NCBI RefSeq assembly: GCF_030388325.1
Contig: NZ_CP103794.1
Location: 992,001 to 1,056,000 of the forward strand
Length of the DNA stretch: 64,000 nucleotides
Origin: Flavobacterium johnsoniae
GTDB lineage: Bacteria; Bacteroidota; Bacteroidia; Flavobacteriales; Flavobacteriaceae
Direction: 5' to 3'
The notes beneath the pieces are model-generated. The model searched no databases, was not told the DNA's origin, and saw only the letters and a list, made by a program, of their open reading frames with translations. Below, piece after piece: positions 1 through 64,000 of the stretch; position 1 is the stretch's first letter; each line of letters starts with the position of its first letter. A program made the position numbers and the translations under genes.

Positions 1-647
1 TAACCATTTCAAGATATTATACACCTTCTGGAAGATGTATTCAAGCTTTGGATTATGCACATAAAGACAAAAATGGAATTGCTCAGAAAACCGATGCTAA
101 AAATTTCAATGCATTTAAAACCAGAAAAGGAAGAACGGTTTATGACGGCGGAGGAGTTTTACCAGATATTGAATTAGAAGAAACTAAAACGAGTCCGATT
201 GCTACGGCGCTAATTAAAAATGATGGTGTTTTTGATTATGCAACAAGTTATTATTATAAAAATCCAAATTTGGGCGATAAGATTCCGACTATTTCAGATG
301 CAGATTACACGGCCTTCAAACAATTCTTGAAAGCCAATAAAATTTCTTTTGATACAGAAACCGAAGTGGCTTTGAGAAATACTTTAGCTGCAGCTAAAAA
401 TGAAAAAATTGACGAAACTATTGCTCCAGAATATCAGCAATTATTGGCGGCTTTAGAAAAAAGCGAAAGTACTTTATTAGACAAAAACCAAAAGGAAATC
501 AAAAACATGATTCAGGAAGAATTGATTAAAAGATATCAATATCAAGAAGGTTTGTATCAGTTTTACATCAAAAACAATTCTGAAATTAAAAGAGCAGTTA
601 GCGTATTAAATAACCAGACAGAATATAAAACGATTTTAAAAATGTAG
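1..647 (+). CDS. S41 family C-terminal processing peptidase, 3' part only
   Basis: The reading frame is open from base 3 and enters from outside the window, so this is the C-terminal 214 or so residues of a larger gene. The first residues read TISRYYTPSGRCIQ, the conserved stretch just after the catalytic core of S41 (tail-specific/CtpA) serine proteases, followed by GRTVYDGGGVLPDI, also typical of that family. The catalytic Ser/Lys and PDZ parts lie upstream and cannot be seen. The tail (about residues 70-214) is a helical, charged region as in Bacteroidetes members of around 530 residues. Such enzymes are exported and cleave C-terminal ends of envelope proteins. The gene ends 3 bp before the next start, so the two are probably co-transcribed. 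An apparent TTG start at base 48 is internal and not real. Confidence 0.9.
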   Translation, partial: TISRYYTPSGRCIQALDYAHKDKNGIAQKTDAKNFNAFKTRKGRTVYDGGGVLPDIELEETKTSPIATALIKNDGVFDYATSYYYKNPNLGDKIPTISDADYTAFKQFLKANKISFDTETEVALRNTLAAAKNEKIDETIAPEYQQLLAALEKSESTLLDKNQKEIKNMIQEELIKRYQYQEGLYQFYIKNNSEIKRAVSVLNNQTEYKTILKM

Positions 648-650
648 TAA

Positions 651-1454
651 ATGAAGTTAAATCTAGCCATACTTCTTTTCTCATTTTATACAGTATCGGC
701 ACAACAAAAACCTGTTGAAACCATCTATTTTGAATTTGACAGGTATGATTTAACAAGCAAACAAATAAATGTTGTTTCGGACTTTATAAAAAATATAGAC
801 ACCTCTCAGGTTGAGTCTATACAGATTTATGGCTATTGCGATGACCGAGGAACGGATAAATACAATTTTAAATTATCTAACAAACGTGCAAATAAAATCC
901 AAAATCTTTTAGTTGGTTATGGATTCAAAAAAAGCAAAATTGTAATTCTTGAAGGAAGAGGTAGAATTATTGTAAAACCAGATACAATTGAAAACCTTTC
1001 TGAAACTAGATTAAAAAATCGGCGGGTTGATTTAGTCGTTGTTAAGAAAAACAATCTTGGCGAAGGTGTTGTTACTTCGTTTAAAGATCAATTAAACGTT
1101 GGAGATCGGGTTTATCTGGAATCTATTCTTTTTAATATTGGAAGCGCCAAGCTGACTTCTACAGCCAAAAAAGAATTGGACAAAGTTGCAATAACACTTT
1201 TAAAACATCAAAACATTAAGTTTGAGATACGTGGTCACGTCTGCTGTACACCTGAAATTTACAGCGACGGCATTGACCGAGATACGAAAGAAAGAAGGCT
1301 TTCTTGGAATCGAGCCAAAACTGTTTTTCATTATTTAATCTCCAAAAAAATTTCCAAAAGCCGTATGACTTATCTCGGATGCGGCAATAAATATCCGCTA
1401 AAAAAAGGTGATAAATATGATCGGAGAGTGGAGTTTTTAATTACTAATATTTAA
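651..1454 (+). CDS. secreted protein with two OmpA-like domains
   Basis: 267 residues. A signal peptide (about residues 1-17, ending ...YTVSAQ) is followed by two tandem OmpA-like peptidoglycan-binding domains. The first spans about 20-131, with IYFEFDRYDL at its start and CDDRGTDKYNFKLSNKRA as the binding-loop/helix motif. The second spans about 150-267, with ILFNIGSAKLTSTAKKEL, RGHVCC, then a degenerate SWNRAKTVFHYL helix and DRRVEFLI at the end. There is no beta-barrel or lipobox, so the protein is probably periplasmic and anchored to peptidoglycan by its two domains. The second domain has an unusual Cys pair in the ligand loop (GHVCCTPE). It follows the S41 peptidase by 3 bp and its 3' end overlaps the convergent hydrolase gene by 11 bp. 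Confidence 0.85.
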   Translation: MKLNLAILLFSFYTVSAQQKPVETIYFEFDRYDLTSKQINVVSDFIKNIDTSQVESIQIYGYCDDRGTDKYNFKLSNKRANKIQNLLVGYGFKKSKIVILEGRGRIIVKPDTIENLSETRLKNRRVDLVVVKKNNLGEGVVTSFKDQLNVGDRVYLESILFNIGSAKLTSTAKKELDKVAITLLKHQNIKFEIRGHVCCTPEIYSDGIDRDTKERRLSWNRAKTVFHYLISKKISKSRMTYLGCGNKYPLKKGDKYDRRVEFLITNI

Positions 1455-2352
1455 GATGAAATAAATTGCTTAACCAATTAGTAATATACTCAATTAGTTT
1501 ATCAAATTGATCAAATAAGCTGTGATCTCCATTTTCAAATAGAATAAAATCTGCTGTATATCCTTTTTCTCTTGTTTTATCATAAAGTTCTACACTATTA
1601 AAAACTTCAACTCTTTCGTCTTTATCACCGTGTATAAATAAAAAGTTTTCCTTTTTGTTTAAAATGGAATCAATCTGGAATATTGGAGATACTTTTTTAG
1701 AATAATAAATAGAATCCAAATTGTAATTTTTAATTCGATTTCTATATACTGTAAACATTTCTTTTCTATTAGTTTTCAGAATATCGCTAGGTCCAGCTAT
1801 ATTAATGGTGCCTTCAATTTTCTTGGTTCTTTTTAAAAGCTGAAAATTGGTTATACCACCTCTGCTCCAACCAATTTGAGCAATTTTAGTTGTATCGGCA
1901 ATTTCGATTTTATCAATAATACTAAATAAAGAAAGTACATCATCAATTTCTTTTCCTCCAAACTCGTCTATTCCTTCACTTCCTTCAGATCCTCTTAACT
2001 GTGACCCAATTACAATAAATCCTTTTGATGCGATTTTGGATAAAAACCTAATTATGTAGGGTTCACTCACCATTGCGAAACTTCCATTTCCACCGCGATT
2101 ATAAATTATTACTGGAAACTTTTTGTTCTTCTCAACAGGCAGTATTAAAAACCCTTTAATTTTTCTATTGTCAAAAGAATTATACGTTAAATCAAAAATA
2201 TTGACATTTGAAAGATGATGCTGAATAGTTTTCATCTTTTCATATTGATCATTGGGAAAATGATTTGTAATAGAAAAACTGTTAGCAGAAACTGACTGCG
2301 CATTTAGCGATGTTAATGAGAAAAAAAATAAGGATAGCACAATTTTTTTCAA
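1444..2352 (-). CDS. exported alpha/beta hydrolase, prolyl-oligopeptidase (S9)-like
   Basis: 302 residues with a signal peptide (about 1-18, ending SLNAQ). The alpha/beta-hydrolase fold is shown by the nucleophile elbow GWSRGG (Ser163), the acid in HGDKDERV (Asp245 most likely) and the base in ENGDHSL (His277). The early motif YNRGGNG (about 84-90) would form the oxyanion-hole region. There is no N-terminal beta-propeller, so this is a compact dienelactone-hydrolase/S9-like esterase or peptidase rather than a full prolyl oligopeptidase. Export suggests action on peptides or esters in the periplasm. The substrate cannot be inferred. The gene is convergent with the OmpA-domain gene and their last 11 bp overlap. 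Confidence 0.82.
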   Translation of the reverse strand: MKKIVLSLFFFSLTSLNAQSVSANSFSITNHFPNDQYEKMKTIQHHLSNVNIFDLTYNSFDNRKIKGFLILPVEKNKKFPVIIYNRGGNGSFAMVSEPYIIRFLSKIASKGFIVIGSQLRGSEGSEGIDEFGGKEIDDVLSLFSIIDKIEIADTTKIAQIGWSRGGITNFQLLKRTKKIEGTINIAGPSDILKTNRKEMFTVYRNRIKNYNLDSIYYSKKVSPIFQIDSILNKKENFLFIHGDKDERVEVFNSVELYDKTREKGYTADFILFENGDHSLFDQFDKLIEYITNWLSNLFHLKY

Positions 2353-2487
2353 CTTTTAAAATCTTTAAACCTAAGTAGACATGACTATAAATTTCTAAAA
2401 CTGAAACTAAAATTAGTCAAATACACAAAAGATGAATTAAAACAAAAGAATTTAAAAATATAAAAATAATCTTGTAAAAACGAATTA

Positions 2488-2931
2488 TTATCTAATCATC
2501 TCAATATGTTCAATATCATCTTCTAAATACATTTCGCTCGTTTGCACAAAACCGTGACTTTCGTAGAATTTCTTTAGATACAATTGAGCTCCAATAGTAA
2601 TTTTATCTTTTCCGAAATTAGATTTAATTTCAGCAATTGCGACTTGCATTAATTCATGTCCCCATTTTCTGTCTCTGTAGCTTTCATCAACAACTACTCT
2701 TCCGATTGAGGCATTGTCAAATGAAATTCCGGCATCGAATAAACGAGAATAGGCAACAATTTTACCTTCAAATTCGCCAATTAAGTGTAAAGCTTTCTTG
2801 TCTTTCCCGTCAATATCCAAATAAACGCAGTTTTGCTCCACTACAAAGATTTCACTTCTAAGTTTGAGCAAATCATATAGCTCGTTTACATTTAATGCCT
2901 CAAAAGGCTTTATTTTCCATTCTAATTCCAT
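2488..2931 (-). CDS. GNAT family N-acetyltransferase, ElaA type
   Basis: About 147 residues. The N-terminal motif LRSEIFVVEQNCVYLDIDGKD is the hallmark of the ElaA subgroup of GNAT acetyltransferases. The acetyl-CoA-binding region is IGRVVVDESYRDRKWGHELMQ, with a conservative variant of the Q/RxxGxG/A loop (RDRKWG). The end, FYESHGFVQTSEMYLEDDIEHIEM, is also typical. I chose the ATG at 2931. An in-frame GTG 18 bp upstream would add six residues encoded by a dispersed intergenic repeat. Substrate unknown. A cytoplasmic enzyme; its neighbours give no pathway. Confidence 0.85.
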   Translation of the reverse strand: MELEWKIKPFEALNVNELYDLLKLRSEIFVVEQNCVYLDIDGKDKKALHLIGEFEGKIVAYSRLFDAGISFDNASIGRVVVDESYRDRKWGHELMQVAIAEIKSNFGKDKITIGAQLYLKKFYESHGFVQTSEMYLEDDIEHIEMIR

Positions 2932-2943
2932 TCTTTCTTTTTT

Positions 2944-3075
2944 TGCCACAAAGGCACGAAGGCGCTAAGTTAAATTATTTTTTAGCTGTAATAAAGTTTT
3001 TATATAATTCGAAAAGACACAAATTATATCTCGTAGAAATAACTTTGTGTCTTTGCAACTTTGTTTCTTTGTACC
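2944..3075. repeat. dispersed intergenic repeat with internal inverted repeat
   Basis: The gap between the ElaA gene and the DUF1579 gene starts with GCCACAAAGGCACGAAGGCG, a motif I recognise as frequent in Flavobacterium intergenic DNA. It contains an inverted repeat with arms near 3013-3027 and 3041-3056 (AAAGACACAAATTAT and its near complement), followed by repeated CTTTG words. This suggests a transcribed hairpin or small non-autonomous repeat. It may also serve as the terminator of the DUF1579 gene. Confidence 0.45.
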
Positions 3076-3087
3076 TAAAATAGAAAA

Positions 3088-3729
3088 CTATTTTTTTGTC
3101 ATTACAATTTCCATGCTTTTGTATTCTGATCCGTTTTTGACATCGTACATTTCCATTTTTCTTGTTTTTGGATCCACAATTGTATAGACTTCCCGATAAG
3201 GTGTTTTTTTACCGTTTACAGGATTTACCATTTCGCCTTTTAATTCCATGCTTTTTTTACTATCATCGTATTTTCCCATGGCAACCATCATTCCGGTTCC
3301 CATATTATCAATAAAAGTTGTGGTGTATTCTTCGCTTGCGTTATTATAGGCTAAAGTGCTTTTACCTTCAAATGGCTGTCCCATCATGGTTCCTTTATAA
3401 TCAGATTCTTGATAACGGCCTCCCAAAATCATTCTAATAACGGCTACTGAATTTGCTTTTTCTGGTTTTCCATTTGGTTCGTACCAGAAAGTCATATCGC
3501 AGTTCCAAGTTCCGACTTCGTCTGCCATCATTTTATGTGGATTTCCAGGTGTTGCGTATTCTTGCCAAGCTTTCATTTGTGCTGCAGAATCTACGGGTTC
3601 TTCAATAAGTGGTTCTTCGGTTTTAACAGCAACAGAATCGGCTGCAGTTGCACCTTCTGTTTTTACTTCTTTTTTACAGGAAATAAAACACATTGTTATA
3701 ATTGCTAATGCGGTGGTTACTTTTTTCAT
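3088..3729 (-). CDS. DUF1579 family lipoprotein
   Basis: 213 residues. A lipoprotein signal is evident: MKK..., a hydrophobic stretch and the lipobox FISC, with Cys18 as lipidation site. A short acidic linker (about 20-55) precedes a DUF1579 domain (about 55-213), recognisable from GTWNCDMTFWYEPNGKPE, GGRYQESDYKGTMMGQPFEG and the closing REVYTIVDPKTRKMEMY. The family is predicted to form a lipocalin-like barrel. No biochemical role is known to me. The gene is isolated between two intergenic repeats, so it is probably monocistronic; a TAACTTTA -7-like element lies shortly upstream. Confidence 0.8.
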   Translation of the reverse strand: MKKVTTALAIITMCFISCKKEVKTEGATAADSVAVKTEEPLIEEPVDSAAQMKAWQEYATPGNPHKMMADEVGTWNCDMTFWYEPNGKPEKANSVAVIRMILGGRYQESDYKGTMMGQPFEGKSTLAYNNASEEYTTTFIDNMGTGMMVAMGKYDDSKKSMELKGEMVNPVNGKKTPYREVYTIVDPKTRKMEMYDVKNGSEYKSMEIVMTKK

Positions 3730-3777
3730 AACTATTTGTTTTAATGTTTGTTACGAATAAAGTTACGAAATATTTTT

Positions 3778-3884
3778 TGTTTCAGGTTTCAAGTTTAACC
3801 GCAAAGTACGCAAAGAACACTATAGTTTAATAACTTGAAAAACTTCTACACAAACTTGAAACCTAAAACTTGAAACCTGAAACA
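3778..3884. repeat. 107-bp inverted repeat in intergenic gap
   Basis: Perfect 19-bp inverted arms, 3778-3796 (TGTTTCAGGTTTCAAGTTT) and 3866-3884, enclose a spacer that contains CCGCAAAGTACGCAAAG. That spacer word resembles the CGCAAAG words of the GxxExxY unit near 43 kb and of the trpS leader. The right arm is partly duplicated in tandem (AACTTGAAACCT twice). A related word pair (TTTCAGGTTTTAAGTTTCAA) occurs near 55196 beside the parS-like cluster. The element looks like a small non-coding dispersed repeat able to fold into a hairpin. Confidence 0.6.
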
Positions 3885-3893
3885 AATTTCTCC

Positions 3894-4862
3894 CTATCTT
3901 TTATCGATTTTGACTGTTTTGATGATTGCTTCAAGTTCCAACATTAAGTCACGTTCTTGATGTGAAGGAGAATAACAGAATCCTTCTATAACTAAAACAC
4001 GGTTGAAGGTTTCGTCTAAAATGGCATAATTAATAAAAGGTCCCGTCATAAAATCGTTTTTCAATTCCCAAGTTCCTTTTGTTTCGTAAGCCTCTTTGTT
4101 GTCTAGTTTTACTTTTGAAAAATACGGTGCATACGCTTCGCTAGTAATCATTTGCGTGTTTTGTTCACGTCCTTGAATGTATTTTCCAACAGAATCACGC
4201 ATTTTTACAATAGCGTTTATGACATCTTTTTTCTTTTTAAAATTGTTAAGCGGAATCTGATAGAGCAATAAACTAGTGTTTCCACTAATGATTTCTTTTT
4301 TTAGCCAAATAAATTTTTTCTTATGCAGCATATATTCATAACCCGTCGGAATTTGAATATTAATGTGAAATTTATTCTTAATGATGGCTTTATTCAATAA
4401 CGAAGTGCTGTTATCTTCTTGAATTTTTTTGATTTCTGCGTCGTGAATTTCTTTTATAATTTCAGCAGAATTTAATTCGATACTGCAAATCAAATCATCG
4501 ACAGATTTTCCGTAAATGCGAAAAGTATTGTGTGGTAATGCTTTGTTTCGAATGATTTCGAATTTATCGACTGGTGCTTTTTTAACCACAATAATGCTTC
4601 GGCTGTCGGTAACAAAGCCTTCTAATAATCTTGCAGGATATTGATTAATGGTAAAAAGCGGTTCTTCTTGCGTAAGTCCAAGAACTGGCGAAGCAAATTT
4701 ATTTCGAATACTATCACCAACTTCTCCATACCAAAGTTGGTCGTCAATTATGACCGAAATGGTGTTTGTTTTTCCTGAAACAGTTTCATTTTGTTTTTCG
4801 CCTTTAAAGCACGAAATCAGAAAAAATGGAATTAATAGCAATAAAAAATGGGTTTTATTCAT
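3894..4862 (-). CDS. DUF4837 family lipoprotein
   Basis: 322 residues, starting with a lipoprotein signal peptide (MNKTHFLLLLIPFFLISC, Cys18). The following sequence, with IIDDQLWYGEVGDSIRNKF and later GTWELKNDFMTGPFINYA, matches the DUF4837 family as I know it, a Bacteroidetes-only family of outer-membrane or periplasmic lipoproteins of about this length. Its function is unknown. A TAAATTTG -7 element lies at 4887-4894, between this gene and the upstream lytic transglycosylase. The two genes are on the same strand, only 47 bp apart, and may be partly co-transcribed. Confidence 0.82.
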   Translation of the reverse strand: MNKTHFLLLLIPFFLISCFKGEKQNETVSGKTNTISVIIDDQLWYGEVGDSIRNKFASPVLGLTQEEPLFTINQYPARLLEGFVTDSRSIIVVKKAPVDKFEIIRNKALPHNTFRIYGKSVDDLICSIELNSAEIIKEIHDAEIKKIQEDNSTSLLNKAIIKNKFHINIQIPTGYEYMLHKKKFIWLKKEIISGNTSLLLYQIPLNNFKKKKDVINAIVKMRDSVGKYIQGREQNTQMITSEAYAPYFSKVKLDNKEAYETKGTWELKNDFMTGPFINYAILDETFNRVLVIEGFCYSPSHQERDLMLELEAIIKTVKIDKR

Positions 4863-4886
4863 TTTCTTAATTTATGAAATAAAACC

Positions 4887-4894
4887 CAAATTTA
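4887..4894 (-). promoter_or_regulatory. candidate -7 element for the DUF4837 gene
   Basis: The minus strand reads TAAATTTG, an exact TAnnTTTG match, 25 bp before the ATG at 4862. No clear -33 TTG is seen at the usual distance. Confidence 0.4.
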
Positions 4895-4909
4895 AATAAG
4901 ATTTTGTAT

Positions 4910-6733
4910 TTATCCGTTTATTTTAAGTTTCATTCCCGGTTTAATATCTTCATCTTTAATACCATTCCATTTTTTAATATCCGAAATTGTTACTCCAGGA
5001 TATTTTTTAGAAATACTGTATAAAGAGTCTCCTTTTTTAACGTAATAATCTTCACTAACGCTTTTAGAAACTGCTTTTTTCTTGAATGAATCAACCGAGT
5101 TTGATGCAATTGCTGTAGAAACTGATGCAGGTTCTTCAATAATTATTGCTGCTTTCGAAATAATAAGTGTTTTTCCTAAACCAATATTGTTCGAAGTTAA
5201 ATTATTAAGTTCTTTTAACTCCGCAATAGTCGTACCGAATTTCTTTGCAATGCTACCTAAATTATCTCCCGCTACTACAACATAGTCCATATCAACAGCT
5301 CCTGACTTAGATTTTTCATCAGCAGATGCAATGGCTTCTTCTCTTTTATCATTAATTGGAGCAGATTTAACAGGTGTTTCGTCTTCCGATTTAATTTTTA
5401 AACTTCTTCCAATTGCAACTGAATTAGTTTTTAAATTATTCCATTTTTTGATATCAGAAATGCTTACGTCATATTTAGATGCAATTGCTCCTAAATTATC
5501 TCCTTTTCTAACTCTATAAAATTCAAAATCGCTGTTATTCTTTTCAATTGCTGCAGGTTTAACCGTTGCAGGTTTTGCTTTTGGAGCATATTTTACAGCC
5601 AATCTAGATGAAGTAGATTTCATTTCAGAATCATACTTTACGTAAGCATAAATCTGAGGTTCGTTAGATACAAACGTTGCAATTTTATCTTTTGGAAGAC
5701 GAATGAAATGCTGTTCTCCTTGGTAAAACGGCACAACTCCCATTTTATAAGAAGGATTTAAAAGCTGAATTTGAGATTGCGGCATGTCTAATAAATCGGC
5801 TATCTGTTTGAAAGACATTTGATTTTTGATTGCTACAGTATCCGTTTCGAAATTTTTAACCACAGCTCTTTCTGGGTTAATTCCGTGTTCTTTGTGATAT
5901 TCGAAAAGATACATTGTTGCTAAGAAAGCCGGAACGTAACCTTGAGTTTCTCTTGGAAGATAATTACGAATGTCCCAGTATTTTGTTTTTCCGCCTGAAC
6001 GACGAATTGCTTTAGTAACATTTCCTGGCCCTGAATTGTAAGAGGCTAAAACCAGTTCCCAGTCGCCAAAAATATTGTACATTTTGGTCATGTATTCTGA
6101 ACATGCGGCTGTAGCTTTAAGAGGATCACTTCTTTCATCAATATAAGAATCGATTTTTAAAGCGTATTGTTTTCCGGTTCCGTACATAAATTGCCAAAGT
6201 CCCGTAGCGCCCATTCTAGAAACTGCTTTAGGATTTAAAGCAGATTCTACAACAGCTAAATATTTTATTTCCAAAGGAACATTTTGTTTGGCAAAAGCTT
6301 CCTCAAAGATTGGGAAATAATATTCTGATAAAGCCATTAATCGAGAAAACGATTTTTTACGGTTCTTAAGAAATGACTTTATTATATTTTCTAAACCTTG
6401 ATTGTATTCAATCTCAAAAGGTGATTTCTCATTCATCGCTGCCAAACGTTGTTTTAGCAATTCTGTTGGCAGTTCTTCATCAACCGTAACATCTTTGTTG
6501 ATGGTTTGAATGTCTTTGGTCAGGTCTTCATAAATATCTAGACTTACTAATTCGTTCATCCATAAACTATCAACTTTTGAAGCTAGTTCATTTTTTTTGA
6601 ATGTGCTTTTTATAGAGTCTAAATATGTTACCTTAACTTCGGGCTTACTTTCAAAATTCGATGCTGTTTCTTGTGAAAAGGCAGCCATCGTAAAGAAAGC
6701 AGAAACCACTAATGATATTTTCCTTACAATCAT
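4910..6733 (-). CDS. lytic transglycosylase with three LysM domains (MltD-like)
   Basis: 607 residues. The signal peptide begins MIVRKISLVVSAFFTMAAFSQ. I chose this ATG because the upstream in-frame TTG at 6790 lies inside a promoter-like TATTTTTG. A soluble-lytic-transglycosylase (SLT) domain spans about 145-290. The catalytic Glu163 sits in VVESALNPKAVSRMGATGLW, and the downstream GLWQFMYGTG and ASYNSGPGNV motifs are present. Three LysM modules follow at about 405-447, 484-526 and 563-606, each with the (K/A)GD-(N/S)-L start. The enzyme should cleave peptidoglycan glycan strands with 1,6-anhydro product formation in the periplasm. It lies between pgk and the DUF4837 gene with no obvious functional link. 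Confidence 0.92.
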   Translation of the reverse strand: MIVRKISLVVSAFFTMAAFSQETASNFESKPEVKVTYLDSIKSTFKKNELASKVDSLWMNELVSLDIYEDLTKDIQTINKDVTVDEELPTELLKQRLAAMNEKSPFEIEYNQGLENIIKSFLKNRKKSFSRLMALSEYYFPIFEEAFAKQNVPLEIKYLAVVESALNPKAVSRMGATGLWQFMYGTGKQYALKIDSYIDERSDPLKATAACSEYMTKMYNIFGDWELVLASYNSGPGNVTKAIRRSGGKTKYWDIRNYLPRETQGYVPAFLATMYLFEYHKEHGINPERAVVKNFETDTVAIKNQMSFKQIADLLDMPQSQIQLLNPSYKMGVVPFYQGEQHFIRLPKDKIATFVSNEPQIYAYVKYDSEMKSTSSRLAVKYAPKAKPATVKPAAIEKNNSDFEFYRVRKGDNLGAIASKYDVSISDIKKWNNLKTNSVAIGRSLKIKSEDETPVKSAPINDKREEAIASADEKSKSGAVDMDYVVVAGDNLGSIAKKFGTTIAELKELNNLTSNNIGLGKTLIISKAAIIIEEPASVSTAIASNSVDSFKKKAVSKSVSEDYYVKKGDSLYSISKKYPGVTISDIKKWNGIKDEDIKPGMKLKING

Positions 6734-6787
6734 ATAACATTTTTTTAAAATTCTGTAATTCAAATAATTACGAGAAGTGTACTTTTG

Positions 6788-6795
6788 CAAAAATA
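6788..6795 (-). promoter_or_regulatory. candidate -7 element for the lytic transglycosylase gene
   Basis: The minus strand reads TATTTTTG (TAnnTTTG), giving a leader of roughly 50 nt before the ATG at 6733. It overlaps the alternative TTG start, which argues against that start. Confidence 0.45.
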
Positions 6796-6843
6796 AGTTC
6801 TTTATCGAAGAAAACTAATTAAAAAAATGTTAATTGTGATATT

Positions 6844-8031
6844 TTAGTCTAAAATCGCAGCGATTCCAGGTAAAATTCTTCCTTCTAACATTTCAAGCAT
6901 TGCCCCACCACCAGTAGAAACATAGCTCATTTTATCTTCAAATCCGAATTGTTTTACAGCCGCAACAGAATCTCCACCACCAACTAATGAAAATGCTCCA
7001 TTTGCTGTAGCTTCAGCGATATAATCTCCTAATGCGATAGTTCCTTTAGAGAAAGTTTCCATTTCAAAAACTCCTAATGGACCGTTCCAAAGAATTGTTT
7101 TTGACTCTAAAATTACTTTTTTGAAGTTCTCTAAAGATTTTGGACCTGCATCTAAACCTTGCCATCCATCAGGAATTGCAGTTACGTCTACAATCTGAGT
7201 ATTTGCTGTATTTGAAAAATCGTCAGCAGCAACCACATCAACTGGAATGTGAACTTGTACGTTTTTCTCTTTTGCTAATCTTAAAATTTCAAGAGCCAAA
7301 TCTAATTTATCATCCTCGCAAATAGACTCACCGATTTTTCCACCTTGTGCTTTAATGAAAGTAAAAGTCATTCCTCCACCAATAATCATGTGATCTACTT
7401 TATCTAAGATATTTTCGATAACCGTGATTTTAGAAGAAACTTTAGAACCACCAAGAACGGCAGTTACAGGTTTTTCGCTGTTTTTAAGAACTTTATTTAA
7501 ACTCTCGATTTCTTTAGCCAATAATGTTCCGAAAGTTTTATCGTTCGGGAAGAATTGTGCAATAATTGTAGTAGATGCGTGTGCTCTGTGAGCTGTACCA
7601 AATGCATCATTTACGTAAATATCTCCTAGAGAAGCCAATTCTTTAGCGAAAGCTACATCTCCAGCTTCTTCTTCAGCATGAAAACGTAAATTTTCTAATA
7701 ATAAAACTTCACCTGGTTTTAAATCTTTTGCTGCTGCTTGAGCTGCTTCACCAACGCAGTTTTCAGCAAATTTTACTGGAACTCCTAAAATTTCAGAAGC
7801 TGTACTTAAGATATGTTTTAAAGAATATTTCTCTTCTGCTCCTTTTGGTCTTCCTAAATGCGACATTAAAATCACACTTCCGCCTTGTGCTAAAATAGCA
7901 TCAATTGTAGGTTTTGCTGCTTCAATACGTGTTGTATCAGTTACATTAAAGTTCTCATCCAAAGGCACGTTAAAGTCTACACGGATAATTGCTTTTTTAT
8001 TTTTAAAATCGAAATCGTTTAAAGTTTTCAT
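6844..8031 (-). CDS. pgk: phosphoglycerate kinase
   Basis: 395 residues, the standard length. The enzyme transfers phosphate between 1,3-bisphosphoglycerate and ADP in glycolysis/gluconeogenesis (cytoplasm). The N-terminal signature [10 protein letters not shown], the substrate-binding SHLGRPKG and LLLENLRFH, the hinge GGSKVSSKI, and the C-terminal nucleotide-binding GGGDSVAAV and [13 protein letters not shown] are all intact. A TATATTTG -7 element lies upstream at 8067-8074. It sits alone between lytic transglycosylase and unknown genes, not in a gap-pgk-tpi cluster. Confidence 0.98.
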
Positions 8032-8066
8032 CTTGATAATTTTTAGTTTTTTTTTAGAAAGAAAAA

Positions 8067-8074
8067 CAAATATA
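8067..8074 (-). promoter_or_regulatory. pgk: candidate -7 element for pgk
   Basis: The minus strand reads TATATTTG, an exact TAnnTTTG match, about 35 bp before the pgk ATG. A T-rich stretch follows. No clear TTG at -33. Confidence 0.45.
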
Positions 8075-8214
8075 AGACTTTTAGACTTCTAATAAATTCG
8101 GATAAACTAAAAAAGAAGCAATAAAAAGAACGAAAACGTTATAAATTTACAAAAAAATTGATTTATTTAAGATTAAACGCAATTTTTAGATAGGAATTCC
8201 ATACTTTCTTTCAT

Positions 8215-8250
8215 AAAAAACCTTTCCTGTCAACAGAAAAACAGGAAAGG
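8215..8250 (-). terminator. Rho-independent terminator of the 8293-9500 gene pair
   Basis: Perfect 10-bp arms CCTTTCCTGT (8221-8230) and ACAGGAAAGG (8241-8250) with a 10-nt loop. On the minus strand the hairpin is followed by six T (8215-8220). It sits 43 bp after the stop of the minus-strand gene ending at 8293 and insulates pgk. Confidence 0.85.
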
Positions 8251-8292
8251 CAAAAAATGAAAATAGACAATTTTTTGTTTTTGGAGGTTCAA

Positions 8293-8799
8293 TTAATCTT
8301 CTGTCTGAATGTAACAGATCGATAAATTATTCTGAACAGAAAACATAATCGTTTCATATTCATTTTTGTTTTCAATGCTTTTAGATACGAGATAATTTCC
8401 TTCGATAATTCCGAAATAATTTAATAAAGGCGAATAAAAAGTGATTCCGATTTTATGTTTTGAGGAATCTGTAATATCTGTATTTATAATATCTAATTGA
8501 TAGTTAATAAAAGGAAAATAGTTGTTTCCTAAAACGTCTGCAACGCGGTGAAAGTTTCCTTTTAATTGTTCTACGTAACCATTTGCGGCAATTCCGGTTA
8601 AGAAATGCAACTGATTTGCTTTTTCATTTTCGCTCAGCAATTCTCTAAAAGTATTCTTCGGATTTGTCGTCGAATTAAACTGCTGGCTCTGCATTTGATA
8701 TTCTTTGAAAGTATCTTCAAAAACATATTTATCCCACAGAAATGAAGATGAATTATCGATTACAATACGATACGCCAGCTTTATTTTAGTAATCTTCAT
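8293..8799 (-). CDS. hypothetical protein coupled to the pirin-like gene
   Basis: 168 residues; I do not recognise the family. No signal peptide or membrane segment; the sequence alternates short strands and helices (for example KIGITFYSPLLNYFGIIEGNYLVS), compatible with a small cytoplasmic alpha/beta protein. Its ATG overlaps the stop codon of the upstream pirin-like gene by 4 bp (ATGA), so translation is probably coupled and the products may act together. A clear terminator follows. It could be a small sensor or adaptor, but nothing in the sequence proves that. Confidence 0.7.
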   Translation of the reverse strand: MKITKIKLAYRIVIDNSSSFLWDKYVFEDTFKEYQMQSQQFNSTTNPKNTFRELLSENEKANQLHFLTGIAANGYVEQLKGNFHRVADVLGNNYFPFINYQLDIINTDITDSSKHKIGITFYSPLLNYFGIIEGNYLVSKSIENKNEYETIMFSVQNNLSICYIQTED

Positions 8800-9500
8800 G
8801 AATTAAATGTTTTTATTGGAACTTCAATCACCATTAGAATAGCATTTTCTGAAAGCGCTTCCCATTCAATTTTTTTTGTTTCTTTTAAAGCTAATCCGTC
8901 TTTGGCTTCTAAAAGTCGGTCTTCTACTTCAAAAGCTCCGTTGACGACAAATACGAAAATTCCGTTTTTGGAATTACGTAAAGTAAAAGATCCTTGTTTT
9001 CTTCCGTCATAAAATCCAATAAATCCGAGTGCTCTTTCGACTTCAAATAAAGAATGAAGTTTGTTATGCAAGCTAAAATCGAATTTATATTGCTGAAAAT
9101 AGTTTTTGAAATATTGTTTTCCCATATCAAATTCAATTTCCAAATAACTCACATTTTCATTCTCATACGGATTAAAAATTTCTACCGAAAGTTCATCATC
9201 AGCCGCCAAAACTCGAATTTGATCTACGCGTAAAAACTCCTTATTTCCTAAATTATCTTTGTATTCTATTCCGCCAAACAAAGGCAGAATAACAACATTT
9301 GTACTTGATTTTATTTCTCTAATAATTCGCTGCTGCGGAGCAAGAATTACTTCATTTAAAATCTTTAATGACCCAAATGCATTTCTGGATAAATCTTGAT
9401 ATTGTTCAAAATTAAAAGTCGCAAAACAATTGTGCTTTTCTGAATTAAAAAAACCTCTAGAATCTGACTTATAAATTTGTGCTGGAATCTGCGCTATCAT
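8796..9500 (-). CDS. pirin-like cupin family protein
   Basis: 234 residues, the length of bicupin pirin/YhhW proteins. The beta-rich pattern of two cupin barrels is visible: the N-terminal part includes GSLKILNEVILAPQQRI and LPLFGGIEYKDNLGNKEFLRVDQIRVLAADDEL (the family's typical usage of a sensor surface before an A-G-D-E-like turn), and the C-terminal part includes IFVFVVNGAFEVEDRLLEAKDGLAL. Canonical pirin metal ligands (HPHRGFE) are not seen, so quercetinase-like activity is doubtful. Probably a cytoplasmic sensor or redox-linked protein; that is inference. It is translationally coupled to the unknown gene at 8293-8799. Confidence 0.68.
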   Translation of the reverse strand: MIAQIPAQIYKSDSRGFFNSEKHNCFATFNFEQYQDLSRNAFGSLKILNEVILAPQQRIIREIKSSTNVVILPLFGGIEYKDNLGNKEFLRVDQIRVLAADDELSVEIFNPYENENVSYLEIEFDMGKQYFKNYFQQYKFDFSLHNKLHSLFEVERALGFIGFYDGRKQGSFTLRNSKNGIFVFVVNGAFEVEDRLLEAKDGLALKETKKIEWEALSENAILMVIEVPIKTFNS

Positions 9501-9520
9501 GGTAAACTATTTTAAGAAAA

Positions 9521-10267
9521 CTAACTTGCTACGTTGATGGTATGAGTTAAGATGTAACCTTCGCTTAAACTTCCTGTAACAGCTCCCAATTCGTTTGCTA
9601 CAGAATCTGAAAACACGTTATCTGAAGCATTATAAGTATAACCAGACATTCCTTTTGTATAACCGTTTGCTGTAGATGCATTTACTGTTGCAACTGCACT
9701 GCCTGTTCCTTCCGGAAAAGCAATTTGTGTTACCAATAAAGAAGTTCCGCTTGCGTTGTAAATATGAACATGAACATGAGTTGCGCGTCCAGAATACCAT
9801 CCAGGAAAAATAGACGTGAAAGTAACCAATCCGTTTTCGTCTGTAGTTTGTCTTCCTCTTAAAAAATGATATGAAGTGTAATTTACAGATTGCATACCAG
9901 TTCCGCCGTATTCTGAATAATAACCGTCTTTATCGCAATGCCAAATATCAACAATAGCATCTTTTAGAGCGGCACAACTTGCTTTGGTGTTTTTAATTGT
10001 AATTTTAATAGTAAAAGCGACACCTGTTCTATCCATCACAATATTTGATTTTACCAAAGATGACGGCGTAATAGTCGGAAACGGTCCTGCTGTTTCTGAT
10101 GGCGTAACAGAACAGCTTCCTGAAGATGATCCTGAACCAGAACTTGAACCAGAATCAGTTGAAGAATTTGATGAATCATCATCTTTACTGCATGAGTTTA
10201 TGATTGGAATCGCCAAAGTACCAATACCTACTAAACCCAAACCTCTTAAAAACTCTTTTCTTTCCAT
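9521..10267 (-). CDS. exported intradiol ring-cleavage dioxygenase-fold lipoprotein
   Basis: 248 residues. The N-terminus MERKEFLRGLGLVGIGTL...INSCSKDDD looks like a lipoprotein or Tat-like signal with Cys26 as lipid site, followed by a Ser/Gly linker (about 30-52). The catalytic-like domain begins with SETAGPFPTI, a typical intradiol-dioxygenase start. It contains DIWHCDKDGYYSEY and FPGWYSGRATHVHVHIY, which supply Tyr and the paired His (HVH) of the Fe(III) site. Family members cleave catechol-type rings between the hydroxyls. An extracytoplasmic, lipid-anchored version would act on aromatics outside the cytoplasm. It is 20 bp upstream of the pirin-like gene on the same strand, so a shared transcript is likely. 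Confidence 0.83.
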   Translation of the reverse strand: MERKEFLRGLGLVGIGTLAIPIINSCSKDDDSSNSSTDSGSSSGSGSSSGSCSVTPSETAGPFPTITPSSLVKSNIVMDRTGVAFTIKITIKNTKASCAALKDAIVDIWHCDKDGYYSEYGGTGMQSVNYTSYHFLRGRQTTDENGLVTFTSIFPGWYSGRATHVHVHIYNASGTSLLVTQIAFPEGTGSAVATVNASTANGYTKGMSGYTYNASDNVFSDSVANELGAVTGSLSEGYILTHTINVAS

Positions 10268-10463
10268 TTTTTTGCTTTTTTAAATGTTATTCAATTAAAT
10301 GATTAACAGTTATTTTGAAGTAAAATTATTGGAAATTGAGGCGTTTTAAAAAGTTTGAGGTAAACGAGATTATTTAAGCGGTAAACTGATAAAATATTTT
10401 TTTTTGTAATAAAATTCAGTTGAAAAAATACGTTTTTTTATTTATGTATAGAGAAAGAAATCC

Positions 10464-10626
10464 GCTTCGGAGAAGCGAAATATTTATAGAAATCGTATTA
10501 TCATCGATGATAAAGCTCCAGCGGAGCGACATCTACAAAGGCATTGTAAAAAAAGATGTCGCTCCGCTGGAGCTCTTTTACATTCACATAATTGAATTTC
10601 TATAAATATTTCGCTCCGCTGGAGCT
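10464..10626. repeat. nested double-palindrome dispersed repeat, copy 1
   Basis: The intergenic gap of 381 bp between the dioxygenase and the LytTR regulator holds this element. Inner arms of 20 bp, perfect, lie at 10514-10533 (AGCTCCAGCGGAGCGACATC) and 10555-10574. Outer arms of 18 bp, perfect, lie at 10476-10493 (CGAAATATTTATAGAAAT) and 10596-10613. GCTTCGG at the left and CGCTCCGCTGGAGCTT at the right form degenerate ends. A second copy is at 47828-47973. No ORF in the element is convincing. It is GC-rich at the stems, unlike its surroundings, and resembles a REP/MITE-type mobile repeat. Confidence 0.8.
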
Positions 10627-10648
10627 TAATTGAATAATCGATATTATA

Positions 10649-11338
10649 TCACTTTCCATCCAAAAGAGCAAAGAAAGCTTCTTCGTAACTGGCGCTTATT
10701 GGAATTTCTGTCTGGTCTATAAAAATGATTTTATTTCTAATTTTCGAAACTTTTGAAACAGGAATTATAAACGAACGATGCACGCGTACAAATTCTGTTT
10801 CTGGCAGTTTTTGAAGAATTGCTTTTAATGTCATTCTTGCCACAACCGTTTTTTGATTTTGAATATGAATTTTGAGATAATCATCTAATCCTTCGATAAA
10901 TAAAATATCAGAAAATAGGATTTTAATAAGGCTATAATCGGCACGGATAAACAGATATTGCTGTTCTATGTTTTGTTTTTGCAGTTTCCATTGCGAATAG
11001 GCTTTTTCAGTCGCTTGTTGGAATCTTGAAAGTGAAATTGGTTTCAGAAGATAATCTGTTGCGCTTAAAGTGAAACCTTCGACAGCAAATTCAGAATAAG
11101 CTGTAGTAAAAATTACCATCGTTTTGTGTGGCAGTTTTTTATAAAAATCTAATCCTGAAATTGACGGCATATTAATATCCAGAAACAATAAATCTACTGG
11201 ATATTTCTTCAAATATTTGAATGCTTCGTCAGACTTTGTGAAAGTTTTCTCCAGATCTATGTACTCGATTGTATCGCATAAACTTTGGAGGATTTCTAAA
11301 GCCAAAGGCTCGTCATCTAAGGCAATTGCTTTTATCAT
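10649..11338 (-). CDS. LytTR-type response regulator
   Basis: 229 residues. The receiver domain (about 1-118) has acidic residues in ALDDEPLA, the phospho-acceptor Asp in LLFLDINMPSISGLDF and the Lys in YLLKPI. The C-terminal LytTR DNA-binding domain (about 130-229) shows FIRADYSLIKILFSDILFIEG and VRVHRSFIIPVSKV. It should bind DNA as a transcription regulator after phosphorylation by the histidine kinase encoded immediately upstream. The two genes overlap by 4 bp (ATGA), a typical two-component operon. Target genes cannot be deduced. The spr operon lies just upstream on the same strand, but that is only proximity. Confidence 0.93.
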   Translation of the reverse strand: MIKAIALDDEPLALEILQSLCDTIEYIDLEKTFTKSDEAFKYLKKYPVDLLFLDINMPSISGLDFYKKLPHKTMVIFTTAYSEFAVEGFTLSATDYLLKPISLSRFQQATEKAYSQWKLQKQNIEQQYLFIRADYSLIKILFSDILFIEGLDDYLKIHIQNQKTVVARMTLKAILQKLPETEFVRVHRSFIIPVSKVSKIRNKIIFIDQTEIPISASYEEAFFALLDGK

Positions 11339-12426
11339 CGTATTTTAACGCTCAAATTGACAATATATTTTTCTGCAGAATCTTCAATCATTAAAGCATG
11401 TTTATTAGGGTAAACTAGTTTTAATCTTTCAATGGTATTCTGAAGCCCAATTCCAGAATCTGACTGAACAGAAAATGTTTTTCTATTAGAAACGTATAAA
11501 GTTAGTATTTCTTCTTCAATATCAATCTTAATATAAATTTCTGAAGTCTGATCGGGATTGACTCCGTGTTTAAAAGCGTTTTCGATAAAAGAAATCAAAA
11601 TTAGGGGCGTTATGACTTTACCAGAAGTAATTCCGATTACGGAATAATTAATGTTTACTGTGTTTCCTAAACGCGTTTTCTGCAATGAAATATAATTATT
11701 AATATAATTAATTTCTTTGCTTAGTTCAATTACCTCATCGTTTGAATTAGTCATGATGTAACGCATTAATTCTGATAACTGAACAACCGCGTCTGGAGTT
11801 CTGTCATCTTTTTTTAGCGCTAATGCATAAATACTATTTAGCGTATTAAATAAAAAATGCGGATTGATTTGTGCTTTTAGAAAAGCCAGTTCTGATTTTA
11901 CTTTTTCTTTTTCTACGCTTTGAAGTCTTCCTGTAATAGCAAAAAGCAAACTTGACACTACGCCTATTAAGTAAACAAGAGTTGTATGTCCGTATTGCGT
12001 TGGAGGACCGCCGTTAAATTCAAAAGACATTGGATTGCTGCCGTGTGGCGGAGGTGGAAATCTTGGATCGAATGGTTTTGGATGTACGGGAAACTTTCCG
12101 GAATGGTATTCAAAATCTAAAAAATTTCGGCTTGGATGAACTAAAACAGTTGAAATCCAAAGAAAGAATAAAAGAAAAACGATGATTATGACATAATACA
12201 AAAGCTTTTTATCTGAGAAGTAAAGTTTTGGAATTAAATAATAATAATTGAAATAAAAGAACCCAAGAAGTGTGCAATAAATGAAAAGGTAAATTCGATC
12301 GTGTGCGTTTGTATACAAATGCGGTAATGAAAAAACGGTATTTGTTGACGTAAACGCATACGGCAAAAATAAAAAAGCGAGGCACAAAACTATGTGTTTC
12401 GCATAAAGTGAAAATTTTGTTTTCAT
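11335..12426 (-). CDS. sensor histidine kinase, LytS/YehU (His_kinase) type
   Basis: 363 residues. Four predicted membrane helices lie in the N-terminal half (about 10-28, 45-66, 74-96, 150-168), with an unusual Pro/His/Gly-rich loop between helices 3 and 4 (GKFPVHPKPFDPRFPPPPHG). The His_kinase phospho-acceptor motif is LKAQINPHFLFNTLNSIYAL. The ATPase part has N-box-like SFIENAFKHGV and the G-box SDSGIGLQNTIERL. The protein should sit in the inner membrane and phosphorylate the co-encoded LytTR regulator. The short sensor region suggests membrane or cell-envelope sensing; the signal is unknown. Confidence 0.92.
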   Translation of the reverse strand: MKTKFSLYAKHIVLCLAFLFLPYAFTSTNTVFSLPHLYTNAHDRIYLFIYCTLLGFFYFNYYYLIPKLYFSDKKLLYYVIIIVFLLFFLWISTVLVHPSRNFLDFEYHSGKFPVHPKPFDPRFPPPPHGSNPMSFEFNGGPPTQYGHTTLVYLIGVVSSLLFAITGRLQSVEKEKVKSELAFLKAQINPHFLFNTLNSIYALALKKDDRTPDAVVQLSELMRYIMTNSNDEVIELSKEINYINNYISLQKTRLGNTVNINYSVIGITSGKVITPLILISFIENAFKHGVNPDQTSEIYIKIDIEEEILTLYVSNRKTFSVQSDSGIGLQNTIERLKLVYPNKHALMIEDSAEKYIVNLSVKIR

Positions 12427-12543
12427 GAATCAAATTTGATTTATATCCTTTTGAAAAACAAAACGATAAAACTCAAATTTAATATTATTAGAACTTTATT
12501 TCAAATTATTGCGGTGAAAACACCTAATGTTGCGGCTCGCTTT

Positions 12544-12565
12544 AAAAATTGTGCTCTTTCGAGCA
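12544..12565 (-). terminator. probable terminator after sprF
   Basis: A short perfect stem TGCTC/GAGCA with a CTTT tetraloop (12552-12565) is followed on the minus strand by CAATTTTTAAA. It lies 6 bp beyond the sprF stop, the right place for the end of the spr transcript. The stem is short, so termination may be partial. Confidence 0.5.
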
Positions 12566-12570
12566 TTAAA

Positions 12571-13551
12571 TTAATCGTGAACTGGACTCTGCGTACAAGG
12601 ACAGTTACTGATTGATTGTAAGAAATCGAATCCGATTGTGATCGAATGTGTTCCTGAATTATAACTTCCAAGTCCGTTAAACATCATTTGGTACGAATAG
12701 GCAAAATAGAACTTAGATTTCATAAAACCTGCCATTGGACCTGCTGCTAAAGGTTTTGGAAATTGGTCGTTTAAGAAACGGTATGAAACTCCAATCCAAT
12801 AATAATCTTCGTAACGATTGTAACGTCTGTATTTGAAGTTAAAATCGGTTGTAGAACGTCCGTCACTTGCAAAATACTGCAAGAAAACAGATGGTTCGTA
12901 TTCGATACGTCTATTTTCTCCGTCTTTGAAAGTAAATCCAGAGTAAACCTGAAAGTTAGAAAGTAAATCTGGTTCGTTTGTTCTCTCTCTAGTCAAGTTT
13001 TTCTTTAAAACGTTATTGGCATTAAAACTTAAATAAAAGCCTTTAAAACGATACAAAGCACTAATATCAAAGTTGTTGTTTGATGTTTGTCGATTATCTG
13101 TTACCGTTGGATCTATCGGACCTCCAGGAGCATTTACATCTCCTATGAAATTTCCTGTTTCTAAACGAAAGCTATTGAAGTTATACGAAATACCAAAAGA
13201 TAAATATTGCTCAGAATAATAATCTAATATAAGGTGATGCGCAAAAGAAACCTTTGCTCCTGTTTGTCTTGTATTTCCGTTGCTATCATTATACAATGAC
13301 AAACCAACACCCGAACGGTCTAAAACACGAAAATCGGCATACAATGATTGGTTATCTGGCGCATCTTTAATTCCAACCCATTGTGTAAGACCGTTGGCTC
13401 TAATACGAAGATTATCTCCAATTCCGGCATAAGCGGGTGAAAGAATAAAAGGGTTATCAGCCAAATACTGAGTAAACACTGGTAGGTTTAACTCTTGGCT
13501 GTAACTTGTTGTTACAGCCATGAGTACTAAGGATAGAATAAACTTTTTCAT
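12571..13551 (-). CDS. sprF: SprF, PorP/SprF family type IX secretion partner of SprB
   Basis: 326 residues from the ATG at 13551, where the signal peptide MKKFILSLVLMAVTTSYSQ begins; an upstream ATG would add nine unlikely residues. The PorP/SprF family is recognised from QELNLPVFTQYLADNPFILSPAYAGIGDNLRIR and the following alternating strands (GVGLSLYNDSNG, YLSFGISYNFNSFRL, GFYLSFNANNVL), ending with SITIGFDF. These are outer-membrane beta-barrel-like proteins that pair with a large cargo carrying a type B C-terminal domain. In F. johnsoniae SprF is needed for SprB to reach the cell surface. It lies 44 bp downstream of sprB and is the last gene of the operon. Confidence 0.95.
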   Translation of the reverse strand: MKKFILSLVLMAVTTSYSQELNLPVFTQYLADNPFILSPAYAGIGDNLRIRANGLTQWVGIKDAPDNQSLYADFRVLDRSGVGLSLYNDSNGNTRQTGAKVSFAHHLILDYYSEQYLSFGISYNFNSFRLETGNFIGDVNAPGGPIDPTVTDNRQTSNNNFDISALYRFKGFYLSFNANNVLKKNLTRERTNEPDLLSNFQVYSGFTFKDGENRRIEYEPSVFLQYFASDGRSTTDFNFKYRRYNRYEDYYWIGVSYRFLNDQFPKPLAAGPMAGFMKSKFYFAYSYQMMFNGLGSYNSGTHSITIGFDFLQSISNCPCTQSPVHD

Positions 13552-13595
13552 TGTAATAATTTTTTTAGATAACATCATTTGGGGCTATAATTTTG

Positions 13596-16500
13596 TTATC
13601 TGTATAAAGTGAAGTGTCCAACAAACTCTCTTGGATCTTTCGGGTCATTTAACTTAAGAACGTACCAGTAATCACCTGTTGGCAATTCATTTCCATTGTA
13701 TTTACCATCCCATTTCTGACCTACGCGGTATTTCGCTACTACTCTACCGTATCTGTCGAAAATATCGAATGTTAACTCTTTGTATGCTAATGCACCACAA
13801 TCAGGACCAATTGATGTATTTGAACCAGTTCCGTTTGGTGTGAAATAGTTTGGCATACAGAAATCATAGAAAATACCATGAACAATTATTGTTTTCTCAC
13901 AACCATTTTTATCTCTAACAGTTACTGGATAGTCACCAGTTTTATAGATTCTATAAGTATTAGAAGATGAGAATGGCTCTCCATTGAAACTGTACTCATA
14001 AGGAGCAACACCGCCAGAAGCTTTCACTTCAAGTACGTTGATGTCTTTACTTGAGTTGGTTACATCTACTAAGTCTAATTCTGCAACAGCATTAATAGTA
14101 AATGGTACTGTTTCTTTTATACAACCGTTACCATGTCTAGCTACTATCGTGTGAGGTCCAGGAGCTACATTTGTAAAGATGTTACTTGGTTGGAATGTTC
14201 CATTGTCAAGAGCATAATCTACATCTGCTGGGTTTGTATTAGAAGCGTCTATAGTTACTACCACTCTATTTGCTTGAGCATTATTAACACAATCATACGT
14301 TACCTCAGCAGTTGGATTAAGAATAACTGCTTTATCCATCATAACTCCAACACTAATAAGACATGTAGCATCTTTAATGTAAACAGTATGTTCACCTCCT
14401 TTTAGGTTAGTGAAAGTATATTGGTTACTAGCATCAACTGGTAAATATGTACCGTTTTCGTTATCAATGCTCACAGTATATGGCGCTCTACCTCCAGAAA
14501 CTTGGATAGTGAATGATCCATCATTATCTCCATCACAAATCTCTTGAATAATTGGACCAACAACTTTACCTTCTAAAACAGCTGGTTCATTAACTGTAAG
14601 CGTTAAATGCTCTACACAAGAATTTTCATCTTGAACTAATACTTCGTATACACCTGGTGTTAAACGATCGAAAACAAATCTGTCATCGAATAACGCTAAG
14701 TTTGGCGAAATTGCATATTTAATTACACCAGTTCCTCCAGTAGCCGCGATTGAGATTTTACCATCGTTAGCTCCGAAACAAGTTGCATCTGTAACTGTTG
14801 GAGTAACTGATAATGCTTCAGCTGGCTCATCAATTGGAACAACCGCAGAATCATACTGGCAATCTCCACTATCAACACGAACTACATATCTTCCTTGTGG
14901 AAGCAAATCAAAATATCCTGTAGATTGAACTGGTCTAATTAAAACACCTGCATCATTGTATAATGAATAAGCGTAATTTGTTAAACCTCCAGTTGCAACA
15001 GCATCAATAATTGCTGTTGAACTTCCTTTACAATAAACAACCGCATTACTTAGGTCAATGTCTAAATCTAAAGGCGCTAATGGATCAATAGTTACATTAT
15101 TAGAAACAGATGAAATACATCCGTTAGAATCTCTAACATAATATTCGTGATTTCCAACTCCAACAGGGAATGTTGCAGGCAATGTGCCTAAAACAGTTGT
15201 GAAGCTTGCATCAGCACTATATTCGTATGTTCCTGTTCCTCCAACTGCAGACAATGTTAATGTCGCATCTGTTTGACAAGTAATTCCAGTTGCTTGTTCT
15301 AATGTCGCAACAATTTCAGCTGGATCGCTAATTTCAACTTCTGCTGTAGTTCCAGAACAGTTTAATTGATCTACAATTGTAACAGAATATCTACCAGATC
15401 TTAATCCTGTGAAAACAGGAGAATCTTGAGATGCTGTTGAAATTACTGGATCAACAGATAACATGTTTAAGATGTATGCGTAGTTGCTTCCTTGACCACC
15501 TGTTGGTGCAGAAACTGTAATTACACCATTATCATCTCCAAAACAAGCCAACGTTGAAGCTGTCGCCGTAGCTGTAGCTGTAATAGGAAGCGGATTATCT
15601 AATCTTACTGTTGTAGTAGCAATACATCCTCCTAAATCTTTCACATTCAATGTGTATGTTCCAGCGCTTAGACCTTCAAACTCATATTGTTGTGTATAAC
15701 CTGCGCTAACTCCAACTAATTCGAATTGGTAAGCACCTGGCCATCCTCCATCAGCAAAGATTACGATTCTTCCGTCATTACCTGGATCACAAGAAATTGG
15801 TCCGTGCTGTTCAGAAATTGTCAATGGCGCAACTGGCTGTTGAATAGTAAAACTTGTTGCTATTGGACAATATGGTTTTCCAGTTAATGATCCAGAAACA
15901 TTATATGTACCAGCTATTAAACCAGAAATTGTTGCTTTTCCAGTTGCATCACTTGTACCCATTTGAACAGAGTTTCCTAATGAATCTGTAATTGTATAAT
16001 TAAACTCACCTGCATCATTTGTAGGTACTGGCAGATTATCAACTAAAACTAAATCTACACTTCCTGTTCCGCCAAAACATGTAACGTTTTGAACATTTTC
16101 AGCTTTTAATTCGAATGTATTCGGATCGTTTACGAAATGATCTAAACTAATAACACATCCTGTCGCAGGGTTTGTAACCGAGATTAAATAACGACCAATT
16201 GGTAATGTAAATAATCCAGTTGTGTTTTGCTCACTGAAAACAGTTCCGCTTGCACCAACCACAGAGAATTCTAATGGCGTTGTAAATACGTTATCATTTT
16301 CATCTTTTACTGTAACAACGATTGATTCATCATTTATACAAGTAACTTCAGTAATTGCTAAATCAATTTTATCCATTGCCACAAACGGAAGGATTTCAAC
16401 TTCTGCAGATGTTCCAAGACAGTTATTTGAGTCGTAAACATTTACAACAAATCTTCCTCCTGTAAAGTCTGTTTGTGTGTAAACATTAGACGCTAGGTCT

Positions 16501-19500
16501 TGAACTATTTCTGTACCATTTTTAACAAACTGATATCTTTTATAATCTTCTGAACCACCTGTTGGTAATGGAACTGTAATTGTTGCATAATTTGTAGCAT
16601 TTCCAGTTGTACATCCGTAGTTTGAAACTACTGGAAGAGGAACCACAATTGGATCTGGTTGCTCAACATCAATAGTTTGATCAACCGGACATCCTTTACC
16701 AGAAGTTACCGTTACAGTATATCTTCCTACAGGAAGATTTCTAAACACATTATCTTCTAATACCATTCCAAGTGGAGCTGGATTAATTGAGTATGTGTAA
16801 ATCGGATTATTATTAACCGTTGTTGTTGGCGTAGCCATGTTAACAGTAATAGTTCCGTTGCTTTCCCCGTTACAAATTACTTTCGTAGCAGTTAAAGTAA
16901 AATCGATTGCTGTATTTGGTATTGTGATAGTAGCTGCAACTGTAACGATACAAGGTGTTCCTAGATCTCTAACATAGAATGTATAGCTACCAGGAGCCAA
17001 ATTATCAAATACATTTGATGCTACATATGTTGTTCCATCAATACTGTATTCATAGCTATTTGTACCACCCGTTGCACTAAGTGTAACTTGACCATTTGCT
17101 GTTAAACAAGTTGGTACACCAGTAACATCGTAAAATAATTTTAATGGTTCTAAAATTCTAACTGAACCAGAATCTTCACATTTATTCTCATCTCTCACAT
17201 AAACTGTGTAATCTCCAGTTAATTGAACTGTAAATACATTGCTTGGTTGCCAAGAGTTTCCGTCTAAACTATATTCTAGATTTGCATTAAATCCTGTTGC
17301 AGTAATCGTAATATCATAAGTTCCTGTTGAACTTGGACATTGCGTTGCCACAACACTAGAGATAACTGGTGATGCATCTACAATAATGTTGATTGGAGTA
17401 GAAGCCTCACAACCATTTAAATCTTTAGCCCAAATTACCCATGTAAATGCTGGATCTAGAACTGCTGTATCATAAACATCATAAACTATTGGGTCACCTG
17501 CTTTAACGAAAGCATACATATATCCAGGAGTTCCATCATGAGCAGTTGCTTTGATTTTAAATCCATCTGTACAGTTTGCATTTTTAATTGGTGTATAATC
17601 TACTGTTAGAGTTTCTGGCTCAGGAACATTTACTGTAACTGTAGCAGTACAATTTGTAACATTGTCTGTTACATTAATAGTATAATCACCTGTCGCTAAG
17701 TTAGTCAATACAAAAGTATCTGTTCCTACTGGCGTTACAAGTCCTGGTGCATTAACTCCAGTAATTGTATGACTAAATCCTGTATTGAATCCAGAAACTT
17801 TAAATGTTACTTTTCCGTTAGACTCACCTTTACAAGCTACTCCATTATCAAGATTTCCTCCTACAGAAATACTTACAAGTTCTTTTACTGTGTAAACATC
17901 TTGGAATGTACAACCGTTGGCATCTTTCACTTGGAAAGTATAATCACCTGGAAGTAATCCTGGGAAACTTGCTGGAACTGCAGAACTTGCAGTTGTTATT
18001 GGTCCAAATAATGTTGGAGAAGTTGCTGTATTAGTAGCAATAATGCTAAATTCTAAAGCACCAACACCATTCGTTGCTGTTACTTCAACGGTACTAACAT
18101 CTTCACCTGGATTACAAGTTATTAATGTAGCATCAAAATCTAATTTATTTGGTTTGTTTAATGGATTAACATCAATTGATTGAGGCGCCGTTGTACAACC
18201 ATTTGCATCTTTAACAGAATACCAGATTGTTTGTACAGATCCATTATCATCAATTGAGATTGTATTTGCTGTATCATAAGATACACCGTTATCGAAACTA
18301 AATAAGTAACCTAAAGCATTTCCTGTAATTGGTGTACCTCCACCTCCTACAACTGTAATTACTGTAGTATTGCTACATGTAATGTTTATAGGGAAATCTG
18401 CACTAGCAGTTAATAGTGATGGCTCATCAATTACAATTGCTGGTGTAACTCCAGATGTACAGCCGTAGCTATCTGTAACCACAATTGTATAAGAACCAGC
18501 AGCTAAATCTGTATATAATCCTGAAGCGTCTCCAGTGTGATTTGCAGGTGTAGCTCCGCTTAAAGCGAAAGTATAAGGTCCCACACCACCTGAAGGCGTT
18601 ACTGTGATTGTTCCTGTACTACCTCCATTACATTTTACGTCAGTTTTAACTGTAGTAAATGCAGGATTTACAGGAGCATTTATAATGATTTCATCGATTG
18701 TAACTTGGCAATTATTACTATCCGTAACTCTGAATACGTAACTTCCTGTTACGTTAGTTGTATATGGAGCAATAGCAGTAATGGTATTAAATCCACCGTT
18801 ATTGATATTTACTTCATAAGTGTAAGCTGGGTTTCCACCTGCAGCAGTCAATGTAAATTCAGCCCCTGTCGATGTAGGCAACGGAACACATGTAATATCT
18901 TTATCTTGAGTTACAGTGAAAGTTAACGGTTGATAAACAGTTGTTACTGATGTACCAGTTGTTGCAACACAACCATTTTTATCTTTAACATAAACTGTAT
19001 AATCTTGTGAAGCCGTTGTAGGAGCTGGTACTGTAAATTCGTATGTTGTTCCTGTGCTTTCAAAATAATCCGTACCATTAATACTGAAACTCAATGGCGC
19101 AACACCAGTACCTGTAGCTGTGAAAGTATAGTTTCCAACAGCTGTACATTGATTGCTTGCCAAAGTTGGTGTTGTAACTGTAGGTAAATCCTGTTTAGTA
19201 ATTGTTACTGTTGTCATCGCAGTACAATTGTTTGAATCGATGATGTGAACATCTACTAGCCAAGTCATTCCTAAACCGTTTGGAGTTGCTATACCATTTG
19301 TCAATGTAGTAGTATCAATAGAAGTTTTTGTAGAATAAGCTCCCACTCCATTACCACTTTGTACGATAGAATATCTGTATGTAGGCGTTCCTCCTACTGG
19401 ACTCATAGTAAGTTGAGAAATAGGTTCATTACAATGTACATCACTTGCAACAGCAGTAATAGATAAAGCTACTGCTGGCTCAGAAATATCTACTGATTTA

Positions 19501-22500
19501 GTTACAGTACAAAGTGTAGTATTATCTCTAAATGTTACTTCGTAATGTCCACTTACCATATTAGTTAAAGTAACAACATCTCCTGTTTTACTATCATTGA
19601 AAGTTAATCCTGACGGAGTTGTCACTACAGTATAAGTAAACGCTCCAGAAGCTGTGAAATCGCTTGCTGTAAATGTTGCACTACCTGTTGCGTTTCCAAT
19701 ACAATCTACATTTGAAGCAACTTGCTCTTGCATTTGTAAAGTTGGTAATGCTGGTACAGTAAATAAATCTTCATCTGTACAGTTATTAGCATCTGTAACT
19801 CTAAATACATAATCTCCAGCAGGTAATCCTAAATAAATACCTGTTGCATCTCCTGTAGTGTTAGTTGTATCTGGACCAGATACAATGTCAAATGTTAATG
19901 TACCGATACCATTTGATGTTGCAATTGTAACATCACTTACTAATCCTGGACAAGTCATTTGAGACTTAGTAAATCCAGTAATAACTGGTGGATCTAATGC
20001 ATCGATAACTGCTGCCTGCGCTACAGTTGTACAACCGTTAGCATCTTTAACAACTACATAGTAAGTACCCGCAGTTGTTGTTTCTAAAAAGTTATCAGCT
20101 CTAAATGTACCTCCATTATTAAAACTATACTCAAATCCTCCTGCACCACCAGTAGCATTTACGGTAATTCTAGCCGTTGTAGGAAGATTTCCGCCACCGC
20201 AAAGCATTTGTATTCTATCAATACTTGTAACCACTAAAGGTGTCGGATCTGTAACTATAACATCAATTGTTTCAACACAGTCGTTGCTGTCTTTAACGTA
20301 ATAGGTTACTGTTCCTTCTGCAGCAGTCTGCGTGAAAATATTATTCGTTTGTGTAGCCAATGTAGGAACTGCACCTTTTCCGTAAGTGTAAGGCCCTTTT
20401 CCGCCAGTTGCTGTAATCTCTACGTTTGCAGCATCGCCAACACATAAAGGTGTACCAACATTTCTACTTGGAACAATCGTAATTAGATTATCTATTGTTG
20501 CGGTTGTTGTTGCGGTACAAGTTCCGTCGCTAACTTCGAAAGTATAAGTACCCGCAGCTAAATCTGTAAACACACCAGTTGTTGCACCAGTAGCATTTAC
20601 TGTTGGTCCTGCTGTAATTGTATATGTATAACTAGGAGGAGTTGTAATTCCGCCTTCAGCTTGAACTGTTACACCTCCATTTGGAGCAGGTGATTTACAA
20701 TCCAATTCTTTTTTATCTGTTACAGAAAGACTTAACACCTCTCTTACCACATAAGGAGCAGTAGCTGTACATCCGTTAGCATCTCTTACACCAATAGTAT
20801 AAGCTTTAGCCGCTGTAATAGTAGCTATTGAAGAAGTTAAATCTACTCCGTCTAATGTATAAATTGGAGTACCAACAGTTACATCAAAATATTGGCTTAA
20901 GTCTACTGTAAATGAAGCACCTGTAAAGCAAGGTACAGCTGGACCAGCTAGTAAAGTTGGAGCCAAATCTTTTTCAATAGTCACGTCAACTTTTGCAGTA
21001 CATCCATTAGCATCTTTTACCCAAATATCCCAATCTGCACCAGATTCGTAATTAAGAACTAGTGGGTTTGTTGAAGAATAACCAGTAGTTGGTTCTGGAT
21101 CTCCATCGGCAACGAATGTATATTGATAAGTTCCTGTTCCTCCAGTTCCTTTAACTGTTACACGAGCATCAGTGTTACAATTGTCTTTTGTTTGACTTAC
21201 AACACTTACGCTTACTGGCTGTACTGGTTGTTTTATTTCAAATGTAGTTGAAGTAGAACATTCCGTACCTCCAATTTCTTTAACTACTAAAGTATAAGAA
21301 CCTACTGGTAAACCTGCAAAACCATAGCTTACTGGGTTAGGATAGTTAGTAGGCACATTAAATGCAATTGGTGGTAAAAATGATGCATTTGAAAATTGAT
21401 CTACAACTTCAAAACGTAAATGTGTCGCCCCAGAACTATAATTAGAAGCAGTAGCATTTACAGTACCATTTGAAAGTGCCGGCGTACTGTTACAAGTAAC
21501 ATTCGTTGTAGAAATAGCTGTAATATCAATACTTGACAATTTAGGAATTACTACCTCTAAAACAGATACACAGGCATTGTTATCTTGAACTTGGAAAAAG
21601 TAGGTTTGACCAAAATTTAATCCTGTAAACTGATATGTTGTATTTGAAGTTGGAAGAGAAACAGAACTCGGATCTCCAACTATTGAATAGATATAATCTG
21701 GAGCACTTGGGAAAGTTGGATCCAAGAATAAATCTACAGTCGCACCAGCAGAGCAAGTACCTGTTATAACAACTGGTAAAAACTTAAGACGTGGTTCTGT
21801 TGATATTCTTAATTTTGGACTTACCGTTTGACATCCATTAACATCTACAATCGATACGGTATAATCTCCAAATACTAAACTATTTGGAAACACATATGTT
21901 CTATTATTAGTCGCTGTACTTGTATGAATTGCTGTATTTGTTTTATCATATAAAGTATAAACAAACGGACCTACACCATTAGCTACGGCAGTAACTTCAA
22001 TAGCTCCGGGAACATTCGCATCACATTTAATATCATGCGGAAGATATGTCCCTACAATTGCACTAGGTTCATTGATTGTTATTGTATTAACATCTTGGCA
22101 ACCTCTAGCGTCTTCAATTGTATAACTATAAGTTCCAGCTGCTAAACCTCCAAAAGAAGTATTATAATCAAATGGATTTCCGTCAAAACTAATTCTGTAA
22201 GGCGCTTTACCACCACTTGGGTTAAATGTTACAGAACCATCGCTGCTGTTATTACAGTTTGCATCAATAATTGATGGATTTGCAACAACAGTACCTGTTG
22301 CTGTTAACAATACTCCATTTGTTCTCACAGAACATCCATTAGCATCTGTAACTACAAAATTATAATTTCCTGGAGTTGTAAAAGTTTCCGTAAAAGTATT
22401 CGTTGCTATACCAGTCACTAATGAACCAACTGCTGTAGTTCCATCATAGGCTTGGTACCTAAATGGCGCTGTTCCATTTATGATAGTTACTGTAATTACA

Positions 22501-25500
22501 GAACCCATAGGTGTAGAACAAGTAAGATCTTTATCTGGAAGCGCACTAGCAAATATTTGTTTCTCTACAACATAATCTTCAAAATGAGTACAGCCGTTAG
22601 CATCTTTAACACCTAATACATATGTTCCAGCAGCTCTAATTGTATAAGGGCTAGCAGCTACCGCGCCATTTACAGTAAAGGTTAAAGTTCCTGTTCCTGA
22701 TCCTGAAAGAACTATATCAAAAGGCGAACCTGTAAAACATTGTTGTGCAGGCAGATTTACAACTGCATCTGGATCTTTAGCAATCGTAATTGGCAATGAT
22801 TGTTCACAACCATTAGCATCTATAACCCAAGCATACCAAGTTGTAGTTGCTGGATCTAAATCTGCTGTATTTTTATTTAAAACATAATCACTTGCTGCTG
22901 GCGTTCCAGTTGTGCTTATGAAAGCATAGCTATATGGTAATTTTCCTCCTCCAGCTGTAACTGAAACTTTCGATAAAGGTTGATCACAATTCGCATTTTT
23001 ATTTGATCCCAATGTCAATGTTACAACCGCTGGCTGAGTAATAGTAAAGTTTACATCTTTGAAACAGTCTGTAACATCATCTGTTACTCTTAAAGTATAT
23101 GATCCCGCAACTAAACCAGTTACATTAACAGTATTTCCTGTTGGTGTAACTGTTCCTGTTCCTGCTGTTAATGTCGCAGTATAAGTAGTTGAATATGCAG
23201 AAACTGTGATAGATGCTGAACCTGTAGCTCCAGCATTACAAGCAACATTATTTTGAGATGCCAATGTAGCTGCAATACTAACTAATGGTTTAACTTCATA
23301 ATTTTCTACATCGCTACAACCATTTGCATCTGTAACTTTGAAAACATAATTTCCAGCAGGTAATCCTGTGAATTTTCCGTCTGTAGCTCCAGTTGTGTTT
23401 GTTGTTGTTGGGCCAGAAACAATTACATAAGCTAAAGATCCAACTCCATTAGTTACTGTGATATCTACATTACTAGTAGATTCTCCTGTTTTACATGTAA
23501 TAAGAGATCCATTTACACCCGTAATTACTGGAGCGTCTAGAGCAGCAAAAGTTTGTGTCGTTAAAGACTGAGTACATTTATTGCTATCTCTCATTACTAC
23601 AGTTACTGAACCTGATGCGCTAGTAGTGTAAGTGTTTTTAGTATCAAAAGCTCCTCCGTTGAAACTATATTCATAACCTCCAGATCCTCCAGATGGAGAA
23701 GTCACGGTAATCGTTGCTTGTTTGGTTGTGTTATCCGTATTACATGCTAAAGGTGTTGATTGTACAGTAGCCGTCAATGCTACTGGGTCACTCAAAGTAA
23801 TTGAATCTGAGAAAGTACATCCTTTAGCATCCGTTAAAAGAACAGTATAAACTCCAGCTGTCAAATTACTTGCAGTTGCTGTAGTCGAAACTGTTGTTGC
23901 CCCTCTTGTAATTAAATATGTAAACGGTTGTAATCCTGTTGGATTGGTAATATTAATTTCACCATCAGCCGCACCAATACAAGTTGGCTGTTTTTCATTA
24001 TGAGAAAACGAAGGTGTTGTTTTTGGCGTAATTGTAATTACGTTAGATAATCCTTGACAACCTGCATTATCTGTAACTCTAAATTGGTATGTACCAGAAT
24101 TTGCCGTAGTAAATGGTGATGTTACCGGATTCCACGCTCCTGCACCATTAAATTGTACTTCGTATGTAGAATAAGTACTTGAACCACCATTAGCAGTAAA
24201 AGTAATTTCTGCATTATTATCACAAGTCAAATCTTTTACTCTCGTTGCTAAAATCGTTAATTCTGGATTAACAATGTACGTTGCAGTTGCAGGACATCCA
24301 TTAGCATCTCTGACACCAATAGTATAAGTACCGCTTGCAGTAATCTTATAAGCCGTCGGATCAGTAACAGCTACTGTATTTACAGTATATGTATGAACAC
24401 CAGTTCCTAGATTGAAGAATGTTCTTAAATCTATAGAAGTTGATGAAGGCGCTTTGAAACAGAATGTAGCTGGAGCCGGAGATTTTACAGTTGGAGAAGA
24501 TTCTCTCTGAATATCTAAATTGAATGGTCCTGCTGTACAATCATTCTGATCCATTACATAAACATCCCACAATAAATTTGATTGTGTTGCTCCTGTATTA
24601 ATTGTTGTATTTGTTGTAGAGAAAGCAGAAGCCGCTGGCATTCCTGCGCCTCTCAATACGTAAGCATATTTATAGTTTGGTACACCGCCAGTAGCAGTAA
24701 CCACAACATTTGAAATAGAATTTCCACAATTTACATTAGAAGCCGTTGCAGCTGTAATTGTAATTGCCGTTGCTGGATTGATCGTAACCGATGCCTCATT
24801 AGAAAGACAGTTTGTTGATATATCTCTAACCTGTAATTTATATGTACCTACGCCTAAGCCAGTAACTCTTACTTCATCGTTTACTTTTGTAACTGTTCCA
24901 GAAGCCGGAGTTAGTACATAACTAAAATTACCAACTGAACTTGCTCCTGTTACAGTAAAAGTTGCTGTACCATTTGTTTGTCCAACACATTTAATATCTG
25001 TCTTTTTACCAGATACAGTAATAGTTGGTGCGCCTGCAATAGTAATACTGCCTGTTGTTTTACAACCATTAGCATCTGTAAGTTCAAAAGTGTAAGCTCC
25101 TGCAGTTAATCCAGAGAAAACTCCAGTAGTATTAGAAGCTCCCGATCCAGTTCCAGAAGTCATTAAATAAGTAAATGGCGCAACTCCTCCAACTGTTGGA
25201 GTTAACGTTACACTAGTAGTTGTTTTACCAACTTCACAAGTAATAGCTGCTGGAGTACTAAATGTAATTCCTGCTGGTGGGTTATATGCTGGTACTGTTA
25301 TTGTTTTTGTAACTGTACAGTTATTTGCATCTTTTACAGAATAAGTAATAGTCTGAGTTGAAGAAGTAAGGCTAACCGATAAAGTATTTACTGCAGTATA
25401 AGTAGGACTTCCATTAAAACTGTAGCCTAAAGTTCCTGTTCCACCGCCACCTACAACAGTAATAATAACTGATGAACTACAATTAGTATTCGCAGGGAAA

Positions 25501-28500
25501 CTAGCATTCGCAGTAACTGCTGGCGGATCTGTCAACGTTACATTGATACTTTGTACACATTTATTTTTATCTTTTACATAGAAAGTGTAGTTTCCTTGTG
25601 CCAATCCAGTAATAACTGAATTACCATTGAATGTAATATTATCTCTACTATAAGTAAATTCTCCCGCACCTCCAGATGGCAATAATTCTACACTTCCTGT
25701 TGATCCACCATTACATTTTGGATTTGTGTTATTTGAATTTAAAGTAATAGCAGTTAAAGGAGCAATAGTTGCCTCACTTGTAGTGGTACAATTATTAGCA
25801 TCTCTAATTTGGAATCTATAAAGACCTGACGTTCCAATAGTATAAGTAAATGATGTTCCGTTACCAACTGGCTGTACTAATGTTCCAGTAGTAGCTCCAG
25901 AAGTTATAGATACAACATAAGGTGCAGTTCCTCCTTCAATTGATCCTGTAATTACCGCTCTATTATTTGGCGCAGGATCACAATCAAGTCCAGTTGTTAC
26001 AGTCGTACCTGTTAACAATTGTGCTTTTATTACAGTACTTTTATGTTGAGTTTTACAACCGTAACTATCTGTAATTATAAAATCATAAGTACCTGGGTTA
26101 AGTGCTTTATAAGTAAAACCAGGAGCATCAAAAGGTTCGCTAGCTAAACTTGGCGTTCCACCATTGTAAGTTACGACATACGTATACGGTCCAACTCCTC
26201 CACTTACAGTTACTGGTATATTCGTTCCTAAAGCTGGATCAAAACATGCACTGATAGTACCAAAATCTATTCTAGGATCGACTGCTGGATCTACAGTTAC
26301 TCTTGCCAGAACTGTTGTCTCACATTGATTACTGTCTCTTGCTGCAATAGTATAACTTCCTACTCCAACATTTGTGAATTCTCCTGATGATTTAAAAGGA
26401 ACTAATACCGTTGTACCATTTGCTGCTCTTAATTCATATTTATAATCTGGAGGCGTTCCTAATTCTGCTATTGCAGTAATTGTTGCTCCATTAAGACATG
26501 TTGCTGGTTTAGTTACAGAAGCCTTAACTGTTAAACGTGCTGGTTCACTGATATCTTGTGAAAATGGCAATGTACAGCTACTTGCTAAATTTTCATAACG
26601 AACACGAATCTGGTAGTTTTTAACCGCCAAACCTGTTAATGTTACACTTCCTTTTGAAGAAGCAGGAACTGGAACATACGTTTTCCAAGCTGCTCCATCA
26701 ACAGAATATTGGAATCCTTTTTTAGGATCAAAATTTTGTGCGTTGATTGTAAGTTCACCGTTTTTATCTCCTGTACATAAAACATCTTTAACTCCTGTAA
26801 TCGATGCAGAAAATGCTTTTGCACCATCCACATTGATATCGAAATCCTGTACTGTTCCACAAGTTCTTGGAATCTGACGAACCCAGATATCATCCATCAC
26901 CAAATCATTTCCACCGTATTCGGTACTTCCTGATCTAATCTTAAAGATTAATTTAGTATTATTTCCAGGGTTTAATGATAGCGATTTTTGAATCCATTTA
27001 TTTCTATCAGCATCATAAGCATCTTCAGCTATTTTTCCTGTTTTATCCGTCGCAACTACTATTCCATTTTCATCTACCAATTCAAATATTAGAATTGGAG
27101 CAGCTCCCGATCTTGATCTTCTCAATAAATTGGCAACGTATAAGTCAACCAAAACAGGTTGATTTGGAATAACATCTACAATTGGCATACTATACAATAC
27201 ACCATAATCTCCAGCTGCTTTTCCAATGTTTACTAACAAATATCTTCCATTAGCATCACCAACTCCATTTTGATTGTTAGGGTTTGTGGTATGATCTTTA
27301 AAGTGAAACCAAGCACCTGAATTGTTTGAATTCAAATCGTCATCTCTCCAAAAGAAGCTAGTAACAGAATATTGATTATCCTCAACTGAACGTGTCGGAT
27401 TTCCATTTAAAGAACAGGTATATGGCGGATTAACCCTTTGGTCGTTAAAACAGTACGTACCTGCAATACCAGGTGTAGTAGTTGTTCCTCCACTTCCAAA
27501 GGTCTCAATTAATAAGTTACTATAAGTTGAAACGGCTGTTACAGTATACTCAACTGTAATCGTATGTTTACCTGAACCAACATTTAAGAAAACATTTGAT
27601 GGTGTGTTATTATTTAAGAAACCATCCATGTAATATTTATAGCTATACTTCGGATCAGGAACTCCTCCATTAACTTCTACAGTTGTAGTTGCAGAACCGT
27701 CGCAATTAAATACAGGGTCTAAAATTTTAATAGTAGGTGGCGCCGGTTTTTGGTCTAGTGTAATATCTTTCATTTCATAGATACAACCTACTGCATCCAT
27801 AACTCTGAAAGTATATGGTCCTCCTGGATTTATATACATTTCATTTGAATCCTGCCAAGGCGAACCCATGAAACTATATTTATACGGAAATGGCCCAGGG
27901 AAAGGAACACCACCTTGTGCGTTTGCAATACGTGCCAAACCTTGGTTGGTAGACCCAGTAGGACCACAACCTGATAAAGCCGCAATACCACCCGAAGCGG
28001 TTAGTTGTGTAGCTGCTCCAACTGTAGTCATAATAGCAGGATCTGTACAATAGCTATTATTACTACCACTTACACCAGACTTTTTGTATTGTACTACCAC
28101 ATAGTAAATTCCTGAAGTTAAGCCAGGAAAACTGTTAGTTGTAACAAATGTACTACCATTATTAATACTATATCTAATATCTGTATATCCCTTAGCATCA
28201 GTAACATTAACAGTAATACTTCCTGATGAACCTGTACAAGAACCATCTACTTTAGTAACATTGTAAACCGGTTTATCTACAGCAGCAATAGGAATTGTAA
28301 CATCAGCTGTACATCCATTCCCATCTTCAACACGGACAACATAACTTCCGGCTTTTGATACTGTAATATAGTTGTCAACATTCGCAACATTTACAAATCC
28401 TGTATTATCAATATTAACAGAATATCTATAAGGAGTTTTTCCTCCACTTGCTGATCCAGTAATTCTACCTGAAGCACAATTTGTTAATGTAATTGTTTCC

Positions 28501-29612
28501 GTAGAGTTGTTAACTAAAGCGTTTGGAGCATTTTCTATAACAAGATTAGTCTTTGTATCTTTCATACAAGTTGGCCCCTCTACAAGAGTAGTTTCAACTG
28601 TATAGGTTCCAGGATTCAATCCTGAAAAAGTATAAATAGGATTCTTTGTAGCAGGAACCGTTATATTCGTAGGGCCACTAAGTTTAAAAACGTATTGTAA
28701 GTTAGTTTCACTTGCACTTACGGTGATACTTCCTTTTTCGCTACTACATTTTGCAGAAGTAATTTGTGTTGTAACCGCAAAATTAGTCGTGCTAATAACA
28801 ATGTTTGGAACTTTAAAATCACAAGAACCCGCAACACCACTTAATCTGATAAAAACGTTATAATTTCCTGCCGCTGTAATATTAAAAACATTACTAGACT
28901 GCCATGAAGTTGGAGGCGAAGAAGTCGTCGTTATTCCATATTCATAATCACTACCAAAACCATTAACTGTAATTTTACCATTTAAAGTACAGTTGTTTCC
29001 ATATCTAATAATATGATTTTTAGCAATAGCACCTGGATCTAATGTATTTTGATATACATTGAAATAATACGTGTAAGGAGTTCCCGTATTATCTACTATT
29101 CTAACTCTAAATTGTCCCGCTTCGTGAGCCAGATAATTCACTGTAGTTCCAACCGTTGTCCAACAAGAAGCTGCTGCTGTTTCGTTCGCACAATTTGTAT
29201 TGGAAACATTTAAACAAGAACCTCCTGCAATAAATTTTTCCCATACAATTGATTGCGGATTTACTAATCCAGTTTCAATATTTCTTGTTTCATTACTACC
29301 GCAAAGAAATAATTTTGGAAGCTCTTTACCATCATTAGGACAAATAGAAACTGTTCCCAGATACGGACTTTGAGCATACTTAATTGCCGGATTGACCATC
29401 GCAGCCGAACTTGCAGCTGGTTTTTCTGTGTTAGGATCTATACCAAATTGATTCTCAAACTGACTATTTGCTTTTAAGAATAAATTCTCATTTGAACTCA
29501 AATTAGGCTTTGAATTAAATGCAATTCCATTTTGTGCTTGGGAGACAAAATTGAATAGCAGAACTAAAGCAAAAAACAGCGTTCTTAAAGTAGTAGGTTT
29601 TTTCATAATCAT
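13596..29612 (-). CDS. sprB: SprB, giant gliding-motility adhesin with type B T9SS C-terminal domain
   Basis: 5,338 residues (two adjacent ATGs, 29612 and 29606, are both possible). A signal peptide (TLFFALVLLFNFVSQAQ) is followed by a Cys-containing N-terminal region. Dozens of SprB repeats of roughly 80-100 residues come next, each marked by GG..PY.Y, G.YT..V.D..GC and C.G.s.G. About residues 695-915 form a non-repeat jelly-roll-like domain ending LVMDDIWVRQ. Residues 5252-5338 are the gliding-associated/type B T9SS domain (CMPNYFTPNGTG, FDIFDRYGRVV, WDGKYNGNELPTGDYWYVL). SprB forms mobile surface filaments driven by the gliding motor. F. johnsoniae SprB is, as I recall, about 6,500 residues, so this is a shorter homologue. 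Flanked by sprD and sprF. Confidence 0.96.
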   Translation of the reverse strand: MIMKKPTTLRTLFFALVLLFNFVSQAQNGIAFNSKPNLSSNENLFLKANSQFENQFGIDPNTEKPAASSAAMVNPAIKYAQSPYLGTVSICPNDGKELPKLFLCGSNETRNIETGLVNPQSIVWEKFIAGGSCLNVSNTNCANETAAASCWTTVGTTVNYLAHEAGQFRVRIVDNTGTPYTYYFNVYQNTLDPGAIAKNHIIRYGNNCTLNGKITVNGFGSDYEYGITTTSSPPTSWQSSNVFNITAAGNYNVFIRLSGVAGSCDFKVPNIVISTTNFAVTTQITSAKCSSEKGSITVSASETNLQYVFKLSGPTNITVPATKNPIYTFSGLNPGTYTVETTLVEGPTCMKDTKTNLVIENAPNALVNNSTETITLTNCASGRITGSASGGKTPYRYSVNIDNTGFVNVANVDNYITVSKAGSYVVRVEDGNGCTADVTIPIAAVDKPVYNVTKVDGSCTGSSGSITVNVTDAKGYTDIRYSINNGSTFVTTNSFPGLTSGIYYVVVQYKKSGVSGSNNSYCTDPAIMTTVGAATQLTASGGIAALSGCGPTGSTNQGLARIANAQGGVPFPGPFPYKYSFMGSPWQDSNEMYINPGGPYTFRVMDAVGCIYEMKDITLDQKPAPPTIKILDPVFNCDGSATTTVEVNGGVPDPKYSYKYYMDGFLNNNTPSNVFLNVGSGKHTITVEYTVTAVSTYSNLLIETFGSGGTTTTPGIAGTYCFNDQRVNPPYTCSLNGNPTRSVEDNQYSVTSFFWRDDDLNSNNSGAWFHFKDHTTNPNNQNGVGDANGRYLLVNIGKAAGDYGVLYSMPIVDVIPNQPVLVDLYVANLLRRSRSGAAPILIFELVDENGIVVATDKTGKIAEDAYDADRNKWIQKSLSLNPGNNTKLIFKIRSGSTEYGGNDLVMDDIWVRQIPRTCGTVQDFDINVDGAKAFSASITGVKDVLCTGDKNGELTINAQNFDPKKGFQYSVDGAAWKTYVPVPASSKGSVTLTGLAVKNYQIRVRYENLASSCTLPFSQDISEPARLTVKASVTKPATCLNGATITAIAELGTPPDYKYELRAANGTTVLVPFKSSGEFTNVGVGSYTIAARDSNQCETTVLARVTVDPAVDPRIDFGTISACFDPALGTNIPVTVSGGVGPYTYVVTYNGGTPSLASEPFDAPGFTYKALNPGTYDFIITDSYGCKTQHKSTVIKAQLLTGTTVTTGLDCDPAPNNRAVITGSIEGGTAPYVVSITSGATTGTLVQPVGNGTSFTYTIGTSGLYRFQIRDANNCTTTSEATIAPLTAITLNSNNTNPKCNGGSTGSVELLPSGGAGEFTYSRDNITFNGNSVITGLAQGNYTFYVKDKNKCVQSINVTLTDPPAVTANASFPANTNCSSSVIITVVGGGGTGTLGYSFNGSPTYTAVNTLSVSLTSSTQTITYSVKDANNCTVTKTITVPAYNPPAGITFSTPAAITCEVGKTTTSVTLTPTVGGVAPFTYLMTSGTGSGASNTTGVFSGLTAGAYTFELTDANGCKTTGSITIAGAPTITVSGKKTDIKCVGQTNGTATFTVTGASSVGNFSYVLTPASGTVTKVNDEVRVTGLGVGTYKLQVRDISTNCLSNEASVTINPATAITITAATASNVNCGNSISNVVVTATGGVPNYKYAYVLRGAGMPAASAFSTTNTTINTGATQSNLLWDVYVMDQNDCTAGPFNLDIQRESSPTVKSPAPATFCFKAPSSTSIDLRTFFNLGTGVHTYTVNTVAVTDPTAYKITASGTYTIGVRDANGCPATATYIVNPELTILATRVKDLTCDNNAEITFTANGGSSTYSTYEVQFNGAGAWNPVTSPFTTANSGTYQFRVTDNAGCQGLSNVITITPKTTPSFSHNEKQPTCIGAADGEINITNPTGLQPFTYLITRGATTVSTTATASNLTAGVYTVLLTDAKGCTFSDSITLSDPVALTATVQSTPLACNTDNTTKQATITVTSPSGGSGGYEYSFNGGAFDTKNTYTTSASGSVTVVMRDSNKCTQSLTTQTFAALDAPVITGVNGSLITCKTGESTSNVDITVTNGVGSLAYVIVSGPTTTNTTGATDGKFTGLPAGNYVFKVTDANGCSDVENYEVKPLVSIAATLASQNNVACNAGATGSASITVSAYSTTYTATLTAGTGTVTPTGNTVNVTGLVAGSYTLRVTDDVTDCFKDVNFTITQPAVVTLTLGSNKNANCDQPLSKVSVTAGGGKLPYSYAFISTTGTPAASDYVLNKNTADLDPATTTWYAWVIDANGCEQSLPITIAKDPDAVVNLPAQQCFTGSPFDIVLSGSGTGTLTFTVNGAVAASPYTIRAAGTYVLGVKDANGCTHFEDYVVEKQIFASALPDKDLTCSTPMGSVITVTIINGTAPFRYQAYDGTTAVGSLVTGIATNTFTETFTTPGNYNFVVTDANGCSVRTNGVLLTATGTVVANPSIIDANCNNSSDGSVTFNPSGGKAPYRISFDGNPFDYNTSFGGLAAGTYSYTIEDARGCQDVNTITINEPSAIVGTYLPHDIKCDANVPGAIEVTAVANGVGPFVYTLYDKTNTAIHTSTATNNRTYVFPNSLVFGDYTVSIVDVNGCQTVSPKLRISTEPRLKFLPVVITGTCSAGATVDLFLDPTFPSAPDYIYSIVGDPSSVSLPTSNTTYQFTGLNFGQTYFFQVQDNNACVSVLEVVIPKLSSIDITAISTTNVTCNSTPALSNGTVNATASNYSSGATHLRFEVVDQFSNASFLPPIAFNVPTNYPNPVSYGFAGLPVGSYTLVVKEIGGTECSTSTTFEIKQPVQPVSVSVVSQTKDNCNTDARVTVKGTGGTGTYQYTFVADGDPEPTTGYSSTNPLVLNYESGADWDIWVKDANGCTAKVDVTIEKDLAPTLLAGPAVPCFTGASFTVDLSQYFDVTVGTPIYTLDGVDLTSSIATITAAKAYTIGVRDANGCTATAPYVVREVLSLSVTDKKELDCKSPAPNGGVTVQAEGGITTPPSYTYTITAGPTVNATGATTGVFTDLAAGTYTFEVSDGTCTATTTATIDNLITIVPSRNVGTPLCVGDAANVEITATGGKGPYTYGKGAVPTLATQTNNIFTQTAAEGTVTYYVKDSNDCVETIDVIVTDPTPLVVTSIDRIQMLCGGGNLPTTARITVNATGGAGGFEYSFNNGGTFRADNFLETTTAGTYYVVVKDANGCTTVAQAAVIDALDPPVITGFTKSQMTCPGLVSDVTIATSNGIGTLTFDIVSGPDTTNTTGDATGIYLGLPAGDYVFRVTDANNCTDEDLFTVPALPTLQMQEQVASNVDCIGNATGSATFTASDFTASGAFTYTVVTTPSGLTFNDSKTGDVVTLTNMVSGHYEVTFRDNTTLCTVTKSVDISEPAVALSITAVASDVHCNEPISQLTMSPVGGTPTYRYSIVQSGNGVGAYSTKTSIDTTTLTNGIATPNGLGMTWLVDVHIIDSNNCTAMTTVTITKQDLPTVTTPTLASNQCTAVGNYTFTATGTGVAPLSFSINGTDYFESTGTTYEFTVPAPTTASQDYTVYVKDKNGCVATTGTSVTTVYQPLTFTVTQDKDITCVPLPTSTGAEFTLTAAGGNPAYTYEVNINNGGFNTITAIAPYTTNVTGSYVFRVTDSNNCQVTIDEIIINAPVNPAFTTVKTDVKCNGGSTGTITVTPSGGVGPYTFALSGATPANHTGDASGLYTDLAAGSYTIVVTDSYGCTSGVTPAIVIDEPSLLTASADFPINITCSNTTVITVVGGGGTPITGNALGYLFSFDNGVSYDTANTISIDDNGSVQTIWYSVKDANGCTTAPQSIDVNPLNKPNKLDFDATLITCNPGEDVSTVEVTATNGVGALEFSIIATNTATSPTLFGPITTASSAVPASFPGLLPGDYTFQVKDANGCTFQDVYTVKELVSISVGGNLDNGVACKGESNGKVTFKVSGFNTGFSHTITGVNAPGLVTPVGTDTFVLTNLATGDYTINVTDNVTNCTATVTVNVPEPETLTVDYTPIKNANCTDGFKIKATAHDGTPGYMYAFVKAGDPIVYDVYDTAVLDPAFTWVIWAKDLNGCEASTPINIIVDASPVISSVVATQCPSSTGTYDITITATGFNANLEYSLDGNSWQPSNVFTVQLTGDYTVYVRDENKCEDSGSVRILEPLKLFYDVTGVPTCLTANGQVTLSATGGTNSYEYSIDGTTYVASNVFDNLAPGSYTFYVRDLGTPCIVTVAATITIPNTAIDFTLTATKVICNGESNGTITVNMATPTTTVNNNPIYTYSINPAPLGMVLEDNVFRNLPVGRYTVTVTSGKGCPVDQTIDVEQPDPIVVPLPVVSNYGCTTGNATNYATITVPLPTGGSEDYKRYQFVKNGTEIVQDLASNVYTQTDFTGGRFVVNVYDSNNCLGTSAEVEILPFVAMDKIDLAITEVTCINDESIVVTVKDENDNVFTTPLEFSVVGASGTVFSEQNTTGLFTLPIGRYLISVTNPATGCVISLDHFVNDPNTFELKAENVQNVTCFGGTGSVDLVLVDNLPVPTNDAGEFNYTITDSLGNSVQMGTSDATGKATISGLIAGTYNVSGSLTGKPYCPIATSFTIQQPVAPLTISEQHGPISCDPGNDGRIVIFADGGWPGAYQFELVGVSAGYTQQYEFEGLSAGTYTLNVKDLGGCIATTTVRLDNPLPITATATATASTLACFGDDNGVITVSAPTGGQGSNYAYILNMLSVDPVISTASQDSPVFTGLRSGRYSVTIVDQLNCSGTTAEVEISDPAEIVATLEQATGITCQTDATLTLSAVGGTGTYEYSADASFTTVLGTLPATFPVGVGNHEYYVRDSNGCISSVSNNVTIDPLAPLDLDIDLSNAVVYCKGSSTAIIDAVATGGLTNYAYSLYNDAGVLIRPVQSTGYFDLLPQGRYVVRVDSGDCQYDSAVVPIDEPAEALSVTPTVTDATCFGANDGKISIAATGGTGVIKYAISPNLALFDDRFVFDRLTPGVYEVLVQDENSCVEHLTLTVNEPAVLEGKVVGPIIQEICDGDNDGSFTIQVSGGRAPYTVSIDNENGTYLPVDASNQYTFTNLKGGEHTVYIKDATCLISVGVMMDKAVILNPTAEVTYDCVNNAQANRVVVTIDASNTNPADVDYALDNGTFQPSNIFTNVAPGPHTIVARHGNGCIKETVPFTINAVAELDLVDVTNSSKDINVLEVKASGGVAPYEYSFNGEPFSSSNTYRIYKTGDYPVTVRDKNGCEKTIIVHGIFYDFCMPNYFTPNGTGSNTSIGPDCGALAYKELTFDIFDRYGRVVAKYRVGQKWDGKYNGNELPTGDYWYVLKLNDPKDPREFVGHFTLYR

Positions 29613-29682
29613 TTTTTTGTTACTTCTGTCTTATAGCTAAGGGGCATTAATCTATAAAACCATTTAATTTTGATAACATTTA

Positions 29683-29722
29683 TTTAGACGTCTCTATCCA
29701 TATCGCGAAGAGAGACTATTTA
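29683..29722 (-). promoter_or_regulatory. hairpin between sprD and sprB
   Basis: The 120-bp gap is long for this tightly packed operon. Complementary hexamers GTCTCT (29690-29695) and AGAGAC (29711-29716) can pair just after the sprD stop. There is no strong T-tract, so I see an mRNA stability or partial-attenuation element rather than a full terminator. No clear TAnnTTTG promoter is visible in the gap. Confidence 0.35.
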
Positions 29723-29732
29723 TTTTTCTTTA

Positions 29733-32700
29733 TTAATTCTCCACTTTTACAATGGCCATTCTTCCGTTATAAGGCTTATTGCCTTTTGCTTCCAATGCTT
29801 TTGTAGCTTCTTGTAAACCATCAAACTTCTCGTAGTAGATGTAATATTTACTTGTTGTTACATTGTAGAAGAAATTAATATCTGTACGTCCGGCAGCTAC
29901 CGCTTTTGTTAAGAACTCATCACGTTTTTGAACACTGTTATGAACTGCAAGAATTAAATAATAACCACTATCAGAATTTTTAATATTCTTAATAATCTGC
30001 ATATTTGACTGCTCTTCACCAAAATCAAAATCATTTGCTGTCAATGGCGTATTACTTATTTTCGTTGTTTCTTTTATACGTTTAAGAGCCGCAACGTCCT
30101 GCGCATATCTTCCTTGATCATTTTCGTAAGCTGCACGTTTAATTCTACGTTTACGCTCAATTTCTGTTTCAGTTTTGATACGCTCCAAATCTGCTATTAA
30201 GGCAGCACCTTGCTGTTCCATTCTCAACTGAGCCGCTTTCAACTCGTTTATCTTTTCTAAATAAGCCTTGTTTAAAGGATCATTTTTAGGGAACTTTTTA
30301 AGTCTGTCATTGTATAGATTAGTCATTTTCGCAATCTCATTTTTCATGCTAGTATTTGCGTCGGCAATCTGCAATTTCAATGCTTCAATTTGACTATTTT
30401 CTGCCGCTACACTTTTGAATGGTTTTGGCTCTCTATAAATTCCTTTTTCACTTAAATCATTCTCCTCTTTTAAGTCATTTAAGTCTTTTTGTTTATTAGC
30501 AACTGTGGCTGTAAACTGTGCTAATAACTCATTCTGCATTTTACTTGTATTAGCAATCGATGCCGTCAATTCTTCAATTGCTTTTGCTGTTGCGTCTTTG
30601 TTAGCTGCTTCTGCTGCCAATCTAGCTTTTTCTGCCTCAGCATCTGCTTTCGCTTTAGCCTCAGCCGCTAATCTTTCTTGGCGAGCTTGCTCTTCCAATC
30701 TTGCTTTCTCTTCAGCAGCTTGTTGTAATTTCAACGCATCTGCATCCGCTTTGGCTTTTGCTTCTGCTGCTAATCTTGTTTTCTCAGCTTCAGCGTCAGC
30801 TTTTACTTTCGCATCTGCAGCCAATTTCGCTAAACGAGCTTCTTCAGCTAATCTTACTTTTTCTTCAGCAGCTTGTTTTACTTTCAATGCGTCTGCATCG
30901 GCTTTGGCTTTTGCTTCTGCTGCCAATCTAGCTTTCTCTGCTTCGGCGTCTGCTTTTGCTTTAGCATCAGCTGCCAATTTAGCCTGACGTGCCTCTTCTG
31001 CTAATCTTGCTTTTTCATCTGCTGCTTGTTTTGCTTTTAATGCTTCAGCATCTGCTTTCGCTTTTGCGTCGGCAGCTAATTTTGCTTGACGTGCATTTTC
31101 CTCATCTTGTAATCTCTTAGTTTCAGCATCTGCTTTGGCTTTTGCTGTAGCTTCAGCATCCGCTTTAACTTTTGCATCTGCTAATAATTTTGCTTGTAAA
31201 GCTGCCATGTCTGCTTTTGCTTTTGCATCTGCAGCTAATTTCGCTTCTAATGCTTCTGCATCTGCCTTCGCTTTAGCATCAGCTGCCAATTTAGCTTGAC
31301 GAGCTTCTTCATCTTGTTTTGCTTTCAATGCTTCCGCATCAGCTTTTGCTTTAGCATCTGCCGCTAATTTCGCTTGACGAGCCTCTTCTGCCAATCTTGC
31401 TTTCTCTTCAGCGGCTTGTTTTACTTTTAATGCTTCTGCATCCGCTTTTGCTTTTGCTTCAGCGGCCAATCTTGCTTTTTCTGCTTCAGCATCAGCTTTG
31501 GCTTTTGCGTCCGCTGCTAATTTAGCTTGGCGAGCATCTTCTGCTTCTTGTAATTTTTTAGCCTCTGCTTCAGCTTTTGCTTTTGCAGTAGCTTCGGCAT
31601 CCGCTTTAACTCTTGCGTCCGCTATTAGTTTAGCTTGTAAAGCTTCCATATCTGCCTTCGCTTTTGCGTCTGCTGCTAATCTTGCTTTCTCTGCTTCGGC
31701 ATCGGCTTTTGCTTTTGTTTCAGCAGCTAATCTTGCTTTTTCTGCTTCCGCATCCGCTTTTGCTTTTGCGTCTGCTGCTAATTTAGCTTTGGCAGCGGCT
31801 TCTGCATCTGCTTTCGCTTTTGCATCTGCAACTAATTTTGCCTGAAGAGCTTCTGCATCTGCCTTCGCTTTTGCATCAGCAGCTAATTTAGCTTGGCGAG
31901 CTTCTTCAGCTTGTTTTATTTTTAACGCTTCTGCATCTGCTTTTGCTTTCGCTTCAGCAGCAATAAGAGCTTGTCTTGCTTCTTCGTCGGCTTTTGCTTT
32001 TGCTTCTGCTGCTAATCTTTCTTTTTGTGCTGCTTCTTCAGCGGCTTTTGCTTTCGCGTCAGCGGCAAGTTTTGCTTTGTTTGCTGCATCAATAGATGCT
32101 TTAGTTTTAGCTTCTGCTGCAGCTTTTGCTTTCGCTTCTGCTGCTAATCTTGCTTGCAATGCATCTGAATCTGCTTTCGCTTTTGCATCAGCAGCTAAAA
32201 TAGACTGCATATCTGCCTCTGCTGCTTTTGCTTTTGCATCTGCTTTACGTTTAGCTTCAGCAGCGTCTGCTTTTGCTTTATTATCTGCAATAAGTTTAAT
32301 TCTTGCAGCTTCCGCATCCGCTTTTGCTTTTTCAGCGGCTGCTAATCTTGCTTGTCTTGCAGCTTCTGCATCTGCTTTCGCTTTATCTGCAGCTAATTGC
32401 GCTGCTGTTTTTTGCGGTGCAGGAGCTGGTTTCGCCGCTTCAGCTTTTGCTTTTGCTGCTGTTTCTGCATCGGCTTTAGCTTTTGCATCTGCTGCTAATT
32501 TCAATTTCATAGCTTCTGCATCAGCTTTCGCTTTATCAGCAGCCAATTGTGCTTGTGTTTTTGGTGCAGCTGCAGCTGGTTTGTTGGCTGCTGCTTTTGC
32601 TCTTGCAGCAGCGGCAGCATCTACTCTTGCTTTATTGTCTGCAACCAATTTAATTCTACGCTCTTCTGCATCAGCTCTAGCTTTGTCTGCTGCTAATTGC

Positions 32701-33992
32701 GCTTGTGTTTTCTGAGTTGTAGCAACGGCTCTATTTGCTGTTGCAGTTTGTGCTCTAGCTGCAGCCGCGGCATCTGCTTTGGCTTTAGCTTCGGCAGCTA
32801 ATTTTATTTTAACAGCTTCAGCATCTGCTTTTGCTTTATTATCTGCTTCTAATTTTGCTTTTGCTGCAGCTTCGGCATCAGCCTTAACTTTTTCTGATGC
32901 AGCAAGTCTAGCTTGTCTAGCTTCGGCATCGGCTTTTGCTTTCGCTTCAGCGGCCAATCTTGTTTTTTCAGCAACATCTTCTCTTGCTACTTTTGCAGTT
33001 GTAGATGGTTTAGCCATTACTGGTTTTGGTTTTGCAGGATCTATCAATGATCCTTCATCTTCATCTGCGTAATAGTAATTTCTGTTTTTGAATCTGTAGG
33101 CAATGGCAAATTCATGAGAACCGCCTAGATTAGAGAAATTGCCCATTCCTCTTTCGTAATTATATTCAATAGAAATACTTGGAGAAATATTAACCCCAAG
33201 TCCTCCTGAAACACCATATAAAGTGTTATATCCAGCTTGTGCCCAAATTCCTTGTTGTAAAGTCAGCATAGCAAGACCAGAAATAACGGTTTTGTCTTTT
33301 TTAATTTCTGTTCTAACAATTCCAGAAAATTTACTTCTGTCAAAGAATCCGTAACTGTCAATATATCCTGTGTACATCGCGTGCAACTGGATGGCTCTTT
33401 CTGGATCTTCTTTTACCATTCCACCGCCAAAATTGTACAGTATTAAATTATTAACCGATAATCCGAAATCTAAAAATTCAGTTCCGTAATTAATTCCTGG
33501 ATTAACTGTTAGCAAAGTGCTCGAAGGATATTCTCCAATCAAGATATCAGAATCATCAGATATAATTTTTCCTTTGTTTAAACCACTTTGATAAGCACCT
33601 ACATTTAAACCAAAAGTTAAGTTACTATCTTGATCAAGGGAAATATTATGAGCAAAATTGGCAATTCCGCCAAAAACGGTCATTAACCCATAATTTTGCT
33701 GAAATAAGCCAATTGCAAAAGCATCGTTTTCTCTAATACGTCCAGAATAATTGGCCAAATAAGTTTGCGGAGCATTATCAAATTGAACCCATTGTCTTTT
33801 GTTATAAAAACTTATATACGGATTTGCTTCACGAACAAAACTGAATGTTGGGTTGATTAAATATCTATTAAATTTTAAAGAATTTCTAATGGGTAATGAA
33901 AACGAAACAACTCCATCCTCATTAGCATTTTGAGAATAGAGTACATTTGAAAAGCCGTAAAATAAAGTGATGAATAGTAGGATTTTCTTCAT
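29733..33992 (-). CDS. sprD: SprD, gliding-motility protein with PorP/SprF-like domain and long Ala/Lys helical rod
   Basis: 1,419 residues. Signal peptide (MKKILLFITLFYGFSNVLYSQ). Residues about 25-310 resemble the PorP/SprF outer-membrane family (FNRYLINPTFSFVREANPYISFYNKRQW; ISPSISIEYNYERG; HEFAIAYRFKNR). From about 331 to 1134 the protein is a low-complexity rod of Ala, Lys, Glu and Asp built from units such as AKAKADAEALKAKQ and EEARQAKLAAD, predicted continuous helix. A second charged helical part follows (about 1135-1330). The last 75 residues (YYLILAVHNSVQKRDEFLTKAV ... YYEKFDGLQEATKAL) look SPOR-like and could bind denuded glycan. In F. johnsoniae sprD mutants are impaired in gliding and SprB function. 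It lies 1 bp after sprC. Confidence 0.92.
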   Translation of the reverse strand: MKKILLFITLFYGFSNVLYSQNANEDGVVSFSLPIRNSLKFNRYLINPTFSFVREANPYISFYNKRQWVQFDNAPQTYLANYSGRIRENDAFAIGLFQQNYGLMTVFGGIANFAHNISLDQDSNLTFGLNVGAYQSGLNKGKIISDDSDILIGEYPSSTLLTVNPGINYGTEFLDFGLSVNNLILYNFGGGMVKEDPERAIQLHAMYTGYIDSYGFFDRSKFSGIVRTEIKKDKTVISGLAMLTLQQGIWAQAGYNTLYGVSGGLGVNISPSISIEYNYERGMGNFSNLGGSHEFAIAYRFKNRNYYYADEDEGSLIDPAKPKPVMAKPSTTAKVAREDVAEKTRLAAEAKAKADAEARQARLAASEKVKADAEAAAKAKLEADNKAKADAEAVKIKLAAEAKAKADAAAAARAQTATANRAVATTQKTQAQLAADKARADAEERRIKLVADNKARVDAAAAARAKAAANKPAAAAPKTQAQLAADKAKADAEAMKLKLAADAKAKADAETAAKAKAEAAKPAPAPQKTAAQLAADKAKADAEAARQARLAAAEKAKADAEAARIKLIADNKAKADAAEAKRKADAKAKAAEADMQSILAADAKAKADSDALQARLAAEAKAKAAAEAKTKASIDAANKAKLAADAKAKAAEEAAQKERLAAEAKAKADEEARQALIAAEAKAKADAEALKIKQAEEARQAKLAADAKAKADAEALQAKLVADAKAKADAEAAAKAKLAADAKAKADAEAEKARLAAETKAKADAEAEKARLAADAKAKADMEALQAKLIADARVKADAEATAKAKAEAEAKKLQEAEDARQAKLAADAKAKADAEAEKARLAAEAKAKADAEALKVKQAAEEKARLAEEARQAKLAADAKAKADAEALKAKQDEEARQAKLAADAKAKADAEALEAKLAADAKAKADMAALQAKLLADAKVKADAEATAKAKADAETKRLQDEENARQAKLAADAKAKADAEALKAKQAADEKARLAEEARQAKLAADAKAKADAEAEKARLAAEAKAKADADALKVKQAAEEKVRLAEEARLAKLAADAKVKADAEAEKTRLAAEAKAKADADALKLQQAAEEKARLEEQARQERLAAEAKAKADAEAEKARLAAEAANKDATAKAIEELTASIANTSKMQNELLAQFTATVANKQKDLNDLKEENDLSEKGIYREPKPFKSVAAENSQIEALKLQIADANTSMKNEIAKMTNLYNDRLKKFPKNDPLNKAYLEKINELKAAQLRMEQQGAALIADLERIKTETEIERKRRIKRAAYENDQGRYAQDVAALKRIKETTKISNTPLTANDFDFGEEQSNMQIIKNIKNSDSGYYLILAVHNSVQKRDEFLTKAVAAGRTDINFFYNVTTSKYYIYYEKFDGLQEATKALEAKGNKPYNGRMAIVKVEN
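30590..33000 (-). repeat. low-complexity Ala/Lys/Asp/Glu repeat tract within sprD
   Basis: About 2.4 kb of degenerate tandem units (6-14 codons each) encoding AKAKADAEA-type helices. The DNA repeats are imperfect because codon choice varies (GCA/GCT/GCC/GCG), which leaves several long open frames on the opposite strand that are artefacts. The tract is a likely site of length polymorphism. Confidence 0.9.
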
Positions 33993-33993
33993 A

Positions 33994-35418
33994 TTATTTT
34001 ATAACAGTTATTGATCCTTTTTTTTCACCAGTGTCTGATTGAATGACATAGTAATAAACGGGATTTACATTTTTAAAATCTATATTGTTTTGGGGCCAAT
34101 CTCCTTGATAATTTACCACATCAAGTACTTTATCTCCGTTTGAACTAATGATAATTACCTTAGTGGCTGCATTTTTATATTCGTCTGGAATATTCCAATA
34201 CGGATTCATTCCGCTTAATTTTATAATGTTTGGAATAACACTTGCTGGACCAGAATCGCCATTAATTCTAAATGAAAACTCTTTGTTAGCAATACAACCT
34301 GATGCTTGAGAAATTTTTACTTTATAATTACCTTTTACAGAAACAGTATAAGAACTTCCTGTTTCTCCAGAAATTAAATTATTATTTAAATACCACTCAA
34401 AAGTTGGACTTGTAGCATCTGTTGTAACATTTACGCTTAAGGTTTCACCTTCACTTAACTTATATCCATCTTGAACATCAATACTTGCATCAAAGCCATT
34501 GCTTTGAAGATTGATTGTTCCTGTAGCACTACATCCTCCAAAATCAACTTCTACAGAGTAAGAGCCAGATTCGTTGGTAGAATATGTTCTGTTTGTTGCG
34601 CCAGTAATAATTGCACCGTCTTTTTTCCACTGGTATTTGTTTCCAGAAGTTGCTGTTAAAATAGTTCCTGTACCGCTAGCACAAAAAGGATTTCCTAAGC
34701 TTGAACTAATTGTTACTGCACTACTTGAAGAAGAATTTCCAACTGCAATATGGTTAGAACTAAAATTGGCATCTGTACAAGATCCGTAATCTATAGTTGC
34801 ATAATAATCTCCGGCTGCATTTACCGTTAACGTTTTACCACTTTGTCCTGCAATAACAACATTGTCTTTATACCAGATATATTTAAGATTTGGGTAATTT
34901 ACTGGTGAATTTGTGCCACTATCTACCGATAAAGTAAGACTTCCTCCTGCACAAATTGTTGCGTTTGTATCTTTGTTATTGATTGAAAAAGTAGATTCGT
35001 AAACTTTAAAATAAGCTGGAAAAGAAGTATTTCCAGCTGAATTTCTAAATCTTGTACTTGTAGTTGTACCAGAACTTTTAACTCTTAACCCGTAAGTTTC
35101 AGAACCTACCAAATTAGTCGGAACGGCAAATTTAATAGTCTTTTGCGTTGCAGAAACATCTATGGTTTGAAGTAAAGTTGTAGCAATTGGATTATTTGAA
35201 CTATCTAAAAGTTCAATAGTAAACGTTGTTCCTTCAGGAAAATTAACGTAACTAAAGGTTGCAAAAAATTCATTAAAAGAGCTACCCGCACACAACTTAT
35301 CTAAGCCATCTAATTGCGCTGGCACGATAGTTTGAGCATGCAGGTTTCCTTTAGCAAAAAACATAATGCTAAGTAAAAAGAAAACTTTAAAGAAAGATAA
35401 AGTAGTTTTTTGAATCAT
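33994..35418 (-). CDS. sprC: SprC, secreted gliding-motility protein with Ig-like domains
   Basis: 474 residues with signal peptide (FFLLSIMFFAKGNLHAQ). Several Ig-like/PKD-like beta domains are apparent at about 40-150, 155-235, 240-310 and 315-385: TICAGGSLTLSVDSG, LKYIWYKDNVVIAGQSGKTL, YQWKKDGAIITGATNRTYS, FEWYLNNNLISGETGSSYT. The last 85 residues (IPNIIKLSGMNPYWNIPDEY ... IIISSNGDKVL ... PVYYYVIQSDTGEKKGSI) look like a divergent type B T9SS C-terminal domain, so it is probably secreted to or across the outer membrane. Its ATG overlaps the preceding gene's stop (ATGA), and sprD starts 1 bp after its stop. Position and architecture match sprC of F. johnsoniae. Confidence 0.88.
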   Translation of the reverse strand: MIQKTTLSFFKVFFLLSIMFFAKGNLHAQTIVPAQLDGLDKLCAGSSFNEFFATFSYVNFPEGTTFTIELLDSSNNPIATTLLQTIDVSATQKTIKFAVPTNLVGSETYGLRVKSSGTTTSTRFRNSAGNTSFPAYFKVYESTFSINNKDTNATICAGGSLTLSVDSGTNSPVNYPNLKYIWYKDNVVIAGQSGKTLTVNAAGDYYATIDYGSCTDANFSSNHIAVGNSSSSSAVTISSSLGNPFCASGTGTILTATSGNKYQWKKDGAIITGATNRTYSTNESGSYSVEVDFGGCSATGTINLQSNGFDASIDVQDGYKLSEGETLSVNVTTDATSPTFEWYLNNNLISGETGSSYTVSVKGNYKVKISQASGCIANKEFSFRINGDSGPASVIPNIIKLSGMNPYWNIPDEYKNAATKVIIISSNGDKVLDVVNYQGDWPQNNIDFKNVNPVYYYVIQSDTGEKKGSITVIK

Positions 35419-35822
35419 ATAGTGCGTGTTCTTGCTAGGTCGATACGCTCAAAAAACAAAATATCAATGAATGTTTCTGAAAAATCATATTTGTAGTTTT
35501 CAATAATATCTTTTGCTAAAATTGAAGTTGCTGCAAATGATGAATCCTCATTACAATCGTTAGATACCGTATTGGTTTCAGCTACTATAGTAAGGCTGTC
35601 CTTGGGGGTGGACATCCCTACTATAAACTGATTAAATTTGTCTGAATTGCTGTTTTTTAATACAGCCTTAGTACTTTTCTGGTTAGCATTACATAAAGTT
35701 AACACGCACTCAGAATCAGCAGCCTGTGTAGGTTTTCCTGCTGTATTCTGTGCATATAGAGTTAACGATATAGGCGAAACCAAAAATATTATATATAAAA
35801 AATATTTTTTCGTAGATACCAT
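35415..35822 (-). CDS. small secreted protein of the spr operon, unknown function
   Basis: 135 residues with a signal peptide (KYFLYIIFLVSPISLTLYAQ). The mature part is Ser/Thr/Asn-rich with three Cys (ECVLTLC, NDC) and an acidic, aromatic C-terminal section (YKYDFSETFIDILFFERIDLA). I know no domain for it. The start overlaps nothing, but its stop overlaps the sprC ATG by 4 bp, so translational coupling with sprC is likely. It corresponds by position to the unnamed gene before sprC in F. johnsoniae. Periplasmic or surface location is inferred from the signal peptide alone. Confidence 0.75.
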   Translation of the reverse strand: MVSTKKYFLYIIFLVSPISLTLYAQNTAGKPTQAADSECVLTLCNANQKSTKAVLKNSNSDKFNQFIVGMSTPKDSLTIVAETNTVSNDCNEDSSFAATSILAKDIIENYKYDFSETFIDILFFERIDLARTRTI

Positions 35823-35924
35823 TATGTCTTGATCTTTATTTGGGGTCCTTTAACGATACATAAATTGTGTCTGGGGACTTTATTAATAAAATTTACGCGA
35901 GGGAATAAAAATCGAAACTATTAT

Positions 35925-37214
35925 CTATTTACCGCTTGAAGCCGTGATTTTTCCTAATTGTAATCTGAAATCTGGTTTTTTAGGATTGAAGATATCAATG
36001 AAAGTTTCTTTGTTGTCACTTTGAGAGTAAACGTTAAAGAAAATACTATTTCCGTACCAGCTTTCTAAATCTTCATTATTAGAATTGTATTCAGTAAAGA
36101 TGTTTCCATTACATAAATTGAAATACATTTCCTCAAATTTGATTTTTTTAAGGTTGGCGTCATTGATTTCTGTTTTGCTGTCTAATAATACTGCAGGGTT
36201 AAATCCAGAGATTACACTTCTTTTCATTTCTAAAGAAGCATTTTCTGCAACGTAAACAGCTTCTTTTACTAAACCTGCTTGAATATCAGCTTTAATATTT
36301 TCACTGTCATTTACCATCGTAATATTACTAGCAACAACTAAAGTTTGTTTTTTAGTAAAATCTGTTTCACTTTTCTTTTCAAAAGATCTAACTTCCATAC
36401 AACGAGATCCATCTTTAGTACTAGAGAAGTAAGAAGATCTTACTGCTAAAGAGTTAAAGAAACGACATTGTACTCCTTGAGAAAATTTAAAGTCATCATT
36501 AACTGATTTATAAGAAACGAATTTTGTAGCATTTAAGTCACCACCTAAAACTCCGAATGAGTCTCCTCCAGCGTAACTAACCATGATATTTTCTAGAACT
36601 GTTTTGTTTCCAACACCAGCAAGAGTTAAACCGTTGAAAGTGTCTACACCTTTAACTTTTTTACCAGCGAACTCAATTCTAACGAATCTTAAAATTCCAG
36701 AATTTGAAGCCACGTTATCTCCACCGTAGGTAGTAAGAGTTGGGTCAAGGTCAAGGTTGTAAGAACCTACATTTCCAAATTTGTTAATTGGAGCATCTCC
36801 AAGAACTACAATTCCACCCCAATCACCAGCTTTTTTCATGCTTCTGTTTGAAGTAAATACAATTGGATCTGTTTCTAAACCGTCTGCAACTAGTTGTGCA
36901 CCTTTTGTAATTACTAATGTTCCTTTAGTTTCAAAGTCACCAATAATTACTGTACCTGGCTCAATAGTCAAAACAGCATTGTTTGTAACGTATACGTTTC
37001 CTTGCAAAACGTAGATGTTTCTTTTCAGCAATTTAGTATTAACAGAAATATTTCCTGCTAAAATTTGGTTTGCTTCTCCATAGTCTACTTTGTTAGGCTT
37101 AAATTCGGTCCAGTTGTTTAACCAATTAGTGTAGCCCATAATTCCTTTCTCTTGTTGAGCATTCATACTCGCTACTGTCAAAAGAACGCAGATTAATTGA
37201 GTAATTTTTTTCAT
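35925..37214 (-). CDS. secreted right-handed beta-helix protein of the spr operon
   Basis: 429 residues with a signal peptide (QLICVLLTVASMNAQ). The central part shows the stacked, Gly/Asn-rich strand pattern of a right-handed parallel beta-helix: LQGNVYVTNNAVLTIEPGTV, KGTLVITKGAQLVADGLE, DWGGIVVLGDAPINKFG, LENIMVSYAGGDSFG. This resembles a family of Bacteroidetes proteins annotated only as hypothetical (some as 'multidrug transporter', which this sequence does not support). No catalytic motif or C-terminal T9SS signal is evident. It is the second gene of the spr operon; its role in gliding is unknown to me. Confidence 0.78.
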   Translation of the reverse strand: MKKITQLICVLLTVASMNAQQEKGIMGYTNWLNNWTEFKPNKVDYGEANQILAGNISVNTKLLKRNIYVLQGNVYVTNNAVLTIEPGTVIIGDFETKGTLVITKGAQLVADGLETDPIVFTSNRSMKKAGDWGGIVVLGDAPINKFGNVGSYNLDLDPTLTTYGGDNVASNSGILRFVRIEFAGKKVKGVDTFNGLTLAGVGNKTVLENIMVSYAGGDSFGVLGGDLNATKFVSYKSVNDDFKFSQGVQCRFFNSLAVRSSYFSSTKDGSRCMEVRSFEKKSETDFTKKQTLVVASNITMVNDSENIKADIQAGLVKEAVYVAENASLEMKRSVISGFNPAVLLDSKTEINDANLKKIKFEEMYFNLCNGNIFTEYNSNNEDLESWYGNSIFFNVYSQSDNKETFIDIFNPKKPDFRLQLGKITASSGK

Positions 37215-37266
37215 GATAAGGGGGTATTACGGTTAATAATAAATTTGGGTATGCGTAAACGAAAAA

Positions 37267-37312
37267 ACTCCTCTCGAATTTTCCAAAAATTTCAGAACCT
37301 TCGAGAATGAGT
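37267..37312 (-). terminator. terminator-like attenuator between the first two spr-operon genes
   Basis: In the 193-bp gap, arms ACTCCTCTCGAA (37267-37278) and TTCGAGAATGAGT (37300-37312) pair with two bulges. On the minus strand the hairpin is followed by TTTTTTCG. It should stop a fraction of transcripts after the 150-residue gene and let the rest continue into sprC-sprF. The T-rich side at 37313-37319 would make it work on the plus strand too. Confidence 0.55.
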
Positions 37313-37407
37313 CTTTTTTTATTTTGTTTTTCGAAAGCATTCCACATTAGATTTTCTGAATCTACGTAAACGCTTCGAAAAAGGTTTTAAAAAAAATTAA
37401 GCATTTA

Positions 37408-37860
37408 TTACATTTCGTTCAAATCGTTGAACTCGTGTAATGATTTCAATGTACTTTCGTAAAATAAAATAGCAGCGATAAGATTTCCTTTATCAGAATA
37501 AGGCATCATTTTTCTTTGAAACTCAACAGTAGTATCTAAGAAAGTTGAAGTACCAACTGCCTGAGCATCTAAGATTTTTTTGTGATCGCCATCGTCTGGA
37601 ATACCTAAGTCCGCCATTGTAACTCCTGGCTTAGTAACCAAAGCAATGTAAGGGAGAGTTTTTACTAAAACTTTAATACGCTCAATGTATAATTCCAAAA
37701 GTTCACCTTTTTGCATACCACTCAATTCTTTTTGATCATGGTATTTACGGATAAGAGCCGTTGTACTGATAATACTTCTAGGAGCATTCTTTGCCTGTGC
37801 TGAAACAGCAGCAGTAGTTAAGATAAAAAAAGCACTTAATAGAGTAATTTTCCCTTTCAT
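37408..37860 (-). CDS. small secreted protein, first gene of the spr operon
   Basis: 150 residues with signal peptide (ITLLSAFFILTTAAVSAQ). The mature protein is mostly helical (KGELLELYIERIKVLVKTLPYIAL; FLDTTVEFQRKMMPYSDKGNLIAAILFYESTLKSLHEF), with no Cys and no domain I recognise. A promoter-like TATTTTTG lies about 35 bp upstream, and a terminator-like hairpin follows, so this gene may be made in excess over the rest of the operon. It occupies the position of the first gene of the seven-gene sprB operon of F. johnsoniae. Confidence 0.75.
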   Translation of the reverse strand: MKGKITLLSAFFILTTAAVSAQAKNAPRSIISTTALIRKYHDQKELSGMQKGELLELYIERIKVLVKTLPYIALVTKPGVTMADLGIPDDGDHKKILDAQAVGTSTFLDTTVEFQRKMMPYSDKGNLIAAILFYESTLKSLHEFNDLNEM

Positions 37861-37894
37861 AGATTCTTATTTTATAATTGGTTGTTGATAAAAA

Positions 37895-37924
37895 CAAAAA
37901 TATAGAAATTAACTTAATTAACAA
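37895..37924 (-). promoter_or_regulatory. candidate promoter of the spr operon
   Basis: The minus strand shows TTG (37922-37924), 19 nt, then TATTTTTG (37895-37902), fitting the Bacteroidetes -33/-7 consensus. The predicted leader to the ATG at 37860 is about 30 nt. It would drive the 25-kb transcript through sprF. Confidence 0.5.
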
Positions 37925-38263
37925 CTCTAATGGATTTTTTTTTCAAAATATTTTCTTAAAAAAAGCTTAAAAACCAGCGTTATGTCGAGAAAATGTGCGT
38001 TTTAACGCTCTTTTTGTTAAAACTGCTAAGGCTTAAAAAGTAAGGTATTCGCTATAAAAAATAAAATTCTCAAACTTTAAATAATCAAAAAAACCTTACG
38101 TTTAGCGTTTTTTGAAAAAAAATATTAACAAAAACATCTTGATAAATGCTCAGGTTGAGATGTTTATTAACAAAATTATATCTAGATCAAAACAAAAAAA
38201 TGGCTGTTTTAAGTTTGTAATTTGAAAATTATAGCTAAGCGAGAAACTTTATCCCTAAAATTT

Positions 38264-38291
38264 TTGACTACATCATTTTCTGCTATCTTTG
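38264..38291 (+). promoter_or_regulatory. holB: promoter of holB, probably leaderless
   Basis: TTG at 38264-38266, a 17-nt spacer and TATCTTTG at 38284-38291. The ATG (38296) follows only 4 nt later, so transcription would start at or next to the start codon, giving a leaderless mRNA. Confidence 0.6.
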
Positions 38292-38295
38292 CTCC

Positions 38296-39444
38296 ATGCA
38301 ATTTTCTCAAATTTTAGGTCAAGATTACATCAAAAGCCACTTGACAAAAAGTGCTGCATCTGGTAGAATTCCACATGCACAATTATTTGTTGGTCCAGAA
38401 GGAAGCGGAACATTAATTACCGCAATTGCTTATGCTCAGTACATTTTGTGTAGCAATACTGGCAACGAAAATTCGAACGGAAACGATTCCTGCAATCTGA
38501 AGTTCGACAACATTTCTCATCCAGATCTGCATTTTATTTACCCGACTGTTACGACCGAAGATGTCAAAACAAAACCCAAAAGTTTAGATTTTATTCAAGA
38601 CTGGCGAAGCTTTATTCAAGAAATGCCTTACGGTGGTTTATTCGATTGGTATAAAATTCTTGGCGTACAAAACAAACAGGGAGAAATTCGAGTAGAAGAT
38701 GCTCAAGAAGTTTTAAAATCGCTTGCGCTAAAATCTTACGAAGGCGGTTATAAAATCATGATTATCTGGATGGCCGATAAAATGAATATTGCGGCATCAA
38801 ACAAACTCCTGAAACTTTTAGAAGAACCATCAGATAAAACCATGTTTATTCTGATTTCTGAAAACGAAGAAGATATTATTCAGACCATACGTTCTCGTTG
38901 TCAGGTAATTCACTTTAATGCTCTTCCTGAGAAAGTTATCGCCGAAGCTTTGGTTGCACAAGAAAATATAGATCTGAATTTAGCCAAAAAGATTGCACAT
39001 CAAGCACAAGGAAATTTTAATAAAGCTTTGCATTTGCTAAAAGAAGACGATGATGAATTTCCGTTTGAACAATGGTTTGTTAATTGGGTTCGCGCCGCTT
39101 TTAGAGCAAAAGGAAATGCTGCTGCCATTCAGGATTTAATTTCATGGAGCGAACAAATTGCTGCGCTGGGACGCGAAAGCCAGAAAAAATTTATTCAATA
39201 TTGCATCGAAATGTTCCGACAAGCTTTGATGTTAAATTATCAAGCGCCAAGTTTGGTTTACATCGAACCAAAAGTCGATAAGTTTAAACTGGAAAATTTT
39301 GCTCCTTTTGTAAACGGAAATAACATTCATGAAATTTTCAAAGAACTTTCAGATGCGATGTATCACATTGAAAGAAACGGAAATGCAAAAATAATTTTAA
39401 CCGATTTATCCATCAAATTAACTCGTTTAATTCATAAAAAATAA
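38296..39444 (+). CDS. holB: DNA polymerase III subunit delta'
   Basis: 382 residues. AAA+ clamp-loader fold: FSQILGQDYIKSHL, RIPHAQLFVGPEGSGT, where the P-loop Lys is replaced by Thr as expected for the non-hydrolysing delta' subunit, KSYEGGYKIMIIWMADKMN, LLKLLEEPSDKTMFILISE, and the SRC motif in QTIRSRCQ. It should open and load the sliding clamp with DnaX and HolA during replication. The zinc-binding Cys cluster of other delta' proteins is reduced to two Cys (about residues 54 and 68). It is followed 7 bp later by a DoxX-like gene. Confidence 0.88.
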   Translation: MQFSQILGQDYIKSHLTKSAASGRIPHAQLFVGPEGSGTLITAIAYAQYILCSNTGNENSNGNDSCNLKFDNISHPDLHFIYPTVTTEDVKTKPKSLDFIQDWRSFIQEMPYGGLFDWYKILGVQNKQGEIRVEDAQEVLKSLALKSYEGGYKIMIIWMADKMNIAASNKLLKLLEEPSDKTMFILISENEEDIIQTIRSRCQVIHFNALPEKVIAEALVAQENIDLNLAKKIAHQAQGNFNKALHLLKEDDDEFPFEQWFVNWVRAAFRAKGNAAAIQDLISWSEQIAALGRESQKKFIQYCIEMFRQALMLNYQAPSLVYIEPKVDKFKLENFAPFVNGNNIHEIFKELSDAMYHIERNGNAKIILTDLSIKLTRLIHKK

Positions 39445-39451
39445 AATTCAA

Positions 39452-39835
39452 ATGAACAATGTTGCCTCCATTTTGCTTTTGGCTTTTTTAGCTTTGACTT
39501 TCTTACAATCGGGTTACGAAAAAATTTTTTATTGGAAAGATAATGTAGCTTGGCTAAAAGAACATTTTGCTAAAACTCCTTTAAAAAATCAAGTTCCGCT
39601 TGCTCTTTTGCATTTGTTGATTTTAGAATTAATTTCAGGAATTTTATGTGTTGTCGGAGGTATTCAGCTTTTAACAAATAACGGAAGAGAATTTGGTTTT
39701 TACGGAGCAATATTTTCTTGTATCTGTTTGTTAATGATGCTTTTCGGACAAAGACTTGCTAAAGATTACGATGGTGCGAGAACCATTGTTATTTATTTTA
39801 TACCTGCTGTAATGGCGGTTTATTGGTTGAACTAA
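39452..39835 (+). CDS. DoxX-like small integral membrane protein
   Basis: 127 residues with four predicted membrane helices (about 5-22, 48-70, 77-98, 105-124) and the DoxX-type motif LQSGYEKIFYWKDNVAWLKEHF after helix 1. DoxX/SURF4-like proteins sit in the inner membrane, and some are linked to quinone or thiol redox chemistry; the role here is not known. It is 7 bp downstream of holB and probably co-transcribed. The inverted repeat just after it may end the transcript. Confidence 0.75.
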   Translation: MNNVASILLLAFLALTFLQSGYEKIFYWKDNVAWLKEHFAKTPLKNQVPLALLHLLILELISGILCVVGGIQLLTNNGREFGFYGAIFSCICLLMMLFGQRLAKDYDGARTIVIYFIPAVMAVYWLN

Positions 39836-39840
39836 AATAT

Positions 39841-39902
39841 GCCACAGATTTCACAGATTTCCACAGATTTTTTTAATCATTTTAATCTGCGAAATCTGTG
39901 GC
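39841..39902. repeat. inverted repeat after the DoxX gene
   Basis: Arms GCCACAGATTTCACAGATT (39841-39859) and its complement with one mismatch (39884-39902) enclose a T-rich 24-nt loop that repeats CCACAGATTT. It is followed by AAAAAAAGCC. This word pair is one I have seen as a dispersed Flavobacterium repeat. It could also act as a terminator for the holB-doxX transcript. Confidence 0.6.
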
Positions 39903-39948
39903 AAAAAAAGCCTTTTTTTGGGCGTTAAAACAAATTTTATTTAAAAAA

Positions 39949-40458
39949 ATGAATCCAAAACATCCTTCAGAATCTTTAACTATTTTAACTGATTTAGTTT
40001 TACCGAGCGAAACAAATCCTTTAAACAATCTTTTTGGTGGCGAATTATTAGCCAGAATGGATCGTGCTGCAAGTATTGCGGCTCGCAGACATTCGCGCCG
40101 AATTGTAGTGACCGCTTCTGTAAATCACGTTGCTTTTAACAGAGCCATTTCGCTTGGAAGCGTTGTAACTGTAGAAGCAAAAGTCTCAAGATCATTCAAA
40201 AGTTCTATGGAAGTTTTTATTGATGTTTGGGTAGAAGATCGCGAATCTGGAAACAGAACAAAAGCAAACGAAGCAATTTATACTTTCGTTGCCGTTGATG
40301 ACACCGGAAGACCAGTTGAAGTTCCAGCAATTGTTCCAGAAACAGAACTTGAAATTCAGCGTTTTGATGCTGCGCTTCGTCGTAAACAGTTGAGTTTACT
40401 GCTTGCAGGAAAAATAAAACCGTCTGATGCTACCGAATTAAAAGCTTTATTTTTATAG
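39949..40458 (+). CDS. acyl-CoA thioesterase, hotdog fold
   Basis: 169 residues from the ATG at 39949; an in-frame extension upstream would run into the inverted repeat and is unlikely. The YciA/BACH-type signature is clear: LTDLVLPSETNPLNNLFGGELLARMDRAASIAARRHS, with Asn and Asp (LNNLFGGELLARMD) in the catalytic region, then VTASVNHVAFNRAI and LGSVVTVEAKVSRSFKSSMEVFIDVWVEDRESG, and IYTFVAVDDTGRP. It should hydrolyse acyl-CoA esters in the cytoplasm. The last 30 residues extend the hotdog with a helical tail. It precedes recA by 160 bp. Confidence 0.9.
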   Translation: MNPKHPSESLTILTDLVLPSETNPLNNLFGGELLARMDRAASIAARRHSRRIVVTASVNHVAFNRAISLGSVVTVEAKVSRSFKSSMEVFIDVWVEDRESGNRTKANEAIYTFVAVDDTGRPVEVPAIVPETELEIQRFDAALRRKQLSLLLAGKIKPSDATELKALFL

Positions 40459-40563
40459 AAAAGTTGTGACAATTTGGAACAATTTGCCGCAATCAAACTC
40501 GGAAAAAAAGAACTAATTTTACAATCTCTAAAGTTGCAACAAATAAATAAAGAAGTTTTTTCT

Positions 40564-40571
40564 TACTTTTG
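40564..40571 (+). promoter_or_regulatory. recA: candidate -7 element for recA
   Basis: TACTTTTG-type match to TAnnTTTG, about 47 bp before the recA ATG. The nearest upstream TTG (40534-40536) is 27 nt away, too far for a standard -33. No LexA-type SOS box is visible. Confidence 0.4.
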
Positions 40572-40617
40572 TTTATACGGCTAAAAAAATAACAATTAAG
40601 ATAATTAATATAAAAAG

Positions 40618-41625
40618 ATGAGTTCAGAAAAAGAAGCCAAATTAAAAGCGTTACAATTAACGCTTGATAAACTTGACAAAACCTACGGAAAAGGAACCGT
40701 AATGAAAATGGGCGACAGAGCCATTGTAGAAGTAGAAACGATTTCTTCTGGCTCACTTGGCGTTGATTTAGCACTTGGTGTAAACGGATATCCAAAAGGA
40801 AGAATTATAGAAATATATGGTCCAGAATCTTCTGGAAAAACTACTTTGACGCTTCATGCAATTGCCGAAGCTCAAAAAGCGGGCGGTATTGCTGCCTTTA
40901 TCGATGCGGAACACGCTTTCGATAGAAATTATGCAGAAAAATTAAATGTAGATATTGAGAATTTAATCATTTCTCAACCAGACAACGGAGAACAGGCTTT
41001 AGAAATTGCTGAAAACCTAATTCGTTCTGGTGCAATTGATATCGTGGTAATTGACTCGGTAGCAGCTTTAACACCGAAAAGTGAAATTGAAGGCGAAATG
41101 GGAGATTCTAAAATGGGACTTCATGCGCGATTAATGTCTCAAGCTTTAAGAAAACTTACTGGAACTATCAGTAAAACAAATTGTACTGTATTCTTTATCA
41201 ACCAGCTTCGTGAAAAAATTGGTGTAATGTTCGGAAATCCAGAAACTACAACTGGAGGTAACGCACTTAAATTTTACGCTTCTGTACGTTTAGATATTCG
41301 TCGTTCGGCTCAAATTAAAGACGGTGAAAACGTAATTGGTAACAGAACTAAAGTTAAAATCGTTAAAAATAAAGTGGCACCGCCTTTTAAAACTGCCGAA
41401 TTCGATATTATGTACGGAGAAGGAGTTTCTAAAACTGGTGAAATTCTAGATTTAGCCGTAGAATTTGACATCGTTAAAAAAGCAGGATCTTGGTTCAGCT
41501 ACGGCGATACAAAATTAGGTCAAGGACGTGACGCTGTTAAAACTTTAATTAAAGACAATCCAGAACTTGCTGACGAACTAGAAGTTAAAATTAAAGAACA
41601 TATCAAAGAATTAGCAAACGCTTAA
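40618..41625 (+). CDS. recA: recombinase RecA
   Basis: 335 residues, usual length. Walker A at 68-75 (GPESSGKT), the catalytic region [10 protein letters not shown], Walker [20 protein letters not shown]1/L2 DNA-binding loops ([44 protein letters not shown]) and the C-terminal domain are intact. The protein forms filaments on single-stranded DNA for homologous recombination and SOS signalling. The C-terminal tail is short and ends EHIKELANA rather than strongly acidic. A terminator follows. Confidence 0.99.
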
Positions 41626-41654
41626 TATCATAAAGTCAACAAAAGACTTATTAT

Positions 41655-41688
41655 AAAACCCTGACAATTGTCGGGGTTTTTTATTTTT
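41655..41688 (+). terminator. terminator of recA
   Basis: Stem AAAACCCTGACAA/TTGTCGGGGTTTT with one T:G pair and almost no loop, then TTATTTTT. It begins about 30 bp after the recA stop. Confidence 0.8.
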
Positions 41689-41689
41689 C

Positions 41690-41863
41690 AAAAAAAAAAG
41701 AATTTTAGACGCAACCATTTCATTAATTCACCATCTTTTAAAAAAAGTGGTCTGCTTATTCGATACTGCCATATATCAATTTGCAGGTTTTTTTTAGAAT
41801 TTACATTGGTTGGTTATTTGAATTAAAATCCGTTAGTTGTTTGGTGCTAACGGATTTTTACTC
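41690..41863 (+). ncRNA. possible small RNA between two terminators
   Basis: This non-coding segment downstream of the recA terminator ends in its own perfect 12-bp hairpin (AAAATCCGTTAG/CTAACGGATTTT, 41825-41858) with a T-tract. A terminator without an upstream gene suggests a short independent RNA, or read-through control of recA. No promoter consensus is clear. Low certainty. Confidence 0.25.
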
Positions 41864-41982
41864 AGCACTTTATTTTTTTCATTTTACACGCAACCTTTTT
41901 TATTTTTCTTCATCTATAATAATGTGACGTTAACTTGAGTTATAACTAAACTCTTTATTATCAACCATTAATATTTTTAACC

Positions 41983-42087
41983 ATGAAAGAAAAAATAGAA
42001 TTGTTGTACAATAAAAACCGAAGAAAAACCAGATTGAAATTTAAAAAAGTATTACGTTTTATTTCGGAAAAAATAATTCATAGATAA
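41983..42087 (+). CDS. very small basic protein (34 residues), possible
   Basis: An ATG ORF of 34 codons encoding a strongly basic helical peptide with 14 Lys/Arg (for example NKNRRKTRLKFKKVLRF). It has its own space between two terminators (41858 and 42123), with AT-rich upstream DNA including TTAACTTGAG near 41931-41940. Candidate roles are an RNA- or membrane-binding peptide or toxin. Only the position, composition and framing terminators support it. Confidence 0.4.
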   Translation: MKEKIELLYNKNRRKTRLKFKKVLRFISEKIIHR

Positions 42088-42122
42088 ATTTTGAATAAAA
42101 ATGGGGGTTTTTAATTCAAAAT

Positions 42123-42158
42123 AAAAGCCGGTAGATTTAAGTAGATCTACCGGCTTTT
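42123..42158. terminator. bidirectional terminator between tiny ORF and acyltransferase gene
   Basis: Perfect 14-bp arms AAAAGCCGGTAGAT (42123-42136) and ATCTACCGGCTTTT (42145-42158), flanked by A and T tracts. It should end both the plus-strand tiny gene and the minus-strand acyltransferase gene (stop at 42177). Confidence 0.85.
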
Positions 42159-42176
42159 CTGTTTTTTATTTTCAAA

Positions 42177-42920
42177 TTACTTTTTATTAAAAGCAATTAA
42201 AGCATCGTATATAATATTTCTAACTCTGTCTTTCAGTTCTTTTCTATGGTCAATAGTTAAACCTTCTGTTTCAATAAATGGCAAAATTCTAGCGCGCATT
42301 TTCCCTGGACTTCCGCTTAAAAAAGTATACGAAAAACGTTCTTTATTATCTGGAAAAACAATCGGCACAATCGGAATCTGGTGATCTATTGCTAATCTAA
42401 AAGCGCCATCTTTAAATTCGTCAAGCAAAACACTTTCATCATCTGGAACGCCGCCTTCTGGAAAAATACAAATACTTAAACCTTGATTTAAGCGGCTTTG
42501 AGCTCTTTTAAAAACTTCATTTTTACTTCTAGATGAATTTCTATCAACCAAAATACAGGTTCTTTTGTAGAAAAATCCAAAAAGCGGAATCTTCACTAAT
42601 TCTTTCTTTCCAACAAAAACAAACGGATTTTTAATTAAAGCCAGCATAAGCATAATATCGGTCATCGATGTATGATTTGCCACAATCATATAACTTTTGC
42701 CTTTAATGAGCTTCTGTTCGCGTTTTACGATATAATAGAAACCCATTCCGAAAAGAATAAATTTAGCCCAAACGCGAGCCATTTTGAAAAAATAAGGATA
42801 ACCTTTCTCTGAAATAATAGAAATCAGTAAAAACGGCAGCATTATAATAATCGGAACCGCCATTACGACGTAAAACCAAACGCGCCAAAGAATCCAAAAA
42901 GCAATTTTTAATATTTTCAT
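42177..42920 (-). CDS. 1-acyl-sn-glycerol-3-phosphate acyltransferase (PlsC family)
   Basis: 247 residues. Membrane helices lie at about 7-37 and 50-63. The acyltransferase motifs are NHTSMTDI (HX4D; His83, Asp88), the ILVDRNSSRS block, FPEGGVPDD (motif III) and the IPIVPIVFPD block (motif IV). It should acylate lysophosphatidate at position 2 during phospholipid synthesis on the inner membrane. A substrate difference (for example ornithine-lipid synthesis) cannot be excluded. It is divergent from trpS, with the GxxExxY unit inserted in between. Confidence 0.88.
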   Translation of the reverse strand: MKILKIAFWILWRVWFYVVMAVPIIIMLPFLLISIISEKGYPYFFKMARVWAKFILFGMGFYYIVKREQKLIKGKSYMIVANHTSMTDIMLMLALIKNPFVFVGKKELVKIPLFGFFYKRTCILVDRNSSRSKNEVFKRAQSRLNQGLSICIFPEGGVPDDESVLLDEFKDGAFRLAIDHQIPIVPIVFPDNKERFSYTFLSGSPGKMRARILPFIETEGLTIDHRKELKDRVRNIIYDALIAFNKK

Positions 42921-42980
42921 AGTTTCAAATGTAGTAAAACCGAAGTGAATATTGATAAAGATTTTTTTTAGTCTATTCCT

Positions 42981-43614
42981 TTTTTAACGCAAAGAGCGCA
43001 AAGGGTTTTCGCAAAGCAAAGAAGTTTCTTTTGAGAATCGTTTTGCTATAAGTTTGCAAAGCTTTGCTTATAAGTTATTTGCAACTCTCCTTATACCATT
43101 TTTTAAAAGGATTTCGCTAAAATTTATGAGTAAACCTAGTTTGTAATTTCCAAGTCTTAAGTATGTTAGTGTTTGTGCCAAATGGTTGGAAGTTAATGAT
43201 TCTACACTTTTTATTTCGATTAGAAATTTATTTTCTACAAGTAAATCAACACGATATGCGCAATCAAGCTTAACTTCTTCAAAAACTAATGGTAAAGCTT
43301 TCTCTTTTTCAACAAGAAGTCCTCGCTGTTTAATTTTATAAAACAGACATTCTTTATATACGTTTTCTAATAAACCAGGTCCAAGTTTTTTATGAATTTC
43401 AATAGCTAGTCCAATAACAATATTTGAGATTTCATTTTCTGTCATAATCAAAAAAACATCAAAATTACATATATTTTTCTTACAATTTTTTTAAAAGATT
43501 CTACAAAACTTTACCATAAAAGACAAAGCTTAATGAACTTATAGCAAAGCCATTCTTCAAAAAAATATAACTTCTTTCCTTTGCGAAAACCCTTTGCGCT
43601 CTTTGCGTTAAAAA
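42981..43614. mobile_element. 634-bp inverted-repeat-bounded unit carrying a GxxExxY gene
   Basis: Terminal arms 42981-43026 and 43569-43614 are inverted copies, 45 of 46 bp identical, with the words AACGCAAAGAGCGCAAAGGG. A second, inner block (43041-43066 against 43524-43549) matches inverted at 21 of 26. The only gene inside encodes a PD-(D/E)XK protein of the GxxExxY family on the minus strand. There is no transposase and no obvious target-site duplication. Removing the unit would leave an ordinary gap of about 145 bp between the plsC-type gene and trpS, so it looks inserted. Confidence 0.6.
43068..43445 (-). CDS. GxxExxY protein (PD-(D/E)XK nuclease-fold family)
   Basis: 125 residues from the ATG at 43445; a TTG two codons upstream is less likely. 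The name-giving motif is GPGLLENVYKECL (Gly-x-x-Glu-x-x-Tyr; Glu27). Next come YRVDLLVENKFLIEIKS, giving the nuclease-like Asp67 and Glu77-x-Lys79 triad, then HLAQTLTYLRLGNYKLGLLINF (Gln91/Tyr95) and the usual ending IRRVANN. The length and motifs are complete. Proteins of this kind have the fold of restriction-type endonucleases, but no cellular role is established that I know of. Its stop codon lies at the inner edge of the left inverted repeat. Confidence 0.9.
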   Translation of the reverse strand: MTENEISNIVIGLAIEIHKKLGPGLLENVYKECLFYKIKQRGLLVEKEKALPLVFEEVKLDCAYRVDLLVENKFLIEIKSVESLTSNHLAQTLTYLRLGNYKLGLLINFSEILLKNGIRRVANNL

Positions 43615-43699
43615 TAACCTCAAAACATTGTGATAAACCTTTACTCACTTTGCGGTTAAAAAAAACATCACGACATTTGCAATTCAGAAAAAATCTAGA

Positions 43700-44674
43700 A
43701 TGGCAAAAATACTTACGGGTGTTCAAAGTACAGGAACACCGCATTTAGGAAATTTATTAGGAGCAATTATTCCAGCAATCGAATTATCAAACAATCCGGC
43801 AAACGAATCCTATTTGTTTATTGCTGATTTGCATTCAATCACTCAAATTAAAGATGGAAAAACTTTAAGAGAAAACACCTATAGTACTGCTGCAGCTTGG
43901 CTTGCGTGCGGTTTAAATCCTGAAAAAGTTACTTTTTACAGACAATCTGATGTGGTGCAGACTACTGAACTGACTTGGTATTTAAGTTGTTTTTTTCCAT
44001 TCCAAAGATTGACTTTAGCGCATTCGTTCAAGGATAAAGCAGATCGTTTAGACGACGTAAATGCTGGACTTTTTACCTATCCGATGTTAATGGCTGCTGA
44101 TATTTTATTATATGATGCTGAATTTGTTCCTGTTGGAAAAGACCAGTTGCAGCATTTAGAAATTACTCGTGATGTTGCTGCACGTTTTAATCACCAAATG
44201 GGTGAAACATTCGTTCTTCCAGAAGCTAAAATTCAGGAAAACATTATGTTGATTCCAGGAACAAATGGTGGTAAAATGAGTAAATCTGCCAACAATATCA
44301 TCAATATTTTCTTGGACGACAAAACCTTACGCAAGCAAGTAATGAGTATTGAAACAGATTCGACGCCACTTGAAGATCCAAAAAACCCAGATACTTGTAA
44401 TGCTTTTGCTATTTATTCTTTGTTAGCAAATGAAGAGCAAATTGCGCAAATGAGAGCAAATTATTTAGGCGGAAATTATGGTTACGGCCACGCAAAACAA
44501 GCTTTGTTTGAATTGATTACAGAGAAATTTAAAACCGAAAGAGAAAAATATAATTACTACATCAATAATCTTGAAGAAGTTGATTCTTTGCTAAAAAAAG
44601 GTGCTGAAAAGGCTTCTGTAATTGCAGATGGTGTTTTAGCAAAAGTAAGAGAGGTTTTAGGATTTCAGAAGTAG
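43700..44674 (+). CDS. trpS: tryptophan--tRNA ligase
   Basis: 324 residues. Class I aminoacyl-tRNA synthetase: VQSTGTPHLGNLLGA holds the HIGH-type motif, VGKDQLQHLEITRDVAARFN is the Trp/ATP region and GGKMSKSANN the KMSKS loop. Charges tRNA-Trp. It starts 85 bp after the right arm of the GxxExxY unit; the leader contains CTTTGCGGTTAA, a word shared with other dispersed repeats here. A terminator follows at 44701-44737. Confidence 0.98.
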   Translation: MAKILTGVQSTGTPHLGNLLGAIIPAIELSNNPANESYLFIADLHSITQIKDGKTLRENTYSTAAAWLACGLNPEKVTFYRQSDVVQTTELTWYLSCFFPFQRLTLAHSFKDKADRLDDVNAGLFTYPMLMAADILLYDAEFVPVGKDQLQHLEITRDVAARFNHQMGETFVLPEAKIQENIMLIPGTNGGKMSKSANNIINIFLDDKTLRKQVMSIETDSTPLEDPKNPDTCNAFAIYSLLANEEQIAQMRANYLGGNYGYGHAKQALFELITEKFKTEREKYNYYINNLEEVDSLLKKGAEKASVIADGVLAKVREVLGFQK

Positions 44675-44700
44675 AAATAAAATCTATTCTTAGAAAATAT

Positions 44701-44737
44701 AACGTTGATCAACTTAAAATTGGTCAACGTTTTTTTT
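44701..44737 (+). terminator. terminator of trpS
   Basis: Stem AACGTTGATCAA/TTGGTCAACGTT (one mismatch) followed by eight T. It begins 27 bp after the trpS stop. Confidence 0.85.
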
Positions 44738-44785
44738 AATTAATTTTCGTAACTTCATATATATTAATCTTTTAAAAAGAAAAAG

Positions 44786-44911
44786 ATGAACAAATACATA
44801 GAAGATTACGACATTCCGCCATACTTATTTCAAATTATAAATATACTTTTTGGCGTACTCTTGATTTTTATTCTTTATAAAATATACAAGCATATCAAAA
44901 ACAAAAAATAA
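44786..44911 (+). CDS. very small membrane protein (41 residues)
   Basis: An ATG ORF of 41 codons preceded by the A/G-rich AAAAAGAAAAAG. The N-terminus (MNKYIEDYDIPPYLFQ) is polar and followed by one hydrophobic helix (about 17-33, IINILFGVLLIFILYKI) and a basic tail (YKHIKNKK). This is the standard form of a single-span small membrane protein with the basic end inside. It starts after the trpS terminator and would need its own promoter (TAACTTCA near 44750). It stops 12 bp short of the convergent dprA stop. Confidence 0.5.
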   Translation: MNKYIEDYDIPPYLFQIINILFGVLLIFILYKIYKHIKNKK

Positions 44912-44922
44912 GATTTTCTGCG

Positions 44923-46023
44923 TTAAATTGACTCAAAAAGTTTTCCAGGTAAAGGTCTTATTAAGCCTTTTAATTCCATATTCAACAAAATGGCTGACAT
45001 TTTATAAATTGGAAAATCACACTCAACAGCAATAATATCTAATAAATCTTTACCATTTTTTTGAAGAAAATCGTAGATCTTTTGCTCGTCAGGTTCAAGC
45101 TCAACAAAAAGTTGTTTCTGAATGTTTTTAGGATTTTCTTTGATATCCCAATTGAGCATATAAATTAAATCGGCAGCATTAGTTAACACATTCGCTTTCT
45201 GAGTTTTAATCAGATTATTGCAACCCTGACTATACTTATCTGTTACTCTTCCGGGAACTGCAAACACATCGCGATTGTAGTCGTTTGCCATATTTGCTGT
45301 AATTAAAGAACCGCCTTTATCAGCAGATTCAATTACTATGGTTGCCTCCGTCATTCCTGCTACAATCCGATTTCGGCGAACAAACTTTTCTTTATCTGGG
45401 TTAGAATCACTCCAAAATTCTGTGATAAAACCACCATTTTCTTCCATTCTTGCCATGTACTTTTTATGCGAACTCGGATAAATACGATTCAACCCATGCG
45501 CCAAAACACCAATCGTTTGCAGATTATAATCCATTGCTGCTTGATGTGCAACGATATCAACTCCATACGCAAATCCGCTGACAATTATCGGATCTAAAGG
45601 CGCCAAATCTTCAATGAGTTTTCGGCAAAAATCTGTTCCATAAGAAGTTATCTGGCGTGTTCCGACAATACTGATCATTTTCTTTTTCTCAAAATCAATA
45701 TTTCCTGCGGTGAAAATAAGAATCGGTGCATCAAAACAATGCTTTAATTTTTCTGGATATTTTTGATCCTGAAAATAAGAAACATTGATTTTGTTTTTTC
45801 TAATGAATTCCAACTCGTTTTCAGCTTTTTGAAAAATGGTTTTATCCCTTAAATTTTTTAGCAACACCGATCCAATTCCGTCAACTGCTGCTAATTGTGT
45901 ATTTTTTGCTTTAAAAATATCCGATGCATTTCCAAAAGATTGAAGTAATTTTTTACCCATTATATCTCCCACTCCATCAACTTTTAGCAACGCTAATAAA
46001 TTAAATAAATCTTGATCGTTCAT
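44923..46023 (-). CDS. dprA: DNA-processing protein DprA
   Basis: 366 residues. N-terminal helix-hairpin-helix region (LLKVDGVGDIMGKKLLQSFG; VDGIGSVLLKNL). Then the Rossmann-like DprA core: ISIVGTRQITSYG, IVSGFAYGVDIVAHQAA, RNRIVAGMTEATIVIESADKGGSLITA, FAVPGRV. A C-terminal winged-helix-like domain follows (about 300-366). DprA loads RecA on incoming single-stranded DNA during natural transformation. recA lies 3.3 kb away. The gene is divergent from the HU-SPOR gene. Confidence 0.96.
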   Translation of the reverse strand: MNDQDLFNLLALLKVDGVGDIMGKKLLQSFGNASDIFKAKNTQLAAVDGIGSVLLKNLRDKTIFQKAENELEFIRKNKINVSYFQDQKYPEKLKHCFDAPILIFTAGNIDFEKKKMISIVGTRQITSYGTDFCRKLIEDLAPLDPIIVSGFAYGVDIVAHQAAMDYNLQTIGVLAHGLNRIYPSSHKKYMARMEENGGFITEFWSDSNPDKEKFVRRNRIVAGMTEATIVIESADKGGSLITANMANDYNRDVFAVPGRVTDKYSQGCNNLIKTQKANVLTNAADLIYMLNWDIKENPKNIQKQLFVELEPDEQKIYDFLQKNGKDLLDIIAVECDFPIYKMSAILLNMELKGLIRPLPGKLFESI

Positions 46024-46227
46024 ATTTTTAAAACATTATGTAAAATAGAAAATAATATTTTGTTTTTCTAAAGTGCAAATATGAATAAAATCAAAGTAAT
46101 TTCTTAATAAATTTTTAATTTAAAAATAAGAAACCTAGGCAAGACAGAGAAATTCAATATTTAAGATACTGATTATTAATTGTCTAAAAATATATCTCAA
46201 TTGTTAATAAAAATTGTGAATAAAATT

Positions 46228-46256
46228 TTGATAACTATAAGCGTTGCATAACTTTG
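46228..46256 (+). promoter_or_regulatory. promoter of the HU-SPOR gene, probably leaderless
   Basis: TTG at 46228-46230, 18 nt, then TAACTTTG at 46249-46256. The ATG (46262) follows after 5 nt, so the transcript would be leaderless or nearly so. An alternative upstream TTG start at 46244 lies inside this promoter and is rejected. Confidence 0.6.
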
Positions 46257-46261
46257 TCAAT

Positions 46262-47233
46262 ATGAAAATCGAAGTATATATCTCGCAGTTATTGTATCGT
46301 TATCAGTGTGTAACGGTTCCAGGATTTGGTGCATTTTTAACCGAAACTCATTCGGCTCAGCTGAATGAAAGCACTAATTCGTTTTTTCCTCCAAAAAAAA
46401 CCATTTCTTTCAATAGTCGTATCAAAAATAACGACGGTTTGTTGGCAAATCATATTGCCCAGTCAGAAAAAACATCTTACGGATTTGCAGTAAGTGCCAT
46501 TGCATTTGAAATTACAAATTGGAAAAAATCTTTGGAAGAAGACGGCGTAATCTCTTTGAAAAACATTGGCGAATTACGTTTAAATTCTGAAAACAATATT
46601 ATTTTCACACCAAACGATCAAACTAATTATTTATCAACTTCTTTTGGATTAAGTCCGTTTGTTTCGCCAATGGTGAAAAAAGAGCTTTTCGAGAAAAAAA
46701 TCGAAAAAATCGCTGCCAAAGAAAAAGAAGTTGTTTTACTGAATGACAATGAAGAAAGAACAAAATCTTCAAATCCGTTTTTGAAATATGCTGCGATTCT
46801 AGTTTTAGGACTTGGAATTTCTGGAAGTATCGGTTATCCATTATATCAAAATCAAATTGAAAATCAGACACTTTTAGTAGAACAAGCAGTTCAGAAAAAA
46901 GTTCAGAATAAAATTCAGGAGGCAACATTTTTAATAAAAAATCCGCTTCCGGCAGTTACACTTACTGTAGATTCTGCAAGTGTTGAAACTGCTGAACCAA
47001 CAATGCCTTATCATATTATGGCTGGTGCTTTTAGAAGCGAACAAAATGCAAAAAAAGCTTACAATCAATTAATTAAAGATGGTTTTAAAGCTAGAATGCT
47101 AAAAGAAAACAAACATGGTTTATTTCCTGTTTTGTACGGAAGTTATGCTACAATGAAAGAAGCAGAACAAGCTCAAAAAGAAATACAAAAAGGCGAAAAT
47201 CCACAAGCTTGGATTCTGGTCGAAAATTTATAA
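46262..47233 (+). CDS. HU-CCDC81 and SPOR domain membrane protein
   Basis: 323 residues. The N-terminal ~130 residues match the Bacteroidetes HU-CCDC81 domains (MKIEVYISQLLYRYQCVTVPGFGAFLTE ... ISLKNIGELRLN), an HU-type fold that is not clearly DNA-binding here. One membrane helix lies at about 176-196 (YAAILVLGLGISGSIGYPLY). The C-terminal SPOR domain spans about 246-323 (YHIMAGAFRSEQNAKKAYNQL ... PVLYGSYATMKEAEQAQKEI) and binds peptidoglycan bare of stem peptides, typically at division septa. The topology is a cytoplasmic HU-like part and a periplasmic SPOR part. Suggests a link between chromosome or cytoplasm and the division site, by inference only. Confidence 0.88.
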   Translation: MKIEVYISQLLYRYQCVTVPGFGAFLTETHSAQLNESTNSFFPPKKTISFNSRIKNNDGLLANHIAQSEKTSYGFAVSAIAFEITNWKKSLEEDGVISLKNIGELRLNSENNIIFTPNDQTNYLSTSFGLSPFVSPMVKKELFEKKIEKIAAKEKEVVLLNDNEERTKSSNPFLKYAAILVLGLGISGSIGYPLYQNQIENQTLLVEQAVQKKVQNKIQEATFLIKNPLPAVTLTVDSASVETAEPTMPYHIMAGAFRSEQNAKKAYNQLIKDGFKARMLKENKHGLFPVLYGSYATMKEAEQAQKEIQKGENPQAWILVENL

Positions 47234-47240
47234 ATCTCTG

Positions 47241-47271
47241 AAATCCCGTTCTTTTGAATGGGATTTTTTTT
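47241..47271 (+). terminator. terminator of the HU-SPOR gene
   Basis: Stem AAATCCCGTTC/GAATGGGATTT (one mismatch) with a short loop and a run of eight T. It begins 8 bp after the stop codon. Confidence 0.75.
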
Positions 47272-47356
47272 GTCTTATTCTGTTGTTTTAAAAAAATTAG
47301 TCGGGTATTCTTTGAAAATTTCTTCAAATAAATTCGCTTCAAAATTTAAAACAATC

Positions 47357-47794
47357 ATGAATAAAATTTTCACAACATTAGTATTCTTGTTATTACTTAG
47401 TTCTCAATCTTTTTTTGCACAACAAATTCAGCCAACTGCGCAGGAATTAGAGTTAAAAAAAAATGAAGCCCAAACTCAAAAAGCGTTAAAAGAAAATCAT
47501 AAAAAACTGGATGATAGAATCGATCAGCTTAAAAAAGAACGGAAAGAACTGGAAAGTAAAAAGAAAAGCCTTTCGAAATCTGAAAGCAATTTAAAATCTA
47601 CAAAAGACAAAATCGAAAAACTAGAAATCGCGAATCAAAAAATTGAAAACAAGATAACTACAACTTCTATTTCTGATGAAGAAATTCAAAAGCAAAGAAT
47701 TAAAACCAAAGAAAATGAAGTCAATATTCAAAAGCTAAAACTGACTCAAATAACTCAAGAAAAAGAACTTGAAAAAGCAATGTCAAGTATTTAA
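47357..47794 (+). CDS. small secreted coiled-coil protein
   Basis: 145 residues from the ATG at 47357, where a signal peptide begins (KIFTTLVFLLLLSSQSFFAQQ). The mature part is an unbroken Lys/Glu/Gln/Leu-rich helix with heptad-like spacing (KKLDDRIDQLKKERKELESK; IEKLEIANQKIENKI), predicted coiled coil. No family is certain; it resembles small periplasmic stress or chaperone-like helical proteins. An in-frame upstream extension has no signal peptide and overlaps the terminator, so it is rejected. Confidence 0.65.
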   Translation: MNKIFTTLVFLLLLSSQSFFAQQIQPTAQELELKKNEAQTQKALKENHKKLDDRIDQLKKERKELESKKKSLSKSESNLKSTKDKIEKLEIANQKIENKITTTSISDEEIQKQRIKTKENEVNIQKLKLTQITQEKELEKAMSSI

Positions 47795-47827
47795 TGACGT
47801 AGCCATTTCTAAAGACATTTTTTGAAA

Positions 47828-47973
47828 GCTTCGGAGAAGCGAAATATTTATAGAAAAGAAAAATGTATTACGATAAAAAGCTCCAGCGGAGCGGCATAAA
47901 TACATATCGCTCCGCTGGAGCTTTTTCATTTGTCATTTTGAAATTCTATAAATATTTCACCTCGCTGGGGCTT
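47828..47973. repeat. nested double-palindrome dispersed repeat, copy 2
   Basis: Second copy of the element at 10464-10626. It has the same left end and outer arm GCTTCGGAGAAGCGAAATAT (47828-47847), extending through TTATAGAAA, inner arms AGCTCCAGCGGAGCG (47879-47893) and CGCTCCGCTGGAGCT (47908-47922), and right end TTCTATAAATATTTCACCTC. It is about 146 bp and more decayed at its right end. It lies between a secreted coiled-coil gene and a terminator. Confidence 0.75.
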
Positions 47974-48008
47974 TAGCAGATATTTTTATTATAAATAATA
48001 AATCTAAC

Positions 48009-48043
48009 AAAAAATCCTAATTCGTTTTGAATTAGGATTTTTT
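48009..48043. terminator. bidirectional terminator downstream of the 48049-48810 gene
   Basis: Perfect 15-bp arms AAAAAATCCTAATTC (48009-48023) and GAATTAGGATTTTTT (48029-48043), with A and T ends. Positioned 6 bp beyond the stop of the minus-strand gene. Confidence 0.85.
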
Positions 48044-48048
48044 AATGT

Positions 48049-48810
48049 TTATCGTGAAACAATTTTGGCATTTTGAGATAAAATTTGTTTTCCCGATTGA
48101 TAAATGATTAACGCCGCAGGCGGCGAATTTTTTTCGCCCAAAACGGTGAAATGACATTCATATCTAAAATCACCTTTCTTAAACTCATAATGATGATTTC
48201 CTCCAGTTCCATCAGCGACGAAAACGCCATTTTCAATTATTAAATCAGGTTTGTCAGTCATTTTATTTTTGATTGACCACGAAGCATAACGAAATTTATT
48301 ATTTCCTAAATCATCAATTCTGATTCTAAATTTTGAAGTTTCTAAAATCGCAACTGGCTCTTTAAATTTTGAAATTGAAGCGTTTACATTTTTCTTCTGA
48401 GCAGCAATCAATTCATTTTTAATTTTCAATTCTGCTTCAGACTGGTAATTTATGCTAATAATTTTTCCATTTGTATCAATCCACAAATCGCCTTGGTTTA
48501 GCATAATTCCGCGCCAACCCATTTCTGACCAATCTTTTTCTGGATTCGATTTTGTTATTTTCTCAATTAAAACAGCATCGAAAATTTGATTGTATCTTTT
48601 CATAAAATCGGCTTTGTTCTTTACTGAAGGAATTGGAGAATCTCTTTTTAAAGGAAATTGCACACGATTTGAAACCGCTGTTTTGTTGCCGCTTTTTACT
48701 TCCAAAATAAACTTCGAAATAATTTTTTGGTATTCTGGTTTCAGATCTTGAGCATTTGTAAAAGACGTGTAAAAAATCAAAAAGGTTAGAAAAAATTTCA
48801 ATGTTTTCAT
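48049..48810 (-). CDS. secreted protein of unknown function
   Basis: 253 residues with a signal peptide (LKFFLTFLIFYTSFTNAQ). The first half is helical and includes NRVQFPLKRDSPIPSVKNKADFMKRYNQIFD, reminiscent of a snoaL/NTF2-like secreted domain. The second half is beta-rich (FRIRIDDLGNNKFRYASWSI ... YEFKKGDFRYECHFTVLG). I do not recognise a named family. Probably periplasmic. It is followed by a strong terminator and preceded by the helicase gene, 78 bp away, with a degenerate parS-like word in between. Confidence 0.65.
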   Translation of the reverse strand: MKTLKFFLTFLIFYTSFTNAQDLKPEYQKIISKFILEVKSGNKTAVSNRVQFPLKRDSPIPSVKNKADFMKRYNQIFDAVLIEKITKSNPEKDWSEMGWRGIMLNQGDLWIDTNGKIISINYQSEAELKIKNELIAAQKKNVNASISKFKEPVAILETSKFRIRIDDLGNNKFRYASWSIKNKMTDKPDLIIENGVFVADGTGGNHHYEFKKGDFRYECHFTVLGEKNSPPAALIIYQSGKQILSQNAKIVSR

Positions 48811-48888
48811 ATCAAAAAAAGATTTAATGCGTTAGAAATTAGATTTTTGAAAAACGAAAACAATGTTTCACGTAGGACGTTGAAAATC

Positions 48889-51168
48889 TTAATTGATGCT
48901 CGCTTTGAACATTTTCAATTCATCCCAAGTAAATTCGTCGCCATGTTTTTCTTTCAAACCACTTAACGATTCTTCCTGATAAAACTGAAATGCTTCTCGC
49001 AAAGCCAAAATTTTATCATACGGCAAGACATCTGTAATTTCGATTTTCTTCGCTTGAATTAGTCTTATCAAATGTCCTTCGATAGTTTGAACATTCAATT
49101 TACGCATTCTTGCGATATCTTCCACAGAATTTTTCTCAATCCACAAATCGTATGTTTCTTCGACTGTCGTTTTTTTAGCCGTTTTAAACTCGTTTTTATC
49201 CGTCTTAGCTGATTTGTATCGAACAACGGGTTCTTCGGTCTTAAAAATGTCTGTATTTACCATTTTAAGTTCTGTTCGAATTCGATCTGCTTTCTCAATT
49301 TTAAAATTTTTAATAAATGGCGTTGATAATTTATCTTTAGAAATTTCTTCGCCAGAAACCACAATTTCTAAAAGCAATTTGGCTTTTAGTAATTTCAAAA
49401 CGGCTTTTGTCTGTAAATCTTCTAAAAAATTAAGTTCTTCGTAAAACTCTTTAACTTTTTTAAATTTTTGAATTTCAGCCATTTTATAAATTAAATCATC
49501 GACCAATTTATCCATTGGCTTGAAAAAATAATCAAAGGCCGCTTCTACTCTTTCTTTTACAAAAAACAAATCGACGGTTTCTTTACTGAAAATTTTATTG
49601 AGCTGAATAATGAATTTCTGCGAAGGATCTAAAAGCTGTTCGATCGTATCTAAGCGTTTGTGCGCCCAAACAGAATGTTTCGATTTTTCTGAACCTGTCG
49701 CATTTTCATTATAACTAAATCTGTGATTTCTCCATTCTTGAGCTAATTCTGTCCAATTAAAACTGTTTGTCAAATAGTTATGAATAAAATTTTTGGTTTC
49801 AAAATGCAATGAATTTTTGAGATCTTCTTCTGAAGCTCTGTTCAAAGCATAATCCATCACATCTTGATCGTTCGAAATACCATTCATTTGCATCGGAGAA
49901 AGCAAAATAAGGCCATTTAACGAACGCAAACGCGAAAGTGCAACATAGGCTTGTCCGGGCAGAAAAACTTGCGATACATCGAGCGCTGCTTTGTCAAAGG
50001 TTAAACCTTGACTTTTGTGGACCGTGATTGCCCACGCTAACTTGATCGGGTAATGCGCAAATGTTCCTAAAACCTCTTCTTCGATTTCTTTAGTTTGTTC
50101 GTTGACTTTGTAACGGATATTTTTCCATTCGTATTTTTCGACTTCAAGCGTCATATTTTCTTCAGGAAAGTGAACAAAAATTTCTTCGTCAGAAAGTGAT
50201 TTTACAACTCCCATTTTTCCGTTGAAATATCTCTTTTCAAAAGATAAATCATTTTTGACGAACATAATCTGCGCGCCGACTTTCAATTTCAGTTCCTCTT
50301 CAACAGGAAATATTTTTTCTGGAAAATCTCCAACGACAAAAGGCGTATAAACAAATTCTTTTCCATCTAAATCATTGATTGACTGTAAGTTAATAGAGTC
50401 TGCTTTTGCATTATGCGTTGTAAGCGTTATATAACCTTTGTTTTCTTTGAAATCAAAATCGGGCTTAACATATTGATTTAGAATGGAAATATCTTCAGGA
50501 GTAATCTGATTATTTCGCAAATTATTTAAAACCGAAATAAAAGCATCATCCGTCTGTCGATAGATTTTTGACAATTCGATATAAATCGGCGGATAGGTAT
50601 GAAGCACATGAGAATGGAAAAAGAATTTTCCGCGATAATAATTTTTCAACGTTCGCCACTCTTCATCGCGAATAACCGGCGGCAATTGCAATAAATCTCC
50701 AATAAACAAAACTTGAACACCTCCAAAAGGCTGCGTATTTCTTCGAACGGTTTGCATCATAAAATCAACCGCGTCAAGTAAATCGGCACGCATCATACTC
50801 ACTTCGTCGATTACAAGCAATTCCATATTTCGGATCACATTTCGCTTGACATTGTTCATTTTAAAATGACGGCGCAAAGACTCTTTATTCTCAAATTTTA
50901 CAGTTTCAGTAAACTGCGCACTCGCATCGTACGACGGAATAAAAGCAGAAAATGGCAATTGAAACATCGAGTGAATGGTTACACCTCCAGCATTTAATGC
51001 CGCGATTCCTGTTGGCGCCACAACTACTGTGTTTTTATGTGTCGTAGCAATAATTTCGCGTAAAAGCGTAGTTTTTCCTGTACCAGCTTTTCCAGTAAGA
51101 AAAATAGATTTTTGAGTTTGATTTATGAATTGTAAAGTATAAGCTGCCGCTTCTGAAACGTTTTGCAT
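48889..51168 (-). CDS. PIF1/RecD-like helicase with C-terminal HTH domain
   Basis: 759 residues. Superfamily 1B helicase core: Walker A at residues 26-33 (GKAGTGKT), ALNAGGVTIHSMF, Walker B LLVIDEVSMMRADLLD, GVQVLFIGDLLQLPPV, and near 390 the UvrD-C-like LAWAITVHKSQGLTFDKA with the final GQAYVALSRLRSLNGLIL. The C-terminal third has an extended helical part and an RQC/HTH_40-type domain (ETYDLWIEKNSVEDIARMRKLNVQTIEGHLIRLI). It should unwind DNA 5' to 3' in replication, repair or recombination. It is intact and follows the ompH-like gene. Confidence 0.92.
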   Translation of the reverse strand: MQNVSEAAAYTLQFINQTQKSIFLTGKAGTGKTTLLREIIATTHKNTVVVAPTGIAALNAGGVTIHSMFQLPFSAFIPSYDASAQFTETVKFENKESLRRHFKMNNVKRNVIRNMELLVIDEVSMMRADLLDAVDFMMQTVRRNTQPFGGVQVLFIGDLLQLPPVIRDEEWRTLKNYYRGKFFFHSHVLHTYPPIYIELSKIYRQTDDAFISVLNNLRNNQITPEDISILNQYVKPDFDFKENKGYITLTTHNAKADSINLQSINDLDGKEFVYTPFVVGDFPEKIFPVEEELKLKVGAQIMFVKNDLSFEKRYFNGKMGVVKSLSDEEIFVHFPEENMTLEVEKYEWKNIRYKVNEQTKEIEEEVLGTFAHYPIKLAWAITVHKSQGLTFDKAALDVSQVFLPGQAYVALSRLRSLNGLILLSPMQMNGISNDQDVMDYALNRASEEDLKNSLHFETKNFIHNYLTNSFNWTELAQEWRNHRFSYNENATGSEKSKHSVWAHKRLDTIEQLLDPSQKFIIQLNKIFSKETVDLFFVKERVEAAFDYFFKPMDKLVDDLIYKMAEIQKFKKVKEFYEELNFLEDLQTKAVLKLLKAKLLLEIVVSGEEISKDKLSTPFIKNFKIEKADRIRTELKMVNTDIFKTEEPVVRYKSAKTDKNEFKTAKKTTVEETYDLWIEKNSVEDIARMRKLNVQTIEGHLIRLIQAKKIEITDVLPYDKILALREAFQFYQEESLSGLKEKHGDEFTWDELKMFKASIN

Positions 51169-51214
51169 TGGGGTTGTATTAAAGAATAAAATTACCGCAT
51201 TTTTATAAAAAGAA

Positions 51215-51244
51215 AAAACCTAAATCTTTGTGGATTTAGGTTTT
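51215..51244 (-). terminator. terminator of the OmpH-like gene
   Basis: Perfect 12-bp arms AAAACCTAAATC (51215-51226) and GATTTAGGTTTT (51233-51244). On the minus strand it is followed by TTCTTTTT. It lies 28 bp after the OmpH-like gene and 47 bp before the helicase start. Confidence 0.8.
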
Positions 51245-51271
51245 CAGTAATTTAGTTAGTTTGGGTAGTTT

Positions 51272-51856
51272 TTATTTTTTTGCTTCACCTTCTTTAGTTT
51301 CAGCTGCTGGTTTTGCATCTGCTTTTGGTGACGCTTTGTATTTATCATTTAATTCTTTAATGATTTCTTTTGTGATGTCGAATTTATCTTCAGCATACAA
51401 AATAGATGCTGCATCTCCAGTTCCGTAGATATAAGCGTAACCGTTTTTCTTTCCGTAATCTTTGATGAATTTTTTCACACCACTTACAAGAGAATCCATT
51501 TCTACTCCACTTTCTTGTTGTAATTGTTGTGCCAAAGCTTGTTGTGCATAACCTAATTGCTGCTCTCTTTTTTGCAATTCAGCACCTCTTTGCTGTGCCC
51601 AAGCCTGACCGTTTGCTTGCGCCTGGCTTTGAAAATTAGCAGCGTCTTGTTTAAAACGTGAAATTTCAGCTTGTAATTGTCTTCCTTTTTCTTCCGCTTG
51701 AGCTTTGTACTTTGCCTCTAAATCTTTTGCCTCAGTGTATTCTTTCATCAAAACCGAAGTATCCACGTAAGCTGTTTTTACTTCCTTTACCTCTGCTGTT
51801 TTGTTACAAGAAACTGCGAAAACTGAAAGTGCGATAATAACTAATGCTTTTTTCAT
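51272..51856 (-). CDS. OmpH/Skp family lipoprotein chaperone
   Basis: 194 residues from the ATG at 51856, which begins a lipoprotein signal (KALVIIALSVFAVSCNKT, Cys17). A long Gln/Ala-rich coiled coil (about 25-125, AYVDTSVLMKEYTEAKDLEAK ... AQQRGAELQKREQQLGYAQQ) and the conserved KKFIKDYGKKNGYAYIYGTGDAASILYAEDKFDIT region identify the OmpH/Skp family. Skp holds unfolded outer-membrane proteins in the periplasm; a lipid-anchored form is common in Bacteroidetes. A C-terminal Lys/Pro/Ala tail is extra. A TATTTTTG -7 element lies at 51890-51897. Confidence 0.9.
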   Translation of the reverse strand: MKKALVIIALSVFAVSCNKTAEVKEVKTAYVDTSVLMKEYTEAKDLEAKYKAQAEEKGRQLQAEISRFKQDAANFQSQAQANGQAWAQQRGAELQKREQQLGYAQQALAQQLQQESGVEMDSLVSGVKKFIKDYGKKNGYAYIYGTGDAASILYAEDKFDITKEIIKELNDKYKASPKADAKPAAETKEGEAKK

Positions 51857-51889
51857 TTTTTTAAATTCTATTTTTTTAAGTATGAAAGA

Positions 51890-51897
51890 CAAAAATA
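51890..51897 (-). promoter_or_regulatory. candidate -7 element for the OmpH-like gene
   Basis: The minus strand reads TATTTTTG, about 34 bp before the ATG at 51856. An alternative start twelve codons upstream would leave almost no leader, which supports the chosen start. Confidence 0.4.
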
Positions 51898-52035
51898 TAA
51901 AAAATTCAATAGGATTAACATAAACTTTAAAAAATGCGTAAAATTTATGATATTGTTTTTATTTATAGAAAAAATAATAACAATAATCGGTCACTATTGC
52001 TTTAAAATTGGCTTTTTCAGGTATTCTTTTAGATA

Positions 52036-52074
52036 AAAAAAAGCCATTTCATCAGATTTTGATAAAATGACTTT
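52036..52074 (-). terminator. terminator of the methyltransferase gene
   Basis: A stem of about 15 bp (AAAGCCATTTCATCA / TGATAAAATGACTTT, two G:U-type mismatches) is followed on the minus strand by eight T. It begins 18 bp after the gene's stop. Confidence 0.8.
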
Positions 52075-52091
52075 TAATTATATTTTTTTGA

Positions 52092-52940
52092 TTATTTGTT
52101 TTTTAGAACATAAATATGCGAAGAATATTCTTTTGATCTTTTAGCTTTCCAATTTGATTTCAAACCAATGAAAAAAGCTTTGATATAATTCATTTTTCCC
52201 GTTTTATACTTTTCAGACAAAAGACTCACATAAAACGAATCAAATTTCATTGGAAGCACTTTTTCTAATTTCATATCAACTTTTTCAAAAAGCAATTGAA
52301 TTGACTTTTTAGAAAAATGCCAAAAGTGAATTGGCACATCATATGCTGCCCAAAAAGTTTGATAATGATTTGCATCAAACGATTTATAGTTTGGAACCGC
52401 AATAATTAATGTTCCAGTTGGTTTTAATAAACGCTTTAATTCCTGAATCTGTTCTTCTAAATTCGGAACGTGTTCTAAAACATGCCACATTGTAATTGCA
52501 TCAAAAGAATGATTTTCTAAACTGCTAATTTCTTCTACAAAAGAAATTCCTTTTTGTTTTGCGATATTTTTTGCTCTGTCGCTTGGTTCTACTCCAATTG
52601 TTTCCCAACCATTATTTTTTGCAGTTAATAAAAAATCTCCAGTTCCAGCTCCAATATCTAAAAGTTTACCTTTTTGGGATTGTTCTGAATTAATTAAATT
52701 CAATTTATTTTGAAGTGCAATATTTTTTACGAAATGATATGCTTTTTCAAATAATGAACGTTTGTTGTCTGTATGCGAAATATAATCTTCACTTTCGTAA
52801 TATTTTCCGAGATTTTGAAGTTCTGGTTGTGGCGAAGTAATTAGCATGTCTAACTCTTCATCGTAATACAAATCAAAAATTTCTTTTGAAACAGAATGGT
52901 CTTTTACAGTAAGAAAGTGTTTTTTGTTTAAAACGTCCAT
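52092..52940 (-). CDS. class I SAM-dependent methyltransferase
   Basis: 282 residues. SAM-binding motif I LLDIGAGTGDFL (about 92-103), motif post-I GVEPSDRAKN, then SFDAITMWHVLEHVPNLEEQI and LLKPTGTLIIAVPNYKSFDA, all typical of Methyltransf_23/UbiE-like enzymes. The N-terminal 90 residues include DLYYDEELDMLITSPQPELQNLGKYYESEDYISH, a pattern common in Bacteroidetes members. The substrate is unknown (lipid, polysaccharide or small molecule). It lies just downstream of mnmG with two parS-like sites in the gap. Confidence 0.88.
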   Translation of the reverse strand: MDVLNKKHFLTVKDHSVSKEIFDLYYDEELDMLITSPQPELQNLGKYYESEDYISHTDNKRSLFEKAYHFVKNIALQNKLNLINSEQSQKGKLLDIGAGTGDFLLTAKNNGWETIGVEPSDRAKNIAKQKGISFVEEISSLENHSFDAITMWHVLEHVPNLEEQIQELKRLLKPTGTLIIAVPNYKSFDANHYQTFWAAYDVPIHFWHFSKKSIQLLFEKVDMKLEKVLPMKFDSFYVSLLSEKYKTGKMNYIKAFFIGLKSNWKAKRSKEYSSHIYVLKNK

Positions 52941-53064
52941 TTTTTTTAATTCTAGATATTGGTTTAATTTATAGCAAATCCTAAAACTAAAATAACTTCA
53001 GTTTTAGGATTTTGTTTTTTTATTCTAATTTATTTTCAAATAAAACTTGAAGTTTCATTTTAGC

Positions 53065-53166
53065 GTTTCACGTGGAACAATTCTAATTTTAGATTAAATA
53101 TTTTAGATTTTAAATTTTTATCTATCATATAAAAATATATCAATCAAAATTAGTTTCACGTGGAAC
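53065..53166. promoter_or_regulatory. two parS-like palindromes downstream of mnmG
   Basis: Two copies of GTTTCACGTGGAAC at 53065-53078 and 53153-53166, in the 294-bp gap between mnmG and the methyltransferase gene. They belong to the same family as the eight copies at 55169-55643. They probably bind ParB; see the cluster upstream of mnmG. Confidence 0.65.
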
Positions 53167-53182
53167 ATTTAGTATCACTCCA

Positions 53183-53218
53183 AGTTTACACTTTCAGTAT
53201 ATACTGAAAGTGTAAACT
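53183..53218. repeat. 36-bp perfect palindrome downstream of mnmG
   Basis: Eighteen-base arms, the left one AGTTTACACTTTCAGTAT, repeat exactly as the inverted complement with no loop. It lies 16 bp after the mnmG stop. There is no T-tract on the minus strand after it, so a classical terminator is uncertain. It could be a processing or pausing hairpin, or a site for a symmetric DNA-binding protein. Confidence 0.8.
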
Positions 53219-53234
53219 GGCACTGCAAAATTTT

Positions 53235-55106
53235 TTATCTTCCCATATAAATCAAAAGCACAGAAATATCACTTGGTGATACTCCGCTAATTCTTGAAGC
53301 TTGTGAAATTGTTACAGGACGAATCTTGCTTAATTTCTGTTTGGCTTCAATAGACATTGATTTGATTTTGTTATAATCAAAATTGTCTGGAATTTTTACT
53401 TCTTCTAAACGATTTAACTTATCTGCATTATTTCTTTCTTTTTCGATATAACCAGAATATTTAACCTGAATTACGGCTTGTTCTACAATTTCTTCATCCA
53501 GATCATTTTCTTTGATATATGCTTCAACCTTTTCAAATTTCAACATATCTTCTAATTCAATTTGCGGACGAGAGAAAATCTTAAACATTTTATCTCCTTG
53601 CGAAATCGGTGCAGATTCTTTTGCTTCCAAAATCGGATTTGTCTCTGCAATGCTTACACTTGTTTCTTTGAAGAATTGAACCATCTTTTCAGACTCATTT
53701 AATTTCTTTTCCATTCTTCGTAAACGATCTTCAGAAGCTAAACCAATTTCATATGACATTGGAGTCAATCTGAAATCGGCATTATCTTGACGCAACAAAG
53801 TTCTATATTCTGCTCTGGATGTAAACATACGATATGGTTCTTCCGTTCCTTTCGTAATCAAGTCATCAATTAGAACTCCAATGTAAGCTTCATCACGTTT
53901 TAAAATCAATGGATCTTTTTCATGTACTTTCAAGTGTGCATTTATTCCAGCCATCAAACCTTGAGAAGCTGCTTCTTCATATCCAGTTGTTCCGTTAATC
54001 TGCCCAGCAAAATATAATCCTTCAACTAATTTCGTTTCCAAAGTATGTTTCAATTGTGTTGGTGGAAAGAAATCATATTCGATTGCGTAACCTGGTCTAA
54101 AGAATTTTACATTTTCAAAACCTGCTACAGAACGAAGCGCTTTAAATTGAATATCTTCTGGAAGTGAAGTTGAAAAACCGTTTACATAAACTTCGCAAGT
54201 ATTCCATCCTTCTGGCTCAACAAATAATTGGTGACGTTCTTTATCTGCAAAACGATTAATTTTATCTTCAATTGATGGACAGTATCTCGGTCCTAAACTT
54301 TTGATTCTACCGTTGAACATTGGAGAACGATCAAAACCTTCTCTCAAAATATCATGAACATCCAATGAAGTATAAGTCATATGACAAGAACGCTGATGAA
54401 CCAATGGAGAAGTTACATCTGAATAAGAAAACTTATCTGGCTTTGCATCTCCTTTTTCTTCATTCATTTTAGAATAATCCAAAGAACGTCCATCTACTCG
54501 AGGTGGTGTTCCTGTTTTCATTCTTCCAGCTTCAAAACCTACTTTGATCAAATCTTCGGTGATTCCGGTTGCAGCACTTTCTCCTGCTCTACCTCCTCCG
54601 AATTGTTTTTCTCCGATATGAATTAAACCATTCAAAAAAGTACCATTCGTCAAAACGACAGATTTGGAACGAATCTCCACACCAAGTGAAGTTCTAATTC
54701 CTTTTATCTTTCCGTCTTCAATAATCAACCCTTTTACCATCTCTTGATAAAAATCAAGATTTGGAGTAGCCTCCAACATCATTCTCCATTCTTCTGCAAA
54801 ACGCATTCTATCACTTTGAACTCTCGGCGACCACATTGCAGGTCCTTTTGATTTATTCAACATCTTGAACTGGATTGCAGTTTTATCAGAAACAATTCCT
54901 GAATATCCACCAAGAGCATCAATTTCTCGAACGATTTGTCCTTTTGCAATTCCACCCATCGCAGGATTACAAGACATCTGTGCTATGTTTTGCAAACTCA
55001 TTGTAACCAATAAAGTTTTTGATCCTAAATTTGCGGCCGCCGCCGCGGCTTCAGAACCAGCATGGCCTGCACCAACCACAATAACATCGTATTCTTCTAA
55101 AAACAT
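53235..55106 (-). CDS. mnmG: tRNA uridine-5-carboxymethylaminomethyl modification enzyme MnmG (GidA)
   Basis: 623 residues, the usual length. N-terminal FAD-binding motif VVGAGHAGSEAAAAAANLG, MSCNPAMGGIAKGQIVREIDALGG, CRP-like GTPPRVDGRSLDYS, the signature GYEEAASQGLMAGINA, LIDDLITKGTEEPYRMFTSRAEYR, and the C-terminal region ending ISGVSPSDISVLLIYMGR. With MnmE it modifies the wobble uridine of several tRNAs using FAD. mnmG sits near the replication origin in many bacteria. Here it is flanked on both sides by parS-like sites. Confidence 0.98.
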   Translation of the reverse strand: MFLEEYDVIVVGAGHAGSEAAAAAANLGSKTLLVTMSLQNIAQMSCNPAMGGIAKGQIVREIDALGGYSGIVSDKTAIQFKMLNKSKGPAMWSPRVQSDRMRFAEEWRMMLEATPNLDFYQEMVKGLIIEDGKIKGIRTSLGVEIRSKSVVLTNGTFLNGLIHIGEKQFGGGRAGESAATGITEDLIKVGFEAGRMKTGTPPRVDGRSLDYSKMNEEKGDAKPDKFSYSDVTSPLVHQRSCHMTYTSLDVHDILREGFDRSPMFNGRIKSLGPRYCPSIEDKINRFADKERHQLFVEPEGWNTCEVYVNGFSTSLPEDIQFKALRSVAGFENVKFFRPGYAIEYDFFPPTQLKHTLETKLVEGLYFAGQINGTTGYEEAASQGLMAGINAHLKVHEKDPLILKRDEAYIGVLIDDLITKGTEEPYRMFTSRAEYRTLLRQDNADFRLTPMSYEIGLASEDRLRRMEKKLNESEKMVQFFKETSVSIAETNPILEAKESAPISQGDKMFKIFSRPQIELEDMLKFEKVEAYIKENDLDEEIVEQAVIQVKYSGYIEKERNNADKLNRLEEVKIPDNFDYNKIKSMSIEAKQKLSKIRPVTISQASRISGVSPSDISVLLIYMGR

Positions 55107-55624
55107 TTTGTTTTATTATTCTCTAAAAACCGCTAACGCGGTTTCTAGAATTACTTTTATATTTTTTTGTTCCACGTGGAACTTTTTAATTTTGTTTCAG
55201 GTTTTAAGTTTCAAGTTCAAACTAAAAACTGGAAACTGATATCTTCAAATTCAGAAAACAAATAAAAACGTTTCACGTGGAACATCTTTTTATTTTCTTC
55301 AAACAGAACTTTAAACAGAACTTTGAAATAAAAATTCCCAAAGAGAACTTTCAAATCAGAATTCCAAAACAGAATCTTTTTAATAAATGTTTCACGTGAA
55401 ACATTTCTAAACTTCCATTCTAAACTCCAAAGAATATTTTAAAATCATGTTCCACGTGAAACACCCCATTCTATTTCTTTTAAATTCAAACCTAAAAAAA
55501 CGTTCCACGTGGAACGCTGTAAAATTCTTTTAATTTCTTCGAATATGTTTCACGTGGAACGTTATAAAAATTTTAAAAAACCACAACGTTTCACGTGGAA
55601 CATATATATTAAAAAGATGTTTAA
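55107..55624. other. 518-bp intergenic region upstream of mnmG holding parS-like sites
   Basis: Very AT-rich gap between the minus-strand genes ybeY and mnmG. Seven complete GTTYCACGTGRAAC palindromes lie in it, and an eighth crosses into ybeY. Other contents are a TTTCAGGTTTTAAGTTTCAA repeat word near 55196-55215 and a short tandem AAACAGAACTTT near 55300-55323. No ORF is convincing. No DnaA-box cluster is evident. Confidence 0.8.
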
Positions 55625-55643
55625 TTACTGTTCCACGTGAAAC
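55169..55643. promoter_or_regulatory. cluster of eight parS-like ParB-binding palindromes
   Basis: Fourteen-mers starting at 55169, 55270, 55389, 55449, 55502, 55547, 55588 and 55630, all fitting GTTYCACGTGRAAC. The 55388-55403 copy extends to TGTTTCACGTGAAACA, identical to the B. subtilis parS consensus TGTTNCACGTGAAACA. Spacings shrink from 101/119 bp to 41-42 bp toward ybeY. ParB binds parS and spreads to form the partition complex moved by ParA. That these sites bind ParB is inferred from sequence only. Confidence 0.7.
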
Positions 55644-56044
55644 ATCTTCATTTTCTCTTCTTCCTTCTGTCTCATTAATTGAGCTTCTTCGTCTGACTTA
55701 TCTTTGTATCCACAATAATGTAGTATACCATGAGATAGCACTCTTTTAAGTTCTTCAGCAAATGAAACGTTGAAATCTTTTGCATTATCTGCAACACGTT
55801 CTACAGAAACAAAAATATCTCCATTTAACTCGTTACCAACTGTATAATCGAAACTGATAATATCAGTCAACGTATCATGATCTAAATATTCAATATTGAT
55901 TTTATGAAGATACTCATCATCACAGAATATATAGTTGATCTCTCCTTCATTCTTGTTTTCAGAAATAATTACAGCACTAAGCCAGTCACTAAAAGCCTGC
56001 TCGTCTCCTAAAGTAAAATCTGTTTCGTAATTAAAATTTATCAT
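55625..56044 (-). CDS. ybeY: endoribonuclease YbeY (rRNA maturation)
   Basis: 139 residues. YbeY-type region INIEYLDHDTLTDIISFDY, GDIFVSVERVADNA and the metal-binding HGILHYCGYKDKSDEEAQLM. In the classical family the third ligand is His (GYDH); here the place is taken by KDK, with Asp as the plausible ligand, as I have seen in other Bacteroidetes. It is a zinc-dependent ribonuclease for 16S rRNA 3'-end maturation. The start overlaps the stop of the DUF4175 gene (ATGA). The C-terminus KMKMFHVEQ is encoded by a parS-like palindrome (55630-55643). Confidence 0.92.
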   Translation of the reverse strand: MINFNYETDFTLGDEQAFSDWLSAVIISENKNEGEINYIFCDDEYLHKINIEYLDHDTLTDIISFDYTVGNELNGDIFVSVERVADNAKDFNVSFAEELKRVLSHGILHYCGYKDKSDEEAQLMRQKEEEKMKMFHVEQ

Positions 56045-59000
56045 TTTGTATTAAAGTATTCTTGAACTTTTTGATTAAAATTCGAGCGCAAAGGTAGTGA
56101 TTGTCTGTTTAATATCTCTACACTGTTTAAATATTCCAATAGTGAACTTGGTAAAGCATTAGAACGATTTATAAAATCAGCTTTATTAGTTTCAGATTGT
56201 CTTTGTGTATCTTGTCCTTGCTGCTGAACTGCATTATTTAATTTCCATAATTCTTGTTGGATATTTAAGATGCGTTGTAAGTTCTCATTTTTAAAACCTC
56301 TATTCAAAATCTGCTTTTCAGATTGTTTCATCTGATCTATTACAGATCTACCTTGAGAGTCTAAACCTTTCTTTGCTAATTCTTTTTGAAGAGCCTCACG
56401 AAGTTTAACTTGCTCTTTGTATATCTCCATTATAGCTTCAGCATCACCTTCTCCATCTTCTCCTTCATTACCTTTTTGTTCTCCTTTTCCATTCTTACCA
56501 TCTTTACCAGAAGAACCTTTATCACCGCTTTTGTTCCCTTGACTATCTTTACTTTCTCCATCTTTTCCTTGACCGTTTTGCCCTTGTCCAGGTTTATCAC
56601 CTGGCTTCTGTCCCGATTGCATTCCGTCTTTCATTTTATCAGCAAGCCCTTTTTGTTTCTGAATAATATCTGGCAATTGCATTCCTTGTCCGTCTCCCGG
56701 TTTCGGTTTGCCAGCACCTGGTTTAGACATCGACATCTGCATATTATTTAATAAATCACTTAAGAAATCGGCCAACTTATTGGCAGATGAAACTGCATAT
56801 TGTTGGTGTGAAACTCCTCTTGGGATCTGAACATCGGTTAAGGTTTCTATAGCCTTGTCCATGTTGTATTGCACATTTCCAATTTCCTTAGTTACGTCTT
56901 CAGCTACCTTTGGGTTACGTAATGAAAGTGCAAATAAACTATCATCAACATGTCTAAACTGCTGTTTCAAATTCTGCTGAATCTTAATGTTCTTTGTAAA
57001 TGTAGATGAACCCAATTTCATTGCTTTGAACTGTTTCATCACATCTTCTTGTGATAAAGAATAAGCTAAAAGATTGTCTAGAATCTGACGAAGCATTGCT
57101 ACATCTTCTTCCAATTGTTCTTGTTCTCCGCCTTCCATTTCACTCTGCATTTCCTGAGCCATAAACTTCATTTTCTTAGCCGCACTTTTCTGTTTTGGCT
57201 TAGCTCCAGAAGTATTCTTTTTACTCAATTCTTCAGAAGCTTTATTAAGATCATTATCTACATCTTTCTCTTTTGAAGCATCAGACGGAATATCTAAAGG
57301 TTTCTTTAAAGTCTTATTTTCTTCTTTCAAATCTTTTAAATCTTCCTGAATCTTATCAAAAGATTTATTGATTTCATCTTGCTTCTCTTTAGTATTTTCT
57401 TTCTCTTTATTCGATAACTGTTCCTGTTGTTCTGACAGTTTGTTTAGTTTCTCAGCAACTTGCTCTGCTTTCTTTGAAACATAAAAACGCTTGGTTAATT
57501 CAACCAATTGCTCTAAATTACGTGATTGATTTTTACTAATTTGTTTGAACTTTTCCATCTTATCAAACAGTTCTTCGCTGTTTAATTTATCGTTTAAGTT
57601 CTTCAATTCGTCTAATAATTTCTGATTCTTTTCTAGATCTTTCTGTGCATTATCTAAACGCTTTTGTAAATCATCGGCCGTTTTATCTTTCTTATCATCC
57701 TTAAATTTGTCCAGATTCTGATTCATTTTCTCAGAAAACTGTTTCATCATTTCGTCTTGTTGTTTCTGACGTTTGATAAAATCGTTGATCTTTTGTTGAT
57801 CTTTAAACTCTAAATTATCTTTTTCTTTTCCTTTATTTTGAAGCTTATCCATTTCTGAAATCTGCTTGGTTTGGTTCTTCAAAGATTTAGATAAACTATT
57901 AATATTTTGATTTTGCTGTTGCAATTCCTGATCTTGAATTTCATCTGTAGTTGCTACACGATCAGAAAATGTAGAAGACTTTGTAGACTTAAATCCGTGT
58001 GGTGCATCGTTATCAAAAACTTCAAAATAGTACTCGTATGAAACTCCTTCTTCTACTGGAAGGTTACTTGGAAAATTAAAAACAAACTGATCGAATACTC
58101 CAGACTTCACAGGAATGTTTCCGCGTTTAGCAGATTGTGGTTTGTTACGTTCGTAATACACAATTTGCAATTTCGAAAGTCCGTAATCATCACCCAATCT
58201 TCCTAGAATATAGTTCTTATCTAACTTCAAACTATCAGGTGCAGGACCAACATTGATGCTTGGAAACTGATCTTTGATTACAGACAACTGATAATCCAGT
58301 TTTTCGTAGTTTTTGACCTTATTATTAGATGTAAGTATTTGATATTCGGTATTTTGACTTATATTTTTAGCCAATTTAAACTCATTTTCTGCTTTATTGA
58401 ACTTAAATACTTCATTATCTCTTTTCCATACCACTTCTTGTGTAGATTTGGTATTCATTTTCCAAGTTACAGTCGTCCCTTCTGGTACAATTGCATTTCC
58501 AGTTCCTTGAATTGTCTCTGATTTTTTCTTTAGATAAGAAGGAAAATTTAATACCATTTCGAAGTTTGCAATAGATGGAACTGTAATAACTTTCAATTCG
58601 TATTCTTCTGAAACAACTGAATTTCCTTCAAATGAAAATTGAATATTATCTGCTGGTTTCTCCACTTTAAATTCAAACTTTCCAGGTTGAGAAGATTCCA
58701 TAAAATAACTTTCATCACCAATATGAATCATTACATTTTCTGGAACAACATTTCCAACAGATTCCATTTTGATAACGAAATCTTTATTTTGTTCTGCTTG
58801 CAAATTAGAATTCAAAACAACAAATTTGAAAGGAGCTGGCGGCAAAAAAGCAGAATTGAAATGCACTACTCTATTCAAACTTTGAGAAATAATATTGCTA
58901 TTTCCAGAAATATAAAACACAGCAAAAAGCAAAATTGGAACTAAAGCTAACGGCAAATACTTTTTGTTAGCTTTAAAATTGATGGCATTTCCAAATGGAA

Positions 59001-59418
59001 TTGGTTGCAGTGAATTTGCTTTTTGCTCAATTGAAGCTAAAACCAATTCTGAACTTTCAGCATTATTCTCTGAAGACAATTGCAAAAAGTTCGTCAGCTT
59101 ATCACTCACTTCTGTGAAATGATTTCCAATAATTTTAGAAGCTTGAGTATAATCAATTCCCTTTTGAAGCTTGAATAACTTAAATAACGGAAACAGAATT
59201 AAACGAATTAAAAGGAAAACTTCAACTCCAACAAATAACCAAAATAGAAAAGTTCTTCCTAATGGTTTCAACCAAAGAAAGTACTCTACAAAAAGCGTAA
59301 ACAAAAAATACAACAACCCAAAACCTGTAAAAAGAAGTATCCCTTTTATCAATTCATTGGTATAATATTTTTTAATAAAAGCCTCTAACTTTTGATATAT
59401 CGCAGATGTTGTTTTCAA
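56041..59418 (-). CDS. DUF4175 family membrane protein with coiled coils
   Basis: 1,125 residues. Three membrane helices lie at about 24-46, 52-75 and 155-172. Then come beta-rich, Ig-like sections (about 185-500; PFKFVVLNSNLQAEQNKDFVIKMESVG, MVLNFPSYLKKKSETIQGTG) and a long Gln/Lys/Glu coiled coil (about 520-740). A Gly/Lys/Gln-rich disordered tract (about 950-1015, GQGQNGQGKDGESKDSQGNK) and a final helical section (about 1015-1125) complete it. This matches the Bacteroidetes DUF4175 family, inner-membrane with a large periplasmic part; function unknown. It is translationally coupled to ybeY downstream. Confidence 0.85.
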   Translation of the reverse strand: MKTTSAIYQKLEAFIKKYYTNELIKGILLFTGFGLLYFLFTLFVEYFLWLKPLGRTFLFWLFVGVEVFLLIRLILFPLFKLFKLQKGIDYTQASKIIGNHFTEVSDKLTNFLQLSSENNAESSELVLASIEQKANSLQPIPFGNAINFKANKKYLPLALVPILLFAVFYISGNSNIISQSLNRVVHFNSAFLPPAPFKFVVLNSNLQAEQNKDFVIKMESVGNVVPENVMIHIGDESYFMESSQPGKFEFKVEKPADNIQFSFEGNSVVSEEYELKVITVPSIANFEMVLNFPSYLKKKSETIQGTGNAIVPEGTTVTWKMNTKSTQEVVWKRDNEVFKFNKAENEFKLAKNISQNTEYQILTSNNKVKNYEKLDYQLSVIKDQFPSINVGPAPDSLKLDKNYILGRLGDDYGLSKLQIVYYERNKPQSAKRGNIPVKSGVFDQFVFNFPSNLPVEEGVSYEYYFEVFDNDAPHGFKSTKSSTFSDRVATTDEIQDQELQQQNQNINSLSKSLKNQTKQISEMDKLQNKGKEKDNLEFKDQQKINDFIKRQKQQDEMMKQFSEKMNQNLDKFKDDKKDKTADDLQKRLDNAQKDLEKNQKLLDELKNLNDKLNSEELFDKMEKFKQISKNQSRNLEQLVELTKRFYVSKKAEQVAEKLNKLSEQQEQLSNKEKENTKEKQDEINKSFDKIQEDLKDLKEENKTLKKPLDIPSDASKEKDVDNDLNKASEELSKKNTSGAKPKQKSAAKKMKFMAQEMQSEMEGGEQEQLEEDVAMLRQILDNLLAYSLSQEDVMKQFKAMKLGSSTFTKNIKIQQNLKQQFRHVDDSLFALSLRNPKVAEDVTKEIGNVQYNMDKAIETLTDVQIPRGVSHQQYAVSSANKLADFLSDLLNNMQMSMSKPGAGKPKPGDGQGMQLPDIIQKQKGLADKMKDGMQSGQKPGDKPGQGQNGQGKDGESKDSQGNKSGDKGSSGKDGKNGKGEQKGNEGEDGEGDAEAIMEIYKEQVKLREALQKELAKKGLDSQGRSVIDQMKQSEKQILNRGFKNENLQRILNIQQELWKLNNAVQQQGQDTQRQSETNKADFINRSNALPSSLLEYLNSVEILNRQSLPLRSNFNQKVQEYFNTK

Positions 59419-59475
59419 AATAAATCTGTTTTAATTATAACCCATAAAAGTAGTAATTATAACAATAAGTCTGAA

Positions 59476-59549
59476 AGTCAAAAGTCGAAAGTCAAAAGTT
59501 TAGCACACAGCTAAAAACCTTTCAAACTTTCGACTTTTGGCTTTTGACT
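59476..59549. repeat. 26-bp inverted repeat between the DUF4175 gene and gltX
   Basis: Left arm 59476-59501 and right arm 59524-59549 match inverted at 23 of 26, built from AGTCAAAAGTCGAAAGTCAAA. The right arm supplies the -33 part of the gltX promoter. A dispersed-repeat look similar to the others in this window. Confidence 0.6.
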
Positions 59550-59564
59550 AATATCGTATCTTTG
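59537..59564 (+). promoter_or_regulatory. gltX: promoter of gltX
   Basis: TTG at 59537-59539, 17 nt, TATCTTTG at 59557-59564: the full Bacteroidetes consensus. Leader of about 15 nt to the ATG at 59583. Confidence 0.65.
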
Positions 59565-59582
59565 CAACAAAATTTTAAACAA

Positions 59583-61088
59583 ATGTCAAAGCAAGTTCGT
59601 GTGCGTTTTGCACCAAGTCCGACTGGACCATTACATATTGGCGGAGTTCGTACTGCCCTATTTAATTATTTATTTGCAAAGAAACATAATGGTGTTTTTT
59701 ATCTGAGAATTGAAGATACAGATCAGACTCGTTTTGTTCCAGGTGCAGAAGCTTACATTATGGAAGCTCTAGAATGGTTAGGAATTGCTCCTGAAGAAAC
59801 GGTTGGAAAAAATGAAAAATTTGGTCCATACAGACAAAGCGAACGTAAGGATTTATACCAGCAATATGCAGATCAATTAATAAATTCTGGTTGGGCATAT
59901 TATGCTTTTGATACTCCAGAAGCTTTGGATGCACATAGAAAACAACACGAAGCTGAAGGAAAAACATTTATTTACAATCACCACAATCGCGAAAAGTTAG
60001 ATACTTCTTTAGTAATTTCTGCTGATGAAGTTGCTAAAAGAATTGCAAATGGAGAACATTATGTAATTCGTTTTAAAACTCCGGTTGATGAAACTTTACA
60101 CTTGAAAGATATTATTCGTGGTGATGTTAAGTTTGAAACTAATCTTTTGGATGATAAAGTTTTATTCAAAAGTGACGGAATGCCAACTTACCATTTAGCC
60201 AATATTGTAGATGATCATTTGATGGAAACTTCACATGTAATTCGTGGTGAAGAATGGTTGCCATCTATGCCACTTCACGTTTTATTATATAAAGCTTTTG
60301 GTTGGGAAGCTCCGGAATTTGCTCATTTACCTTTAATTTTAAAACCAGTTGGAAATGGTAAATTATCAAAAAGAGATGGAGACAAAATGGGATTCCCAGT
60401 ATTTCCTTTAGAATGGAAAACTGCAGAAGGAGTTTCATCAGGATATAGAGAGAATGGATTTTTCCCAGAAGCAGTTGTAAATTTTTTAGCTTTATTGGGA
60501 TGGAATGACGGAACTGAAAAAGAGATATTTTCTTTAGAAGAATTAGCAGAAGCTTTTGACTTGAATAGAGTTCATAAAGCTGGAGCAAAATTTGATCCAG
60601 AGAAAAACAAATGGTTCAATCACCAATATTTAGTAAAACAAAATGATGCCGATTTAGCGAAAAGCTTCTCTCCTATTTTAGAAGAAAAAGGTATTGATGT
60701 TTCTAAATATGATCTAACCAGAATTGTTTCTTTGATTAAAGAAAGAGCAAACTTCGTTTCTGAATTTTGGGATTTAACAGATTTCTTTTTTCAAGCTCCA
60801 ACATCTTACGATGAAAAAGCAAGTAAAAATTGGAAAGAAGAAACTCCGGCTTTAATGCAAGAATTGATTTCAACTCTAGAATATATCGATGGTTTTGATT
60901 CTGCAAATATCGAAGCAATCGTAAAAGATTGGTTAACAAAAAACGAAATCGGAATGGGTAAAGTAATGCAACCTTTCCGTTTAAGTTTGGTTGGAGCTCT
61001 AAAAGGTCCTCACCTATTTGACATTGTTGAAATCATTGGAAAAGAAGAAACTATCGCTAGAATTCAGAAAGCAATTTCAAGTTTATAA
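59583..61088 (+). CDS. gltX: glutamate--tRNA ligase
   Basis: 501 residues from the ATG at 59583 (MSKQVRVRFAPSPTGPLHIGG); 13 residues upstream would read through the promoter. HIGH motif at LHIGG, RIEDTDQTR, HVIRGEEWLPS, KMSKS-like GKLSKRDGD, then the C-terminal anticodon-binding helices. Charges tRNA-Glu (discriminating or not cannot be told). An inverted repeat and a terminator follow. Confidence 0.98.
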   Translation: MSKQVRVRFAPSPTGPLHIGGVRTALFNYLFAKKHNGVFYLRIEDTDQTRFVPGAEAYIMEALEWLGIAPEETVGKNEKFGPYRQSERKDLYQQYADQLINSGWAYYAFDTPEALDAHRKQHEAEGKTFIYNHHNREKLDTSLVISADEVAKRIANGEHYVIRFKTPVDETLHLKDIIRGDVKFETNLLDDKVLFKSDGMPTYHLANIVDDHLMETSHVIRGEEWLPSMPLHVLLYKAFGWEAPEFAHLPLILKPVGNGKLSKRDGDKMGFPVFPLEWKTAEGVSSGYRENGFFPEAVVNFLALLGWNDGTEKEIFSLEELAEAFDLNRVHKAGAKFDPEKNKWFNHQYLVKQNDADLAKSFSPILEEKGIDVSKYDLTRIVSLIKERANFVSEFWDLTDFFFQAPTSYDEKASKNWKEETPALMQELISTLEYIDGFDSANIEAIVKDWLTKNEIGMGKVMQPFRLSLVGALKGPHLFDIVEIIGKEETIARIQKAISSL

Positions 61089-61096
61089 AAAATTTT

Positions 61097-61220
61097 ACCA
61101 TTAAGATTTTAAGATAATTAAGTTTTTCTTGATGGTAAAATAATACTTTATATAAGTTCATAAAGCTTAGCTTAATTCTCTTGACAAAGCTTGACTTAAT
61201 TAACTTAATATCTTAATGGT
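61097..61220. repeat. 124-bp inverted repeat downstream of gltX
   Basis: Arms 61097-61122 (ACCATTAAGATTTTAAGATA onward) and 61195-61220 match inverted at 24 of 26, with the spacer containing two similar AAAGCTT...CTTAATT words. Another copy-like member of this genome's intergenic inverted repeats; no ORF. Confidence 0.6.
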
Positions 61221-61231
61221 TAAAAAAATAG

Positions 61232-61273
61232 AAACGCTATGAAACATATAACAAATGTTCTTAGCGTTTTTTT
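61232..61273 (+). terminator. terminator of gltX
   Basis: Arms AAACGCTA (61232-61239) and TAGCGTTT (61262-61269), extended by partial pairing inside, followed by TTTTT. It is the first terminator-like hairpin after gltX, on the far side of the inverted repeat. Confidence 0.55.
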
Positions 61274-61343
61274 AATGTCTAATAATTTTAATTTAGAAGA
61301 ATTTTCGTAATTTACCAGAATCATAAATATAAACTATATAACC

Positions 61344-62327
61344 ATGAGTACAGCATTTATTATCTTTTTAGTATTGGCATTCTTCATTTTCATGTCGTCT
61401 TTCTTTACTGTAAAACAACAATCATCTGTAATTATCGAACGATTTGGAAAATTCCAAAGTGTTAGAAATTCAGGATTACAACTTAAAATTCCGTTGGTTG
61501 ATAGATTGGCCGGACGTGTAAATCTTAAAATTCAGCAGTTAGATGTTATCATCGAAACCAAAACTAGAGACAATGTTTTTATCAAAATGAAAGTTTCTGT
61601 TCAGTTTAAAGTTATTCAAGAAAAAGTATATGAAGCTTTTTATAAACTAGAATATCCACACGATCAAATTACTTCTTATGTTTTTGACGTAGTTCGTGCC
61701 GAAGTTCCTAAACTAAAATTAGATGATGTTTTTGAAAGAAAAGATGATATTGCAGTTGCAGTAAAACGTGAATTGAACGAAGCAATGTCTACTTACGGAT
61801 ATGATATTATCAATACTTTGGTTACAGATATTGATCCAGATATCCAGGTGAAAAATGCAATGAATAGAATCAACGCAGCTGACAGAGAAAAAACGGCTGC
61901 TGAATTTGAAGCAGAAAGTTCAAGAATTAGAATCGTTGCAAAAGCAAAAGCTGAAGCAGAAAGTAAACGTTTACAAGGTCAAGGTATTGCAGATCAACGT
62001 CGTGAAATTGCAAGAGGTCTTGTAGAAAGTGTTGAAGTATTGAACAATGTTGGAATTAATTCTCAAGAAGCTTCTGCCCTAATTGTGGTTACGCAACATT
62101 ATGATACACTTCAAGCTATTGGCGCCGATGCAAATTCTAATTTAATATTATTGCCGAATTCTCCACAAGCTGGAAGCGATATGTTGAATAATATGGTTGC
62201 TTCTTTTTCAGCATCAAACCAAGTTGGTGAAATGATGAAAAAACACAATAAAAAAGTAGAGAAACCAAAACCTATTCAACCTCAATCTGGATATGAAGAT
62301 GACGTTCAACCAGATGTCCAACAATAA
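61344..62327 (+). CDS. SPFH domain protein (stomatin/HIR-like)
   Basis: 327 residues. One N-terminal membrane helix (about 4-22), then the SPFH domain (about 25-200: QQSSVIIERFGKFQSVRNSGLQLKIP, TKTRDNVFIKMKVSVQFKV, YVFDVVRAEVPKLKLDDVFERKDDIA) and a coiled-coil stretch (AADREKTAAEFEAESSRIRIVAKAKAEAESKRLQGQG). The tail is polar (KPIQPQSGYEDD). SPFH proteins oligomerise at membranes into microdomain scaffolds and often recruit proteases. It resembles the HIR/stomatin type rather than HflK/C. No partner protease (NfeD) is next to it here. Confidence 0.9.
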   Translation: MSTAFIIFLVLAFFIFMSSFFTVKQQSSVIIERFGKFQSVRNSGLQLKIPLVDRLAGRVNLKIQQLDVIIETKTRDNVFIKMKVSVQFKVIQEKVYEAFYKLEYPHDQITSYVFDVVRAEVPKLKLDDVFERKDDIAVAVKRELNEAMSTYGYDIINTLVTDIDPDIQVKNAMNRINAADREKTAAEFEAESSRIRIVAKAKAEAESKRLQGQGIADQRREIARGLVESVEVLNNVGINSQEASALIVVTQHYDTLQAIGADANSNLILLPNSPQAGSDMLNNMVASFSASNQVGEMMKKHNKKVEKPKPIQPQSGYEDDVQPDVQQ

Positions 62328-62334
62328 TTACAAA

Positions 62335-62367
62335 ATAAAAAAGAGGCTTAATTGCCTCTTTTTTTAT
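62335..62367. terminator. bidirectional terminator between the SPFH and DUF6327 genes
   Basis: Stem AAAAGAGGC/GCCTCTTTT (62339-62347 / 62354-62362) with A- and T-rich ends. The loop holds the TAA stop codon of the minus-strand DUF6327 gene, so terminator and coding end overlap. Confidence 0.8.
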
Positions 62368-62602
62368 TCATAAACCAATTGATAACAAATGGTATAATAG
62401 ATTGTAAAATTTGTGGAAATGAATTTCTAAAATAATCTGTGTAAGAAGAAACAAATCCGTTTACGATATTTTGCGGTGTAATGCTTTCTTTCGTTTTCTG
62501 AAAACTCAAAACCAATTTCTGATAATTGATTTCTTTTTCCAATTTTAAGATTTCTAAATCTCTGTCAATTTCAGCGTATGATGAGTATTTTTTCTTTTCC
62601 AT
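62348..62602 (-). CDS. DUF6327 family small protein
   Basis: 84 residues. The start MEKKKYSSYAEIDRDLEILKLEKEINYQKL fits what I know as DUF6327, followed by a short helix and a weakly hydrophobic C-terminal part (SFPQILQSIIPFVINWFMN). It lies 5 bp after the holin-like gene and belongs to a recurrent Flavobacteria trio of YtxH, holin-like and DUF6327 genes. Role unknown; envelope or stress related by association. Confidence 0.8.
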   Translation of the reverse strand: MEKKKYSSYAEIDRDLEILKLEKEINYQKLVLSFQKTKESITPQNIVNGFVSSYTDYFRNSFPQILQSIIPFVINWFMNKKRGN

Positions 62603-62607
62603 AAGTC

Positions 62608-62958
62608 TTAATCATTAAAAAATATTTCTGAGAATTTCTCTAAAATCGGACCTTCAACCATTTTATCTTTTATAAAGAAAAGCAAAATTGTAAAGAAAAG
62701 ATAGATTCCTCCTACCGTTAAAAATCCTAAAGCATTACTTCCGAACAAAGAACCAAAACCATAAGCTGCTGCAAAAGATCCAAATATTAAAACCATAGTG
62801 AAACAAACCAAAATCAAAGTAAACTTAAAAATTAGCGTTGTAGATTTCATTGCCACTTTAAAACCCCAAAGTTTATAATAAGCCAAATGACTGTCAATAT
62901 AAATCTTAGTTTGATCCTGAATTTTTTCAGTGTTTTCTTTTAACTCTTCAAAAGCCAT
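62608..62958 (-). CDS. phage-holin-family-like membrane protein
   Basis: 116 residues from the ATG at 62958 (MAFEELKENTEKIQDQTKIYIDSHLAYYKLWGFKVAMKS); the longer frame upstream has no supporting start. Two membrane helices lie at about 41-65 and 74-95, typical of the small holin-like (DUF1469-type) proteins found beside YtxH in Bacteroidetes. Despite the name these are not tied to a prophage here. Probably a membrane protein of the general stress response. Confidence 0.8.
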   Translation of the reverse strand: MAFEELKENTEKIQDQTKIYIDSHLAYYKLWGFKVAMKSTTLIFKFTLILVCFTMVLIFGSFAAAYGFGSLFGSNALGFLTVGGIYLFFTILLFFIKDKMVEGPILEKFSEIFFND

Positions 62959-62979
62959 AATTATAAATTTAAAATAAAA

Positions 62980-63029
62980 AAAAGCACAAAACTTTCCTAT
63001 AAAAATAAGCAAGTTATGTGCTTTTAAAA
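62980..63029 (-). terminator. hairpin between ytxH and the holin-like gene
   Basis: Arms AAAAGCACAAAACTT (62980-62994) and AAGTTATGTGCTTTT (63011-63025), one mismatch, followed on the minus strand by TTTTTTTATT. It can end ytxH transcripts, so ytxH may be produced in excess of the downstream pair. Confidence 0.65.
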
Positions 63030-63034
63030 AATTA

Positions 63035-63361
63035 TTATTTCTGAAGTTTAGCGTTCTGTGCTTTCAATTCAGCCAATTTAGTTTCTAAAAAAGTAATTAC
63101 TTCTTCTGTTTTATGGCTAACATTTGAAAGTAAATCATTCAGAGTTCCATCAAGGTTTTGAGTAGCACTTGTAAATTTTTCACGTAAAACTTCTGAGCTG
63201 GCATCAAAAGAATCTTTGATGTTATGTTTCGCATCATCGATACCTTCTTTTATTTTTGCTCTCGTTTTTGATCCTTTATCTGGAGCAAATAAAATTCCGA
63301 TCGCTGCTCCTGCCGCTGCAGCCGCTAAAATTGCCGCTGCTGTATTTAAATTTTTAGACAT
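63035..63361 (-). CDS. YtxH domain-containing protein
   Basis: 108 residues. N-terminal hydrophobic Ala/Gly-rich segment (AAAILAAAAAGAAIGILFAPDKGSKTRAKIKEG), the YtxH signature, then an amphipathic helical tail (HNIKDSFDASSEVLREKFTSATQNL; VITFLETKLAELKAQNAKLQ). YtxH-type proteins are induced in general stress in Bacillus and form small membrane-associated helices. First gene of a minus-strand trio with the holin-like and DUF6327 genes. Confidence 0.88.
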   Translation of the reverse strand: MSKNLNTAAAILAAAAAGAAIGILFAPDKGSKTRAKIKEGIDDAKHNIKDSFDASSEVLREKFTSATQNLDGTLNDLLSNVSHKTEEVITFLETKLAELKAQNAKLQK

Positions 63362-63455
63362 GATATTACAATTTTTAAATTATTACTTAAAGATACTCAT
63401 TTTTAAAATGATAAAACTTTGATTAATTGTTATTTACCAAAAATTAACAATATAA

Positions 63456-63935
63456 TTAATACACATAAGTCGTAGCTTCATATTTACCATCACCTTTGTC
63501 TACAATACTAACAAAAGGATATCCGTTTGAAGCAGATTTAGATTTGATTCTCATCGCAGTCTGCTTTTGATTTGCAATTGGTGGTTCTCCTTTTGTCCTT
63601 GTCGAGACACCAGTAAAACTTGCAACTTGCTTCAGTCCTATTGTCTTTTCCTGTGGCAGAACAGTTACCATTTTGTAATCGTCTTTTGAATCTACTATTA
63701 TTTTATCAGAAACTTTTTGAGTTGTTTTTGTCTGCTTGTTCGTTATAGACGAAACAGCATGTTTACTAATTTTTACTTCTTCAGAACTTCCGTTCAACGA
63801 ATAATAAATTAAACCGTTTTCATTTTTTATGAAATTAACATCAAGTTGTTCACCATTGTGTTTTGTAATTTGATGTGTTTGAGAAATTGCAACATTTGCA
63901 AATAACAATGCTAGCGTAAAATATAAAATTTTCAT
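63456..63935 (-). CDS. secreted protein of unknown function
   Basis: 159 residues from the ATG at 63935, which starts a signal peptide (ILYFTLALLFANVAISQ). The mature part is beta-rich: QITKHNGEQLDVNFIKNENGLIYYSLNGSSEEVKISKHAVSSI, a pattern seen in small Bacteroidetes periplasmic proteins that read as 'encode a KHNG...LDVNFI' repeat unit. The last 50 residues (RIKSKSASNGYPFVSIVDKGDGKYEATTYVY) resemble an SHOCT-less, PepSY-like beta tail. No function is known. The longer frame to 63992 adds an unsupported hydrophobic extension. Confidence 0.65.
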   Translation of the reverse strand: MKILYFTLALLFANVAISQTHQITKHNGEQLDVNFIKNENGLIYYSLNGSSEEVKISKHAVSSITNKQTKTTQKVSDKIIVDSKDDYKMVTVLPQEKTIGLKQVASFTGVSTRTKGEPPIANQKQTAMRIKSKSASNGYPFVSIVDKGDGKYEATTYVY

Positions 63936-64000
63936 GATTATTAGATTTAAATTAAAAATGATCAGATTTGAAATTTTAAACTTAAGCTTCACACAAATTC

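Follow-up and report, generated by a model that had tools for sequence, protein, structure and literature searches.

A cluster of parS sites around mnmG in Flavobacterium johnsoniae as a predicted chromosomal centromere

The window, i.e. the whole stretch of 64,000 nucleotides that was analysed, carries mnmG (gidA) and, upstream of it on the same strand, ybeY, and the interval between the two genes is occupied by a series of 14-bp palindromes (Table 1). An exact word search with GTTYCACGTGRAAC gives eight matches within 55169-55643, all of them at the positions listed in a preliminary description of this DNA, which had also correctly observed that the spacing tightens along the array (101, 119, 60, 53, 45, 41 and 42 bp); it had overlooked two further exact sites downstream of mnmG. 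The same description placed the array in AT-rich non-coding DNA, which is right for the mnmG-ybeY interval and wrong for site 8, this being part of the coding end of ybeY. Its identification of the 16-mer at 55388-55403 as a parS consensus is borne out, in that TGTTTCACGTGAAACA equals the consensus given in PMC10197239.

Table 1. Features of the mnmG locus and of the candidate replication origin. Positions are those of the window, except for the last line, where they refer to the genome contig (C1).
Feature	Position	Strand	Remarks
parS-like site, GTTTCACGTGGAAC	53065..53078		downstream of mnmG; exact match
parS-like site, GTTTCACGTGGAAC	53153..53166		downstream of mnmG; exact match
mnmG (gidA), tRNA uridine modification enzyme	53235..55106	-	TIGR00136 849.2 bits, cut-off 524.85; parS on either side
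mnmG-ybeY interval with parS sites 1-7	55107..55624		518 bp, 27.6% GC
parS 1, GTTCCACGTGGAAC	55169..55182		exact match; 62 bp upstream of mnmG
parS 2, GTTTCACGTGGAAC	55270..55283		exact match
short tandem repeats, units of 12, 13 and 27 bp	55297..55387		TRF; wide gap between parS 2 and parS 3
parS 3, GTTTCACGTGAAAC	55389..55402		exact match; perfect 16-mer at 55388-55403
parS 4, GTTCCACGTGAAAC	55449..55462		exact match
parS 5, GTTCCACGTGGAAC	55502..55515		exact match
parS 6, GTTTCACGTGGAAC	55547..55560		exact match
parS 7, GTTTCACGTGGAAC	55588..55601		exact match
parS 8, GTTCCACGTGAAAC	55630..55643		within ybeY 3' end; minus-strand reading FHVEQ, last YbeY residues
ybeY, rRNA maturation RNase	55625..56044	-	TIGR00043 108.9 bits, cut-off 45; C-terminal codons coincide with parS 8
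candidate replication origin upstream of rpiB	C1:1064297-1065105		809 bp, 21.3% GC; ~8.3 kb beyond the window end

The confinement of the word to this locus is complete. The genome, a single contig of 5,324,536 bp, contains exactly ten exact copies of GTTYCACGTGRAAC, all inside one 2.6 kb locus, whereas the same whole-genome search returns no exact match for a reversed control word, and chance yields none over 100 dinucleotide-shuffled versions of the window. The palindrome, (T)GTTYCACGTGRAAC(A), is non-random in the genome, as a chromosomal parS centromere would be, and the similar density throughout the genome that the preliminary description had named as an argument against its own proposal is not observed, the exact word occurring nowhere else. 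With as many as three mismatches allowed, the 16-mer is found at 73 places genome-wide, the ten sites included, against 81 for the control, so the degenerate copies elsewhere are background and there is no genomic excess of weak sites. Within the window, degenerate parS-like words other than the ten sites number 8, compared with 3.7 expected (s.d. 1.95); parS-like words with two to three mismatches lie at 48047-48060, 48865-48878 and 63177-63190, at most ~8 kb from the array. The degenerate words near the array may be either decayed sites or chance matches. A reading of the palindromes as terminators of transcription or as a mobile repeat element, which palindromic sequence in an AT-rich spacer might suggest, is scarcely credible: they are not a dispersed repeat, since there are no copies elsewhere in the genome, and both word and place are kept across the genus while the spacers diverge.

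The array is normal for the genus, with a similar cluster at the same gene in the sampled relatives. All 150 sampled Flavobacterium genomes have the word, in 2-12 copies per genome. The locus was compared in 101 genomes (100 of 147, together with the window's own, out of 150 mnmG places minus those of G017, at a contig edge, and G097, with stops inside the gene), where 465 of the 472 genome copies lie at mnmG; all of a genome's copies are at mnmG in 99 of these loci, the two exceptions (G067 and G036) being cut by contig ends, and no exact copy is present inside mnmG in any of the 101. Genomes with two copies have one site upstream of mnmG and one past it, and at higher copy numbers the extra sites are located mainly between ybeY and mnmG.

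Among 296 genomes sampled from the phylum, the exact word is present in 273 and absent in 23; outside the genus it mostly has, as judged by eye, one to three copies. Of 30 phylum loci, 24 encode MnmG within a 3-kb stretch surrounding the first site, also by eye. Five genomes of one family of the same class (L119-L123) have no MnmG in that stretch, and their sites may be elsewhere. A search of genome contigs yielded at least 117 stretches in which three sites follow one another at intervals of 34-64 bp, the matches listed (80 record titles) including Streptomyces, Planctomycetaceae, Clostridia, Cupriavidus and Mucilaginibacter, with MnmG in 49 of the 117 among the matches listed. Dense arrays, often adjoining mnmG, are thus widespread and occur in other phyla too, and the claim that the dense array is unusual does not survive. 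Two very regular arrays, with 15 sites 35-37 bp apart (L218) and 13 sites 41-43 bp apart (L224), lie near the end of their stretch. In a literature survey of partial coverage, judged by titles, no description of this Flavobacterium/mnmG parS array was found.

When sites 1-7 (98 columns) are compared with eight close relatives, they are 0.86-1.00 identical and the spacers 0.53-0.90, with gapped columns left out (0-15 in the sites, 5-78 in the spacers), and the sites are better kept than the spacers against all eight. A parS site overlaps the ybeY end in 95 of the 100 genomes in which that end was located, and in 96 of 100 the YbeY protein has FHV close to its end, in a tail of the form FHV(E/K). 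The H and V of FHV are encoded by CAC GTG in 96 of 96 cases, compared with 6.1% (~6) expected from mnmG codon use, and the codon that follows, GAA in 81 cases and AAA in 15, reflects the R of the parS word. There is no circularity in this test, since mnmG was the basis for choosing the loci and the search for FHV was made in the peptide, although the 96 genomes are related and so do not represent 96 independent events. Here a centromere site would dictate the C-terminus of a conserved RNase, a clear case of DNA-level selection prevailing over codon choice.

A partner protein for the sites is encoded in the same genome, as the preliminary description would have required. PF02195 has a single match, at C1:196063-196341, which is part of a 300-aa ORF (ParB), and directly upstream of parB is a 255-aa ORF, identified as ParA-like by reading, with the motif KGGVGKTT; this parAB pair is 0.85 Mb from the parS sites. 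The ParB exceeds the TIGR00180 cut-off (167.9 versus 58.45 bits). With the Noc model, TIGR04285, it scores higher (240.8 bits), yet remains under that model's own cut-off of 315. A comparison with the PDB gave 14 matches, the best ten being ParB, Spo0J or Noc chains (E 1.3e-51 to 7.3e-42), and the ParB motifs GERR and ENxQR are both present. R173 and G201 are invariant in ParB and are replaced by Q and R in Noc, and position 172 (Caulobacter numbering) is a DNA contact with a conserved S (PMC7383237). At the equivalent positions, mapped by motif because the Caulobacter chain is missing from the five printed alignments, the protein has R (GKKRS) and G (SMGHG), with K rather than S at 172. By this mapping it fits a cognate chromosomal ParB with ParB-type DNA-contact residues, deviating at position 172.

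These observations bear on whether the sites might instead be bound by another regulator of mnmG or ybeY, acting at a CACGTG-type operator or as a ParB-like repressor. Site 1 precedes mnmG by just 62 bp, and the closest site does so by 7-18 bp in certain other genomes, as an operator might. Nevertheless, the word is the parS consensus of PMC10197239, the genome has the single PF02195 match, sites are also found downstream of mnmG and within ybeY, and as many as nine sites ahead of a single housekeeping gene fit poorly with an operator; regulation by such a protein is therefore considered very unlikely. ParB itself might secondarily affect the expression of mnmG.

A canonical Smc, the partner expected of a parS locus that loads Smc, was not found by searches of the genome with TIGR02168 and PF02463, although parAB is present. 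No match is over the TIGR02168 cut-off (best 24.8 versus 567.35 bits), whereas the control passes it in 10 of 14 genomes; PF02463 has 20 matches, three of them over cut-off, in frames of 568, 421 and 367 aa, and one weak match in a 1049-aa frame. Smc loading at these sites is doubtful. A lack of any known condensin was likewise observed for the two Bacteroidetes examined in PMC10197239.

The position of the array relative to the replication origin was assessed by GC skew, using sixty 20-kb samples of the genome and three pieces of the window. The cumulative skew in the sampled genome has its minimum near 1.05 Mb and its maximum near 3.8-3.9 Mb; a contiguous 140 kb places the local minimum at C1:1,064,867, at a distance of 17-18 kb from the eight-site array and ~20 kb from the two downstream sites. 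By GC skew alone, the sites are hence origin-proximal, as parS sites are expected to be. The skew minimum falls within the 809-bp region upstream of rpiB. The classical DnaA box is TTATCCACA, and TTATCAACA is this box with one base changed. The variant TTATCAACA is found upstream of rpiB in 24 of 30 loci of the genus, which come from close relatives so that the counts are not independent, at 1.22 per kb versus 0.026 per kb in the genome samples. This genome's own region has one copy of TTATCAACA, and TTATCAACA/GTTATCAA words are kept upstream of rpiB in relatives. On the basis of the variant word, the skew and this conservation, the rpiB-upstream region is proposed as oriC.

In E. coli, oriC lies beside gidA, and the array could itself be the replication origin, given the nearby skew minimum, the AT-rich sequence and the adjoining gidA. 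Such an assignment is highly improbable in view of the local skew minimum another 17-18 kb on and of the distribution of TTATCAACA, which is in none of the 101 mnmG-upstream regions (up to 800 bp), compared with the 24 of 30 regions upstream of rpiB. The classical box TTATCCACA is found neither in those 101 regions nor in the 30 candidate origin loci. The genes mnmG and rpiB are not more than 30 kb apart in 114 of the 122 genomes that have both on one contig (the other 28 of 150 have them on separate contigs or were not entered). The dnaA gene is elsewhere, 1.04 Mb from the array and 1.06 Mb from the candidate origin, and in all 26 single-contig genomes among the 150 sampled its distance from mnmG is about 18.6-33.7% of the chromosome, three of the 26 chromosome lengths being rounded values. 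The earlier argument from mnmG to a nearby origin is upheld here by GC skew, though dnaA is far off. That dnaA and the origin are uncoupled is in line with PMC10197239, according to which dnaA does not always mark the origin. PMC2768785, on Blattabacterium, which is without dnaA, added nothing of use.

The spacing of the sites has a sharp lower limit in the genus. The shortest of 248 upstream spacings is 33 bp and the median 48.5 bp; in arrays with three or more sites none of 210 spacings is below 33 bp, compared with 39-68 (mean 52.1) in 1000 random placements with fixed ends, a simulation that leaves shared ancestry out of account. The limit is not universal, since 5 of 426 spacings beyond the genus are below 33 bp, in a set that includes some genus loci and was obtained with a search pattern favouring 34-64 bp. 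One reading is that it reflects a limit on simultaneous ParB loading, the ParB footprint being taken as ~20 bp in PMC10387095; another is that palindromes very near each other are unstable. Helical phasing was considered and rejected (10.5 bp: R 0.05, p 0.69, n 155), and an 8 bp period (R 0.25, p 5e-5) was given no meaning, four periods having been tried and shared ancestry only partly removed.

The tightening of the spacing had been taken as unusual, yet a tightening toward ybeY recurs in 23 of the 25 arrays that have at least five sites upstream, from related genomes. No support was found for the gradient as a code. Wide gaps are richer in tandem repeats than the narrow ones: in the same 25 arrays, tandem repeats of unit length 6 bp or longer make up 38% of the bases in wide gaps (>70 bp) and 16% of those in narrow gaps. 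Several wide gaps in the genus contain 7-, 13- or 14-bp repeats. Such repeats can be only part of the cause, since two wide-gap arrays (G036 and G054) are without them. In three mnmG-ybeY intervals the repeat unit takes in a parS site together with its spacer (38 bp in G038, 51 bp in G092 and 47 bp in G049), so some sites have probably been multiplied by tandem duplication of site plus spacer.

The number of sites rises with genome size, with r 0.86 over 150 genomes and r 0.55 with phylogenetic contrasts (mnmG tree, 101 genomes), genome sizes other than that of this genome being rounded to 0.1 Mb. Between large and small genomes there are only three independent pairs, a number too small for testing, in which the number of sites changes in the same direction in 1.8 on average and never in the opposite one. 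No paper joining parS site number with genome size was found in the literature covered, which was partial.

Taken together, the evidence argues, with an estimated probability of about 95%, that the ten palindromes constitute the chromosomal parS sites, i.e. the centromere, of the organism's own ParABS system, and the earlier proposal of a Flavobacterium centromere is strengthened by the uniqueness of the exact word to the locus, by the ParB with its adjoining ParA-like gene and by the nearby origin indicated by GC skew. Points against this assignment are the K at position 172, the separation of parAB from the sites, the higher score of the Noc model and the phylum genomes without the exact word. 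Proteins of the ParB family load at parS, spread by CTP-dependent sliding and drive ParA-based movement of origins (PMC7333895, PMC10387095, PMC4368675). By analogy, ParB dimers, made from the gene at 196 kb of the chromosome, would bind the parS sites, take up CTP, close into a clamp and slide onto the flanking DNA, and ParA would move the ParB-covered origin regions apart after the start of replication ~17-18 kb away; several loading sites near each other might raise the rate of ParB loading at one spot. It may be that the whole Flavobacterium centromere is one compact, plasmid-like array, the sites of which, at least ~33 bp apart, act as separate units for loading of ParB clamps, that the number of sites grew with chromosome size, and that, without a canonical Smc to be loaded at scattered sites, its sole task is ParB loading for the ParA pull, of which longer chromosomes need more; this fuller proposal is tentative and rather unlikely to hold in its entirety. 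Why the number of parS sites varies and what drives their clustering are questions raised in PMC7333895. They become testable inside one genus, since one locus carries between 2 and 12 sites, a number that increases with genome size, and their spacing has a sharp lower limit; the main interest of the array is as a natural series for the question of parS number and spacing. The parS array is also a landmark for the Flavobacterium origin region, where dnaA misleads.

The F plasmid sopC locus is a plasmid partition centromere with tandem 43-bp repeats. The array resembles it in being a compact single cluster of many sites ~40-50 bp apart; by contrast with sopC, its spacers are uneven and mostly unrelated in sequence, and its word is that of chromosomal parS. 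A study of gut bacterial origins, covering 12 strains including two Bacteroidetes, is similar in that origins were set by a parS cluster together with GC skew, and not by dnaA, but it concerns other genera, and no mnmG-ybeY array is described in the passages available (PMC10197239). The locus also resembles the chromosomal ParABS systems of Caulobacter, Pseudomonas aeruginosa, Streptomyces and Listeria, with which it shares the same parS palindrome, in several copies near the origin, and a single chromosomal ParA-ParB pair. In Caulobacter, two sites are separated by 42 bp, similar to the spacings here (PMC10387095), any single one of four oriC-proximal parS sites is enough in P. aeruginosa (PMC4368675), and up to 20-23 parS sites are present in Streptomyces coelicolor and Listeria innocua (PMC7333895). 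The differences are that the ten sites are all packed into 2.6 kb, while chromosomal sites are often separated and a single cluster is commoner on plasmids (PMC10387095), and that parAB and dnaA are 0.85 and 1.04 Mb away, respectively. The locus is almost certainly a canonical chromosomal parS cluster, typical of its genus, and its predicted role as a centromere is well supported by computation.
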